Part shown: positions 1 to 57,328 of the stretch, piece by piece | Layout of the letters: each line of letters starts with the position of its first letter | Numbering within the stretch: position 1 is the stretch's first letter | From: Gammaproteobacteria bacterium | GTDB taxonomy: Bacteria > Pseudomonadota > Gammaproteobacteria > Poriferisulfidales > Poriferisulfidaceae | Assembly: GCA_026706895.1 (NCBI GenBank) | Contig: JAPOXW010000020.1 | Coordinates: forward strand, 1 to 57,328 | Direction: 5' to 3' | Length of the DNA: 57,328 nucleotides | Notes under the pieces: generated by a model | What the model saw: only the letters and a program-made list of their open reading frames with translations | Told to the model about the DNA's origin: nothing | Databases searched by the model: none | Translations under genes and position numbers: made by a program

Positions 1-54
1 TCTCATTGTGGACGCATCAGGCGCCTCTGGGAAGTGGGACGAACCATCCCATCA

Positions 55-468
55 ATGCAGGCAGTCGAGAACCTGAAGGAAGCGGAATTCCGGGAACAGC
101 AGGCCGTGGCCATCGTCGAGACCATCCGGGATGCGCAGGTCGAGTTCGCCACGAAGGACGACTTGCGTTTTGGGCTGGAAAAACTGGAACTTGTGCTGCG
201 TACCGAGATCGGCAGCCTACGCAGCGAGATGCATACCGAGATCGGCAGCCTACGCAGCGAGATGCGTACCGAGATCGGCGGCCTACGTAGCGAGATGCGT
301 ACCGAGACCGGCGGCTTGCGCGGGGAGATCAGTGAACTGCGCAACGAGATGCAGACCCAGTTTGCCACGATGTACTGGCGCTTTCTGATCGGTGCCGGAG
401 TGATCGCCGGTATTTCCGGAACCATCGCCACTTTCGTGGTCACGCTCGCGGGCGGGAATCACTCCTAG
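55..468 (+). CDS. Small coiled-coil protein with C-terminal membrane anchor
   Basis: Predicted 137-residue protein of unknown function. The first ~45 residues are helical and charged and contain ATKDDL. Next comes a run of near-identical 11-residue units (consensus RTEIGSLRSEM, four copies). A single hydrophobic segment near the C-terminus (FLIGAGVIAGISGTIATFVV) is followed by a short polar tail. This is the layout of small tail-anchored coiled-coil proteins resembling the DUF1640/CCDC90 type; that resemblance is by eye. I chose ATG 55 because family members begin close to the helical segment; an in-frame GTG at 34 is possible and neither has a clear ribosome-binding site. The gene at 19890 shares the ATK(D/E)DL element plus terminal membrane helix. 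It stands alone, upstream of tRNA-Leu. Confidence 0.6.
   Translation: MQAVENLKEAEFREQQAVAIVETIRDAQVEFATKDDLRFGLEKLELVLRTEIGSLRSEMHTEIGSLRSEMRTEIGGLRSEMRTETGGLRGEISELRNEMQTQFATMYWRFLIGAGVIAGISGTIATFVVTLAGGNHS
199..330 (+). repeat. Four tandem 33-bp repeats (hendecad coiled coil)
   Basis: Four head-to-tail 33-bp units lie inside the small membrane protein gene. The first two differ at one or two bases; the fourth is more diverged. Each encodes RTEIGSLRSEM or a close variant. Eleven-residue periodicity gives a right-handed or near-straight hendecad coiled coil, and near-identity at DNA level implies recent duplication and possible copy-number variation. Confidence 0.85.
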
Positions 469-534
469 GCGCTCTTTCAAGGCAGACCGTCCACAGACCG
501 GTTCCATTCCTTATACTATTAAGTCCGCGACAGG

Positions 535-620
<86 letters not shown>

Positions 621-643
621 CATCCTCCCGCATAACAAGAACG

Positions 644-1945
644 ATGGAAGTTTCCCTTGAAGTTTTAGGATCGACGGCGCGCGCCTTGCGGGTCACGGTG
701 CCGCAGCAGCAGTTCGTCGAGCAGGTCGAGAACCGTCTCCGCCAGCTTTCCCGGACCCTGCGCATCAAGGGTTTCCGCCCAGGCAAGATACCGGTGCAGG
801 TGGTCCGGCAGCGTCATCTCCCGCAGGTCTACGGTGAGGTGGTGGAGAAACTGGCCAACGATTCCCTCCGCGAGGCGCTGGCTGCGGAAAAAGTGCAGCC
901 AGTCATCGATCCGCGGGTCACGGTGGAAGAGTACGGGGAAGACCGCCCGATGAAGTATCAGGCCCGGTTCGATGTCTACCCGGAACTTGCGGAATCGAAA
1001 GTCTCGGGACTGACACTAATCGAGCCCGAGGCCGCGGTGGAAGACGCGGAGGTGGAAGAGGGAATGGAGCGACTGCGCCGCCAGTTCGTTGAGTGGAAAG
1101 CGGCAGAGCGGCCGGCAGCGGCCGGCGACCAGGTAGCGTTCCAGTACGCAACCTGCGGAATGGACGAGACGCTCGCGGAGATTGTCGAGGACAGCCCGGA
1201 CATGGCCTTGGTACTGGAGCCGGGCACGATGCTGGAGGAGTTGCATGAACATCTTTCGGGGATGAGCGCAGGTGACGAGAAATCGGCGCAGGTGGTCTTT
1301 GCGGAACGAGCCGACGGACACCCCTTGTCCGGGCAGACCCGGCAATTCCGGGTTCGTGTGCAGGAGGTGCACGAAGCCGTGCTGCCGGACTGGGAGGATT
1401 CGGCTTGGCTCGCGCAATGCGGCGGCGCAGGCGCGACACGCGAGACGATCCGGGATTCCGTATACGGGCATCTGGATTACCGGAGAGTGGAGATGCAGCG
1501 TGAGTATCTGGTTGGGCAGATCACGCAGGGTCTTGCGGCGGGGAAAGAGCCGGCATTGCCGGTGCCCGAATCGCTTCGGGAATGGTGTTCGTCGGTACGC
1601 GTGAAAGAAATGGGGATCCCGCCGGAGCAGGAACTGGGCGGGGATCACCCGATTCACCAGATGGCGCTGTTGGATGCCCAGCGAATCACGGCGTTTCAGG
1701 CATTGCGCGCGTTGAGCGGGGCGGAGCCGACCGAAGAGGACCAGAAGCGAATCGAGGATGCCTATGCCGGGCGGTTCAAGGATCCGGTGGCGGCTCGGCG
1801 CAATGCGCGACAGAATCCAGATGTGCGCGGACACCTGCGGCGCGAGGCGACTTGGGATGCCATCATCCGCTGGGTGCTGGAACATGCTACAGTGGAAAAG
1901 GATCGCATGACGCTGGAACAACTGGGTGAGCGGACCGGACGATGA
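644..1945 (+). CDS. tig: Trigger factor (ribosome-associated chaperone)
   Basis: Trigger factor binds the ribosome exit tunnel and shields nascent chains. The 433-residue length is typical. The N-terminal ribosome-binding signature GFRPGKIP is at residues 43-50. A middle FKBP-like domain (about 145-240) and a long helical C-terminal arm follow. ATG 644 is chosen because the homologous N-terminus begins there; upstream in-frame starts would run into tRNA-Leu, whose CCA ends 23 nt before. The middle domain is degenerate: the usual FxPGFE-like active-site stretch reads [13 protein letters not shown], so prolyl isomerase activity may be lost. The stop overlaps the clpP start (ATGA), and the order tig-clpP-clpX-lon matches other gammaproteobacteria. 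Confidence 0.95.
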
Positions 1946-2568
1946 CTGACATCCAATCCCAATACATCCCCATGGTGGTGGAGCAGAGCGCGCGCGGCGA
2001 GCGCGCGTACGACATCTATTCGCGCCTGCTCAAGGAGCGGGTGGTCTTCATCGTGGGCGGCATCGACGACCACGTGGCCAACCTGGTGGTGGCGCAGATC
2101 CTGTTTCTGGAGTCGGAGAACCCGGACAAGGACATCTCCCTGTACATCAATTCCCCAGGGGGATCGGTCAGTGCCGGGCTTGCGGTGCACGACACGATGC
2201 AATTCTGCCGTCCCGACGTCAGCACCCTGTGCATCGGGCAGGCGGCGAGCATGGGGGCACTGCTGCTGGCGGCCGGCGCGGCCGGCAAGCGCTACGCGCT
2301 GCCGCATTCGCGGATCATGATTCATCAGCCGCTCGGCGGCTTCGAGGGGCAGGCCACCGACGTGGACATCCACGCCAAGGAAATCCTGCGGGCCCGGGAG
2401 CAGGTCAACCGGGTGCTGGCGCGGCATACCGGCAAGAAAGTTGATAAAATCCGGCAAGATACGGAGCGCGATCACTTCATGAGCAGTGGGGACGCGCAGA
2501 AGTACGGCATCGTCGACCAGGTGCTGACCACCCGAACGGAATTACTGAACAATACGAATTCCGACTGA
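1942..2568 (+). CDS. clpP: ATP-dependent Clp protease proteolytic subunit ClpP
   Basis: ClpP is the barrel-forming serine peptidase that degrades proteins fed by ClpX or ClpA in the cytosol. At 208 residues it is normal length. The catalytic triad is visible: Ser103 in GQAASMGA, His128 in [10 protein letters not shown] and Asp177 in DTERDHF, each offset by eight from the E. coli precursor numbering. The motif [11 protein letters not shown] lies before the active serine. The start codon overlaps the tig stop, so the two genes are translationally coupled; clpX follows after 29 nt. Confidence 0.98.
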
Positions 2569-2597
2569 CCGGGGCGCGGCACAGGCAGGGCACGAGC

Positions 2598-3857
2598 ATG
2601 GAGAAAGGGAAAGACACGAAGGCGCCGTTGCGGTGCTCGTTCTGCAGGAAGAACCAGCACGAAGTCCGCAAGTTGATTGCCGGGCCGAAGGTCTATATCT
2701 GCGACGAGTGCGTGGCCCTGTGCAACGAGATCATCCGTGACGAGTTGAAGGTGGAAACCGAGCAGCGGCCGGATTCGCTGCCCGGCCCCGAGGACATCTA
2801 CGCTTCGCTCGAAGAGCACGTGGTGGGCCAGGAGCAGGCCAAGAAGGCATTGGCGGTGGCCGTGTACAACCACTACAAGCGGGTCAGTTCCCGAGCCGAC
2901 GAGGACGACGACGTCGAGTTGGCGAAGAGCAACATCCTGCTGATCGGCCCGACCGGATCGGGCAAGACGCTGCTTGCGGAAACGCTGGCGAACCGCTTGA
3001 ACGTGCCGTTCACGATCGCGGATGCGACCACGCTGACCGAGGCCGGCTACGTGGGCGAGGATGTGGAGAACATCATCCAGAAGCTGCTGCAGAAGTGCGA
3101 CTACGACGTGCAGCGCGCACAGAACGGGATCGTGTACATCGACGAGATCGACAAGATTTCGCGCAAATCCGACAATCCATCGATCACGCGCGATGTCTCA
3201 GGCGAGGGCGTGCAGCAGGCATTGCTCAAGTTGATCGAGGGTACCATCGCCTCGGTGCCGCCGCAGGGTGGCCGCAAGCACCCGCAGCAGGAATTCCTGC
3301 AGGTCAATACCAGCGACATCCTGTTCATCTGCGGCGGTGCGTTCGCAGGCCTCGACAAGGTGATTCGCTCCCGCACCGAGAAGAGCGGGATCGGATTCGG
3401 TGCCGAGATCTACAGCCGGGAAAGGCGCGATTCCTATGACATCCTGAACCAGGTGCAGCCGGAGGACCTGATTCACTACGGGCTGATCCCGGAGTTCGTG
3501 GGTCGGCTGCCGATGGTAGCGGTATTGGAGGAACTGGACGAAGACATGCTGGTCCGGGTACTGGTGGAGCCGAAGAACGCGATCACCCGGCAATACAAGA
3601 AGCTGTTCTCGATGGAGGGCGTGACGCTGGAATTCCGCGACAACGCCCTGGAGGCGGTGGCGCGGCAGGCGAAGGAGCGCAAAACCGGCGCCCGTGGCCT
3701 GCGCACCATCCTGGAGACCGTGCTGCTCGACACCATGTACGAATTGCCCTCGTTCGAGGGCGTGGTTCGGGTGGTGATCGACGAGGCCGTGGTCTTGGGT
3801 GAGAAATCGCCGTACCTGATTTACGAGGATCCGGACGTCGAGGAACGGCTGGCTTGA
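2598..3857 (+). CDS. clpX: ClpXP unfoldase ATPase ClpX
   Basis: ClpX is the hexameric AAA+ unfoldase that recognises tagged substrates and threads them into ClpP. The 419-residue protein has an N-terminal zinc-binding domain with Cys13, Cys16, Cys35 and Cys38. Walker A is GPTGSGKT (117-124), Walker B is IVYIDEID (about 178-185), and the pore loop is GYVG. The ClpP-docking IGF-type loop is present (GIGFGAE). It is the third gene of the tig-clpP-clpX cluster; lon follows after a spacer with its own promoter. Confidence 0.98.
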
Positions 3858-3913
3858 AGGCTTTGCCGGAACCGGAACCGAGCCGTGATTTCGGTCGTTT
3901 CGCGCGGGCGGAA

Positions 3914-3943
3914 GTTGAAAATCGGGCTTTTCGCCCTTATGAT
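3914..3943 (+). promoter_or_regulatory. Predicted lon promoter, overlapping sigma70 and heat-shock-like elements
   Basis: TTGAAA (3915-3920) and TATGAT (3938-3943) are separated by 17 bp, a strong housekeeping promoter. The same DNA reads GTTGAAA, 13 bp, CCCTTAT, close to the RpoH pattern CTTGAAA-N11-16-CCCCATnT. It lies 45-74 bp upstream of the lon start. Heat control of lon is well known in E. coli; use here is inference. Confidence 0.6.
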
Positions 3944-3987
3944 GCTAATAGGGCCGGTCAGAACCGGTGCATTCAAATAGGAGTCCC

Positions 3988-6435
<2,448 letters not shown>

Positions 6436-6437
6436 CC

Positions 6438-6454
6438 GCTCGGTTTTCCCGAGC
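6438..6454 (+). terminator. Hairpin after lon (weak terminator candidate)
   Basis: GCTCGG and CCGAGC pair around a TTTTC loop just after the lon stop. No clean T-run follows, so this could be an mRNA 3'-end stabiliser or a weak terminator. A TATAAT at 6499-6504 further on is the probable -10 for hupB. Confidence 0.35.
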
Positions 6455-6498
6455 CCTGTTTCCCTGCATTCCGCTCGGAAGGATGGGCGGTAAATATG

Positions 6499-6504
6499 TA
6501 TAAT
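6499..6504 (+). promoter_or_regulatory. Putative -10 element of hupB
   Basis: A consensus TATAAT lies 50 bp before the hupB start, in an AT-richer patch between lon and hupB. No convincing -35 hexamer is present at 16-18 bp, so an activator-dependent or extended promoter is possible. Confidence 0.45.
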
Positions 6505-6554
6505 GGCGTACCTTACCTGCCCATAGTTCTCACTGACATTCGGAGAAAAACATA

Positions 6555-6827
6555 ATGAATAAAAACGATCTCGCCTCGGCGATGGCCGAGGACGCTGGCA
6601 TCACCAAATCTTCGGCGATTAAGGCGCTGGATTCCATGACGAACGCCATCAAGTCTGCATTGCGTGCAGGCGACAAGGTCAGCATCCCCGGATTCGGGAC
6701 CTTTCAGGCCAAGCATCGTTCCGCCCGAATGGGTCGGAATCCGGCAACGGGAGAGTCCATACAAATTAAGGCATCCAACAGCCCTTCTTTTAAGGCGGGC
6801 AAGGCCCTGAAAGACGCGCTGAATTAA
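6555..6827 (+). CDS. hupB: DNA-binding protein HU (beta type)
   Basis: HU is a small nucleoid protein that bends and compacts DNA as a dimer. The 90-residue length is typical. It shows the N-terminal helices (MNKNDLASAMAEDAG), the conserved IPGFGTF turn and the DNA-gripping arm motif ARMGRNPATGE with the intercalating proline. GGAGA lies upstream of the start. Position between lon and ppiD matches the hupB locus of gammaproteobacteria. Two tRNA genes follow closely. Confidence 0.97.
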   Translation: MNKNDLASAMAEDAGITKSSAIKALDSMTNAIKSALRAGDKVSIPGFGTFQAKHRSARMGRNPATGESIQIKASNSPSFKAGKALKDALN

Positions 6828-6839
6828 TACTGGCCCCGA

Positions 6840-6915
6840 GGGTGCTTAGCTCAGTTGGTAGAGCGTCGCCCTTACAAGGCGGATGTCGGGGGTTCAAGTC
6901 CCTCAGCACCCACCA
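6840..6915 (+). tRNA. tRNA-Val (UAC anticodon)
   Basis: GGGTGCT pairs with AGCACCC; discriminator A and an encoded CCA follow. The anticodon stem TCGCC/GGCGG holds loop CTTACAA with anticodon TAC. The D-arm (AGCTCAGTTGGTAGAGC) and T-arm (GGTTCAAGTCC) are canonical. It is 13 nt after the hupB stop and 25 nt before tRNA-Asp, so co-transcription is likely. Confidence 0.96.
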
Positions 6916-6940
6916 TGCCAGAGGCTTTGTTTTCTGAGGT

Positions 6941-7017
6941 GGAGTGGTAGTTCAGTTGGTTAGAATACCGGCCTGTCACGCCGGTGGTCGCGGGTTCGAG
7001 TCCCGTCCACTCCGCCA
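6941..7017 (+). tRNA. tRNA-Asp (GUC anticodon)
   Basis: GGAGTGG pairs with CCACTCC, discriminator G, encoded CCA. The anticodon loop CTGTCAC gives GTC. D-arm and T-arm (GGGTTCGAGTCCC) match the E. coli tRNA-Asp sequence closely. Confidence 0.96.
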
Positions 7018-7075
7018 GTCGCCGGAAGCCCGCACCCCTCCCACTCCTCTCAGACCTAGCCTGACCCGCTAAAAA

Positions 7076-8938
7076 ATGCTTCATGTGATTCGAGAGCGAG
7101 CCACCGGATGGGTGGCTTACTTCATCGTTCTGATCATCAGCATCCCGTTCGCGCTCTGGGGCATCAGCGAATACCTGGGTTTCGGCGGTGGCGCCGATGT
7201 GGCGGAAGTCAATGGCCAGCCGATCCCGATCGAGCGCTACAACGAGCTCTACCAGAACAATCGGTCCAGGAACACCCCACCCTCCGGGGTGGATTCCGAG
7301 CAGTGGGAGCGCGGCCTGAAGCTGCGAGTGCTGGACGGGTTGATCGACCAGGTGCTCCTGTTCCAGTATCTTGATAGCGAGCGGCTCGACGTCACCGATG
7401 CGAAGCTGGCACAAAGCATTCAGGCCATGGATCTGTTCCGGGTCGATGGCCGTTTCGACGAGGAGCGCTACCAGAAGATCCTGGAAGTCAACCGGATCAC
7501 GCCGGCCCGTTTCGAGGCGGATCAGCGCGAACAGATGCGCACGCAGATCATCGCGCAGATGTTGGCGGACTCGGCACTGGCGACGGATGCCGAAGTTCGG
7601 GAATACCAGGCCTTGAAGGATCAGACCCGGGACATCCGGTACTTCGAAGTCAAGGGAGACCGCTTCTTCGACCCGGATGCGGTGACCGAGGAGGAAATCA
7701 AGGCAGACTACGAAGGGTCGCAGGACCGCTACATGGCACCGGAGCGCGTCAAGGTGTCGTACTTGGAACTGCGCCTCGACAGTATGGACGATGGGGCGCC
7801 GTTGAGTGAGGAGGCGGTTGCAGAGTATTACGAAGCACGCGCTCTGGACTTCATGGCGCCGGAGCTGCGCAAATTGCGGCAGATCTTCCTGAAGGGATCC
7901 GAATCGGACGAACAGGCGCAGGCGCTTTACAAACGCCTTCAGGAGGGAGAGGATTTCGCCGAGCTGGCCCGGGAGCATTCCCAGGATGAGTTGAGTCGCT
8001 CACGGGGCGGGCAAATCGGCTGGGTGGCGGAAGAGGATCTCCCGGAGGATTTGGCGACCCTGGTGTTCAGCCTGGAACCCGGCAAAGTGAGTGAGCCGAT
8101 CAAGACGGAGCGAGGGGTTTACCTGCTGGATGTGCAGGAACTGGAACCGGCACGGCTCCAGCCTCTCGAGGAAGTACTCGACCAGGTCGTCGAACAGGCC
8201 CGGCGTGCCGATCTGGAGGGTCGCTATGCGGCCGCCGCCGAAGAGCTCGGCCTGTTGGCCTACGAGAACCCGGAAAGCCTCGCACCAGCTGCGGAGCAAT
8301 TGGGAATGAAAATCCAGAACACCGACCTGGTTCCCCTGACGGCCTTGCCGGTGGGAGTGTTAACCCAGGAGGCGGTTCTCACGGCCTTGCGCAGCGACGA
8401 AGTCTTGCGTGGCGGGATGAACAGCGACCGGATCGACCTGGAGGTCGACTGGTCGATCGTGGTGCGGGTCGACGAGTACGAGGAAGCCCGAACGCTCCCG
8501 CTTGAGGCCGTGGCCGACCGGATCCGCAACGATCTGGCGCGGCAGGCGGCCTGGACCGCGCTTCTCGCGCATGCATCCGAACTCACGGAACGGTTGCGGG
8601 AGGAGCCCGATATCGAAGCCCTGGCTGAGAGCGATGGGGCCAAACTGATCACGCGTGCCGGGTTGACCCGGGATGCCGAGGAGGTCCCGCGGCAGATCGG
8701 GGAGAAGGCCTTTTCCCTGTCCCGGCCGGAGGGTTCTCCGTCCGTCGGCGTAGCGATCCTGTACGACGGCGTGGCACTGGTTGCCGTAGGCGCCGTGCAC
8801 GAGGCGCCCCCGGCGGAGATACGAGGAGAGGATCGCGAGAATCTTCGCGCGAAAATGCGGTTTGACGAGGCGGAGGCCTTCCGGGCCGCACTCCTCGCGC
8901 AGGCGGAAGTCACCCGCTATCCCGACCGGCTGGAGTAA
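7076..8938 (+). CDS. ppiD: Membrane-anchored periplasmic chaperone/PPIase PpiD
   Basis: PpiD is an inner-membrane-anchored periplasmic folding helper working near the Sec translocon. The 620-residue protein begins with a short cytosolic stretch and one membrane segment (about residues 13-32, WVAYFIVLIISIPFALWGI). A SurA-like N-terminal chaperone region follows, then a single parvulin domain (about 262-360; SRSRGGQIGWV and VSEPIKTERGVYLL), then a long helical C-terminal part. The length matches E. coli PpiD (623). It follows hupB, as in E. coli, here with two tRNAs between. No strong ribosome-binding site is seen before ATG 7076. Confidence 0.93.
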   Translation: MLHVIRERATGWVAYFIVLIISIPFALWGISEYLGFGGGADVAEVNGQPIPIERYNELYQNNRSRNTPPSGVDSEQWERGLKLRVLDGLIDQVLLFQYLDSERLDVTDAKLAQSIQAMDLFRVDGRFDEERYQKILEVNRITPARFEADQREQMRTQIIAQMLADSALATDAEVREYQALKDQTRDIRYFEVKGDRFFDPDAVTEEEIKADYEGSQDRYMAPERVKVSYLELRLDSMDDGAPLSEEAVAEYYEARALDFMAPELRKLRQIFLKGSESDEQAQALYKRLQEGEDFAELAREHSQDELSRSRGGQIGWVAEEDLPEDLATLVFSLEPGKVSEPIKTERGVYLLDVQELEPARLQPLEEVLDQVVEQARRADLEGRYAAAAEELGLLAYENPESLAPAAEQLGMKIQNTDLVPLTALPVGVLTQEAVLTALRSDEVLRGGMNSDRIDLEVDWSIVVRVDEYEEARTLPLEAVADRIRNDLARQAAWTALLAHASELTERLREEPDIEALAESDGAKLITRAGLTRDAEEVPRQIGEKAFSLSRPEGSPSVGVAILYDGVALVAVGAVHEAPPAEIRGEDRENLRAKMRFDEAEAFRAALLAQAEVTRYPDRLE

Positions 8939-8977
8939 GTCTCCGCTTTCACAATCATTAGAACGAGAGGTCCCACC

Positions 8978-10237
8978 ATGCGTCTGGCAGTACATTGGCA
9001 AATCCTGATCGCGCTTGCTTTGGCCGTTCTGGCCGGGCTTTTGCTGGATGCGGACGGCACGGCGGGCAGCGCGGTCGTCCCCGTGCTGGATTTCGTCGGG
9101 AAGATGTTCCTGAACGCATTGAAGATGATCATCGTGCCGCTGATCGTCGCATCGATCATCATCGGGATCGGCAACCTCGGGGCTGGCGCGTTGGGCGCGC
9201 TGGGCGGCAAGACGCTCTTGTACTACCTGACCACCAGCACGCTGGCGATCGTCGCGGGGCTGTTCCTGGTCAACCTGATTCAGCCGGGCCTGACCGGCGA
9301 CGGGATCCCGGCGAAAGAGATGCTGGGCCTGCACGAGGACACGGGGCAGATCACCGAGAAGGTGGCCGGGCGCAGTGGTGCCGACGTGGTGGCCGTGTTC
9401 CTGCGCATGATTCCCACCAACATCGTGGCAGCCGCGGCGGAAGGGCAGATGCTTGGCCTGATCTTCTTCAGCCTCCTGTTCGGCTACTTCATGGAGCGCG
9501 TGTTCAAGGGCGGGCGTGACACCCTGCACACGTTCTGGCAGGGCGTGCAGGAAGTGATGATGAAGATCACCAACCTGATCATGCTGTTCGCTCCGGTCGG
9601 GGTGTTCGCCCTGGTGGGCAAGGTGGTCATCACCTCGGGGCTCGAGGTGTTCATCCCGCTGGCTTCTTTCTTCTTTACCGTGCTGGGCGCCCTGGCGCTG
9701 CACATGTTCGTGATCCTGCCGCTTCTGATGCGCGCATTCGGGATCTCGCCGCTGCGGCATTTTCGCGCCATGCTGGCCGCTCTGCTGACCGCGTTCTCCA
9801 CCAGTTCGTCCTCGGCGACGCTGCCGGTGACGCTGGACTGCGTCAGGAGCCGGGCGGGCGTTTCCAACCGCGTGGGCAGTTTCGTGCTGCCGCTCGGGGC
9901 TACCGTCAACATGGATGGCACCGCCCTGTACGAATGCGTGGCGGTGTTGTTCCTGGCGCAGGCTTACGGCCTTGACCTGAGTGCCGCGCAACAGGCGACG
10001 GTGGTGATCCTGGCGCTTCTCACTTCCATCGGTGTTGCCGGGATTCCGGCCGCGAGCCTGGTTGCAATCGTGCTGATCCTGGGAGTGGTGGGCCTGCCCG
10101 CGGAGGCGGTCGGCCTGATTCTGGCTGTCGACCGGTTGCTGGACATGTGCCGCACCAGCGTCAACGTGTTCGGCGACTCGAGCGGCGCGGTGGTGATCGC
10201 CCGCAGCGAGGGAGAGGAGACGGCGGTCCGGGCCTGA
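8978..10237 (+). CDS. Dicarboxylate/amino acid:cation symporter (SDF/DAACS family)
   Basis: A 419-residue inner-membrane carrier of the glutamate/dicarboxylate family, importing C4-dicarboxylates or acidic amino acids with Na+ or H+. Family hallmarks are the serine-rich re-entrant loop [10 protein letters not shown] (about residue 274) and the substrate/cation motif NMDGTALYE (about 311). Multiple hydrophobic segments and the C-terminal [17 protein letters not shown] motif are also present. GAGAGG lies 9 bases before the start. It appears monocistronic; the next gene is on the opposite strand. The exact substrate cannot be read from sequence. Confidence 0.92.
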
Positions 10238-10296
10238 TCGGGTCCTTTGGGGCGACACCGGCTCGGCTAAACTCGAACTGTTGCCAAACCGGAACT

Positions 10297-10734
10297 TCAA
10301 GTATGGGGCAGGAATGGATTCCGCGCCATTACCGTGCCGTACATTCGCCCATGTTGGAAGTCTTCGGATAGCAGGGTGGCGATGCCGTGAACCTCGGCGT
10401 AGGCCCACAGGTGTGCGTCAAACCAAGGCAGACCGTAGGCGGCGGTTCCCCGCATGGCCATTCGCAAGATGGTGTCGTTGGGGTAGAGGATCGGGAATTG
10501 CGCCATTAACTCTTCGGCTTCCCGACAAGCATCGGCAATGCTCAGCAACTGGTCTTCAGGGCCTCCCCGGGTTGTCGCGGCAACGAGTTCAAGAATCGAC
10601 TGATGCGGGATGAGTGCGTGACCGGTTTTGATCCCCTCGCGAAGGACGTCCAGGGCGATTCGCTGCTTTTCCGGGAACCGGTTATCGTAGCGATAGACCA
10701 GCACGTTCGTATCGATCAGAATCGGGTCAGCCAC
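10297..10734 (-). CDS. vapC: PIN-domain toxin (VapC type)
   Basis: A predicted Mg2+-dependent ribonuclease toxin of 145 residues. The PIN acidic residues are visible: the Asp in ILIDTNVL, the Glu in SILELVA, the Asp in PWFDAHLW, and the Asp in LLSEDF near the C-terminus. I start at the GTG (10734) giving VADPILIDTNVL, which overlaps the last 8 nt of the antitoxin gene and starts at the correct place for a PIN fold; a longer reading frame exists but would add an unrelated arginine-rich extension. Coupled with an AbrB-type antitoxin upstream. RNA target unknown. Confidence 0.88.
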   Translation of the reverse strand: MADPILIDTNVLVYRYDNRFPEKQRIALDVLREGIKTGHALIPHQSILELVAATTRGGPEDQLLSIADACREAEELMAQFPILYPNDTILRMAMRGTAAYGLPWFDAHLWAYAEVHGIATLLSEDFQHGRMYGTVMARNPFLPHT

Positions 10735-11008
10735 GCCCGTAGAGCTCCTCCCGGGTCCATCCGCGTTTGTTCGCGCGGCGAGGCTGTCTTTCTGCTTCCC
10801 GTTTCTGCTGCCGGTCGGTGGCCGCATCAAAGAGGCGCAAGCGCGTCTCCGTGTCCAGTTCCCCGGCAGACGTCCCGGCTTCGGGAGGAATCACCCGGAT
10901 AATTTCTTCGGATGCCTCGAAACGGATGTCGTCGCCGGGGCGAATCCCGTAGCGAGAAGCAAGCGCCTTGGGGATCGTGACCTGCAACTTGCTGGTGACC
11001 TTGGACAT
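10727..11008 (-). CDS. AbrB/MazE-fold antitoxin
   Basis: A 93-residue antitoxin with a swapped-hairpin AbrB N-terminus (SKLQVTIPKALASRYGIRPGDDI) that would bind the promoter. A charged C-terminal tail (about 55-93, many Arg/Glu) would wrap the PIN toxin. The stop codon lies within the toxin start region, the usual antitoxin-first coupled order. The predicted promoter places transcription start at or next to the A of the ATG, suggesting a leaderless mRNA. Confidence 0.88.
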   Translation of the reverse strand: MSKVTSKLQVTIPKALASRYGIRPGDDIRFEASEEIIRVIPPEAGTSAGELDTETRLRLFDAATDRQQKREAERQPRRANKRGWTREELYGRG

Positions 11009-11014
11009 ATCCTT

Positions 11015-11042
11015 ACTATAGCAAGGATAATTTCCTTGTCAA
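11015..11042 (-). promoter_or_regulatory. Promoter and operator of the AbrB-VapC pair
   Basis: On the minus strand TTGACA (11042-11037), 16 bp, TATAGT (11020-11015). Overlapping inverted repeats fill the element: CAAGGA with TCCTTG (11022-11038, 5-nt spacer) and TATCCTT with AAGGATA (11008-11014/11023-11029). This is the expected layout for antitoxin autorepression. Confidence 0.7.
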
Positions 11043-11090
11043 AGGTCTTGTCCGTATTTTCTTAGCGCTCAAGCGAATCACGTATACTTG

Positions 11091-11103
11091 CTTGCACTGC
11101 AAG
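11091..11103. promoter_or_regulatory. Palindrome upstream of the FitA-type antitoxin
   Basis: CTTGCACTGCAAG is a perfect palindrome around one central base. It lies 3-15 nt after a TATACT hexamer (11083-11088), where a repressor would block transcription of the downstream ribbon-helix-helix gene. A probable autoregulatory operator. Confidence 0.55.
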
Positions 11104-11140
11104 TCCCATTGAATGCCTGCACCGGGAGGAGGTACAGCCG

Positions 11141-11383
11141 GTGGCGAGTATCACGATCCGCAATCTTGACGATGGCGTCAAGGCACGCCTGCGTGCCCGG
11201 GCTGCGGAGCATCATCGTTCCATGGAAGAAGAGGTTCGACTGATTCTCCGAGAGGTGGTCGGCCGCAAGCCGGGTTCCCGGAACCTCGTGGAGATCACCC
11301 GCTCAATTTTCGGGCCGGACAACGGGGCGGACTTGGAATTACCTCCGCGCGGCCCGATGCGCGAACCGTCCGCCTTCGACTGA
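11141..11383 (+). CDS. Orphan FitA-type ribbon-helix-helix antitoxin
   Basis: An 80-residue protein. The N-terminal RHH DNA-binding motif (MASITIRNLDDGVKARLRAR) and EEEVRLILRE helix match the FitA/VapB antitoxin family. The extended C-terminus would normally neutralise a PIN toxin. The GTG start has an excellent GGGAGGAGG site 8 nt upstream. FitA genes are normally followed by an overlapping fitB; here the next ~50 bp encode nothing PIN-like and then an opposite-strand gene ends. So the antitoxin is an orphan, either a relic or a free regulator. Confidence 0.82.
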   Translation: MASITIRNLDDGVKARLRARAAEHHRSMEEEVRLILREVVGRKPGSRNLVEITRSIFGPDNGADLELPPRGPMREPSAFD

Positions 11384-11437
11384 GCCTGTAGCCATGTCCG
11401 TGAGGCTTGCACAACTGTCGGCAAACGCCGCAAAGTC

Positions 11438-12520
11438 TCACGGGCACACCGGCGGTGCGGTGTAGCCCAGGTCCAGCAGTCGGAAATAGTTCTGCCCCAG
11501 GGCGATGTTTCGGAAGGCCACGTCGTTCAGGCTATGAAGAATTCTGCTGGTGACCTGCAGTTCCGTGCGGTAGACATCGAAGTCCTTGTCCCCCGAGGCC
11601 AGGAAGTCCGTTCCCGGGAGGATGCGCTCCGAGTAGTCATTCAGAAACGGCACATAACGCATCCGGTGCTCCGGAACGGAAAAATAGGCATCGTCGATCA
11701 CTCGCCAGGAAATGTCCATCATCAGCTTCGGGTAGCGGTCCAACAGCGAACCCATGATTTGGATATGCTGGGCGACGTCCATCTTCACCAGTTCCCGTGA
11801 CAGCCCCATGTGCATCCAGATGATCACGTTGTCTGGATACAGACGCAGTACTTCCTCCAGCAGGGGCAGGTATTTGGTCGGTTCCTCGTCGTTGCCCAGG
11901 TCGGCGTGAAGCGCGAGCGGGATATCCCGTTCCCGCAGGATCGCCATGAAGGCGGCCCATTCGGCTAGCGTGGCCATGGGAACCGGCTTATGTCCATTGG
12001 CAAACAAGGCCTGTTTCACCAGGTTGACCTCGCCCATCCAGGTGAATGCGCCGGGGTATTCTTCCTCCAGCAGTTGCATCCCTGGAGGAATCGTTTCCGG
12101 ATTCAACAGGTCCGGGAAACTCATCGAGAGCGTCAGATGGACCTCAGAGGACGCGAACATGAGCGCACTGGCGGCATTGATGAAGTCGTTCTTCAGCGTC
12201 GGCGTCACCGGCGTGCCAGGACAGTCCAGGTAATAGGTGCAGGAGGACGTCACGGGCAACATCTGGCCAATGCCATAGACGTTGGCGAACAGGACGCCGG
12301 TCTCCTCGAGATACGAAACCACTTCCTCGAACGGGATCGCAGGACCGCCAAACGGTCGGAAGTGGATGTGGCTGTCCACCACGGCGGTTTGGGCTTGGAC
12401 GGACCGGTCGTAACACGGCTGGTCGCCGGACCGAAACATCTCCAGCGTGGGCTTCGGGTCGCAACCCGAAATCCCCGTCGCAATCAGCGTCAACAGCAGG
12501 AGTGACGAAGCCCGGCGCAT
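11438..12520 (-). CDS. Amidohydrolase-like (TIM-barrel metal hydrolase) lipoprotein
   Basis: A 360-residue secreted lipoprotein: the signal peptide MRRASSLLLLTLIATGISGC ends in a lipobox with Cys20. The mature part has the metal ligands of the amidohydrolase_2 superfamily: HIH in VDSHIHF, His in LALHADLG, His in IWMHMGLS, and Asp in PGTDFLAS. It probably hydrolyses or decarboxylates a small molecule at the cell envelope; substrate unknown. Envelope-anchored members are uncommon, most being cytosolic. The start is at ATG 12520, preceded by AGGGA; a longer frame lacks the signal peptide at its N-terminus. It stands alone between the orphan antitoxin and fabI. Confidence 0.75.
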   Translation of the reverse strand: MRRASSLLLLTLIATGISGCDPKPTLEMFRSGDQPCYDRSVQAQTAVVDSHIHFRPFGGPAIPFEEVVSYLEETGVLFANVYGIGQMLPVTSSCTYYLDCPGTPVTPTLKNDFINAASALMFASSEVHLTLSMSFPDLLNPETIPPGMQLLEEEYPGAFTWMGEVNLVKQALFANGHKPVPMATLAEWAAFMAILRERDIPLALHADLGNDEEPTKYLPLLEEVLRLYPDNVIIWMHMGLSRELVKMDVAQHIQIMGSLLDRYPKLMMDISWRVIDDAYFSVPEHRMRYVPFLNDYSERILPGTDFLASGDKDFDVYRTELQVTSRILHSLNDVAFRNIALGQNYFRLLDLGYTAPPVCP

Positions 12521-12685
12521 GTTTCCCTGGTTTTCTGGTTTCAGCCGTCTCGGTGGCCGATGGTGATGGACCTGCAACAGGATACACCACATCCACCGTC
12601 TATCGATGTCCTGAGGAATTTTTGAAAACAAGCCTTGGCGGTCTGCCGGGGGCTTGTCGCCTGCGCTTTTACGCACCGTGTGACT

Positions 12686-13474
12686 CTATGCGTCGAAGCC
12701 GGTCATGCCGACGGTGCTGTAGCCGGCGTCGACATAGGTGATCTCGCCGGTGATGCCGCCGGCCAGGTCCGAGCACAGGAAGGCGGCCGCATGGCCGACA
12801 TCCCGCGGCGTGACGTTGCGGCGCAGCGGCGCGTTTTCCGCCACATGGTCCAGCATCATGCGGAAATTCCCGATGCCGGCGGCGGCCAGGGTCTTGATCG
12901 GTCCGGCCGAAATCCCGTTGACCCGGATTTGCTCCGGGCCCAGGGAATAGGCCAGATAACGCACGTTCGCCTCAAGGCTGGCCTTGGCAAGGCCCATCAC
13001 GTTGTAGTTCGGCATGCTGCGCATGGAGCCGAGGTAGGTCAGCGCCAGCACGGCGGACGGATGCTCGCGCATCATCGGGCGCGCCGCCCGGGCCAGGGAA
13101 GTCAGGCTGTAGCTGCTGATGTCGTGAGCCATGGCGAAGGCCTCGCGCGACGTGTGCTCACAGAAGTCTCCGTCCAACGCCTCGCGCGGCGCGTAAGCGA
13201 TGCAGTGCACCAGGATGTCGAGTTGGGGCCAGTGTTCGGCCAAACGCGCAAACGTTTCTTCCACCTGGGACTCTTCGGCCACGTCGCAGGGCAGGGTCAG
13301 CGAGCCGCCGCAGGCTTCGGCGAGCTGGTCGATCCGGGATTTCAGTTTCTCGTTCTGGTAGGTGAGGGCCAGTTCCGCCCCCAGCTCGTGCATGCACTCG
13401 GCAATGCCCCACGCGATGGAGCGGTTGCTTGCGACGCCGGTGATCAAGGCTTTCTTGCCGTCGAGGAATCCCAT
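12686..13474 (-). CDS. fabI: Enoyl-[acyl-carrier-protein] reductase (NADH) FabI
   Basis: FabI catalyses the last reduction of each fatty-acid elongation cycle and is the triclosan target. The 262-residue SDR protein has the FabI-type cofactor loop ITGVASNRSIAWGIA. Tyr147 and the active-site Tyr157-x6-Lys164 (YNVMGLAK) are present, as is the C-terminal GGITGEITYVDAGYST. Start at ATG 13474 (MGFLDGKKALITG) matches homologues; a 16-residue longer frame is not conserved. Divergent from the ABC transporter operon, with a perfect inverted repeat between them. Confidence 0.97.
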   Translation of the reverse strand: MGFLDGKKALITGVASNRSIAWGIAECMHELGAELALTYQNEKLKSRIDQLAEACGGSLTLPCDVAEESQVEETFARLAEHWPQLDILVHCIAYAPREALDGDFCEHTSREAFAMAHDISSYSLTSLARAARPMMREHPSAVLALTYLGSMRSMPNYNVMGLAKASLEANVRYLAYSLGPEQIRVNGISAGPIKTLAAAGIGNFRMMLDHVAENAPLRRNVTPRDVGHAAAFLCSDLAGGITGEITYVDAGYSTVGMTGFDA

Positions 13475-13508
13475 GGTTTCAAGTGGCGGCCGGATTGGCG
13501 GGTAGATT

Positions 13509-13530
13509 AAAATGGAACTCAATCCATTTT
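13509..13530. promoter_or_regulatory. Perfect inverted repeat between fabI and the ABC operon
   Basis: Arms AAAATGGA and TCCATTTT are separated by 6 nt. A candidate plus-strand -10 (TATAAC, 13530-13535) with -35 TTAAAA 17 bp upstream, and a minus-strand TATAAA (13533-13528), overlap its right edge. This would be a shared operator for divergent promoters. No regulator is identified. Confidence 0.55.
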
Positions 13531-13548
13531 ATAACGAACCCGACTCCC

Positions 13549-15705
13549 GTGCACTTCATCCGCCGCTGCGGCCTGTCCCGTCTATGGGGGAGTGTCGCCG
13601 CACTTGTCCTGCTGGCAGGTTGCGGGGATTCCTGGAACGACCCTCGCGGGGAGAACCTGGGATCCGGGTCGGTGCTGTATGCCTCGTTCAGCGACCGGCC
13701 CCAGTTCATGGACCCTGCGCGGTCCTACACCACGACCTCGTACAGTTTCATCCAGCAGATCTACGAGCCGCCGCTGGCCTACCACTACCTGAAGCGTCCC
13801 TACGAGTTGATGCCCCTGTCCGCGGCCCGCATGCCGGAAGTCCTCTACCTGGATGGGGAGGGCAACGAGCTTCCACCCGGGGTTCCGGAGGAGGAAGCGG
13901 CGTATACCGAGTACCGGGTCGATATCAAGCCTGGGATTCTCTACCAGCCGCACCCGGCGCTGGCGCGCCGTGAGGACGGAAGCTACCGCTACCACGATCT
14001 GGCCGAAGCGGATCTCGAGTCGGTCAACGCGCTCGCGGATTTCACGCAGACCGGGAGCCGTGAGCTGGTGGCGGAGGATTTCGTGTACCAGATCAAGCGG
14101 CTGGCCGATCCCCGGCGGCATTGCCCCATCGCCGGCATCATTGCGGAATACGTCGAAGGTTTTGCCGAATTCCAGGCGCATATCCAGAACACGGAAGGCG
14201 TCCCGATGGATCTGCGCGGCCTGTCGATGTCCGGCGTGGAGTCGCTGTCGCGATACCGCTACCGGGTCCGGTTGAAGGGAACCTACCCCCAGTTCATCTA
14301 CTGGCTGGCCATGCCGTTTTTCGCGCCGATGCCGTGGGAGGCGGACGTGTTTCACGAGCAGCCGGGCATGGCGCAGCGCAACCTGACGTTGCACTGGTAC
14401 GCGATTGGCACTGGCCCTTACATGCTGACCGAGAACAACCCGAACCTTCGGATGGTGTTGGAACGCAACCCGAATTTCCGCGGCCAGCCCTACCCGGACG
14501 AGGGGGAGCCGGGAGATGAAGGGCAGGGATACCTGAACGACCGGGGGCGCACCATGCCGTTCATCGACCGGGCGGTCTTCAGCCTGGAGAAGGAGAGTAT
14601 CCCGCGCTGGAGCAAATTCCTTCAGGGCTACTACGACCTGTCCGGAATCGGCTCGGACAGTTTCGACCAAGCCATCGAGTACGGCGGCGGGGGAGAAGTG
14701 GGGCTGACCGACGCGATGGAGGAGAAGGGGATCGTGCTGCGCACGGCGGTCGACCTGACCGTGTTCTACATGGGCTTCAACATGCTGGATCCGGTCGTGG
14801 GCGGATACGGTGAGCGCAGCCGGCTGCTGCGGCGCGCGATTTCCATCGTGGTGGACTACGAGGAGAACATCTCGATCTTCACCAACGGGCGCGGGATTCC
14901 GGCCCAGGGGCCGCTGCCGCCGCAGATATTTGGTGTCCGGGAAGGCGAGGCGGGCATCAACCCTTATGTCTACCGATGGGAGGATGGCAAGGCGGTTCGG
15001 CGCAACATCGAAGAGGCACGGGAGCTGATGCGTCGGGCGGGCTACCAGAACGGGATCGACCAGGAGACGGGAAAGCCGCTGGTGCTGTACTTTGAGGCGG
15101 TTGGCGCGGGCCCGGACGCCAAGGCATCGCTGAACTGGCTGCGCAAGCAGTTCGCTAAGCTCGACATCCAACTGGTCATTCGTGCCACGGACTACAACCG
15201 TTTTCGGGCGAAGATGCGCAAGGGTACCGGGCAGATCTTCCAGTGGGGCTGGCATGCGGACTACCCGGATCCGGAGAACTTCCTGTTCCTGCTGTACGGT
15301 CCCAACGCCCAGGTCGATACCAACGGACCGAATTCCGCCAACTACAAGAACCCCGAATACGATGCGCTGTTCTCGCAGATGAAGAACATCCCGAACGGGG
15401 AGCGGCGCCAGCAGATCATCGACCAGATGATGGAGATCCTCCGCCGCGACGCCCCCTGGTCCTGGGGCTTCCACCCGGTCAGCTACATCCTGTCCCACCA
15501 GTGGGTGCACAACAACAAGCCAACCACCATGTCCTACAACACGCTCAAGTACCGGCGCATCGACACCGAGTCGCGCGCGGTGGCTCTCCGGGACTGGAAC
15601 CAGCCGACGGTCTGGCCGATCTGGGTGGGATTGGGCGCCCTGGTCTTTTTGATCTTGCCGGCGCTAGTCGGATTCCTCCGTCGTGAGCGGGAGCGCGGCC
15701 GATGA
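13549..15705 (+). CDS. Peptide ABC transporter substrate-binding lipoprotein (SBP family 5)
   Basis: A 718-residue solute receptor of the oligopeptide/dipeptide family. The GTG start gives a lipoprotein signal ending LVLLAGC (Cys25). The body has the family-5 layout, including PWEADVF, GTGPYMLTENNPNLRMVLERNPNF and YNRFRAKMRKGTGQIFQWGW. Unusually, it ends in a hydrophobic helix (WPIWVGLGALVFLILPALVGFL) followed by basic residues, so the receptor could be held at both ends. It opens an operon with two permeases and a fused ATPase, arranged like yejABEF. The stop overlaps the next start (ATGA). Confidence 0.88.
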   Translation: MHFIRRCGLSRLWGSVAALVLLAGCGDSWNDPRGENLGSGSVLYASFSDRPQFMDPARSYTTTSYSFIQQIYEPPLAYHYLKRPYELMPLSAARMPEVLYLDGEGNELPPGVPEEEAAYTEYRVDIKPGILYQPHPALARREDGSYRYHDLAEADLESVNALADFTQTGSRELVAEDFVYQIKRLADPRRHCPIAGIIAEYVEGFAEFQAHIQNTEGVPMDLRGLSMSGVESLSRYRYRVRLKGTYPQFIYWLAMPFFAPMPWEADVFHEQPGMAQRNLTLHWYAIGTGPYMLTENNPNLRMVLERNPNFRGQPYPDEGEPGDEGQGYLNDRGRTMPFIDRAVFSLEKESIPRWSKFLQGYYDLSGIGSDSFDQAIEYGGGGEVGLTDAMEEKGIVLRTAVDLTVFYMGFNMLDPVVGGYGERSRLLRRAISIVVDYEENISIFTNGRGIPAQGPLPPQIFGVREGEAGINPYVYRWEDGKAVRRNIEEARELMRRAGYQNGIDQETGKPLVLYFEAVGAGPDAKASLNWLRKQFAKLDIQLVIRATDYNRFRAKMRKGTGQIFQWGWHADYPDPENFLFLLYGPNAQVDTNGPNSANYKNPEYDALFSQMKNIPNGERRQQIIDQMMEILRRDAPWSWGFHPVSYILSHQWVHNNKPTTMSYNTLKYRRIDTESRAVALRDWNQPTVWPIWVGLGALVFLILPALVGFLRRERERGR

Positions 15706-16679
15706 TTGCCTACATTATTCGCCGGGTGCTGTACGCAATCCCGATCCTGATCGGGGTCAACCTGCTGACGTTCATGCTGTTCTTCGTGGTCAACTCACCG
15801 GAAGAAGTGGCCCGGTTGCATTTGGGCGACAAGTACACCACGCAGGGGCAGGTGGAGGCATGGAAGCAGGAACACGGCTACGACAAACCGCTCTTGTACA
15901 ACCCGGAGGCGGCCGGACTGGATGGCCTGACCGACACCATCTTCTACACCAAGTCGGTGCGCCTGTTCGTGTTTGACTTCGGCAATTCGGACAGCGGGCG
16001 CAACATCGGCCACGACATCCGCCAGCGCATGTGGCCGAGCTTGGCGATCGCGGTGCCGAGCCTGATACTCGGATTGTTGCTGAACACTACGCTGGCGTTG
16101 ATGCTGGCGTTCTTCCGTGCGTCCTACCTGGACGTGGGCGGGGTAGTGCTGTGCGTGATCCTGATGTCGGTCTCCAGCCTGTTCTACATCATCGGCGGGC
16201 AATACCTGGTCGGCAAGTTGCTGCAACTGGTCCCCATCTCGGGCTACGACACCGGGTTCGAGGCGGTGAAGTTCCTAATCCTTCCGGTCATCATCAGCGT
16301 CATCTACGGGATCGGTTCCGGCACCCGCTGGTACCGAACCCTGTTCCTGGAGGAGATTTCCAAGGACTACGTGCGCACGGCGCGCGCCAAGGGGCTGTCC
16401 GAGCAGTGGGTCCTGTTCCGGCACGTGCTGCGCAACGCCCTGATTCCGATCCTGACCGGCGTGGTCGTGATCCTGCCGCTGCTGTTCATGGGCAGCCTCA
16501 TCACCGAGTCTTTCTTCGGCATCCCGGGGCTCGGCAGCTACACCATCGACGCGATCCAGCGCCAGGACTTCTCGATCGTGCGGGCAATGGTGTTCCTCGG
16601 CACGGTGCTGTACATCCTGGGCCTGTTGCTGACCGACATTTCCTACACTCTTGCGGATCCCCGCATCCGCCTGCGCTGA
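15702..16679 (+). CDS. Peptide ABC transporter permease (DppB/YejB type)
   Basis: A 325-residue inner-membrane permease. Six membrane segments are predicted and the EAA cytoplasmic loop reads YVRTARAKGLSEQWVLFRHVLRNALIP, split here only by reading order. The N-terminus MIAYIIRRVLYAIPILIGVN is the classic DppB/YejB start. A ~100-residue loop after the first helix is periplasmic. It is coupled to the receptor gene by ATGA and followed 2 nt later by the second permease. Confidence 0.93.
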   Translation: MIAYIIRRVLYAIPILIGVNLLTFMLFFVVNSPEEVARLHLGDKYTTQGQVEAWKQEHGYDKPLLYNPEAAGLDGLTDTIFYTKSVRLFVFDFGNSDSGRNIGHDIRQRMWPSLAIAVPSLILGLLLNTTLALMLAFFRASYLDVGGVVLCVILMSVSSLFYIIGGQYLVGKLLQLVPISGYDTGFEAVKFLILPVIISVIYGIGSGTRWYRTLFLEEISKDYVRTARAKGLSEQWVLFRHVLRNALIPILTGVVVILPLLFMGSLITESFFGIPGLGSYTIDAIQRQDFSIVRAMVFLGTVLYILGLLLTDISYTLADPRIRLR

Positions 16680-16681
16680 CC

Positions 16682-18052
16682 ATGTGGGTCGTCCTGCTGA
16701 CCGATTTCTTCCTCTACCTGCTGTTGGCAGGGGTGGCACTGTACGTGGGCTTCGTCCTGCGTACGCCGCACCTGCGGCATGCCTGGCGATCCGTCATGAC
16801 CCGGCGCGGCGGTGCGGTGTCGGTGGTGGCGCTGGGTTTCTTCGCGGCCATCGCGATCCTGGATTCGGTGCATTTCCATCCGCGTCTGGAACAGCCGGGC
16901 GCCCAGGTGGAGTATTCGAACGAGATCCTGAGCGTGTTCGACGTCTTGGTCGAGCCCTTGCGCACCCAGGTCGAGCGGACTTACTCCGCGCCATTCGCCT
17001 ATCACGCGCACAGCAAGGAGACCCGGGAAACGCCACAGGGACGAATCCGGGTCTATCCCCGGCTCGAGTATGCAGGCGCCCATCTTGCGGACCCGGAACA
17101 GGAGCGCGGTTGGGACATCACGGTCCGGGTCCTGCGCGGGGCCCTGCTGGGAGCGGGAGTCTGGGCCCTCCTGTTGCTGGGCGTCCGGCTGACCCGCCGA
17201 CTGCGGGGCGCGCGACCCCGGGCAGAGGGAGAGGCTGCGATTCCCTGGCGGTCCGTGGCGGTCACCGTGCTGCTGATCCTGATGCTGATCGGGATCGTCA
17301 CGCAGTTGGCCGGGGCCTACCACGTGTTCGGGACCGACAAGGTCGGCGAAGACGTGCTTTACCAGACCTTGAAGAGCATCCGCACCGGGGTGCTGATCGG
17401 CACCCTGACGACCCTGATCATGTTGCCGTTCGCGATCGCGCTTGGCATCACGGCTGGTTACTACCGGGGTTGGGTGGACGACATCATCCAGTACATCTAC
17501 ATCACGCTGAACTCGATTCCCGGCGTGTTGCTGATCGCTGCGGCGATCCTGTCCCTGCATGTCTATCTGAACGCCCATGCCGACGAGTATGCGAGCCTGG
17601 CGGAGCGCGCAGACCTGCGGTTGCTGTTCCTGTGCATGATTCTGGGCCTGACCAGCTGGACCGGGCTCTGCCGGCTGTTGCGCGGCGAATCGCTCAAGTT
17701 GCGGGAGCACGAATACATCCAGGCCGCGGTGGCATTCGGAGTGTCTGGGCCACGCATCCTGATGCGTCACATCCTTCCGAACGTCATGCACATCGTGCTG
17801 ATCACGGTGGTGCTGGATTTCAGCGGCCTGGTGCTGGCCGAGGCGGTGTTGTCGTACGTCGACATCGGGGTCGACCCGTCCATGAACAGCTGGGGGAATA
17901 TGATCAACAGCGCGCGGCTCGAAATGTCGCGCGAGCCTCCGGTGTGGTGGTCGCTGACGGCTTCGTTCGTGTTCATGTTCGCCTTGGTCTTGTTCGCGAA
18001 CCTGCTGTCGGATGCGGTGCGCGATGCCTTCGACCCGAGGGTGAAGCGGTGA
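16682..18052 (+). CDS. Extended peptide ABC transporter permease (DppC/YejE type)
   Basis: The C-terminal ~270 residues are a standard DppC/OppC permease, with TLKSIRTGVLIGTLTT, an EAA loop (LREHEYIQAAVAFGVSGPRI) and a terminal LLSDAVRDAFDPR. At 456 residues it is ~150 longer than the family norm. The additional N-terminal part has two hydrophobic segments (about 5-27 and 42-60), a soluble charged stretch (about 65-150), and another membrane segment (about 153-172). ATG 16682 is 2 nt after the previous stop. The extension function is unknown; docking of the doubly anchored receptor is a guess. Confidence 0.9.
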   Translation: MWVVLLTDFFLYLLLAGVALYVGFVLRTPHLRHAWRSVMTRRGGAVSVVALGFFAAIAILDSVHFHPRLEQPGAQVEYSNEILSVFDVLVEPLRTQVERTYSAPFAYHAHSKETRETPQGRIRVYPRLEYAGAHLADPEQERGWDITVRVLRGALLGAGVWALLLLGVRLTRRLRGARPRAEGEAAIPWRSVAVTVLLILMLIGIVTQLAGAYHVFGTDKVGEDVLYQTLKSIRTGVLIGTLTTLIMLPFAIALGITAGYYRGWVDDIIQYIYITLNSIPGVLLIAAAILSLHVYLNAHADEYASLAERADLRLLFLCMILGLTSWTGLCRLLRGESLKLREHEYIQAAVAFGVSGPRILMRHILPNVMHIVLITVVLDFSGLVLAEAVLSYVDIGVDPSMNSWGNMINSARLEMSREPPVWWSLTASFVFMFALVLFANLLSDAVRDAFDPRVKR

Positions 18053-19698
18053 GCACGCTGCTAGAGGTCAATCACCTGCAGGTCGCGTTCGGCACCGGGC
18101 CCGACCGAGAGGTGGCGGTCGAGGACATCAGTTTTTCCATCCCGAAGCAGGGCACGTTCGCCTTGCTCGGCGAGTCCGGCAGCGGCAAGTCGGTGACGGC
18201 GCTGAGCGTGATGCGGCTGCTTCCGGAGGCGGCTCGAATCGAAACCGGCGAAATCCGGCTGAACGGGCGGGATCTGCTGGAACTGCCGGAGGTGCAGATG
18301 CGGGGGATTCGCGGCGGCACGATTGGCATGATTTTCCAGGAACCGATGATGTCGCTCAACCCGGTGATGACGGTGGGCCAGCAGATCTGCGAACCGTTGC
18401 GCCGGCACCGGGGGCTGTCGCGGAAGGCGAGCCTGGCCCGTGCGCTGGAACTGCTCGATGCGGTCCGCGTCCCGGAGCCCCGGCGGCGCCTGCACGAGTA
18501 TCCGCACCAACTGTCCGGCGGCATGAAGCAGCGGGTGATGATCGCGGGAGCGCTGGCAGCGGAACCCGAACTGCTGATCGCGGACGAGCCGACCACGGCG
18601 CTGGACGTCACCATCCAGGCGCAGGTGCTGGAACTGCTGCGTGAACTGCAGCGCGACCTGGGCATGGCAATGCTGTTCATCACACACGACTTGGCGGTGG
18701 CGAAGAGCATGGCGGATGCGGTTGCCATCATGCAGCATGGAAAAATCGTGGAGGCGGAATCCGCAGAGGAATTTTTCGAGAATCCCCGGCATGAATACAG
18801 CCGCAACCTGTTCGCGGCGTTGCCGAACATCTCCAAGCGGGGGCTGCGGCTGCACGGCAACGGATCCGATTCCGACGGGCAGGCGGTCGAACCGGCCTCG
18901 CGGCCAAGTTCCGAACCTCTGTTGGAGGTCGAGGATCTGCGCATCCATTTCCCGATCCGTCGCGGCGTATTCCGCCGCGTCGTCGGCCATGTCCGGGCGG
19001 TGGACGGCCTGTCGTTCACCTTGCGGGAAGGAGAGACATTCGCCTTGGTGGGGGAATCCGGCTGCGGCAAGACGACCACCGGCAAGAGCCTGATCCGCCT
19101 GCTGCCGGTCACACAGGGAAGCGTTCACTACCGGGGGCACGACCTGAGCCACTGTTCGGCCCACGAGATAGCCCCGTTCCGGTCGGAATTGCAGATCGTC
19201 TTCCAGGACCCGTTTTCGTCGCTCAACCCTCGCATGGTCATCGGCGACATCATCGCCGAGGGGATGCAGGTCCTGGGCGTGGCGCAAGACGCGGCCGAGC
19301 GGTGCGAGCGGATCGAGGAATTACTGTTGCAGGTTGGGCTCCGGCCTGAGCACCAGACCCGCTATCCGCATGAATTCTCGGGCGGGCAGCGCCAGCGCAT
19401 CGCGATCGCCCGGGCCTTGGCGGTCAACCCGCGGCTGATCGTGTGCGACGAGCCGACCAGCGCGCTGGACGTCACCATCCAGGCCCAGATCCTCAACCTG
19501 CTGCAGGACCTACAGGACCGGCACGGCCTGACCTACCTTTTCATCACGCACAACATTGCGGTCGTATCCTGGATGGCGCACCGCATGGCGGTTATGCACG
19601 AAGGGCGGATCGTTGAGCAGGGCGACACGGTCGAGATCCTGAAAAACCCGCAACACGAATACACTCGTACACTGCTGTCGGCGGTGCCTCGGCTATAG
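18049..19698 (+). CDS. Fused double ATPase of peptide ABC transporter (YejF/DppDF type)
   Basis: A 549-residue protein with two complete ABC ATPase domains. The first has GESGSGKS, signature LSGGMKQR and [12 protein letters not shown]; the second has [16 protein letters not shown] and [12 protein letters not shown]. Each is followed by an oligopeptide-transporter C-terminal region. It powers the two upstream permeases. The GTG start overlaps the permease stop (GTGA), completing a fully coupled operon. A hairpin with T-run follows the stop. Confidence 0.95.
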
Positions 19699-19713
19699 TC
19701 GAGGCCGATTTCG

Positions 19714-19745
19714 GGCAGGCGGCTGAGAGATCGCCCTGCTTTTTA
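19714..19745 (+). terminator. Rho-independent terminator after the peptide ABC operon
   Basis: GCAGGCG pairs with CGCCCTGC (one bulged C) across a short loop and is followed directly by a run of T. It lies 16 bp after the ATPase stop codon. Confidence 0.6.
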
Positions 19746-19889
19746 GGTCGGCATAAAGTAATTCTGATAAATCAATGAGATGTACCAAAAAACAAGGGAG
19801 ACGGAATTTCTTTTTTAGGACTTTTCAACGCATTGCGCGGGTTGGGAGTCGGTGTGATAGGATGCCTCCTACGATCACAGGAGGATCGC

Positions 19890-20081
19890 ATGACGGCAGA
19901 GTCCATGACTTTCGAGACCGAAGTTCGGCAAAGGCTGGTCAGGCTCGAAACCCAGATGGAGCATGTTGCCACGAAAGAGGACCTGAAGGATCTGAAGGTC
20001 TGGTTTCTGGCGGGCTCCATGAGCGGAGCCGTCGCGTTGGCCGGCATCGGGATCCTCTTGGCGAAATGGCTCTTGTCCTGA
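19890..20081 (+). CDS. Small coiled-coil membrane protein
   Basis: A 63-residue protein. A short charged helix with VRLETQMEHVATKEDLKDLK is followed by one membrane helix (FLAGSMSGAVALAGIGILLAKWLL). AGGAGG lies 5 nt before ATG 19890, a strong ribosome-binding site that decides the start. It shares the ATKEDL plus tail-anchor layout with the protein at 55-468, without the repeat block. Small proteins of this shape are often annotated as hypothetical or phage-hemolysin-like; function unknown. A terminator follows, so it is probably monocistronic. Confidence 0.72.
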   Translation: MTAESMTFETEVRQRLVRLETQMEHVATKEDLKDLKVWFLAGSMSGAVALAGIGILLAKWLLS

Positions 20082-20112
20082 GACGGAGTCCGAAGCCCCC
20101 GAGTCTTGCCGG

Positions 20113-20138
20113 ATCCCCAAAATAACAGGGGGATTTTT
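20113..20138 (+). terminator. Rho-independent terminator
   Basis: ATCCCC pairs with GGGGAT across a 10-nt A-rich loop, followed by five T. It ends the small membrane protein gene. Confidence 0.7.
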
Positions 20139-20213
20139 GCCCTTGCCGAAACAGGATGAGCGGACATTTCCGCTACCGGGCTCATTCGGCGGGAACTTGG
20201 CAGGAACGGGCTG

Positions 20214-20372
20214 CTACCGACGCAGCAGGGCCGTGGTTCCCGCAACCAGCACCACCAGCAGCAAGAGATAGCCGATCCCGTGGTCGTGGGCGGTTCCGGT
20301 GTCGTGACCGAACGCAGGCAGGGCGAATAGCAGAGCGGACAAGGGAACCACGGTTCGGTGCATGAGTTTCAC
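20214..20372 (-). CDS. Small exported His-rich membrane peptide at end of urease operon
   Basis: A 52-residue peptide: a signal-like N-terminus (VKLMHRTVVPLSALLFALPAFG), then GHDTGTAHDHG with three His, then one membrane helix (YLLLLVVLVAGTTALL) and RR. The GTG at 20372 has GGAG six bases upstream; an in-frame ATG nine bases later is an alternative. It is 64 nt after ureG on the same strand. The His-rich segment after a signal peptide recalls the N-terminus of HupE/UreJ nickel-related proteins, but the rest is missing. A nickel role is only an inference from position. Confidence 0.5.
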   Translation of the reverse strand: MKLMHRTVVPLSALLFALPAFGHDTGTAHDHGIGYLLLLVVLVAGTTALLRR

Positions 20373-20436
20373 GGGTTTCTCCAGATCAAAAGTTCTTCTC
20401 AATGGGATGACGTATCGGTTTCATCGCCGGTGGTTC

Positions 20437-21045
20437 CTATGCGGCAAACCCGCCGGAGGCCAGCACGAAATCCACGATCTCGCCGACCCCCTCCTGAGCC
20501 TTCAGGTTGCTGAACAGGAAAGGCCGCTCCCCGCGCATGCGGCGAGAGTCCCGCTCCATCACTTCGAGGCTGGCGCCGACCAGCGGCGCGAGGTCAGTCT
20601 TGTTGATGATCAGCAGGTCGGAGCGCGTGATGCCAGGTCCGCCCTTGCGCGGGATCTTGTCGCCGGCGGAGACGTCGATGACGTAGATGGTGAGATCGGC
20701 GAGCTCCGGGGAGAAGGTGGCGGCGAGATTATCGCCGCCGGACTCGATCAGCACGATGTCCAGGTCCGGGAAGCGCGCCACCATGTCGCCGACCGCCGCG
20801 AGATTCATGGAAGCGTCTTCGCGGATGGCCGTGTGCGGGCACCCGCCGGTTTCGACCCCGCGGATGCGCTCCGGCGCCAGCGCGCCCGAACGCGTCAGGA
20901 ACTGGGCATCTTCCTCGGTGTAGATGTCGTTGGTGATGGCCGCGATGTCGTAGTCATCGCGCAGTTGCTTGCACAGGGCGTCCATCAATGCGGTTTTGCC
21001 GGTGCCGACCGGGCCGCCGATGCCGACGCGGAAAGGCTTGCTCAT
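20437..21045 (-). CDS. ureG: Urease accessory GTPase UreG
   Basis: UreG is the SIMIBI GTPase that delivers nickel to apo-urease. The 202-residue length is normal. It shows the P-loop GPVGTGKT (11-18), the metal-binding ETGGCPH motif, the IESGGDN switch and the guanine-specificity NKTD. It starts inside the last codons of ureF (4-nt overlap), so it is coupled to the other accessory genes. Confidence 0.97.
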
Positions 21046-21752
21046 GAGCGGAACAGGCGGGTGTACTGGGTTTCGTGGCGAGCGGAGGCCCAGTCCACCA
21101 TCAGGGCGGCCTGTCCGATGTCCTCCCGATCCCGTTCCAGGGCCTGTGCGACCGCATCCAGGATGACCGGTTCCAGGTCGGCCAGCGCCTGCTGGCCGTC
21201 ACTCTGTCCCAGGGGAATCAGCCGGATGCCGGCGGACACCAGGTTGGCGGCCAGCGCGTGGAGATAAGCGGCCAGCGCGGGTTCCAGCGGGATGTCCTGC
21301 GCTGCCGCCACGGCGCCGACGGCCACCGGGTAGACCATCGGCCGCTGCTGTTCCGCCGCCTTTTCTTGAGCCCAGTCGAGCCCGGCTGCCGGCCATGGGC
21401 GAGCGACCGCGGCCAGGAATGCCTGGCCCTGGTTCTCGGTCTCCTCGCCGAGTTCCCGGGTGGCGCGCATTGCGTCGCCGTGTTCCAGCACCCAGACAAA
21501 CAGGGCTTCGTCGCGGTTTCGGACCGCCTCATGAGCCGCACGGTGCAGATCCGCATCGACTCGCCCGGTTCCGGCCGCGATGACTTCGGACACCCAGTCG
21601 CGCAAAGTGTCCCGGTCGTGGATCAGGCCGGCATCCACCGCATATTCGATCCCGTGCGAATAGCTGTAGGCGCCGACCGGGAAAGAAGGGGACAGCCAGT
21701 TCATCAAGCGAACCAACTGCGTGCCGCCGACCGAGGCGCCGTCAGTGCTCAT
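21042..21752 (-). CDS. ureF: Urease accessory protein UreF
   Basis: UreF acts with UreD and UreG in the nickel-insertion complex. The 236-residue helical protein has the conserved motif [24 protein letters not shown] near its N-terminus, split by reading order only. ATG 21752 gives [17 protein letters not shown]; a slightly longer start at 21764 is possible. It overlaps the ureE tail by 11 nt and runs into ureG. Confidence 0.94.
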
Positions 21753-22223
21753 GGGCGTGTGCATGGCTGTGATGTTCGTCTCCGCGCGAGGCGTAGGCGC
21801 CGGGCTCGGGGGAGAAGGGGGCCTGGTGGCAGTGAACCTGCGCACCCAGTTGGCGGGCCATCTCGACGATGACGTGGTCGTCCCGGATTCGCAAGGCGCC
21901 ATCCGGAAGAACCTGGATCGGGATGTGGCGATTGCCGATGTGCCAGGCGATCCGGGCGGTTTCGGAGAGTTCGCGGCAACTCAGGTCCGCGACTGGTTCC
22001 GCCGCTGCGACGACCCGCACGTACCCGCCGTCTTCCAGCACCAAGCCATCGCCTTCGCCAAGGCGCACAGCCTGGGGGAGGTCCAGGAGGAACGGATCCC
22101 CTTCGTCGGTGACGAGCCGGATCCGGCGGCGGTAGCGACCGTTGTAATCCAGGGTGACCGTGGCACGTTGCCGTTCGGCCGGCCACTCGTTTGCCGAGGC
22201 GACGGTGGTTGCGCGCGCCATCA

Positions 22224-22224
<1 letters not shown>
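21742..22224 (-). CDS. ureE: Urease nickel metallochaperone UreE
   Basis: UreE is the nickel-binding chaperone of urease maturation. The 160-residue protein has the two-domain UreE fold with GNRHIPIQV in the metal-binding domain. It ends in a His-rich tail ([12 protein letters not shown]), which binds extra nickel in family members. Two consecutive ATGs occur at 22224 and 22221; the first shares a base with the ureC stop (TGATG). Confidence 0.94.
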
Positions 22225-23933
<1,709 letters not shown>

Positions 23934-23936
23934 GGC

Positions 23937-24248
23937 TCAGTCCTTCAGGGGCCCGTTGACGGCGCTGTTGAAGCCGTACACCTGGCCCGCGCCGGCGTAG
24001 CGCACCAGGGTTACTTCCCGGCTCTGCCCCGGCTCGAAGCGCACGGCGGTGCCGGCCGGGATGTCGAGACGGTATCCGCGCGCGGCCTTGCGGTCGAAGT
24101 CGAGCGCCGAGTTGACTTCGAGGAAATGGTAGTGGGAGCCGACCTGCACGGGGCGGTCGCCGGTGTTGGCCACGGTCAGGGTGAGGGTCTGACGGTCCTC
24201 GTTGAGGGTCAGCGAGCCGTCGGCCGGGAGGATTTCGCCGGGGATCAT
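23937..24248 (-). CDS. ureB: Urease beta subunit UreB
   Basis: A 103-residue structural subunit of the urease (alpha-beta-gamma)3 complex. It begins [11 protein letters not shown] and carries the conserved [10 protein letters not shown] and [17 protein letters not shown] stretches. It lies between ureA and ureC with 3-nt spacers on each side. Confidence 0.97.
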
Positions 24249-24251
24249 GCT

Positions 24252-24554
24252 TCAGCGGATCGGGTTGTGGACGGTGACCAGCTTGGTCCCGTCGGGGAAG
24301 GTCGCTTCGACCTGGATGTCGCGGATCATGTCCGCAACGCCGTCCATGACGTCGTCGCGGCCGAGCACCTTGGCGCCGTCGCGCATCAGTTCGGCAACGC
24401 TGCGCCCGTCGCGCGCGCCCTCGACCACGAAATCGCTGATCAGCGCAACGGCTTCCGGATGATTGAGCTTGACGCCCCGTGCCTGCCGGCGGCGCGCCAC
24501 CTCGGCGGCCATGGCGATGAGCAGCTTGTCTTTCTCGCGCGGCGTCAGGTTCAT
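24252..24554 (-). CDS. ureA: Urease gamma subunit UreA
   Basis: A 100-residue structural subunit starting [13 protein letters not shown]. It contains [15 protein letters not shown] and the C-terminal [12 protein letters not shown] typical of UreA. It is 13 nt after the ureD stop and 3 nt before ureB. Confidence 0.97.
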
Positions 24555-24567
24555 GGCGTCCCCTCTG

Positions 24568-25404
24568 TCAAGCCTGCCACAATCTTGGCATTATAGGCGG
24601 ATAGCCGGCCAGATGGTGGCGAAACGCCGCCCAGAACCGGCCGTAGGCGTCGCGCAGTTGCAGGCTGTCCCGGCCGAGCCAGCGGATGACCAGGACTTTT
24701 CCCATGCAGCTTGCGGCCACCCGCAGGGAATCTTCCACGGTCTCGTCGATCAGGGTTCGGGCCGGATCGAGGTGCTCGCCGGCATCGCCGCCGACGTAGA
24801 GGATGCTGGCGCAGGCGCGCGCGCCGTCCAGGCCCGCAGGGGCGTCGCTGACGCGTTCGAACCCGGAATTCAGGTGCAGGGCGTCCGCCCAGGCCAGGCG
24901 GTCGTCCCAGTAGACCTCCCAGGCCTCGTGCAGCAAGCCCTGGCGCATGCGTTCGCCCATGGCGGTGCGCCCGAGCACGACCATTTCCCCGCACAGCATT
25001 CGCGCGCCGGGGACGGCCCGGATTTCGGTCGAGCGCCGCAGCCGCGACGAATCGAACAGGATGGTTTCCTGCGGAAGCCACTCCAGCCAGGAACCCGCTT
25101 CCGCCTGCAGCCGGATCTTGATGCGCGAATCCGCCCCGGTGGAGCGATAGATTTTTTCCGCCGCCTGTGCCAGCACTCGCCCGGCCGCCCCCTCGCCGCT
25201 CGAGACGCGGATCTGGAGCCGGTCGCCCCCGACCAGCCCTCCGGACGTGGTGACCAGGACGCCGGTGAGCGGCTCGCCCTTCATGTGACGGGGAAACAGC
25301 AGGCGCAGCGGGTCGTGCTGGTACAGTTCGCCGATCGCCGTGCCGCCGCGGGCCGCCTCGAAGCTCAGGGTGGCGGATCCATCGGTGACGGGGGAGGGGT
25401 TCAT
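24568..25404 (-). CDS. ureD: Urease accessory protein UreD
   Basis: A 278-residue scaffold of the urease activation complex that binds apo-urease and recruits UreF and UreG. It contains [27 protein letters not shown] and [14 protein letters not shown], both characteristic (the first longer than quoted elsewhere as one motif block of the family). ATG 25404 overlaps the urtE stop (ATGA), which fuses the urea transporter and urease units into one operon. Confidence 0.95.
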
Positions 25405-26096
25405 ACGGTGAGGTGTCGGCGGATTTCGGCTTCTTCGAAGTCGCCGATCGGGCCGGACAGCAGGATGCGCCCGCGGTCCATGACCGCGACGTCGTCGGCC
25501 AGGTCGCAGGCCAGTTCGTAGTACTGCTCGACCAGCAGCACGGCCATGTCGCCGCGTTTGCCGAGCAGCCGGATGACCTTTTCGATGTCCTTGATGATCG
25601 AGGGCTGGATGCCCTCGGTGGGCTCGTCCAGCAGCAGCAGGCGGGGACGGGTGACCAGTGCGCGTCCGATCGCGAGCTGCTGTTGCTGGCCGCCGGACAG
25701 GTCGCCGCCGCGCCGGCCCATCATGTCGGCCAGGACCGGGAACAGTTCGAATACTTCCGGCGGGACGCGCGCATCGCTGCGCGGCAGGCAGTTGAAGCCC
25801 GTCATCAGGTTTTCTTCGACTGTCAGGCGGGGGAAGATGTCCCGTCCCTGCGGCACGTAGGCGATGCCGCGGTGGGCGCGGCTGTGCGCGGGCAGGTGGG
25901 TGATGTCCTCGCCATCCCACAGGATCTGGCCGCTGCGCACCGGGGTCTGCCCGGTTAGCCCGCGCAGGAAGCTGGTCTTGCCGACGCCGTTGCGCCCGAG
26001 CAGGCAGGTGATGCGGCCCCGTTCGGCGGCGATGTGCGCATCGCGCAGGATGTGGCTCGCGCCGTAGTACAGGTTGATGCCGGTCGCGGACAGCAT
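25401..26096 (-). CDS. urtE: Urea ABC transporter ATP-binding protein UrtE
   Basis: A 231-residue LivF-like ATPase. It has Walker A GRNGVGKT, signature LSGGQQQQ, Walker B LLLLDEPTEGIQP and the UrtE-like IKDIEKVIRLL. It pairs with UrtD to power high-affinity urea uptake. It starts 1 nt after urtD and its stop overlaps ureD. Confidence 0.96.
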   Translation of the reverse strand: MLSATGINLYYGASHILRDAHIAAERGRITCLLGRNGVGKTSFLRGLTGQTPVRSGQILWDGEDITHLPAHSRAHRGIAYVPQGRDIFPRLTVEENLMTGFNCLPRSDARVPPEVFELFPVLADMMGRRGGDLSGGQQQQLAIGRALVTRPRLLLLDEPTEGIQPSIIKDIEKVIRLLGKRGDMAVLLVEQYYELACDLADDVAVMDRGRILLSGPIGDFEEAEIRRHLTV

Positions 26097-26097
26097 G

Positions 26098-26886
26098 CTA
26101 TCGCCCCAGGTAGACCTCGATCACGCGGGGGTCCGACTGGATCGCGTCCATCGGCCCTTCGGCGATGACCTGGCCCTCGTCGAGCACCGTGATCCGGCAG
26201 TCCAGGTCGCGCACGAAGTTCATGTCGTGCTCCACCACGACCAGCGAGTGCGTACTCGAGATTTCGTGCAGCAGTTCCACGGTCTGTTCGGTTTCCGCAT
26301 CCGTCATCCCGGCCACCGGCTCGTCCAGCAGCATTAAATCAGGTTCCTGCACCAGCAACATGCCGATCTCAAGCCACTGCTTCTGCCCGTGCGACAGGGA
26401 ACCCGCCGCCCGGTCGCGCTGCGCAGTCAGCCGGATGGTCTCGAGGGCCTGCTTGATGCGCTCGGTCTGTTCGGCGCTGATGCCGGAGAACAGCACGGTC
26501 AGGATGCGGCGATCAGCCTTCAGGGCGAGCGACAGGTTCTCGAACACGGTCAGGTTCTCGAACACGGTCGGCTTCTGGAACTTGCGGCCGATGCCGAGAT
26601 TGGCGATCTCCGTTTCGTTGAGCGCGGTCAGGTCGATGCGGTCGGCGAACAGCACTTCGCCCTGGTCCGGCCGGGTGCGGCCCGTGACCACGTCCATCAT
26701 GGTGGTCTTGCCGGCCCCGTTGGGGCCGATGATGGCGCGCATCTCGCCGCGGTCGATGATCAGGCTCAGGGAGTTGAGCGCCTGGAAGCCGTCGAAGCTG
26801 ACCGAGACGCCGTCCAGGTAGAGCAGGGTCTCCGGCGCGATGTGATGCGGCTCGGGGAGGCTGGGGGAGGAATCAGGCAGAGACAT
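26098..26886 (-). CDS. urtD: Urea ABC transporter ATP-binding protein UrtD
   Basis: A 262-residue LivG-like ATPase: Walker A GPNGAGKT, signature LSHGQKQWLEIG, Walker B LMLLDEPVAGMTD. KPTVFENLTVFENL contains an in-frame six-residue near-repeat (TVFENL). The start lies 14 nt inside the urtC 3' end, consistent with coupling. Confidence 0.96.
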   Translation of the reverse strand: MSLPDSSPSLPEPHHIAPETLLYLDGVSVSFDGFQALNSLSLIIDRGEMRAIIGPNGAGKTTMMDVVTGRTRPDQGEVLFADRIDLTALNETEIANLGIGRKFQKPTVFENLTVFENLSLALKADRRILTVLFSGISAEQTERIKQALETIRLTAQRDRAAGSLSHGQKQWLEIGMLLVQEPDLMLLDEPVAGMTDAETEQTVELLHEISSTHSLVVVEHDMNFVRDLDCRITVLDEGQVIAEGPMDAIQSDPRVIEVYLGR

Positions 26887-28015
26887 GGGAATCCGAGTGT
26901 GAAGCCTTCGAGATGGCGCGGCGTTCGCGCCACTGCCGGACCACGCCGACCAGCCCGCGCGGCATCAGCAGGGTGACCAGGATGAACAGGGCGCCGAGGA
27001 AGAACAGCCAGATCTCCGGCGCGATGCCGGTCAGCAGGCTCTTTGCGCCGTTGACGGCGACCGCGCCCGCGGCGGCGCCGAACAGGGTGCCGCGGCCTCC
27101 GACTGCGACCCAGATCGCCACCTCGATCGACTTGGCCGGGGTGAACTCCCCGGGGTTGATGATGCCGACCTGCGGCACGTACAGCGCCCCGGCGATGCCG
27201 GCCAGCACGGCCGACAGGGTGAAGACGAACAATTTGGCGCGGGTCACCGAGTAGCCCAGGAAGCGCACGCGGCTTTCGGCATCGCGCACCGCGATCAGCA
27301 CCCGACCGAGCTTCGAGGTGACCACGTAGCGGCACAGCAGGTAGACAAGGCCGAGCATCAGCGCCGAGATGACGTACAGCCCGACCTTGGTGGTGGAGGC
27401 CGACAGGTCGAAGCCGAGCAGGTCCTTGAAGTCGGTCAGCCCGTTGTTCCCGCCGAAGCCCATCTCGTTGCGGAAGAACGCCAGCATCATGGCGAACACC
27501 ATGGCCTGGCTGATGATGGAGAAATAGACGCCGGTGATGCGCGAGCGGAAGGCGAGCCAGCCGAACACGAACGCCAGTGCGCCGGGAACCAGCATGGCCA
27601 TCAGCACGGCGAAGGCGAAGCTGTCGAACCCGTACCAGTACCAGGGCAACTCCTTCCAGTTCAGGAACACCATGAAGTCGGGCAACTCCGGATGGCCGTA
27701 CACGCCGCGCTCGCCGATCTGGCGCATCAGGTACATGCCCATGGCGTAGCCGCCGAGCCCGAAGAACGCGCCGTGGCCCAGGCTCAGGATCCCGGCGTAG
27801 CCCCAGATCAGGTCCAGCGCCAGCGCCAGCATCGCGAAGCACAGGAACTTGCCGAGCGTCGTGACCCAGAAAGTCGGCACGTGCAGCCAGGTGTCTTCCG
27901 GCACGGCCAGGTTCAGCACGGGCACGACCGCCATCAACACGGCGGCGAGGCCCATGAACACGGTCCAGCCGCGGCGTGATTCCAGGGCGAACAGGCGCGA
28001 AGAGAGCGGGCCCAC
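26873..28015 (-). CDS. urtC: Urea ABC transporter permease UrtC
   Basis: A 380-residue LivM-like permease with about ten hydrophobic segments and the motif DLIWGYAGILSLGHGAFFGLGGYAMGMYL, a UrtC hallmark (given here in part: SLGHGAFFGLGGYAMG). The GTG at 28015, 2 nt after the urtB stop, keeps the basic SRRGW segment before the first helix; ATG 27955 is an alternative start that would shorten that end. Confidence 0.92.
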   Translation of the reverse strand: MGPLSSRLFALESRRGWTVFMGLAAVLMAVVPVLNLAVPEDTWLHVPTFWVTTLGKFLCFAMLALALDLIWGYAGILSLGHGAFFGLGGYAMGMYLMRQIGERGVYGHPELPDFMVFLNWKELPWYWYGFDSFAFAVLMAMLVPGALAFVFGWLAFRSRITGVYFSIISQAMVFAMMLAFFRNEMGFGGNNGLTDFKDLLGFDLSASTTKVGLYVISALMLGLVYLLCRYVVTSKLGRVLIAVRDAESRVRFLGYSVTRAKLFVFTLSAVLAGIAGALYVPQVGIINPGEFTPAKSIEVAIWVAVGGRGTLFGAAAGAVAVNGAKSLLTGIAPEIWLFFLGALFILVTLLMPRGLVGVVRQWRERRAISKASHSDSHVSA

Positions 28016-28017
28016 GG

Positions 28018-29676
28018 CTAGTCTCCGGCGGCGCGGCCCTTCAGCGCGAACAGGCCGCGCGGGCGCATCTGGATGAACAGGATGATGAAGACCAGAACGA
28101 CGATCTTGCCGAGGATGGCCCCGGAGACGGGCTCCAGGAACTTGTTGACGATGCCGAGGCTGAAGGCGCCGACGATGGTGCCCCACAGGCTGCCGACGCC
28201 GCCGAACACCACCACCATGAAGCTGTCGACGATGAAGTTCTGGCCCAGGTTCGGGCTGACGTTGGAGATCTGGCTCAGCGCCATGCCGGCGACGCCGGCG
28301 ATGCCGGACCCGAGCGCGAAGGTCAGGGCGTCGACCTGCCCGGTGCGGATGCCCATGGATGCGGCCATCGAGCGGTTCTGGGTGACCGCGCGCATGTTCA
28401 GGCCGAAGCGCGAATAGCGGATGAATGCGGCCAATGCCGCGACGACCGCCAGGCTGAACAGGATGATGCACAGGCGGTTGAGGGTGACCGTCACGCCGCC
28501 GGCGATCTCGATGGCGCCGGAAATCCATTCGGGATTGGCGACCTCCCGGTTGTTGGCGCCGAAAATCGAACGCACCAACTGCTGCAGGATAAGGCTGATG
28601 CCCCAGGTGGCGAGCAGGGTCTCAAGCGGTCGCCCGTACAGAAAGCGAATCACCCCTCGTTCGATCAGCACGCCCATGGAGGCGGACATCAGGAAGGCGA
28701 CGGGCAGGGCGGCGAGCAGGTAGAAGCCGAACAGCTCCGGCGGGACCACGCTGCGGAAGATCTCCTGCACCATGAACGCGGAGTAGGCGCCCAGCATGAT
28801 CATTTCGCCGTGCGCCATGTTGATCACGCCCATCACGCCGAAGGTGATCGCCAGCCCGATCGCGGCCAGCAGCAGCACCGAGCCGAGGCTGATGCCGAAC
28901 AGCAGGTTCTCGGCGATGCCGAACAGCCACAGCTTCCGGTCGATGGTTTCGATCGCGCCGTGCAGGGCGTCGCGGATCTCAAGGTTCGGTTCGGCATCCG
29001 TCTGCAGACGGTGCTCCAGCAGCGAGCGGATGTCCGGATCGGAGGTCTCGGCCAGGGTGGTGGTGGCCGCCAGGCGCAGGGCCGGGTCGTCCGCCTCCAG
29101 CTCCAGCACGGCGATGCCGACTTCCAGCTTGGCCCGGACCGCGTCGTCGGTTTCCCGGTCCCGCGCCTGGCGGAACAGGGGCAGGACCTGGGGATTGGGG
29201 TTCTTGATCAGGTTGTCCGCGGCTTTGACTCGTCGGTCGGGATCGTCGCTGAACAGCGCCAACCGGCCGGTGACGCCGCGAATCAATCGGCGCAGCCGGT
29301 TGTTGACCTTGATTTTCTTTAATTCCTTTTTGCCGGCCTCGGGTTCAGGCCGCCCACTGATTGCATCCTGAATGAGGTACTTTTTCCCGGAACGTTCTGC
29401 AATGACGATCCGGCCGTCTTTGCGCACGTACAGCCGGCCCTTGGCGAGCGATTCCAGCACTTCGAGGATGCGGGGGTTGTCGAGGGCTCCCAGATGCTCG
29501 ATAGCCTGGGCTTTCTGCTGGAATTTTTGGGTGTCGAGGGCCTGCAGCGCCGCGTGGAAGTCGGCCTCGGACGGCTCGCTTGCGACCGGCGCCGTGGCGA
29601 ACAGCAGGGCCGCGCCAAGCGCGGCGGCTCCGAGGGTTCGGTTCCCGGACAGATCGCGGCTTTTCCGATCGATCAT
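28018..29676 (-). CDS. urtB: Urea ABC transporter permease UrtB
   Basis: A 552-residue protein. A signal-like N-terminus and ~240-residue soluble helical domain (HEAT-like repeats, for example ADNLIKNPNPQVLPLFRQA) precede a LivH-like permease of ~300 residues. The permease carries GVMGVINMAHGEMIMLGAYS and FGGVGSLWGTIVGAF. The long periplasmic N-terminal domain is normal for UrtB and absent from branched-chain amino-acid LivH. Second gene of the operon, 81 nt after urtA. Confidence 0.95.
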   Translation of the reverse strand: MIDRKSRDLSGNRTLGAAALGAALLFATAPVASEPSEADFHAALQALDTQKFQQKAQAIEHLGALDNPRILEVLESLAKGRLYVRKDGRIVIAERSGKKYLIQDAISGRPEPEAGKKELKKIKVNNRLRRLIRGVTGRLALFSDDPDRRVKAADNLIKNPNPQVLPLFRQARDRETDDAVRAKLEVGIAVLELEADDPALRLAATTTLAETSDPDIRSLLEHRLQTDAEPNLEIRDALHGAIETIDRKLWLFGIAENLLFGISLGSVLLLAAIGLAITFGVMGVINMAHGEMIMLGAYSAFMVQEIFRSVVPPELFGFYLLAALPVAFLMSASMGVLIERGVIRFLYGRPLETLLATWGISLILQQLVRSIFGANNREVANPEWISGAIEIAGGVTVTLNRLCIILFSLAVVAALAAFIRYSRFGLNMRAVTQNRSMAASMGIRTGQVDALTFALGSGIAGVAGMALSQISNVSPNLGQNFIVDSFMVVVFGGVGSLWGTIVGAFSLGIVNKFLEPVSGAILGKIVVLVFIILFIQMRPRGLFALKGRAAGD

Positions 29677-29757
29677 TGACGTGATGCCCGATTGTATTAT
29701 CCGCCATCGCGGATTTCGGCCAGGCCGGCGGCGGGCCGCCGGCCTGTGCCGGAGAGG

Positions 29758-31032
29758 TTACGAGCTAGGCTTCTCGCAGTTGCCGCAAGAGAACGGCTCG
29801 GTCCAGTCGGACATCAGCTTGGCGCTTTCCGGGATGAAGTCGGACCAGGCGTCGCCTGGGACCACGCCGTCAGTTTCCCAGACCACGTCGAACTGCCCGT
29901 CGTCCTGGATCTCGCCGATCAGCACCGGCTTCGACAGGTGGTGGTTGACGTTCATGACTGCCGTGCCGCCGGTCAGGTTCGGGGCGGTCTGGCCGTACAT
30001 GGCGGTGCGCACCGCGTCGATGTCGGTGGTGCCGGCCTTCTCAACCGCCTGCACCCACATCTGGAAGCCGATGTAGTGAGCCTCCATCGGGTCGTTGAAC
30101 ACGCGGTCCTCGTTGCCGATGAACTCATGCCATTTTTCGATGACCTCGGAGTTCTTGTCGCTCTCGACGCTCATGAAGTAGTTCCAGGCGGCCAGGTGCC
30201 CGACCAGCGGGCCGGTGTCGATGCCGGCGAGCTCTTCCTCGCCGACCGAGAAGGCCACGACCGGAATGTCTTCAGCCGCGATGCCCTGGTTGCCGAGCTC
30301 CTTGTAGAACGGCACGTTGGCGTCGCCATTGATGGTCGACACCACGGCAGTCTTCTTGCCGGCCGAAGCGAACTTCTTGATGTCCGACACGATCGTCTGC
30401 CAGTCGGAGTGCCCGAACGGCGTGTAGTTGATCATGATGTCCTCTTCCGCCACGCCCTTGGCCTTGAGGAAAGCCTCAAGGATCTTGTTGGTGGTACGCG
30501 GATAGACATAGTCGGTGCCGGCCAGAACCCAGCGTTCGACGGATCCGCCTTCCTCGCTCATCAAGTACTCCACTGCCGGGATCGCCTGCTGATTCGGCGC
30601 GGCGCCGGTGTAGAAGATGTTGCGGGAAGACTCCTCGCCTTCATACTGGACTGGATAGAACAGCATGCCGTTGAGCTCCTCGAAGACCGGAAGCACGGAC
30701 TTGCGGGACACCGAAGTCCAGCAGCCGAACACGACGTCGACTTCGTGCTGCTCGATCAATTCACGAGCCTTTTCTGCGAACAGCGGCCAGTCCGAGGCAG
30801 GGTCGACGACCACCGCTTCGAGTTTCCGGCCGAGCACGCCACCCTTGGCGTTCTGCTCGCTGATCAGGAACTCCATCACGTCCTTCAGCGCGGTTTCGCT
30901 GATGGCCATGGTTCCGGATAGGGAGTGCAGGACTCCGACCTTGATCGGTTCGTCAGCCCGCACGCCCTCTGAAGCTGCGAACACGCCTGCAAATAGGCAC
31001 GCTGCAGCCATAAGCTTGCTAACAGTTTTCAT
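29758..31032 (-). CDS. urtA: Urea ABC transporter substrate-binding protein UrtA
   Basis: A 424-residue periplasmic urea receptor. The signal peptide MKTVSKLMAAACLFAGVFAAS ends near VRA-DEP. The mature start IKVGVLHSLSGTMAISET is the UrtA signature, followed by VDPASDWPLFAEKARELI and FGCWTSVSRKSVLPVFE. ATG 31032 has AGGGGA eight bases upstream. It leads the urt-ure operon; the ~180 bp upstream contain two hairpins. Confidence 0.96.
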   Translation of the reverse strand: MKTVSKLMAAACLFAGVFAASEGVRADEPIKVGVLHSLSGTMAISETALKDVMEFLISEQNAKGGVLGRKLEAVVVDPASDWPLFAEKARELIEQHEVDVVFGCWTSVSRKSVLPVFEELNGMLFYPVQYEGEESSRNIFYTGAAPNQQAIPAVEYLMSEEGGSVERWVLAGTDYVYPRTTNKILEAFLKAKGVAEEDIMINYTPFGHSDWQTIVSDIKKFASAGKKTAVVSTINGDANVPFYKELGNQGIAAEDIPVVAFSVGEEELAGIDTGPLVGHLAAWNYFMSVESDKNSEVIEKWHEFIGNEDRVFNDPMEAHYIGFQMWVQAVEKAGTTDIDAVRTAMYGQTAPNLTGGTAVMNVNHHLSKPVLIGEIQDDGQFDVVWETDGVVPGDAWSDFIPESAKLMSDWTEPFSCGNCEKPSS

Positions 31033-31054
31033 AATTTCCCCTGTTGTGCTTGTT

Positions 31055-31100
31055 AAAAAAGCAAGAGATGCTTTCCGGGTCCGGGAGCCCATCCCGGCCC
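31055..31100 (-). promoter_or_regulatory. Structured leader upstream of urtA
   Basis: Reading toward urtA, a stable hairpin (CGGGA/TCCCG with flanking pairs, 31100-31077) is followed by AAGCA/TGCTT (31073-31059) running into a T-rich tract. The second looks like a weak terminator inside the leader. It may be attenuation or chance; no known riboswitch core was recognised. Confidence 0.35.
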
Positions 31101-31213
31101 GGGGAGACTGATTGAAAATCAGAATGCCCTCTTGCGGGCTATTTTAGCACGGAGCGAAAGTGCGTGGTCGCGGGTGGAGGAGAGATTGCGGCGCGCCGCC
31201 GGGTGAAACCCGG

Positions 31214-31558
31214 TCAGCGCTCCGTGATCGGGGTCAGCACCTCGCGGAAGAAGGGTAGCCAGGACGCAAGCAGCCCCAGCACGAAAACCACTTCGACGAG
31301 CAGCACTCGCCGCCAGCGTGTCCGCGCCTCGGGTTGCGCGTCGGCAAGGCGGACCGACGACATCAGGATGTCGAACAGCAGCACGAAGAACACCAGCGGG
31401 GCTGCCGCTGGCAGGACAAGGGTGCGGATCAGGGTCAAGCCGTGCAGGCTCAGCGGCACGCCCGGGTCGGTCGCGAACAATGCCAGGGCGCCGGCCATCG
31501 TCAGCAGCGCCACGCGCAGGACGCCCAGTTCGGCGAAAAGCGCGCGGGCCGGAATCAT
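31214..31558 (-). CDS. Small integral membrane protein coupled to sat
   Basis: A 114-residue protein with three hydrophobic helices (about 13-30, 42-66 and 86-103) and a basic loop (ARTRWRR). Its ATG overlaps the sat stop codon (ATGA), so it is translated with ATP sulfurylase. No known family was recognised. A role in sulfate or sulfite handling at the membrane is inferred only from coupling. About 180 bp between its end and urtA hold the urt leader and no other gene. Confidence 0.72.
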   Translation of the reverse strand: MIPARALFAELGVLRVALLTMAGALALFATDPGVPLSLHGLTLIRTLVLPAAAPLVFFVLLFDILMSSVRLADAQPEARTRWRRVLLVEVVFVLGLLASWLPFFREVLTPITER

Positions 31559-32745
31559 AGGGACTGGTAGTAGTCCATCAGGATCCGGGCGATCTCGGGG
31601 CGCGCGAATTCAGGCGGCAGGTCCTCGCCGTTGGACAGCATCTCCCGCACCCGGGTACCGGACAGCAGGACGAAGTCCTCCTTTTGATGATCCGGCGCGT
31701 CGCGCATCATCACCACCTTGTCGAGCTTCTTGGAGTAGGCGGTGTGATCGGCGCGGAAGATCTCGATATCCAACGCGCCTTCCGGGACCCCCTCGTCGAA
31801 AATCGTCTGTGCATCAAATGCCCCGTAGTAGTCGCCGACCCCGGCATGGTCGCGCCCGACGATCAGGTGCGTGCAGCCGGCGTTCTGGCGGAAGACGGCA
31901 TGCAGCGCGGCTTCGCGCGGGCCGGCGTACAGCATGTCGAAGCCGTAGCCGGTGATCATCACCGTGTTGGGCGGGAAATAGAGTTCGACCATCTTGCGGA
32001 TGGCGGCGTCGCGCACGTGGGCGGGGATGTCGCCGGGCTTGAGGCGGCCGAGCAGCATGTGGACCAGCACCCCGTCGGCACCGACCGTCTCCTTGGCGAT
32101 CTTGCACAGTTCCTCGTGCGCGCGGTGCATCGGATTGCGGGTCTGGAACGCGACCACGCGGTTCCAGCCGCGTTCCGCGATTTCGTCGCGGATCTGCACC
32201 GCGGTGCGGAACGTGCCAGCGAACTCGTCCGGGAAGTAACTGTAGTCCAGCACCTCGATCGGCCCGGAAACCAGCGTGCGGCCGTTGTCCAGGAAGGTCT
32301 TGACGCCGGGGTGCTCGGGGTCGGTGGTTCGGTAGACCTGGTCGGCCAAGCGTTCGAAGTCGGTTTCGGACAGGGTTTCGACCGCCTCGACCTGCTGGAT
32401 GGCCAGCACCGGGTGGCCGTCCCGGTTGGAGTCGCGCAGGGCGATGCGCGACGCGCCCGCGATGGCGCTGGCGTCCTGCGTCTGGTTGAGGATCGGCACC
32501 GGCCAGAACAGTCCGGACTCGGTGTGCATCTCGCGGCCGATGCGCAGGGCGTCCGCGGCATTCATGTATCCGGTCAGGGGGGTGAAGTATCCGCCGGCCA
32601 TCATGACGGCGTTGGAGATGGCGGCGGAGTTGAGCAGCAGGGAAGGCAGGGATTCGGCTTCGTCCCGAAGCGCGGCCGCGCGCTCGGCGTCTTCAACGGC
32701 AAGCGGGGTCAGTTGCTTGCTGGCGTAGGGGTTGATCATCGGCAT
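31555..32745 (-). CDS. sat: Sulfate adenylyltransferase (ATP sulfurylase, Sat type)
   Basis: A single-chain ATP sulfurylase of 396 residues interconverting ATP plus sulfate with APS plus pyrophosphate. Active-site motifs are QTRNPMHRAHE (the HxxH nucleotide motif) and GRDHAGVGDYYG. This form, rather than the CysDN heterodimer, is typical of sulfur-oxidising and sulfate-reducing prokaryotes, where it can run toward ATP synthesis; direction here is inference. The start could be ATG 32745 or ATG 32739. APS reductase and APS kinase genes are not in the window. About 135 bp separate it from proS, with nothing evident beyond its own promoter region. Confidence 0.95.
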   Translation of the reverse strand: MPMINPYASKQLTPLAVEDAERAAALRDEAESLPSLLLNSAAISNAVMMAGGYFTPLTGYMNAADALRIGREMHTESGLFWPVPILNQTQDASAIAGASRIALRDSNRDGHPVLAIQQVEAVETLSETDFERLADQVYRTTDPEHPGVKTFLDNGRTLVSGPIEVLDYSYFPDEFAGTFRTAVQIRDEIAERGWNRVVAFQTRNPMHRAHEELCKIAKETVGADGVLVHMLLGRLKPGDIPAHVRDAAIRKMVELYFPPNTVMITGYGFDMLYAGPREAALHAVFRQNAGCTHLIVGRDHAGVGDYYGAFDAQTIFDEGVPEGALDIEIFRADHTAYSKKLDKVVMMRDAPDHQKEDFVLLSGTRVREMLSNGEDLPPEFARPEIARILMDYYQSL

Positions 32746-32881
32746 CGTCCGTGAAAAGGAAACTATTTTACCGATGGACGGTTTCTTTCGGTTTCCGGGT
32801 CGCGGCAGTGGAAGGGGATGCCCTGAAATCAGCTACCCGGCCAGACGGTCCGGGTGGAACGCGGAGAAGGGGGCTTGCGCT

Positions 32882-34600
32882 TCAGTTCGGCGCAATCCTC
32901 GCCTGCAGGAATTCCAGCAGTTCGTCTACCGGCGCATCTTCCGCCTCGTCGAGGTTTCGCCGGTGGCGGTATTCCAGCCGTCCCTGTTCAAGCGTGCGCG
33001 GGCTGATGACGACCCGGTGCGGGATGCCGACCAGGTCCGCTTCGGCGAACATCACGCCTGGGCGAAGGTCGCGGTCGTCCATCAGGACCTCGATCCCGGC
33101 CTCTTGGCATTGCTGGTAGAGGGTTTCGGCGGTGGTGCGGACTGTGTCGTCGCGATCGGCGCCGATCGGGCACAGTAGGACAGAAAAAGGCGCCATCGCG
33201 TCCGGCCAGATGATGCCCTGCTCGTCATGGTTCTGTTCGATGGCGGCGGCCACGATGCGGGTGATGCCGATCCCGTAGCAGCCCATCGTGACGACCTGCT
33301 CCTTGCCGTCGGGGTTCAGCACGGTGCAGTTCATGGCCTGGCTGTACTTGTCGCCGAGCTGGAAGATGTGTCCGACCTCGATGCCTCGCGCGCTGCGAAC
33401 GGGGCCGCTGCCGTCCGGGCTCGATTCCCCGTCCTCCAGGTTGCGGATGTCGCAGACCTGTTCCGGGTTCGCATCGCGCCCCCAGTTGACCCCGGTGTAG
33501 TGCACGCCTTCCCGGTTTGCGCCGCACACGAAATCCGACAGCACGGCGGCACTGGCATCGACGTATAGCGGGAGATCAAGCCCAGCCGGTCCCAGCGAGC
33601 CGACCGGGCAGCCGAGTTTCTTGCGAACCTCCGCCTCGTCGGCGAAGCACAACGGGCTCCGGATGCCTTCGATCTTGGCAGCCTTCACCGCATTCAGGCG
33701 GTGATCGCCGCGCAGGATGAGCGCGACCAGCGAGCCGTCTTCCTCGCCTTGGACGATCAGGGTCTTGACCGACTGCTCCGGCGGCGTGCCGAGAAACTCG
33801 GAGACCTCCTCGATGGTGCGCTGGTCGGGGGTGTCCGCTTCCTGCAGTTCTTGGGTCGGTTCGGTGTGCGGGGACTCTGGTGCCGGGGCAGGCGCCTGCT
33901 CCACGTTGGCGGCGTAATCCGATTGCTCCGAATACACGATTTCGTCCTCGCCGGAATCCGCCAATACGTGGAATTCGTGCGACAGGGCGCCGCCGATCGC
34001 ACCCGAATCGGCCCGCACGTATCGGTATTCGAGCCCTAGGCGGTCGAAGATTCGGCAGTAGGCGAGGCGCATCTCCTCGTAAGTTTCGTCGAGGCTGGCC
34101 GAGTCGAGATGGAACGAATAGGCGTCCTTCATCACGAATTCCCGGGCCCGCATCACGCCGAAACGGGGACGGATCTCGTCCCGGAACTTGGTTTGGATCT
34201 GGTAATAGTTCACCGGCAGCTGGCGGTAGCTCTTGAGTTCGCGCCGCGCGATGTCGGTGATGACTTCCTCGTGGGTCGGACCGAAGCAGAATTCCCGTTC
34301 ATGGCGGTCGGCGAAGCGCAGCAGTTCCGGTCCGTACTGCTCCCAGCGCCCAGATTCGTGCCACAGTTCCGCCGGTTGCACGGCCGGCATCAGCAATTCC
34401 ACGGCGCCGCTGCGGTCCATTTCCTCGCGCACGATGGTTTCGACCTTGCGTGCAACTTTCAGGCCGAACGGCATCCAACTGTACAGCCCGGCAGCCAGCA
34501 TCCGAATGAGACCGGCGCGCAGCATCAACTGGTGGCTCATGACCTCGGCGTCGGCCGGGGTCTCCTTGAGCGTGGTCAGGGGCAGTCGGGACAGGCGCAT
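32882..34600 (-). CDS. proS: Prolyl-tRNA synthetase (bacterial type, with editing domain)
   Basis: ProS charges tRNA-Pro with proline. The 572-residue length equals E. coli ProS. The N-terminus [20 protein letters not shown], class II motif 2 region ([17 protein letters not shown]), the inserted YbaK-like editing domain (about 225-400) and the C-terminal anticodon-binding domain are all present. I chose ATG 34600 by homology; a longer frame has no support. Divergent from the LysR gene. Confidence 0.97.
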
Positions 34601-34710
34601 GGTCGGATGGTCGGGCGCGCCCATCTTACAAAAACCCGTCTTCTGGCGCGACACGCCCGCGTCGTATCTGCGGTGTATACTTGCAGAAATCTCATGAGCG
34701 CGCACCTGCG

Positions 34711-35622
34711 ATGTCTGACCGCCGCCTGAAAGCCTTCTACACGGTGGCCCGGCTGCTGAGTTTCACCAAGGCGGCCAAAGTCCTGCACCTGACCCAGCCG
34801 GCGGTGACGTTCCAGATCCGGCAACTGGAGGATTACTACAAGACGCGCTTGTTCGATCGCACGCACAATCGCATCACGCTGACCGAATCCGGCGCCAAGG
34901 TGTACGAATACGCGCGCCAGATCTTCGAGTTGTACAACGAGCTGGAAACCGAGATGAACCGCATCGCCGGCGACCTGACCGGGCCGATCACGATCGGCGC
35001 GAGCAACACCATCGCGGTGTACATGCTGCCGCGGATGCTGCGAGAGTTCCGCGCGCACCACCCGGAAATGGTATTGCGCCTGAAGGTCTCGAACACCGAA
35101 GGGGTGGCGACGATGGTGGAGAATAAAACGGCCGACCTCGGCATCGTGGAAGGGCCGGTGAGCAACAAAACCTTGCTGGTGGAGATGTGCAAGATGGACG
35201 AACTGGTGGCGATCGCGCCGCCCAAGCATCCGCTCCTGCACAGCGCGCCGGTGCGCATCAGCCAGGTGCTGCAGCACCCGTTCGTCATGCGCGAGGAAGG
35301 ATCCGGGACCCGTAAGGTCATCATGAACTACTTGGAGAACCAGCGCATCGGCGTCGACCGCATCGACATCGTGATGGAACTCGGCGGCCTGGAGGCGATC
35401 AAGGCCGCGGTGGAGTCCGGCATGGGCGTGTCAATCCTCTCGCGCGAGACCCTCCACAAGGAGTTGCAGTTGCGCACCCTGAGTTGCGCTTCCCTGACCC
35501 CGGCGCTGACCCGCCAGCTGTTCCTGGTCAGCCTGCGCCAGCCGCACCGCCCCCCGACCGTGGAAGCCTTGCGGGACTTCGCCATGGATTTCTACGCCGC
35601 CGCGCCGGAGGAAGCCGCATGA
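34711..35622 (+). CDS. LysR-family transcriptional regulator
   Basis: A 303-residue LysR protein: N-terminal winged helix ([34 protein letters not shown]) and a periplasmic-binding-like effector domain (about 90-295; [18 protein letters not shown]). The effector is not predictable. It differs from the usual LysR layout in that its stop overlaps the start of a membrane permease on the same strand (ATGA), suggesting a shared transcript. A TATACT (34676-34681) could be its -10. Confidence 0.93.
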
Positions 35623-36674
35623 TCAAGTTGTTCCGCGAATGGTATGGGCGGCATTTCTCGGACCCGCAGCAGCTCACCCTGCTTCTGCTGATCGGCCTGG
35701 GGCTGGTTCTGGCCCTGTTTATCGGCGATATCCTGGCGCCGCTTCTGGTCAGCGTCCTTCTGGCCTATATCCTCGAAGGGTTGATCCGCACGCTGGAAGA
35801 AGCTCGGATGCCGCGGTTGTTTTCCTTCCTTCTGGTCTACGCCCTGTTCGTGGCGACCCTGCTGCTGTTGCTGTTGCGCCTGGTGCCACTGCTGTCGGAA
35901 CAGATCGTGGATCTCGCAGCGCGGCTGCCGAGCATGGTCGCGGCAGGGCAGCGTTGGGTCGAGTCTCTTCCGGACCTTTATCCGGAGTTGGTCAGCCCGA
36001 TTCAAGTGGAACAGATCCTGACGGCGGTTCGGGCGGAGGTGCTGGCGTTTGCGGATGAGATCATCCGCTTTTCCCTGGACACGGTGGTGGACGTGCTGTC
36101 GATCGTGGTGTACACCGTTGTCGTGCCAATCCTGGTGTTCTTCCTGCTCAAAGACAAGTGGCGGATTCTGGATTGGGCCAAAACCTATCTGCCGGCGCCG
36201 CAGTCGCTCAGTTCCCGGGTCTGGGGTGAAATGGACCTGAAGGTATCGCAGTATCTCCGCGGCAAGCTGATCGAGATCGGGGTGGTCTGGGTCGCGACGT
36301 TCTTCGCGTTCGCGCTGTTCGGCCTGCAGTATGCGCTGCTGCTGTCGTTCCTGGTCGGACTGTCGGTCATCATCCCGTACGTGGGTGCGGTGGTGGTGAC
36401 GGTCCCGGTTATGCTGGTTGCCGCCTTCCAGTGGGGCCTGAGCCCGGAGTTCGCCTACCTGATGCTGGCTTATCTCGTGATCCAGTTCCTGGACGGGAAC
36501 CTGCTGGTGCCGTTGCTGTTCTCGGAGGCGGTCGACCTCCATCCGGCCGCCATCCTGACCGCGATCCTGGTGTTCGGCGGGTTCTGGGGCGTATGGGGCG
36601 TGCTGTTTGCCATCCCCCTGGCTTCGCTGATCGACGTGGTGTTGCGCAGCTGGCCGCGCGCCGCGCCGGACTAG
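35619..36674 (+). CDS. AI-2E family membrane permease
   Basis: A 351-residue AI-2E (PerM/YhhQ-like UPF0118) protein with about eight hydrophobic segments. It has the family's central GLQYALLLSFLVGLSVIIPYVGA and C-terminal PLLFSEAVDLHPAAILTAILVFG; only parts are quoted. Members export small signals or act as Na+/H+ antiporters; the cargo here is unknown. Coupled to the LysR gene by ATGA. It ends 7 bp before the convergent bcp gene. Confidence 0.9.
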   Translation: MIKLFREWYGRHFSDPQQLTLLLLIGLGLVLALFIGDILAPLLVSVLLAYILEGLIRTLEEARMPRLFSFLLVYALFVATLLLLLLRLVPLLSEQIVDLAARLPSMVAAGQRWVESLPDLYPELVSPIQVEQILTAVRAEVLAFADEIIRFSLDTVVDVLSIVVYTVVVPILVFFLLKDKWRILDWAKTYLPAPQSLSSRVWGEMDLKVSQYLRGKLIEIGVVWVATFFAFALFGLQYALLLSFLVGLSVIIPYVGAVVVTVPVMLVAAFQWGLSPEFAYLMLAYLVIQFLDGNLLVPLLFSEAVDLHPAAILTAILVFGGFWGVWGVLFAIPLASLIDVVLRSWPRAAPD

Positions 36675-36681
36675 GGAAGAA

Positions 36682-37164
36682 TCAGGCTTTCGGCAGGTCG
36701 GCGACTGCCGCCAGCACTTCTGCCGCGTGCTCAGACACCCGAACCTTGCGCCAGACGCGGCGCACGACGCCCTCCGGGTCGATCAGGAAGGTGCTGCGCT
36801 CGATGCCGCGGACCTTCCGCCCGTACATGTTCTTCATCTTGATGACGTCGTAGCGCTTGCAGGCGACCTCGTCCGGATCGGAGAGGAGTTGGAACGGGAA
36901 CTTGTGCTTGGCCTTGAAGTTCTCGTGCATCTTGAGCGTGTCGCGGGAGATGCCGAAGATGACGGTCCGGCGCCGGCGGAAGCGCGGGTACAGATCACGG
37001 AAGTCTTGACCCTCGGCGGTGCAGCCGGGCGTGTTGTCCTTGGGATAGAAGTACACCACCACGGGGCGACCTCGGAGTTCGGACAGGCGTATGGATTTGC
37101 CGCCCGTCGCCGTCAGTTCGAAGTCTGGAGCCTTGTTGCCTTCCGCAACCGGTTTCCGCGTCAT
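36682..37164 (-). CDS. bcp: Thioredoxin-dependent peroxiredoxin Bcp (PrxQ)
   Basis: A 160-residue AhpC/TSA-fold peroxidase reducing organic peroxides. The peroxidatic Cys48 is in YPKDNTPGCTAEG. The usual resolving cysteine five residues later is replaced (CTAEGQ), and the alternative position in helix 3 (near residue 84) is Lys. The only other cysteine is Cys102 (DEVACKRYDV). So the enzyme is either 1-Cys or uses an unusual resolver. Divergent from dapA. Confidence 0.94.
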   Translation of the reverse strand: MTRKPVAEGNKAPDFELTATGGKSIRLSELRGRPVVVYFYPKDNTPGCTAEGQDFRDLYPRFRRRRTVIFGISRDTLKMHENFKAKHKFPFQLLSDPDEVACKRYDVIKMKNMYGRKVRGIERSTFLIDPEGVVRRVWRKVRVSEHAAEVLAAVADLPKA

Positions 37165-37278
37165 CTTCTGTGTATGACTTCAGAAAAAGGGGTTTCAAGC
37201 ATATCACATTTAGCCGCGTGTCCCGGGGCCTGACGGGCTTTTTGTTAAACTGTGATTGGCGCACCCACCGGCTCTCGC

Positions 37279-38163
37279 ATGACGACTTTTCAAGGCAGCA
37301 TGGTTGCCATGGCAACCCCCATGAATGCATCAGGGGAGGTGGACTATGCGGCAATGTCCGAACTGGTGGACTTCCACCTGGAGCAGGGCAGCGATGCGCT
37401 GGTTCCGGTCGGCACGACGGGGGAATCGGCGACCTTGAGCGTGGAGGAGCACCACGAGGTGATCCGCCGCGTGGTGAAGCAGGTGAATGGACGGATCCCG
37501 GTCATCGCGGGCACCGGCGCCAACGCCACCACCGAGGCCATCGAACTGACCCGCTACGCCCATGAGGCTGGAGCCGATGCCTGCCTGCTGGTGACCCCGT
37601 ACTACAACAAGCCGACCCAGGAAGGCCTGTACCGGCATTACCGGGCCATTGCGGGGGCCGTGCCGATTCCGCAGATTCTGTATAACGTCCCGGGTCGGAC
37701 GGCCTGCGACATGCTGCCGGAGACGGTGGCACGACTGTCCGAACTGGGATCGATCATCGGTGTCAAGGAGGCGACCGGCGACTTGGAGCGAATCCGGCGT
37801 CTGCGCGAGTTGTGCGACGATGCGTTCATAATCATCAGCGGAGACGACGAGACATCCATGGAAACGCTGTTCAACGGAGGCCGGGGAGTGATCACGGTGA
37901 CAGGGAATGTGGCGCCCAAACTGATGCACGAGATGTGCCAGGCGGCATTGGACGGAGACGAAGAAACGGCGCGGGCCTGCAACAGCAAACTGGAACGCCT
38001 CCACCGGGACCTGTTCGTCGAATCCAACCCGATTCCGGTCAAGTGGTGCTTGAACCAGATGGGGCTGATTCCGGAGGGCATCCGGTTGCCGTTGACTCCG
38101 CTTTCGGAAGCGCACCACGAGACCTTGCGTGCCGCCATGCGTGCGGCGGAGGTGTTGGAATGA
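37279..38163 (+). CDS. dapA: 4-hydroxy-tetrahydrodipicolinate synthase DapA
   Basis: DapA condenses pyruvate with aspartate semialdehyde in lysine and diaminopimelate synthesis. The 294-residue TIM barrel has GTTGE (45-49), Tyr135 in LYNVPGRT, and the Schiff-base Lys163 in GVKEATGD. ATG 37279 matches the homologous N-terminus MTTFQGSMVAMATP. The stop overlaps the bamC start (ATGA), as in the dapA-bamC (nlpB) pair of E. coli. Confidence 0.97.
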   Translation: MTTFQGSMVAMATPMNASGEVDYAAMSELVDFHLEQGSDALVPVGTTGESATLSVEEHHEVIRRVVKQVNGRIPVIAGTGANATTEAIELTRYAHEAGADACLLVTPYYNKPTQEGLYRHYRAIAGAVPIPQILYNVPGRTACDMLPETVARLSELGSIIGVKEATGDLERIRRLRELCDDAFIIISGDDETSMETLFNGGRGVITVTGNVAPKLMHEMCQAALDGDEETARACNSKLERLHRDLFVESNPIPVKWCLNQMGLIPEGIRLPLTPLSEAHHETLRAAMRAAEVLE

Positions 38164-39251
38164 AGCGCTTGCTGTGGATGAGCTGCCTGGCGGGCATGCT
38201 CGCGGGTTGCGGTGACGAACCTTTGACCGTCGAGGAACTGGTCGGCGAGGCGGCGGACGTGTTCGAGTCGGATTGGTGGGGCGGTGAGGAGGAATATGGC
38301 GCCAGCCAGTCGACGGAAGCGCTCAGGGTGCCGCCGCAGTTGTCCCTGCCGGATACCAGCAAGCAGTTGGTCATCCCGGAATTCGGCGGGGTCAGCGCCA
38401 AGAAGACCGGCCGAGGCCAGGCCGCGGTGTTGCCGGGCTTCCTGGATATGAAGGTGCGTCGTGAGGGCAATGTGCGCTGGCTGGAGGTGGGTTCGGATCC
38501 GGTCACCCTATGGCCGCACCTGCGTGCGTTCTGGGAGGATCAGGGGTTCGAGTTGGCCCAGGAAGCGCCGCTGATCGGTTTGCTGGAGACGCAATGGCGC
38601 GAGAAGGCGGATGACGTCCGGGCCTTGGAAGCAGAGGGCGGTAGCCCTTACTACGCGGCATCCCGCGAGAAGTTTCGGCTGCGGATGGAGCGCGAGCCGA
38701 ACGCCTACGCCAATGTGTTTGTCACGCGTCGGAAGCTGGAAGTGGCGGGCGTGGATACCGGCAACACGGTGGTCTGGAAGCCTGGACGGCCGGATCCGGA
38801 ACGGGAAGCCGAGATGCTGATCCGCCTGATGGAATACCTGGGCGCGTCGCGGATGGAGGGTGTTGCCACCCTGGAGGAAGAGGAGGTGGGGGATACCGTT
38901 GGCCTCGACCTGCAGTATATCGGCGGCATTCCGGTGTTGATGGTGGAGGACGAATACAGCAGCGTATGGCGCCAGGTCGGCGTGGCCCTGGAACGCTCGG
39001 GGCTGTACGTGGTCGACTTTGATCGCAACCAGGGCACCTACGTGTTCCGCTATGGGAGCAGGGATTCCGCCGGCGGGAAAGGCATCCTGCTGGAAGTTCA
39101 CCTCTTGGCGCGCGAGAAAAATCTGACGCTGCTGACGGTGCACCGGCACAAATCGAAGGAGCCCGTCCGCAAGGAACTGACCCGTAGCGTGTTGCGCGCG
39201 ATCCTGGCCGCATACGCGCTGGTGCCCCGCGCCACGGCCGACGCGCAATAG
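38160..39251 (+). CDS. bamC: Outer membrane assembly lipoprotein BamC
   Basis: A 363-residue lipoprotein accessory of the beta-barrel assembly machine. The signal MKRLLWMSCLAGMLAGC ends with lipobox Cys17. An unstructured region with PPQLSLPDTSKQLVIPEF follows, then two helix-grip domains (about 90-215 and 240-350). Position directly after dapA, with overlapping start, is the classic bamC context. A GC-rich hairpin (39269-39289) separates its end from the convergent folE2. Confidence 0.88.
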   Translation: MKRLLWMSCLAGMLAGCGDEPLTVEELVGEAADVFESDWWGGEEEYGASQSTEALRVPPQLSLPDTSKQLVIPEFGGVSAKKTGRGQAAVLPGFLDMKVRREGNVRWLEVGSDPVTLWPHLRAFWEDQGFELAQEAPLIGLLETQWREKADDVRALEAEGGSPYYAASREKFRLRMEREPNAYANVFVTRRKLEVAGVDTGNTVVWKPGRPDPEREAEMLIRLMEYLGASRMEGVATLEEEEVGDTVGLDLQYIGGIPVLMVEDEYSSVWRQVGVALERSGLYVVDFDRNQGTYVFRYGSRDSAGGKGILLEVHLLAREKNLTLLTVHRHKSKEPVRKELTRSVLRAILAAYALVPRATADAQ

Positions 39252-39293
39252 TCCAGTTTCAGGGTTGCGGTCCGGCCGGAAGCCGGGCCGTGG

Positions 39294-40190
39294 TCAGTCG
39301 CCTTTGTCTTGCGGGGTGATGCCGGACTGCATCCGGGACATGGCGAGGTAGGTGATGTTGTCGCGCCGCGAGATGACGTCGCGGGACTTGTCCTTTTCGA
39401 TGCAGGCGTAAGCCGAGTGGTTGTGGATGGACTCGAAGTTCTCCGACTCCACCTTGTAGGCCCGGACCCGGTCGTCCTCGTTGAGCCGCAGGGCGAGGTC
39501 GCGGACCATGTCTTCCACGAACTTGGGATTGTCGTAGGCTCGCTCGGTGACGTATTTCTCGTCCGGGCGCTTGAGCAGCCCGTACAGTTCGCAGGATGCT
39601 TCGCTCTCGGCCATCTCGATCAGGTCTTCGATCCAGATCGGCTTCGCCAGGGTCACGCTGAGCGTGATGCGGGAGCGCTGGTTGTGCGCGCCGTAGTCCG
39701 AGATGCTCTTGGAGCAGGGGCACAGGCTGGTGACCGGGATCGCGATGGAGGCGGTCAGGCGCGTGTCGCCTCGGTTGAAGTGCCCGGCCAGGCGGATCTG
39801 GTAGTCCAGGTAGCTGCGCACGCCGGATACCGGGGCGGCCTTGTTCATGAAGAACGGGAAGGCCATTTCGATGAAGCCTTCCTCCGCGTCGAGCCGGGTC
39901 GCCATGTCGCGAAGCAGCCCGTTGAAATTCTCCAACGAAACCGCTTTCTTGTGGTCTTGCAGGACATGCACGAAACGGGACATGTGCGTGCCCTTGACCT
40001 CCGGCGGCAGGTCGACCGTCATGGTCAGCCGCGCGACCGTGGATTGGGGTTTGCCGCTGCGGTCGACGAACTCGATCGGATGCAGGATGTCCTTGATGCC
40101 GACCTGGTTGATCGGGATCGCCCGCGTGTCCGCCGAGCTTTGCTCGTCGTGTAAGTGGTCGCCGTGCTGGAGAGGATCGGAGTATGCCAT
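39294..40190 (-). CDS. folE2: GTP cyclohydrolase FolE2 (type IB)
   Basis: FolE2 makes dihydroneopterin triphosphate from GTP for folate and queuosine synthesis. It can work with metals other than zinc. The 298-residue protein has the active-site cysteine motif VTSLCPCSK, the conserved VHVLQDHK and the C-terminal [10 protein letters not shown]. It is probably monocistronic with its own upstream promoter. The usual zinc-dependent FolE1 is not in the window. Confidence 0.95.
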
Positions 40191-40224
40191 CCGAATCTAC
40201 GCTTCCTGTTTGTCCGGTTCGCCC

Positions 40225-40253
40225 ATATTACTCTGGAATAGGTGGTGGGGCAA
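40225..40253 (-). promoter_or_regulatory. Predicted folE2 promoter
   Basis: On the minus strand TTGCCC, 17 bp, TAATAT, with a predicted 5' leader of about 28 nt before the folE2 start. AGGAAG lies in that leader, rather far from the ATG. No Zur-like palindrome was seen. Confidence 0.4.
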
Positions 40254-40304
40254 ATGGCCAAGGTGCCTTGGCAAGTTATCCACCCAGTCCATTTCACCCG
40301 TCGC

Positions 40305-40706
40305 CTAGGGAAGTTGCAGCCAATTCTCGACGACGAGTTCGGGTACGCGAGAAAACTCGCGCATGTTGTTGGTCACAAGGGGCAATCCCAAGGCAAGGGA
40401 GTGCGCAGCGATCCAGGTGTCGTGGGGGCCGATTCTCTGGCCGCTTGCCTCCAGATACGCACGAACTTCGGCATAAGTCTCGACGACATGCTCGTCGATC
40501 GGAGCGACGCGCACTGTACTCAGAAAATCGGCCAGAGCCTGTCGATTCCAGCTTCGGTGTGATTCGTCCGATTTGGCAACGCCGGTATGCAGTTCGCCTG
40601 CAACGATCGCGGAGATCAGGCAATCGCCCATCGGTACTTTGGGTGCGACCAGTGGGGAACCCTTGATGAGGTACACGCAGTGATCCGCATCAAGCATGCA
40701 CGGCAT
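40305..40706 (-). CDS. vapC: PIN-domain toxin VapC
   Basis: A 133-residue PIN ribonuclease toxin close to the VapC group that cleaves initiator tRNA (VTNNMREFSRV near the end is characteristic). The first acidic motif is altered: LDADHC where LDTNIC is usual. The catalytic Asp remains but Thr-Asn is Ala-Asp. Glu in VAGELHTG and Asp in GPHDTWIAA are intact. The ATG shares a base with the antitoxin stop (TGATG). Confidence 0.92.
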   Translation of the reverse strand: MPCMLDADHCVYLIKGSPLVAPKVPMGDCLISAIVAGELHTGVAKSDESHRSWNRQALADFLSTVRVAPIDEHVVETYAEVRAYLEASGQRIGPHDTWIAAHSLALGLPLVTNNMREFSRVPELVVENWLQLP

Positions 40707-40975
40707 CAGTCGAAACCCTGACGTTCTTCAACCGGCAGATCGTTGGAGCGAAGCTCCAGCACCGTCTTTGCAAAGTCCTCTGTGGGTCGGGTTGAGTTCG
40801 CCCAATAGTCTTCCCAACTGGTGAAGCGGGGGCTCAGGACCAGATGTGGTCCGACCTGGCGTATCGTCACTGTGTTGCATCCCTCCGGGAAACGAAACTT
40901 CTTGGGTATGCGCACCGCTTGGGATCGTCCCGACATAAAGACCTTTGCGTAGTTTTGTGGGTCGGATGTGGCCAT
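40706..40975 (-). CDS. vapB: AbrB/SpoVT-fold antitoxin VapB
   Basis: An 89-residue antitoxin partner. The N-terminal swapped-hairpin DNA-binding domain reads AKVFMSGRSQAVRIPKKFRF, typical of VapB. A C-terminal segment (TRPTEDFAKTVLELRSNDLPVEERQGF) binds the toxin. It precedes and overlaps vapC. The promoter carries a tandem 13-bp operator. Confidence 0.93.
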   Translation of the reverse strand: MATSDPQNYAKVFMSGRSQAVRIPKKFRFPEGCNTVTIRQVGPHLVLSPRFTSWEDYWANSTRPTEDFAKTVLELRSNDLPVEERQGFD

Positions 40976-40998
40976 GATTAATTCCCGAAATCCAAGCC

Positions 40999-41039
40999 AT
41001 TCTATCGTAGCATAAAAGATATATCAAAAAGATATATCA
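40999..41039 (-). promoter_or_regulatory. vapBC promoter with tandem 13-bp operator
   Basis: Minus-strand TTGATA (41027-41022), 17 bp, TAGAAT (41004-40999). Two perfect adjacent copies of AAAAGATATATCA (41014-41026 and 41027-41039), each holding the palindrome GATATATC, cover the -35. This fits cooperative autorepression by VapB/VapBC. Confidence 0.7.
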
Positions 41040-41180
41040 TAGGGTTTCGCAATTTTGCGAGGGATGGAAACAGATTTTCCAGAGTGTCTGATTCCATTGC
41101 GCTTGCAGGTTGCTGCCCACTTGGAAATTCAGCAGATTGGTAACATGGGAGAACCCAAAATCATTACGTAAACTAGTCTC

Positions 41181-43846
<2,666 letters not shown>

Positions 43847-43850
<4 letters not shown>

Positions 43851-45118
43851 GCCAGGAGGTCCGGGTCCCCGATATGGGGGATGTCGAAGAAGCGGAGGTG
43901 ATCGAGGTCTTCGTACAGGCCGGGCAGTCGGTCTCGGCGGACGAGCCGCTGATTACCCTGGAATCGGACAAGGCCGCGATGGACCTGCCGTCGCCGCTCG
44001 GCGGCGTGGTGGAAACCGTGCACGTCAAGGTTGGAGACATGTTGGCGGTGGATGCGCTGGTCGTGACCCTGACCGACCGTCCGGACGACTCCGAACCGGA
44101 GCCGGAAGCGCCCGAGGCCGAATCCACGCCGCCTTCGGAGCCGGTTGCTGCGGAGCCAGCCGAACCCATTGCCAGTCCGGCCCCGCCGCCGGTCGCCCCG
44201 GAGCCTCGCCGTCTTGGCACCTTGCCCCACGCCGGGCCTGCCGTGCGCCGTTTTGCGCGTACACTTGGCGTGGACTTGGAGCAGGTCTCCGGCAGCGGCC
44301 GCAAAGGCCGGGTTACGTACGAGGATGTCCAACTCTACGTCAAGGCGGTCCTGACGCGGCAACAGGAGCCGGCGGCAGCCGCCCGTCCGTCCGGGCCGCC
44401 GGTGGATGCCGAACGGTTCGGCCCAACCCGGACCGAGCCGCTGACCCGCATCCAACGGCGTTCCGGTGCCAACCTTCAGCGCAATTGGCAACTGGCCCCC
44501 CATGTGGCCCAGCACCACAAGGCGGACATCACGGAACTGGATCAACGCCGGAAGGGATTGCGCGGGCAGAAAGGGTTCGAGTCCCTGACGCTGACCGCCT
44601 GCGCGCTTCAGGCCTGCGCCCAGGTGCTGAAGCAGTTTCCCCGCGTCAATGCCTCGCTGAGCGAAGACGGGCGAGACTTGATCATCCGCGAGTACGTCCA
44701 CATCGGGTTCGCGGCGAACACCGACGAGGGTTTGGTCGTCCCGGTGATTCGCGATGCCGACCAGAAATCGATTTCCGTCCTCTCCGAAGAGGTTGCGACC
44801 CTGGCCGAACGCGCCCGGGCCCAGCAATTGTCCGCCGAGGACATGCAGGGCGGCGGCTTCACCTTGTCCAACCTCGGCGGCATCGGGGGCGGGCATTTCA
44901 CCCCTGTCATCAATCTGCCCCAGGTGGCGGTGCTGGGTATCTCGCGTGCGGTGCAGGAGCCGGTCTGCATTGAAGACCGGGTCGAATCCCGCTTGATGAT
45001 GCCGCTGTCGCTGTCCTACGATCACCGCGTCGTCGACGGAGTGGAAGGGGCCCAGTTCGTGATGGCGCTGGTCTGGTTGCTGGAACATCCCGACGAGTTG
45101 GACTGGGGAGAGGGGTAA
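43847..45118 (+). CDS. aceF: Pyruvate dehydrogenase E2 (dihydrolipoyl acetyltransferase) AceF
   Basis: AceF carries acetyl groups to CoA and forms the complex core. The 423 residues hold one lipoyl domain (Lys42 in ESDKAAMD), an Ala/Pro/Glu-rich linker, a peripheral-subunit-binding domain (AGPAVRRFARTLGVDLEQV), and a catalytic domain with SYDHRVVDGVEG. One lipoyl domain is fewer than the three of E. coli AceF. ATG 43847 overlaps the aceE stop. Confidence 0.96.
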
Positions 45119-45121
45119 TCC

Positions 45122-46537
45122 GTGAAGACGATCGACCTGGTGGTGATTGGCGGCGGTCCCGGCGGCTACAGCGCCGCTTTCCGCGCGGCGGATCTGGGCA
45201 TGAAGGTGATGCTGGTGGAACGTTTCTCGCGGCTCGGCGGCGTATGCCTGAACGTCGGTTGTATCCCGTCCAAGACTTTGCTGCATGCGGCCGGCCTGAT
45301 CGAGGATGCGGCCGAATGGCGGGATCGGGGAGTGGTGTTCGACCCACCACGGATTGATTTGGACGCATTGCGAGATTGGAAGGAGAAAGGCGTGGCACAG
45401 TTGGCTGATGGCCTCGGCGCGCTTGCCAAGCGCCGCGAAGTCGAAGTGGTCACCGGCCGGGGAGAGTTTGTGTCCGCACATACGCTAGCGGTCGAGACCG
45501 GGCAGGAGAGAGAGGAGGTACGTTTCGCGCAGGCAATCATCGCCACGGGATCCCGACCGATCAAGCTTGAGCTGTTTCCGGGCAATCCACGCATCCTGGA
45601 CTCCACGTCGGCCTTGGACCTGGAGGAAATTCCGAAGCGCCTGCTGGTGGTCGGGGGTGGCGTTCTGGGTCTGGAGCTTGCCACGGTGTTCCGCGCCCTG
45701 GGGTCGCAGGTGACCGTGGTGGAAGCGTTGGAACAGATGATGAGCGAAGCCGACAAGGACGTGGTGCGGGCCTACCTCAAACGCAATGTGAAACGGTTTG
45801 CCGCATTGCATACGGGCACCCAGGTGCAGAAGGCCGAAGCGAAGGATGACGGGATCCTGGTGCAGTTCGAGGGTGCGGATCGCCAGTGGGAAGAGTTGTT
45901 CGACGCGGTGCTGGTGGCGGTGGGGCGGGCTGCCAACAGCGAGAACCTGGGATTGGAGGATGCCGGGGTTGCGGTCGGCGGATCCGGGGCGATCCCGGTC
46001 AACCACCAGCAGCGAACCAACATTTCCCACATCTTTGCGATCGGCGACGTGACGGGTGGGCCGATGCTGGCGCATCGGGCTTCCTACCAGGGCCGGCTGG
46101 CGGCGGAAGTCGCGGCCGGCATGAAATCTGCTTACGAGGCGAGGGTGGTTCCCTCGGTGGCCTACACCGACCCGGAAGTCGCCTGGGTGGGATTGACCGA
46201 GCGCGAGGCCAAGGCTCAGGGCATTGCGTATGAGCGCGGCATCTTCCCGTGGGCGGCAAGCGGGCGGGCAGTCGGAACCTCGCGCGTCGAGGGCATGACC
46301 AAACTGCTGTTCGATTCGGAGACGAAACGTCTCATCGGGGCGGCCGTGGTCGGCGTGCATGCCGGGGAACTGATTGCGGAGGCGGCGCTGGCGATCGAGA
46401 CCGGGTGCGAAGCGGAAGATATCGCCGGCACGATCCATCCGCATCCGACATTTTCGGAGACCCTGGCGCAGGCCGGCGAGGTGGCCCAGGGGACGGTGAC
46501 GGAGTTGTTTCTGGGGCGTGGCCGGAGCCAGAAGTAA
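45122..46537 (+). CDS. lpdA: Dihydrolipoyl dehydrogenase (E3)
   Basis: Lpd reoxidises dihydrolipoamide using FAD and NAD+. The 471-residue flavoprotein has VVIGGGPGGYSAA, the redox disulfide GGVCLNVGCIPSK, the NAD-binding GGGVLGLE, and the C-terminal HPHPTFSE active-site base. The GTG start, 3 nt after aceF, has GAGGGG upstream. It closes the operon. A small hairpin (ATTGTT/AACAAT, 46568-46582) follows, shared with the convergent XRE gene. Confidence 0.97.
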   Translation: MKTIDLVVIGGGPGGYSAAFRAADLGMKVMLVERFSRLGGVCLNVGCIPSKTLLHAAGLIEDAAEWRDRGVVFDPPRIDLDALRDWKEKGVAQLADGLGALAKRREVEVVTGRGEFVSAHTLAVETGQEREEVRFAQAIIATGSRPIKLELFPGNPRILDSTSALDLEEIPKRLLVVGGGVLGLELATVFRALGSQVTVVEALEQMMSEADKDVVRAYLKRNVKRFAALHTGTQVQKAEAKDDGILVQFEGADRQWEELFDAVLVAVGRAANSENLGLEDAGVAVGGSGAIPVNHQQRTNISHIFAIGDVTGGPMLAHRASYQGRLAAEVAAGMKSAYEARVVPSVAYTDPEVAWVGLTEREAKAQGIAYERGIFPWAASGRAVGTSRVEGMTKLLFDSETKRLIGAAVVGVHAGELIAEAALAIETGCEAEDIAGTIHPHPTFSETLAQAGEVAQGTVTELFLGRGRSQK

Positions 46538-46594
46538 CGGCGCCTCCTTTGGTGGTTTGGCAACAGGATTGTTGAGAACAATTCTTTCATGCAA

Positions 46595-46888
46595 TCAGGC
46601 AGCACTTTTCATTGCAGGCTCAAAGATAATCTTTAGCCGAGTGCCGGTCGCTTGGGCAAACTTCTCCAGCGTCTTGGTCGATGGATTTGCGTGCCCTCCT
46701 TCCAATCGCGCGACGGTCGACTGTGTGGTTTTCATGCGCTTCGCGAGTTGTTCCTGAGTGAGCCCGGCATGTGAGCGGACCTGAACCAGAGCGCGGACCA
46801 ACTCGTACTCCAAATCCAGTTCCTCGTAGGCTTTCCTGAACTTCGGATCCCGGTTCCATTCTCTGTGCAAATCTTTCATCTTGCTCAT
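46595..46888 (-). CDS. Orphan XRE-family (HigA-like) antitoxin
   Basis: A 97-residue helix-turn-helix protein (AGLTQEQLAKRMKTTQSTVARLEGG), with an N-terminal helical segment typical of antitoxins paired with RelE/HigB-like (Gp49) toxins. No such toxin precedes or follows it. Instead, an upstream reading frame overlaps its ATG and begins as a PIN toxin fragment. AGGAGG lies just upstream of the start. Related to the second XRE gene at 47321 (shared KDL, DP.FR..Y, TTQS.VARLEGG). Confidence 0.85.
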   Translation of the reverse strand: MSKMKDLHREWNRDPKFRKAYEELDLEYELVRALVQVRSHAGLTQEQLAKRMKTTQSTVARLEGGHANPSTKTLEKFAQATGTRLKIIFEPAMKSAA

Positions 46889-47031
46889 GTCAAGACCTCC
46901 TGTGCGCGTTGTAAAGCTAAATCGAGAAACAGATCTCCAGGGCTTTGGCTTGCAAACCAGGTGGTCACCCCGGGGTCGGGACGAGGCTTGAGCGTCTCGC
47001 TGAGTACGTTGGTGTCAATCAGGTAAGGCAT
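46885..47031 (-). pseudogene. Truncated FitB-like PIN toxin fragment
   Basis: A 48-residue frame starting MPYLIDTNVLSETLKPRPDP, then GVTTWFASQSPGDLFL, a perfect FitB-type PIN N-terminus. After ~36 residues it leaves the family pattern and ends in the ACATGA that starts the XRE gene. The remaining ~100 residues of a PIN toxin are missing. Probably a deletion joined this toxin start to the front of another TA locus. Confidence 0.75.
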
Positions 47032-47133
47032 CAGTCGAGATCAATCCGGCGGCCGGTTGCGCGGTCACGCTTGATCACGATGTCTTCGCCGACGAACGGA
47101 AGAAATCAATCAATTTTTCGAGTTGTTTTCCCA
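47031..47133 (-). pseudogene. Remnant of antitoxin upstream of the PIN fragment
   Basis: A frame ending FVGEDIVIKRDRATGRRIDLD and stopping at TGATG with the PIN start, the normal coupled layout. Its front half is in another frame (ATG at 47133: MGKQLEKLIDFF), so a frameshift separates the two parts. It looks like a decayed partner antitoxin. Confidence 0.5.
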
Positions 47134-47139
47134 TTCAGC

Positions 47140-47165
47140 ATAATCCGATAATGTTACCGGATTAT
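47140..47165. promoter_or_regulatory. Inverted repeat, probable relic TA operator
   Basis: ATAATCCG and CGGATTAT are perfect arms 10 nt apart, just upstream of the decayed antitoxin. The likely operator of the dead locus, possibly still bound by a related repressor. Confidence 0.45.
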
Positions 47166-47320
47166 ATGTTTGTTCACCGGATACGGTTGGAGTGTTGAAC
47201 CCACTGCTCATTGCCTACCTTCTGCCATGGGTGCTCCAGTGGAGGCAGGCAACGTGGTCGGCCTGGGAGCGCAATAGCGGATACGCTATAATTAAAAATG
47301 AAAATGAGACGGGTGGCGAC

Positions 47321-47635
47321 ATGACGAAACTGAAAGACCTGAAGGCGCATTTCATGGAGGATCCCGAATTTCGGGAGGAATACGCGCGCGTGGACGAGGA
47401 GTACGCGCTCATCGAAGCACTGATACGCGCCCGCGCCGCGGCGAATCTGACGCAGACGGAGTTGGCCCAGCGTCTCGGCACGACCCAATCGGCGGTCGCG
47501 CGGCTGGAGGGCGGGCGGGTGTCGCCGTCGATTGCCACCCTGCGCCGTTATGCCGAAGCCACGGGTACGCGACTGACTGTTGGCCTGATACCGGTGCCGG
47601 AGGCCAAGGGTCGGATGGCCGAAGCCAAGGCATAG
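47321..47635 (+). CDS. Orphan XRE-family (HigA-like) antitoxin
   Basis: A 104-residue helix-turn-helix protein (ANLTQTELAQRLGTTQSAVARLEGG), similar in length and pattern to the opposite-strand XRE gene at 46595. ATG 47321 fits the family N-terminus (MTKLKDLKAHFMEDPEFREEY). A TATAAT at 47286-47291 is its likely -10. No toxin gene is adjacent: the dead FitAB wreck lies upstream and sbcB begins 59 nt downstream. Confidence 0.83.
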   Translation: MTKLKDLKAHFMEDPEFREEYARVDEEYALIEALIRARAAANLTQTELAQRLGTTQSAVARLEGGRVSPSIATLRRYAEATGTRLTVGLIPVPEAKGRMAEAKA

Positions 47636-47694
47636 GGAAAGAGTACGACAGCAACGACTTCGTATGTGGCCGGATTGGAACGAACGGGCAACCC

Positions 47695-49134
47695 ATGTCG
47701 ACCACACTCTATTGGCATGACTACGAGACTTTTGGGAGCGATCCAAGAAGAGACCGCCCCGCCCAGTTCGCCGGGCTGCGTACCGACGAGGCGCTCAATG
47801 AAGTGGGAGAGCCATTGGTTGTCTACTGCCGGCCGGCGCAAGACCTGCTGCCTCATCCGGAGGCATGCCTGCAGACTGGTATTACCCCTCAGTTGGCGGA
47901 CGAGAGAGGGATTCCGGAGCCCGAATTCATCGCCCGGATTCACGCCGAATTGGCTCAACCAAAGACCTGTGGCGTGGGGTACAACTCTGTCAAATTCGAT
48001 GACGAGGTAACCCGTCACGCCCTGTATCGAAACTTCTACGACCCTTATGCCCGTGAGTGGAAGCAGGGCAATTCGCGGTGGGATCTGATCAATTTGGCCC
48101 GCATGGCTTACGCCCTGAGGCCGGAAGGTCTGGCCTGGCCTCGGCATGACGACGGCAAGCCGAGTTTCCGGCTTGAGGATCTGGCTGCGGCAAACGGCAT
48201 TGCTCATGAATCCGCTCATGACGCGCTCTCCGACGCCCGGGTCACCTTAGGACTGGCGCGCCTGATTCGTGAGCGGCAGCGGCGGCTCTACGACTGGCTG
48301 TTCCAGCTCCGCGACAAACGCAAGGCATCGGAACAACTGAATTTAATCGCACGCGAGCCGGTCTTGCATGCGTCAGGCCGGTATCGGGCAGAGACAGGCT
48401 GCACGACATTGGTCATGCCGCTGGGCCAGGAATCCGGCAACAAAAACAGCATACTGGCCTACGACCTGCGGCGGGACCCGGCTCCGTTCATGGACTTGGG
48501 CATAGAAGACTTGCGCGGCCTGATGTTTGTCCGGAACGAGGACCTGCCGGAGGGAATGGCCCGGCTGCCCGTGAATGCCATCCGGATCAATCAGTGTCCG
48601 GCCTTGGCGCCTGGAAATGTCCTGGACGGGTCGATTGCGGAACGAATCGCGATTGATCCGGATGCCTGCGCTCGTCATCGGGAAGCGATTGCCGCGAATG
48701 AGGATTTCATCCGCCGGGTCACGCAGGCGTACGGTGGGCGCGAATTCGGTCCTGCCGCAGATGTGGAGGATGCGCTCTACGACGGCTTCATCGACGATGG
48801 AGACCGGACATTGCTGGACCGGGTTCGCGCAGCCTCTCCGCAGGAACTTGCAGAAACACATTTTGATTTCCGCGACGAACGCTTGCCGGAACTGCTGTTC
48901 CGCTACCGTGCCAGGAATTGGCACGAAACCTTGTCGGGCGACGAGAGGCAACGGTGGGAAGAATTTCGCCGCCACCGCCTTCAGGACGGAAATGGGGAAG
49001 AACGCCTGACCTTGGCAGGGTATCTTGAACGGATTGCTTCATTGAGAGAAGAGCACGAGAATGATCCGGCCGCGCAACAGGTTCTGGACGATCTGGAAGG
49101 CTGGGCCGCGACCCTGGATCCGTCGAGCCTCTAA
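47695..49134 (+). CDS. sbcB: Exodeoxyribonuclease I (SbcB)
   Basis: ExoI digests single-stranded DNA 3' to 5' in recombination and mismatch repair. The 479-residue length is typical. DEDDh exonuclease residues are visible: Asp9 and Glu11 in HDYETFG, Asp in VKFDDEVTRH, and His/Asp in AHDALSDAR. The SH3-like and helical C-terminal domains follow (HFDFRDERLPELLFRYRARN). A core gene embedded in a TA-rich zone. The 169 bp after it contain the hipBA control region. Confidence 0.94.
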   Translation: MSTTLYWHDYETFGSDPRRDRPAQFAGLRTDEALNEVGEPLVVYCRPAQDLLPHPEACLQTGITPQLADERGIPEPEFIARIHAELAQPKTCGVGYNSVKFDDEVTRHALYRNFYDPYAREWKQGNSRWDLINLARMAYALRPEGLAWPRHDDGKPSFRLEDLAAANGIAHESAHDALSDARVTLGLARLIRERQRRLYDWLFQLRDKRKASEQLNLIAREPVLHASGRYRAETGCTTLVMPLGQESGNKNSILAYDLRRDPAPFMDLGIEDLRGLMFVRNEDLPEGMARLPVNAIRINQCPALAPGNVLDGSIAERIAIDPDACARHREAIAANEDFIRRVTQAYGGREFGPAADVEDALYDGFIDDGDRTLLDRVRAASPQELAETHFDFRDERLPELLFRYRARNWHETLSGDERQRWEEFRRHRLQDGNGEERLTLAGYLERIASLREEHENDPAAQQVLDDLEGWAATLDPSSL

Positions 49135-49248
49135 ACCGCGGCAGCGGGTCGGGCGTCTGGCCTTTGGTCTTCGTGACGCCCGGGATTGTCCCGAAGTCCA
49201 TTAATGTTTCGCCTGGCTCTACAGAAAGCGTAAATACTTTGTCCCGTA

Positions 49249-49293
49249 TATAATAGAGTTATACGCTAAAGCGTTTCGTTGTCCAATTGGACA
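49249..49293 (+). promoter_or_regulatory. hipBA promoter region with two palindromes
   Basis: A TATAAT at 49249-49254 is followed by ACGCT/AGCGT (49263-49274) and the perfect 14-bp palindrome TGTCCAATTGGACA (49280-49293). The second ends just before the hipB ribosome-binding site AGGAG. Likely HipB operators. No clear -35. Confidence 0.6.
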
Positions 49294-49303
49294 GGAGCCG
49301 AAA

Positions 49304-49552
49304 ATGAATCAGATTGCCCGAACCGCGAAACAAATCGGCGTGGCGGTGCGCCGCCGTCGCCGCGCGCTGGGATGGAGCCAAAGCGACCTCGGGTCGAAAG
49401 CGGGCCTGCGTCAGGCGACGATATCGACGCTGGAAAGTGGAGAATCCGGGACGCGCTTGCGCACGCTGGTCGATGTCATGGCCGCGCTCGAACTTGAGGC
49501 GGTGATTCAGGATCGTTCCAAGGCTCCCAAGAGCATCGAGGATCTGTTCTGA
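49304..49552 (+). CDS. hipB: HipB-like antitoxin/repressor
   Basis: An 82-residue XRE helix-turn-helix protein (GWSQSDLGSKAGLRQATISTLESG) preceded by an Arg-rich helix. It would bind the palindromes upstream and inhibit HipA. AGGAG is 9 nt before the start. Its stop shares a base with the hipA start (TGATG). Confidence 0.92.
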   Translation: MNQIARTAKQIGVAVRRRRRALGWSQSDLGSKAGLRQATISTLESGESGTRLRTLVDVMAALELEAVIQDRSKAPKSIEDLF

Positions 49553-50853
49553 TGGCGCGTCAACAAACCCACATCCCTCTTGATGTCTACCTCAATGTCC
49601 GCCTTGTCGGCCGGTTGCATCGGTCGGCGGGCGGGGTGATCGAATTCCGGTATGACGAGAGTTGGCTGGACTGGGAGGGTGCCCTGCCGGTTTCGCTCTC
49701 GCTGCCGCTGCGCGAGGAGCGTTACTCGGGTGATGCCGTCACTACGGTTCTGGATAATCTGCTTCCGGATGACGAAGCGGTTCGTCGCCGGATCGCGGCG
49801 CGGGTCAGGGCCGAGAGCCACGGCGTTTACGATCTCCTGTCAAAGATTGGGAGAGATTGTGTGGGCGCTTTGCAATTTCTGCCTCAGGGGCGCGAGCCCG
49901 ATCCAGTGGGGACAGTGGAGGGGCACAGGGTTTCCGATTCCGAGATTGCCCGGAGGATCCGAAGCCTTACCATGACTCCACTTGGCCTCGACGAGGAGGA
50001 AGCGTTCCGGATCTCCATTGCGGGCATGCAGGAGAAAACCGCTCTCCTTCACTGGAAAGGGGCGTGGCACCTCCCGCACGGCACGACGGCGACGACCCAT
50101 ATCATGAAACCGCAGATCGGCGTGTTGCCGAGCGGAATCGATCTCACGCAAAGTGTCGAGAACGAACACCTGTGTCTCAAGCTGACTTCCGCATTCGGTC
50201 TGCCAAGTGCCCACACGGAAATCCTGGACTTCGACGGGACCCGCGTCCTGGCGATCGAGCGCTTCGACCGGCGCTGGGACCCGGAGGGTCGATTGTTGCG
50301 GTTGCCGCAGGAAGACTGCTGCCAGGCTCTTTCAGTTCCGTCGTTCTTGAAATACGACGCCGACGGCGGCCCCGGAATGTCCGGCCTTCTCGATCTGCTG
50401 AAAGGCAGCGACTCGCCGTCGGTGGACCGGCGGCTGTTCTTGAAGGCCCAGGTCGTGTTCTGGCTGCTCGGTGCGACCGACGGGCACGCCAAGAACTTCT
50501 CCGTTTTCCTGGGACCCGGGTCCCGGTTCAATCTGGCTCCGCTTTATGACGTGATGTCGGCGCAGCCTGCCGTCGATGCAGGGACGATCAGGAAGAACCA
50601 GCACAAATTCGCACTCGCGGTCGGCGACAATCGGCACTACGTCATGGACACGATCCTGCCGCGCCATTTCATGCAGACGGCGAAGGGCTGTGGCATGGAG
50701 GCCGCGGTCGTCGAAGCCATCTTTGCGGAAGTGATCGAGTCCGGTAATCGTGCGGTCGGTGACGTGCTGGATTCCTTGCCGGGGGATTTTCCCGGCGGGG
50801 TGGCTGAGTCGATTTCCCAGGGCCTGAGGGTGCGTTTGGAGCGGCTTGAATAG
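49552..50853 (+). CDS. hipA: HipA-type serine/threonine kinase toxin
   Basis: HipA kinases phosphorylate glutamyl-tRNA synthetase or similar targets, stalling growth. The 433-residue protein has the N-subdomain, the autophosphorylation loop SIAGMQEKTALL (Ser155), VENEHLCLKL, IERFDRRW, the catalytic loop DGHAKNFSVF and the metal-binding Asp in LYDVMSA. All key residues look intact, so the toxin should be active. Coupled to hipB. After it, ~270 bp hold three 15-bp repeats and the next vapBC promoter. Confidence 0.94.
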   Translation: MARQQTHIPLDVYLNVRLVGRLHRSAGGVIEFRYDESWLDWEGALPVSLSLPLREERYSGDAVTTVLDNLLPDDEAVRRRIAARVRAESHGVYDLLSKIGRDCVGALQFLPQGREPDPVGTVEGHRVSDSEIARRIRSLTMTPLGLDEEEAFRISIAGMQEKTALLHWKGAWHLPHGTTATTHIMKPQIGVLPSGIDLTQSVENEHLCLKLTSAFGLPSAHTEILDFDGTRVLAIERFDRRWDPEGRLLRLPQEDCCQALSVPSFLKYDADGGPGMSGLLDLLKGSDSPSVDRRLFLKAQVVFWLLGATDGHAKNFSVFLGPGSRFNLAPLYDVMSAQPAVDAGTIRKNQHKFALAVGDNRHYVMDTILPRHFMQTAKGCGMEAAVVEAIFAEVIESGNRAVGDVLDSLPGDFPGGVAESISQGLRVRLERLE

Positions 50854-50899
50854 ACGGCATGAAAGGTTGCCAGAAAGATTTTCCCACGTTCTCCAAACA

Positions 50900-50944
50900 A
50901 ACGGAATCGCTCCAAACGGAATCGCTCCAAACGGAATCGCTTCA
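50900..50944 (+). repeat. Three tandem 15-bp repeats
   Basis: Three copies of AACGGAATCGCTCCA, the last with one change (TTCA), lie between hipA and the next vapBC. The frame through them reads TESLQ three times, but no credible gene surrounds it. Probably noncoding. Confidence 0.8.
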
Positions 50945-51128
50945 AGCCATTTCACGGATATTGGGTTTTCCGGGCGACTCAAGCGATGGAAATGCGTTCC
51001 TGCGAGTTATGACGGGGAGCTGGGCTCCTGCTTGGAGACGGCCACGAAGACCCCGGCTGCAGTGACTTTCTGGAGGAACATCACACGTGATGTGTATAAT
51101 ATTTAAAAATTACACATTCGAGGCTGCG

Positions 51129-51323
51129 ATGCGTACCAATATCGAGATCAATGATGACTTGATGGCGGAAGCCATGAAAGCCGGGGGGCTCAAAACCAAG
51201 AGGGCCACCGTGGAAGAGGGCTTGCGCTTGCTCGTAGACACCCGGCGGCAAGGGAGAATCCGGAAATGGCGCGGAAAATTGCGCTGGGAGGGTTCGCTCG
51301 ACGACATGCGGCGTGACCGGTGA
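51129..51323 (+). CDS. vapB: VapB antitoxin (ribbon-helix-helix)
   Basis: A 64-residue antitoxin: MRTNIEINDDLMAEAMKAGG RHH domain with the family motif LKTKRATVEEGLRLL, then a toxin-binding tail (KWRGKLRWEGSLDDMRRDR). A TATAAT (51095-51100) sits inside an imperfect inverted repeat (TGTGTATAAT with ATTACACA), the likely promoter/operator. The stop overlaps the toxin GTG (GTGA). Confidence 0.92.
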   Translation: MRTNIEINDDLMAEAMKAGGLKTKRATVEEGLRLLVDTRRQGRIRKWRGKLRWEGSLDDMRRDR

Positions 51324-51712
51324 TCATCGTCGACTCCTCCGTATGGATTGACTACTTCAACGATACCCAAACCCGGGAAGCTGATCTGCTCGACGGCATT
51401 CTGGGCGTGGAGCCCATCATGATCGGCGACCTCATCCTGGTGGAGGTCCTGCAGGGCTTTCATGCCGACCGGGACGTTCGCAGGGCCCGCATGGTTTTGG
51501 ACACCTTGAGATTTAAACCCATGCTGGGCCGCGACATCGCTTTGGCCAGCGCCGCCAATTACCGGGCGCTTCGCGGCAGGGGCATTACCGTGCGGAAAAC
51601 CATCGACGTGTTGATCGCAACCTTCTGCATTGAAAACGGACATGCCCTGCTTCACTCCGACCGGGATTTTGATCCGATTGAGGAGCATCTCGGGTTGAAG
51701 ACCCTTCAGTGA
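51320..51712 (+). CDS. vapC: PIN-domain toxin VapC
   Basis: A 130-residue PIN toxin with intact acidic residues: Asp5 in IVDSSVWIDYF, Glu in ILVEVLQG, Asp in KTIDVLIATF, and Asp in LLHSDRDFDPI. The GTG start overlaps the antitoxin stop. An apparently complete pair. About 120 bp after it hold no gene I can support. Confidence 0.93.
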   Translation: MIIVDSSVWIDYFNDTQTREADLLDGILGVEPIMIGDLILVEVLQGFHADRDVRRARMVLDTLRFKPMLGRDIALASAANYRALRGRGITVRKTIDVLIATFCIENGHALLHSDRDFDPIEEHLGLKTLQ

Positions 51713-51834
51713 TTCCAGTACAGGCGCAGGCCTGATCCGGCGAATCGGCTGTCTTGCCGGGCTATGCCGGCCACACGGCCCTGAAACTTTCTGCCTGAAA
51801 GAAGACCGGATGCATTGTCGGGTCCGGCCCCGGT

Positions 51835-52131
51835 TCAAGTTGCTCGTTGACGAGTTCTGCACGCATGTTCGAGCATGTCCCGTGCCAGATCGTCCGGAAT
51901 CGCCTGGACATGCCGCCCGGCCCGGATGTCACTGGCAAGCAGATCCAGGAATGCGCCGATCGCCGGGTCCTCATGCTCGACGTTGGCACGGCTGACGACA
52001 ATCTGCCCGTCTTCATGGAGCTCGAATGCCACCTTGAAGCCGACACCGGCCCCCAGCGCCTGACGGATCGTCTTGGGCAGGGTAATCTGGCCCTTTGAAG
52101 TCATCGTGGCGACTTCGTGAATAATCGGCAT
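51835..52131 (-). CDS. PrlF-type antitoxin, orphan and possibly truncated
   Basis: A 98-residue AbrB-fold protein starting MPIIHEVATMTSKGQITLPKT, with HEDPAIGAFLDLLASDIRAGRH, the PrlF pattern. After residue ~88 the sequence (CRTRQRAT) departs from the acidic tail usual in the family. The next frame reads AELVNEQLEPG, so a frameshift may have cut the end. Its normal partner, the YhaV RelE-fold ribonuclease, is absent downstream. A minus-strand TTGACT, 18 bp, TACAGT could drive it. Confidence 0.72.
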   Translation of the reverse strand: MPIIHEVATMTSKGQITLPKTIRQALGAGVGFKVAFELHEDGQIVVSRANVEHEDPAIGAFLDLLASDIRAGRHVQAIPDDLARDMLEHACRTRQRAT

Positions 52132-52209
52132 AATCGGTGCCCTTCCGTATGGCGCACTACTGTAAGGAATATCCCTTTGTCCAGTCAAGGCATGGTGCAT
52201 AATTGGTGT

Positions 52210-52413
52210 ATGTCGCGAACCAATGTAGATATTGATGATAAGGCGTGCGCGGAGGTCATGCGCCGTTATCATTTAAAAACCAAACGCATGGCAATCAATT
52301 TCGCGCTTCGTGCCCTTGCGGAGGAACCCCTCGGCATTGAGGAAGCCCGGGACCTTCAGGGTTCGGGCTGGGCGGGCAGCCTGGATGAAATCCGGGATAG
52401 TCGCTTGGAGTGA
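52210..52413 (+). CDS. vapB: VapB antitoxin (ribbon-helix-helix)
   Basis: A 67-residue antitoxin: MSRTNVDIDDKACAEVMRRY, then HLKTKRMAINFALRALAEEP, and a WAGSLDEIRDSRL tail, a VapB similar in design to the one at 51129. It is divergent from prlF across 78 bp that contain the imperfect palindrome AAGGAATATCCCTT. The stop overlaps the toxin GTG (GTGA). The toxin is frameshifted, so this may be acting only as a regulator. Confidence 0.88.
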   Translation: MSRTNVDIDDKACAEVMRRYHLKTKRMAINFALRALAEEPLGIEEARDLQGSGWAGSLDEIRDSRLE

Positions 52414-52797
52414 TTCCGACCGACACATCTGCGTGGATTGAATTCTTGCGCGAGACCGCACTCGGAAACCTGTAACCGCGTCAGAACGCTGTTGGCCGGC
52501 GAAGTCGCGATCTGCGATGCGGCTCGAATGGAGGTGTTTGCGGGAGCACGCGACGAACGACATTTGCAGGATCTTCGCCGACTACTCGCGCGTACGGTTG
52601 TCATTCCCACAAGGCCAACGCACTATGATGATGCGGTCGCGCTATTTCGTCTCTGCCGACGAAGGGGAGAAACGGTTCGCAGGCTGATTGACTGTCTTAT
52701 TAGCGCCGTCGCTATTCGTGTGGGTGTGCCTGTCCTGCATCATGATTCCGATTTCGACGCATTAGCGCGCCATACGAACTTGAAAATTGCCCCCTAG
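52410..52797 (+). pseudogene. vapC: VapC PIN toxin broken by a one-base insertion
   Basis: The GTG start overlaps the antitoxin stop and reads VIPTDTSAWIEFLRETA before a stop shortly after. One base later in frame the rest of a PIN toxin continues: SETCNRVRTLLAGEVAICDA, then LIDCLISAVAIRVGVPVLHH, ending at 52797. The total length is a multiple of three plus one. Removing one base near 52461-52463 restores a full ~128-residue VapC with its acidic residues. Real inactivation or a sequencing error. Confidence 0.85.
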
Positions 52798-52805
52798 GAT
52801 GAGGG

Positions 52806-52841
52806 TTGCCGTTCTGGCATAGATCGGTATGATCGCCGATC
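52806..52841 (+). promoter_or_regulatory. Predicted methyltransferase promoter with three GATC sites
   Basis: TTGCCG (52806-52811), 16 bp, TATGAT (52828-52833). The inverted repeat GATCGG/CCGATC (52822-52827/52836-52841) is centred just after the start of the -10. GATC occurs at 52822, 52831 and 52838, the middle one overlapping the -10. A nine-codon upstream frame (ATG 52874) ends over the methyltransferase ATG. Confidence 0.5.
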
Positions 52842-52899
52842 CCGAAGGATTGAGGTGGAAAGGTAGACCGAGAATGGCTGCCGACAACGAAGGTTTTCC

Positions 52900-53064
52900 A
52901 TGAATGCTGGAAGTGATGCTGTTTCTGAAAACAAGCCAAGGCCGTTTGTGAAGTGGGCAGGCGGCAAGCGCCAATTATTGAAAGAATTGATTCAGCGCAT
53001 GCCAAAAGCGGGTAGATATAAGTGCATGAATTATTTTGAAATTTTCGGGGGGGGGGGGGGGTAA
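52900..53064 (+). pseudogene. N-terminal fragment of Dam-like adenine methyltransferase
   Basis: A 54-residue frame with the Dam/D12-class start (RPFVKWAGGKRQLLKELIQRMP). It reaches the SAM-binding motif as NYFEIFGGGGG and stops at TAA directly after a run of 15 G. The family motif here is EPFVGGG. With one more G (or two fewer) the frame reads on into the downstream fragment at 53067, giving one ~293-residue protein, the normal size. The residues just after the G-run (VIMSGNKNQVVGNPF) do not resemble the expected GALFF-type stretch, so some sequence there may be altered or missing. Confidence 0.8.
53047..53061 (+). repeat. Homopolymer of 15 G inside the methyltransferase gene
   Basis: An uninterrupted run of 15 G at the codons for the glycine-rich SAM-binding loop. 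Long G-runs in coding sequence slip during replication and are the classic switch of phase-variable methyltransferases. They also arise as sequencing or assembly artefacts. Confidence 0.9.
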
Positions 53065-53066
53065 TC

Positions 53067-53777
53067 ATGTCCGGAAACAAAAACCAAGTAGTTGGCAACC
53101 CTTTTATGAGGCGCGGGAAGAAAGAACTGATACAGGCAATTTGGGTCGATCGAGCTGACGTTGAGAACCTTATCAAAAACCTGTCTAGGCATAAAACTGA
53201 CGAAGACTACTTCTACAAAATCAGGGCTTGGGATCGTTCGCCTGGATATTCGCGTCGGACTCGGTTGAATAGAGCAAGCCGGTTCATTTATCTCAACAAG
53301 ACCGCCTATAACGGGCTCTACCGAGTCAATGGCAGTGGACAGTTCAATGCTCCATATGGGAGCTACGTCAACCCGAAGATTCTTGATGCGGACAACTTGC
53401 GGGCCTGTTCTGCTTTTCTGAAGAATGTCCAGATTTCGGTTTCCGATTTTTCGGGGACGCTATCCCGGATATCGGCATTTGATTTCGTGTACATGGATCC
53501 GCCCTATGTGCCAGTTTCGCGCACATCGAGCTTCACGTCATACACACCAAAAGGTTTTGGCGATACGGAACAGAATAGGCTCAGAGATTTCTGCCTGAAT
53601 CTGCACGAACAAGGTGCCCTGTTCATGCTGTCGAACTCTGCTGCGCCGCGAGTGGTGGACCTGTACCAAAAAGAAAAGAATTTTATTATTGAGAAAGTGC
53701 AAGCGCGGCGCTCGGTCAATTGCAAATCCGAGGGTAGAGGTGAAGTCGAAGAAATCATCGTGAGGAATTACCGATGA
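53067..53777 (+). CDS. C-terminal part of Dam-like N6-adenine methyltransferase
   Basis: A 236-residue frame holding most of the target-recognition and catalytic regions: RASRFIYLNKTAYNGLYRVN, GQFNAPYGSY, the catalytic motif DFVYMDPPYVP, TSSFTSYTPKGFG and SVNCKSEGRGEVEE. These are diagnostic of D12-class (Dam, DpnM) adenine methyltransferases. It lacks the SAM-binding N-terminus, which is in the preceding frame across the G-run. Alone it should be inactive. The stop overlaps the endonuclease start (ATGA). Base composition is clearly more AT-rich than the flanking chromosome. Confidence 0.88.
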   Translation: MSGNKNQVVGNPFMRRGKKELIQAIWVDRADVENLIKNLSRHKTDEDYFYKIRAWDRSPGYSRRTRLNRASRFIYLNKTAYNGLYRVNGSGQFNAPYGSYVNPKILDADNLRACSAFLKNVQISVSDFSGTLSRISAFDFVYMDPPYVPVSRTSSFTSYTPKGFGDTEQNRLRDFCLNLHEQGALFMLSNSAAPRVVDLYQKEKNFIIEKVQARRSVNCKSEGRGEVEEIIVRNYR

Positions 53778-55048
53778 GCAAGGGAAAAAAGATTGACCTT
53801 GCTTGGGAAAAGATTCTTGAGGAGGTGACGGCTATTGAGCAAGAAGTGTCAAAAAAAGGGTACTGCGAGATCCAAAGTTCTCAAATTAAGAAGCATGGGA
53901 ACAACTGTGAACCCCGTTTAGCCTGCAAGATTGATTATCGGCAAAACATACCTAAGCCTCTAGAAGAAAGAGGACTTTCTGTTCTAGCCGTAAGGAACGG
54001 ACGGTACAAGATTGCAAGAACAGACCCGTTTATCTCCATTGATGAGACTCAATGCGAGGGATTAGTAAAATGCGGCCCTTTCAGGATCCCAGATCACATA
54101 CAAACTATATCTTCACGCAGCATTAATAGTGAGTCGAAAGCATTGGATGCCGCTTTTGCGTCAAGGATGCTGGAAGCGGTACTTGGAGAAGAAGTCGATC
54201 TTGTCCTGAGAGGGCGTGAATTTTGTCAACCAATCAAATTTTCACTGCCGGACAGGAAGGATGGTAATAAAGTCCGATACCATGTCAAGAAAGTGCAGTT
54301 AGAAGTTGATGGAGGCTATGAGGGAAAGGATGGTATTTATCTCATTGAGGCAAAGATAGGAAGAAGAGACAACATAAATCTAAGGCAGTTGCTCTACCCC
54401 CACCTTCACTATGAGAGTTTATATGGAAAATTGGTGAGGACGTATGTATTATTCTACGAACCCAGCACAAGTCATTTTCATTTTTACCGCTTTAGACATC
54501 AAGACAAATGCCTTTCCGATTATCGCTGCTGTACCCTTGAAACAGATTTCGCGAATTATTGCTGGAATGATTTATGCGCTGCCATAGATGATAACTGTAA
54601 GACTGACAAGAATGCTCCATTTCCTCAAGCTGATAGCCTTGAAAAGGTTTTGGCGGCACTCCTCAAGTTGGACCAGTGCGGGCCTCTTACAAAAGAAGAG
54701 TTATTTGCCGATGAAAACATTACACCACGCCAATATGACTATTATGCAAGTGCTTTGCGCTGGATGAAACTGGCGAAGAGTAGCCGTGGCCCCGACGGTG
54801 TTCAATGTCTGTTGACAGGACTAGGCTCAAGTCTGGCGAAAAAGCCAATGAAAGAAACCCTTTTTGAAATCGCCAAAATAATTTTTTCAAATGATTTTTG
54901 CCGCCTTTTTCTACATGAGGAAGATCCAGATTTTCCAGAGGAGATTTTAAGGAACAATAGATTAAACAGAGAAAAGACTACGTTCGGTAGAAGAATTGAA
55001 ACAATCAAAAGTTGGAAAAGATACTTTCGGAATCACTTTCCCGAATAG
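53774..55048 (+). CDS. Type II restriction endonuclease-like protein (PD-(D/E)xK)
   Basis: A 424-residue protein, AT-rich and coupled by ATGA to the methyltransferase. A PD-(D/E)xK core is visible: Asp179 in LEVDGGYEG, then GIYLIEAKIG with Glu192-Ala-Lys194. An upstream winged-helix-like region (about 1-90) and a C-terminal helical region (about 290-420) may give target recognition. Gene order M then R with overlap is that of type II systems. The nuclease is not a recognisable MboI or Sau3AI relative by eye, so its target is inferred from the Dam-like partner, not shown. It ends 7 bp before the convergent DUF262 gene. Confidence 0.75.
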   Translation: MSKGKKIDLAWEKILEEVTAIEQEVSKKGYCEIQSSQIKKHGNNCEPRLACKIDYRQNIPKPLEERGLSVLAVRNGRYKIARTDPFISIDETQCEGLVKCGPFRIPDHIQTISSRSINSESKALDAAFASRMLEAVLGEEVDLVLRGREFCQPIKFSLPDRKDGNKVRYHVKKVQLEVDGGYEGKDGIYLIEAKIGRRDNINLRQLLYPHLHYESLYGKLVRTYVLFYEPSTSHFHFYRFRHQDKCLSDYRCCTLETDFANYCWNDLCAAIDDNCKTDKNAPFPQADSLEKVLAALLKLDQCGPLTKEELFADENITPRQYDYYASALRWMKLAKSSRGPDGVQCLLTGLGSSLAKKPMKETLFEIAKIIFSNDFCRLFLHEEDPDFPEEILRNNRLNREKTTFGRRIETIKSWKRYFRNHFPE

Positions 55049-55055
55049 GTTGTTT

Positions 55056-57269
55056 TCAAGTTTGTATGTTGTGGGGCTGGTCATCAGACATAAAGGTCAG
55101 TATTGAGCATTCTTCATGTCCAAGAAGTCTCTCGACCTCTCTACATTTCTTTCGGAGCCCAGCGGCTGATTTGTGTTTATTGATCCAAAGCCCACTATTC
55201 CCAATTTTTGTCGGCACAAGTGCTTTATGTGGGCTTGGTGATTTTTGTATTTTGGGTTCGCGTTGTTCTTTATCAGTTAGTGAGAGAAGGGCTTCATGGT
55301 CGTCTTCATAAATGGCAACGAGAAATTTGATCATGGCATCTCTCCAACTGCTAACCGCGATTGTTTTGTCAAAAATCCTGATATGAGTTGGAGCGGAATC
55401 TGACACATTATTTTGAGTTTGGTTTTCTTTGGAGGTGGAGGAGTCAACTGGTTCTGAGCCTAGAGGTTGGTTGGATTCTTCAACATCCCATACTTTGTGG
55501 GCTAGGTTGGTTAAAGTTGCCTGGCGTCGTTTAACATTACTATGGTTCCATTTATCATAATTTTCCAGATTCTTTACAGTTCGAGTTATTGAACTTCCAC
55601 CTACTTCTACTTTTTCGGAGATGGCACGCGTAAGCAGAATTTTGGATTTAGGGTATTCAAGTTTCTTTTTTGAAAAAGGTTTATTCCCCAGAGAACGATT
55701 AATTGGTTTTTCAACAAGAGTGAGATTTCCCAGCATACTACTTACGCCTTCGGGGCATTCTCCAAATTCCTTTACTGCTTCACTGCTTGGTGTTTGCGGA
55801 TGGATGTGTTCAATTTCTAGCTTGGTATATTCGACAAGCCTTTTTTCTTCCTCACTTTCCGCAAATGCTTTTGTATCGATGTGCTGCGACAATTTTCCGA
55901 GTATGTAACGCAGCACATATTTCCTCCTTACTTCATTTTCTCCCATTCGCTCAAAGACCTCAGCAAATCGAACCGATAATTCATTTTTTGCAGGCTCAAT
56001 TTTTGTCGCGAGAAAATTTTTCAACCCTTTCCGGTTTTTGATATCCCGAATCTCGTTAGCCCACTTGGAAAATTTCCCTTCCAAAGCATTAGTTTGTTGA
56101 CGTGTAACAACATGCACGAAAAATAGATTTTCGATTGCTTTGGCTAAATCACGAAAGGTGGTTGGCTCAAGATGCATTCCAGCAAGCAGCAAGATGAAAT
56201 GTTGTCTGGCAGTCTTTCCGGCGAAGAGCGTAATATTTTCTAGATAGGGGACGTTATTCTCCTTTGCATCTAGCGATTTGGTAAAGTTTTGGTATGCGTC
56301 GGCAACTTCAATAAGCTTTCTAGTGAATTCAAGAGGGCGATTTTCGTAATCATTTTTAATATCTCGATGCTCTAAGATTTTCTTGTAGACCTTGTCTTGA
56401 CGCAATTCGTCGATGTCATATCTACTCAATATGAAGTATCGAAGAAAGCGTAAAGGTTTTTCTCTCATATTTTTAATAATCTTTATTAGCTTCTCCCAAT
56501 CGCTTTTTAATTTCGGGAAATCGGTTTCATCAGCTTTCATAAATAACAGGTTTTTCAGCAAATCCATCGCATCTAGCCCGACCCCTCTATCATTAATAGT
56601 CTCGAAAATCATAAGAGCCTTAGCAACATCCTCCGTTTCTATTCGGATCAGCTTTATTTTTTGATTCAAGTAGTCAAAATAGTCATAGAATATTTGTGCA
56701 GAGTTATTAGTGTTAGGCAAACGAGCTAATTCGTCCCAAATTTGGCTATATGCCTTAGTAATATTTTCTGCCGATGTTGCTTGGGCATTTTGACTCGACT
56801 CGTTTTGGTTGCTATTTCTCCAGTCACCGCTCGCGATTTTCTCTAGGATTTCTTGACTATCTCTGTATTGGAGGTCAAGCCGGTAGCGTTCTTGGTCCCT
56901 GCCTTTATTGCTTGGAGACACATCACGGATCATTTTGCCGATAGATAATGATTCTTCATTTTGGCTCTTGAGGTGAGCGCGCAACGCGCAGAGGATTAAA
57001 AACAACGTTGTCATGCGTTGCTGTCCATCGATTAATTCGAAGAGATTACTGTCTTTGCTTGAATTGGAACAGCAAACAACTATACTTCCGATAAAGTACT
57101 CGTCTGGTTCCTCCGAGTCACTACGTGCTTTTTCTATATCCTCAAGGAATTGCAACACATGATCCTGGTTCCATGCGAATTCACGCTGATAGTCAGGTAC
57201 TTTATAAAAATCCTTGAAGAGATCAGCAACACTTATGTCTCGACTTTGAATTGTTTGATCGCCCATCAT
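55056..57269 (-). CDS. DUF262/DUF1524 (GmrSD-type) defence protein
   Basis: A protein of about 737 residues related to GmrSD-type modification-dependent restriction enzymes. The N-terminal DUF262 domain has VPDYQREFAW and the signature IDGQQRMTTL. A DUF1524 His-Me-finger nuclease follows about residues 480-545, with IEHIHPQTPSS and LGNLTLVEKPINRSLGNKPF. After a Ser/Asn/Gln-rich linker, the last ~110 residues (from THIRIFDKTIAVSSWRDAMI) form an extra domain not recognised here. The start is uncertain: ATG 57269 is used, with GTG 57308 possible, and neither has a clear ribosome-binding site. AT-rich, like its neighbours. Confidence 0.85.
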   Translation of the reverse strand: MMGDQTIQSRDISVADLFKDFYKVPDYQREFAWNQDHVLQFLEDIEKARSDSEEPDEYFIGSIVVCCSNSSKDSNLFELIDGQQRMTTLFLILCALRAHLKSQNEESLSIGKMIRDVSPSNKGRDQERYRLDLQYRDSQEILEKIASGDWRNSNQNESSQNAQATSAENITKAYSQIWDELARLPNTNNSAQIFYDYFDYLNQKIKLIRIETEDVAKALMIFETINDRGVGLDAMDLLKNLLFMKADETDFPKLKSDWEKLIKIIKNMREKPLRFLRYFILSRYDIDELRQDKVYKKILEHRDIKNDYENRPLEFTRKLIEVADAYQNFTKSLDAKENNVPYLENITLFAGKTARQHFILLLAGMHLEPTTFRDLAKAIENLFFVHVVTRQQTNALEGKFSKWANEIRDIKNRKGLKNFLATKIEPAKNELSVRFAEVFERMGENEVRRKYVLRYILGKLSQHIDTKAFAESEEEKRLVEYTKLEIEHIHPQTPSSEAVKEFGECPEGVSSMLGNLTLVEKPINRSLGNKPFSKKKLEYPKSKILLTRAISEKVEVGGSSITRTVKNLENYDKWNHSNVKRRQATLTNLAHKVWDVEESNQPLGSEPVDSSTSKENQTQNNVSDSAPTHIRIFDKTIAVSSWRDAMIKFLVAIYEDDHEALLSLTDKEQREPKIQKSPSPHKALVPTKIGNSGLWINKHKSAAGLRKKCREVERLLGHEECSILTFMSDDQPHNIQT

Positions 57270-57328
57270 GTCTAAGTCGTTGCAAGAGGGAAGGGGGTAT
57301 TGGATCACATCTGGATCATCGGAGCAAA

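Follow-up and report, generated by a model that had tools for sequence, protein, structure and literature searches.

Upstream of a predicted DNA adenine methyltransferase gene, three GATC sites are packed into a promoter-like sequence, which raises the question of whether the enzyme, if it methylates GATC, controls its own expression through its own promoter. Coordinates given here are positions in the 57,328-nt contig stretch that was analyzed ("the window"), and L005 and L006 are the corresponding stretches from two other genomes of the same genus. The three sites described in a first-pass annotation were confirmed in the sequence, with starts at 52822, 52831 and 52838, as were the GATCGG/CCGATC inverted repeat and the overlap of the middle site with a TATGAT -10 hexamer (52831 lies inside 52828-52833). 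The elements of this block are as follows.

52806..52811, + strand: -35-like hexamer TTGCCG (TTGCTG in L005, TTGCCA in L006)
52820..52836, + strand: invariant 17-mer TAGATCGGTATGATCGC, longer than any other invariant run in the alignment of the three genomes
52822..52825: GATC 1, with the A predicted to be methylated at about -17/-16
52828..52833, + strand: -10-like hexamer TATGAT, with a 16-bp spacing to the -35 in each of the three genomes
52831..52834: GATC 2, which overlaps the -10, with the A predicted to be methylated at about -8/-7
52838..52841: GATC 3, where transcription is expected to start, with the A predicted to be methylated at about -1/+1
52822..52841: inverted repeat GATCGG-N8-CCGATC (GATCGG 52822-52827, CCGATC 52836-52841, 8-nt spacer), imperfect in L006

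This is the sole case in the window of three GATCs within 16 bp, and the 1.69-Mb genome contains 19 triples whose gaps are at most 5 bp, so GATC density alone proves nothing and was rejected as a measure of significance. The consensus promoter score of the TTGCCG/TATGAT pair is weak, and a promoter scan of the window was at chance level (10 sites found vs 7.7 expected). Given the 19 genomic triples and this chance-level score, the cluster was to be judged by conservation. A structured 5′ leader was rejected, as an RNA fold test of the leader gave no structure signal (z = 0.03).

Conservation was assessed by aligning the window with L005 and L006, the three genomes with a close copy of the methyltransferase gene among the six of the genus set. 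The GATC block is present in the same three genomes, in a single copy each that sits upstream of the methyltransferase gene, and the endonuclease gene follows that gene in all three. The 17-mer TAGATCGGTATGATCGC is identical throughout and is longer than any invariant coding run in the methyltransferase gene alignment, in which 66% of the coding sequence is three-way invariant; at the protein level, L005 and L006 are 73-75% identical to the window for the methyltransferase and about 54% for the endonuclease. Between L005 and the window, identity of the flanking noncoding sequence is about 10-70% per 20-column block, compared to 100% in the 20 columns of the GATC block. All three GATCs are retained in the three genomes, sites 1 and 3 being invariant even though they fall outside both hexamers, and the L005 spacer contains an additional, fourth GATC. 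In L006, a change at base 52837 (CTGATC) breaks the perfect palindrome and keeps the third GATC, indicating that it is the GATC cores and not the perfect GATCGG/CCGATC repeat that are conserved. The promoter claimed in the first-pass annotation found no backing in the chance-level scan and was supported by the hexamer pair, conserved at a fixed 16-bp spacing in the three genomes, and we regard TTGCCG-N16-TATGAT as a probable real promoter.

Nucleotide homology of the cassette to L005 and L006 begins at 52803-52805, that is, at the -35, and the upstream neighbors are unrelated toxin-antitoxin-like genes (VapBC-like in the window and, from a reading of translations, RES/Xre-like in L005 and Fic/Phd-like in L006), indicating that the element travels with the restriction-modification (RM) cassette. 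In the window these neighbors (52210-52797) are a VapB antitoxin gene followed by a VapC-like PIN gene with a seemingly frameshifted 5′ end, in which the frame from GTG 52411 stops and the PIN match begins at profile position 19. A dispersed repeat or transposon end was rejected, since each genome has a single copy and no second close one, and viral spread of the 17-mer was rejected after no match to it was found in viral contigs. No nucleotide relatives were found on plasmids, and the nearest relatives come from metagenome-assembled genomes named Candidatus Porisulfidus sp. TsSOB and Gammaproteobacteria APA_bin_21. Conservation of the cluster upstream of homologs, which the first-pass annotation had proposed as a check, therefore held within the genus (three of three carriers) and failed beyond it: about 18 distant homologs have 0-1 GATC in the 120 bp upstream of the methyltransferase gene. 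The RM family does not need the cluster, and a feature general to the family was rejected; the cluster is clade-specific, and any real methylation sensing would have been added at the level of this clade to an RM family that is itself widespread.

Whether the promoter could sense its own enzyme depends on what that enzyme methylates. The genes of the cassette are arranged as follows.

52900..53064, + strand: 5′ part of a Dam/DpnM-like adenine methyltransferase gene (ATG at 52900; TAA at 53062-53064 in the 15-G frame)
53047..53061, + strand: 15-G run that codes for the glycines of the SAM motif (FGGGGA)
53062..53777, + strand: remainder of the methyltransferase gene in a shifted frame (open ORF 53067-53777), apparently corrupted over its first ~100 bp
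53774..55048, + strand: type II restriction endonuclease gene, DUF6996-DUF6997-DUF7226, with an E..D.GG.E..EAK core and an ATGA overlap with the methyltransferase gene

The methyltransferase gene is intact in L006 and not intact as assembled in the window and L005. The frame-joined protein has the DPPY and Gly-rich SAM motifs of the D12 family, matches PF02086 (E = 1e-47) and TIGR00571 (Dam family, above cut-off), and has DpnM as its best PDB match. EcoDam reads the first base pair of GATC with K9, the third with L122 and P134 and the fourth with R124; Y119 is an intercalating residue (PMC10073500). The frame-joined window protein and the L006 protein have all five residues, and other D12 enzymes of the genus differ at some of the compared positions. 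A genome search found no second Dam-like enzyme.

Tetranucleotide counts on eight plasmids carrying the nuclease/methyltransferase family point to the same target. On four of them, no palindromic tetramer is avoided more strongly than GATC, with 0 observed vs 114 expected in Enterococcus gallinarum, 2 vs 124.5 in E. faecium (both sites inside IS256 copies), 2 vs 57.7 in Macrococcoides and 17 vs 99 in Megamonas; two of the other four show mild avoidance and two none. Because the two Enterococcus plasmids are related, the four avoiders amount to about three independent cases. On E. faecium control plasmids, one from the same strain, the observed/expected ratio of GATC is 0.59-0.69. DUF6996/6997 RM systems are carried by the plasmids L090, L091, L094 and L097, which are almost GATC-free: one has no site in 42 kb, and another has in its 45 kb just the 2 sites in IS256. 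In the window (431 observed vs 446 expected), as in L005 and L006, GATC shows no avoidance, so genomic avoidance was rejected as proof in this organism, the avoidance being that of other hosts' plasmids. The base-reading residues and the plasmid avoidance together strongly suggest that the cassette methyltransferase is GATC-specific, very probably as the first-pass annotation had supposed.

The endonuclease matches the PADLOC REase_II model (E = 2.6e-34), and its E-D-E-EAK residues, a PD-(D/E)XK-like core, are invariant across 11 relatives. The Pfam DpnII family model gave no match to it, a nuclease fold search gave no match below E = 0.001, and a literature search for DUF6997 found no papers; part of the endonuclease model weakly resembles MarR winged helices. 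Methyltransferase and endonuclease genes lie side by side here and in distant relatives, which is the arrangement of a two-gene type II RM system. Neither a small Xre-type C gene nor a second methyltransferase gene was found beside the pair. In three further genomes (L082, L083 and L084), a short nuclease without the C-terminal DUF7226 is flanked by a D12 methyltransferase on one side and a CcrM/DpnA-like one on the other, which resembles the set of genes in DpnII-like systems. In the window, the RM pair is immediately followed by a convergent gene (55056-57308) for a fused GmrSD-type (type IV) nuclease, which was not found at L005 and L006. The locus is best explained as a mobile type II RM cassette of two genes, the first for a GATC adenine methyltransferase and the second for its endonuclease, with the GATC block as the promoter-operator of the cassette.

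Given GATC specificity, the three sites between about -18 and +2 of the conserved -35/-10 pair are the enzyme's own sites in its own promoter, as in CfrBI-class systems. RNA polymerase would use TTGCCG-N16-TATGAT with an inferred start near 52840, which would place one GATC in the spacer, one in the -10 and one at +1, with the adenines of all three within the region covered by the polymerase. Their N6-methylation by the cassette's own enzyme would change promoter strength and thereby produce methylation-dependent feedback on the operon, which would most likely be repressed when methylated and de-repressed when unmethylated or hemimethylated (on entry into a new cell, after replication or upon enzyme loss). 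In CfrBI, AhdI and LlaDII, the methyltransferase gene is controlled by methylation of its promoter (PMC12707154). The CfrBI precedent invoked in the first-pass annotation is as described there; the CfrBI site lies in the -35 and its methylation represses the methyltransferase gene (PMC3978073), and in Pectobacterium one methylated site in the -10 silences the nuclease gene pcaIIR (PMC8989522). From these repressive precedents, repressive feedback is the most likely form. We put the probability that the operon is under methylation-dependent self-control by its own enzyme, with repression the favored direction, at roughly 0.5, judging from sequence and analogy. Of its parts, sensitivity of the promoter to methylation is moderately likely and, if the promoter is sensitive, a repressive effect is likely by analogy. 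Counting against self-control are the lack of the cluster in distant homologs, the weak consensus promoter score, the unavoided GATC in the window, L005 and L006, the methyltransferase genes that are not intact as assembled in the window and L005, the small number of carrier genomes (three) and the fact that a promoter/operator conserved for another reason would look similar.

One such reason would be that the block combines a core promoter with an operator for a protein, whether the methyltransferase, the endonuclease or a host regulator, with methylation secondary or irrelevant. The near-palindromic arrangement of the block and the weak MarR-like resemblance of the endonuclease model would suit this reading. 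In EcoRII, MspI and SsoII, autorepression works through binding. Repression through binding of the own promoter is documented for other methyltransferases (PMC3978073), and host OxyR can read GATC-containing operators (PMC13076061). However, the methyltransferase has no extra N-terminal regulatory domain, no C gene adjoins it, and in L006 the palindrome is broken while all GATCs are kept, and we consider an operator of this kind possible but rather unlikely. It is quite unlikely that the block is an ordinary promoter in which the GATC cluster is incidental and conserved only through recent shared ancestry. The 19 similar triples in the genome, the restriction to three related genomes and the lack of the cluster in distant homologs are what such a history would leave, but the contrast between the divergent L005-window flanks and the fully identical block, the lower three-way identity of the coding sequence and the invariance of GATCs 1 and 3 outside the hexamers argue against it.

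The sign of the effect could also be reversed, with methylation activating the operon or unmethylated sites shutting it down. Since the two genes are co-directional and overlapping (ATGA/GTGA), an OFF frame with continued endonuclease synthesis should be lethal, and under such positive epigenetic coupling a loss of the methyltransferase by slippage of the G-run would also stop endonuclease synthesis, making the OFF state survivable. The agn43 promoter is an activating GATC precedent (PMC13076061). The documented effects of core-promoter methylation are repressive, however, and a cassette whose promoter had to be methylated beforehand would establish itself less easily in a new host, making activation improbable.

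Returning to methylation-dependent self-control, the G-run in the SAM motif would form a separate, stochastic ON/OFF layer. In the three assemblies, the run is 15 G in the window, 13 in L006 (in frame) and 16 in L005, and the downstream frame in the window needs 13 or 16. The SAM-motif glycines have pure GGG codons only in this clade and mixed codons in distant homologs. A phase switch at the G-run is plausible, as is the link between such a switch and promoter methylation sensing. A full two-layer switch, in which slippage sets ON or OFF stochastically, the triple-GATC promoter responds to the methylation that follows from it (hemimethylation after replication among it) and the operon is tuned or shut down to spare OFF cells self-killing, is offered as a tentative and rather unlikely extension.

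Over the ~100 bp that follow the run, 35% of the positions in the window depart from the L005/L006 consensus, compared to 15% elsewhere and to 3% for the other two genomes in this stretch, and 24 of the 32 window-private differences equal a neighboring base (p = 0.0025). A conserved acidic motif after the SAM loop is lost in this segment (53062-53170), which is likely a local corruption by dephased reads or misassembly. The OFF state of the window is consequently not reliable, and the present ON/OFF state is not readable from these assemblies. In L005, about 55-60 bp that encode the beginning of the SAM motif are replaced by the 16-G run (4054-4069), through either a genuine deletion or an artefact of assembly. 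Many other G/C runs of 11-23 nt lie near gene 5′ ends in stretches of G000 and G015 (L069-L080), some at contig ends, in genes for exported-protein-like products (signal-peptide-like starts), glycosyltransferase-like products and two DPPF-type DNA methyltransferases (L070 and L080). These fit candidate contingency loci in a sponge symbiont.

The locus combines traits of several known systems. Like phasevarions, it has a homopolymer tract inside a methyltransferase gene whose length differs between genomes. Known phase-variable methyltransferases are mostly type I, type III or IIG, whereas this is a type II methyltransferase with a separate endonuclease and a tract that encodes SAM-binding glycines. 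As in DpnII/MboI-type systems, a Dam-family D12 methyltransferase with conserved GATC-reading residues adjoins an endonuclease, and the three-gene relatives add a CcrM/DpnA-like methyltransferase; here there are only two genes, the endonuclease is DUF6996/6997/7226, and no second methyltransferase adjoins. The agn43 promoter region has three GATCs. It and the IS10 transposase promoter have GATC in or overlapping the promoter and transcription dependent on adenine methylation (PMC10073500 for IS10; PMC13076061 for agn43), but these promoters read host Dam, whereas the promoter here would read the enzyme it drives. The closest mechanistic parallels are CfrBI, LlaDII and AhdI, in which recognition sites of the cassette's own enzyme lie in the methyltransferase promoter (PMC12707154, PMC3978073). 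Here, the mark would be m6A at GATC, three sites cover spacer, -10 and +1, and the methyltransferase gene contains a G-run; in addition, the CfrBI genes are divergent with one site in the -35, whereas these are co-directional and overlapping.

Control of RM systems through methylation of their own promoter is apparently rarely used, the cited examples being CfrBI, AhdI and LlaDII (PMC12707154). The plasmid GATC avoidance gives a predicted target for the uncharacterized DUF6996/DUF6997 nucleases. Available dam+ and dam- E. coli strains make a GATC-based version of promoter self-methylation testable. Should the G-run switch the enzyme as well, the cassette would offer a natural case for how a type II RM system whose nuclease is a separate protein can withstand the loss of the protective methyltransferase.
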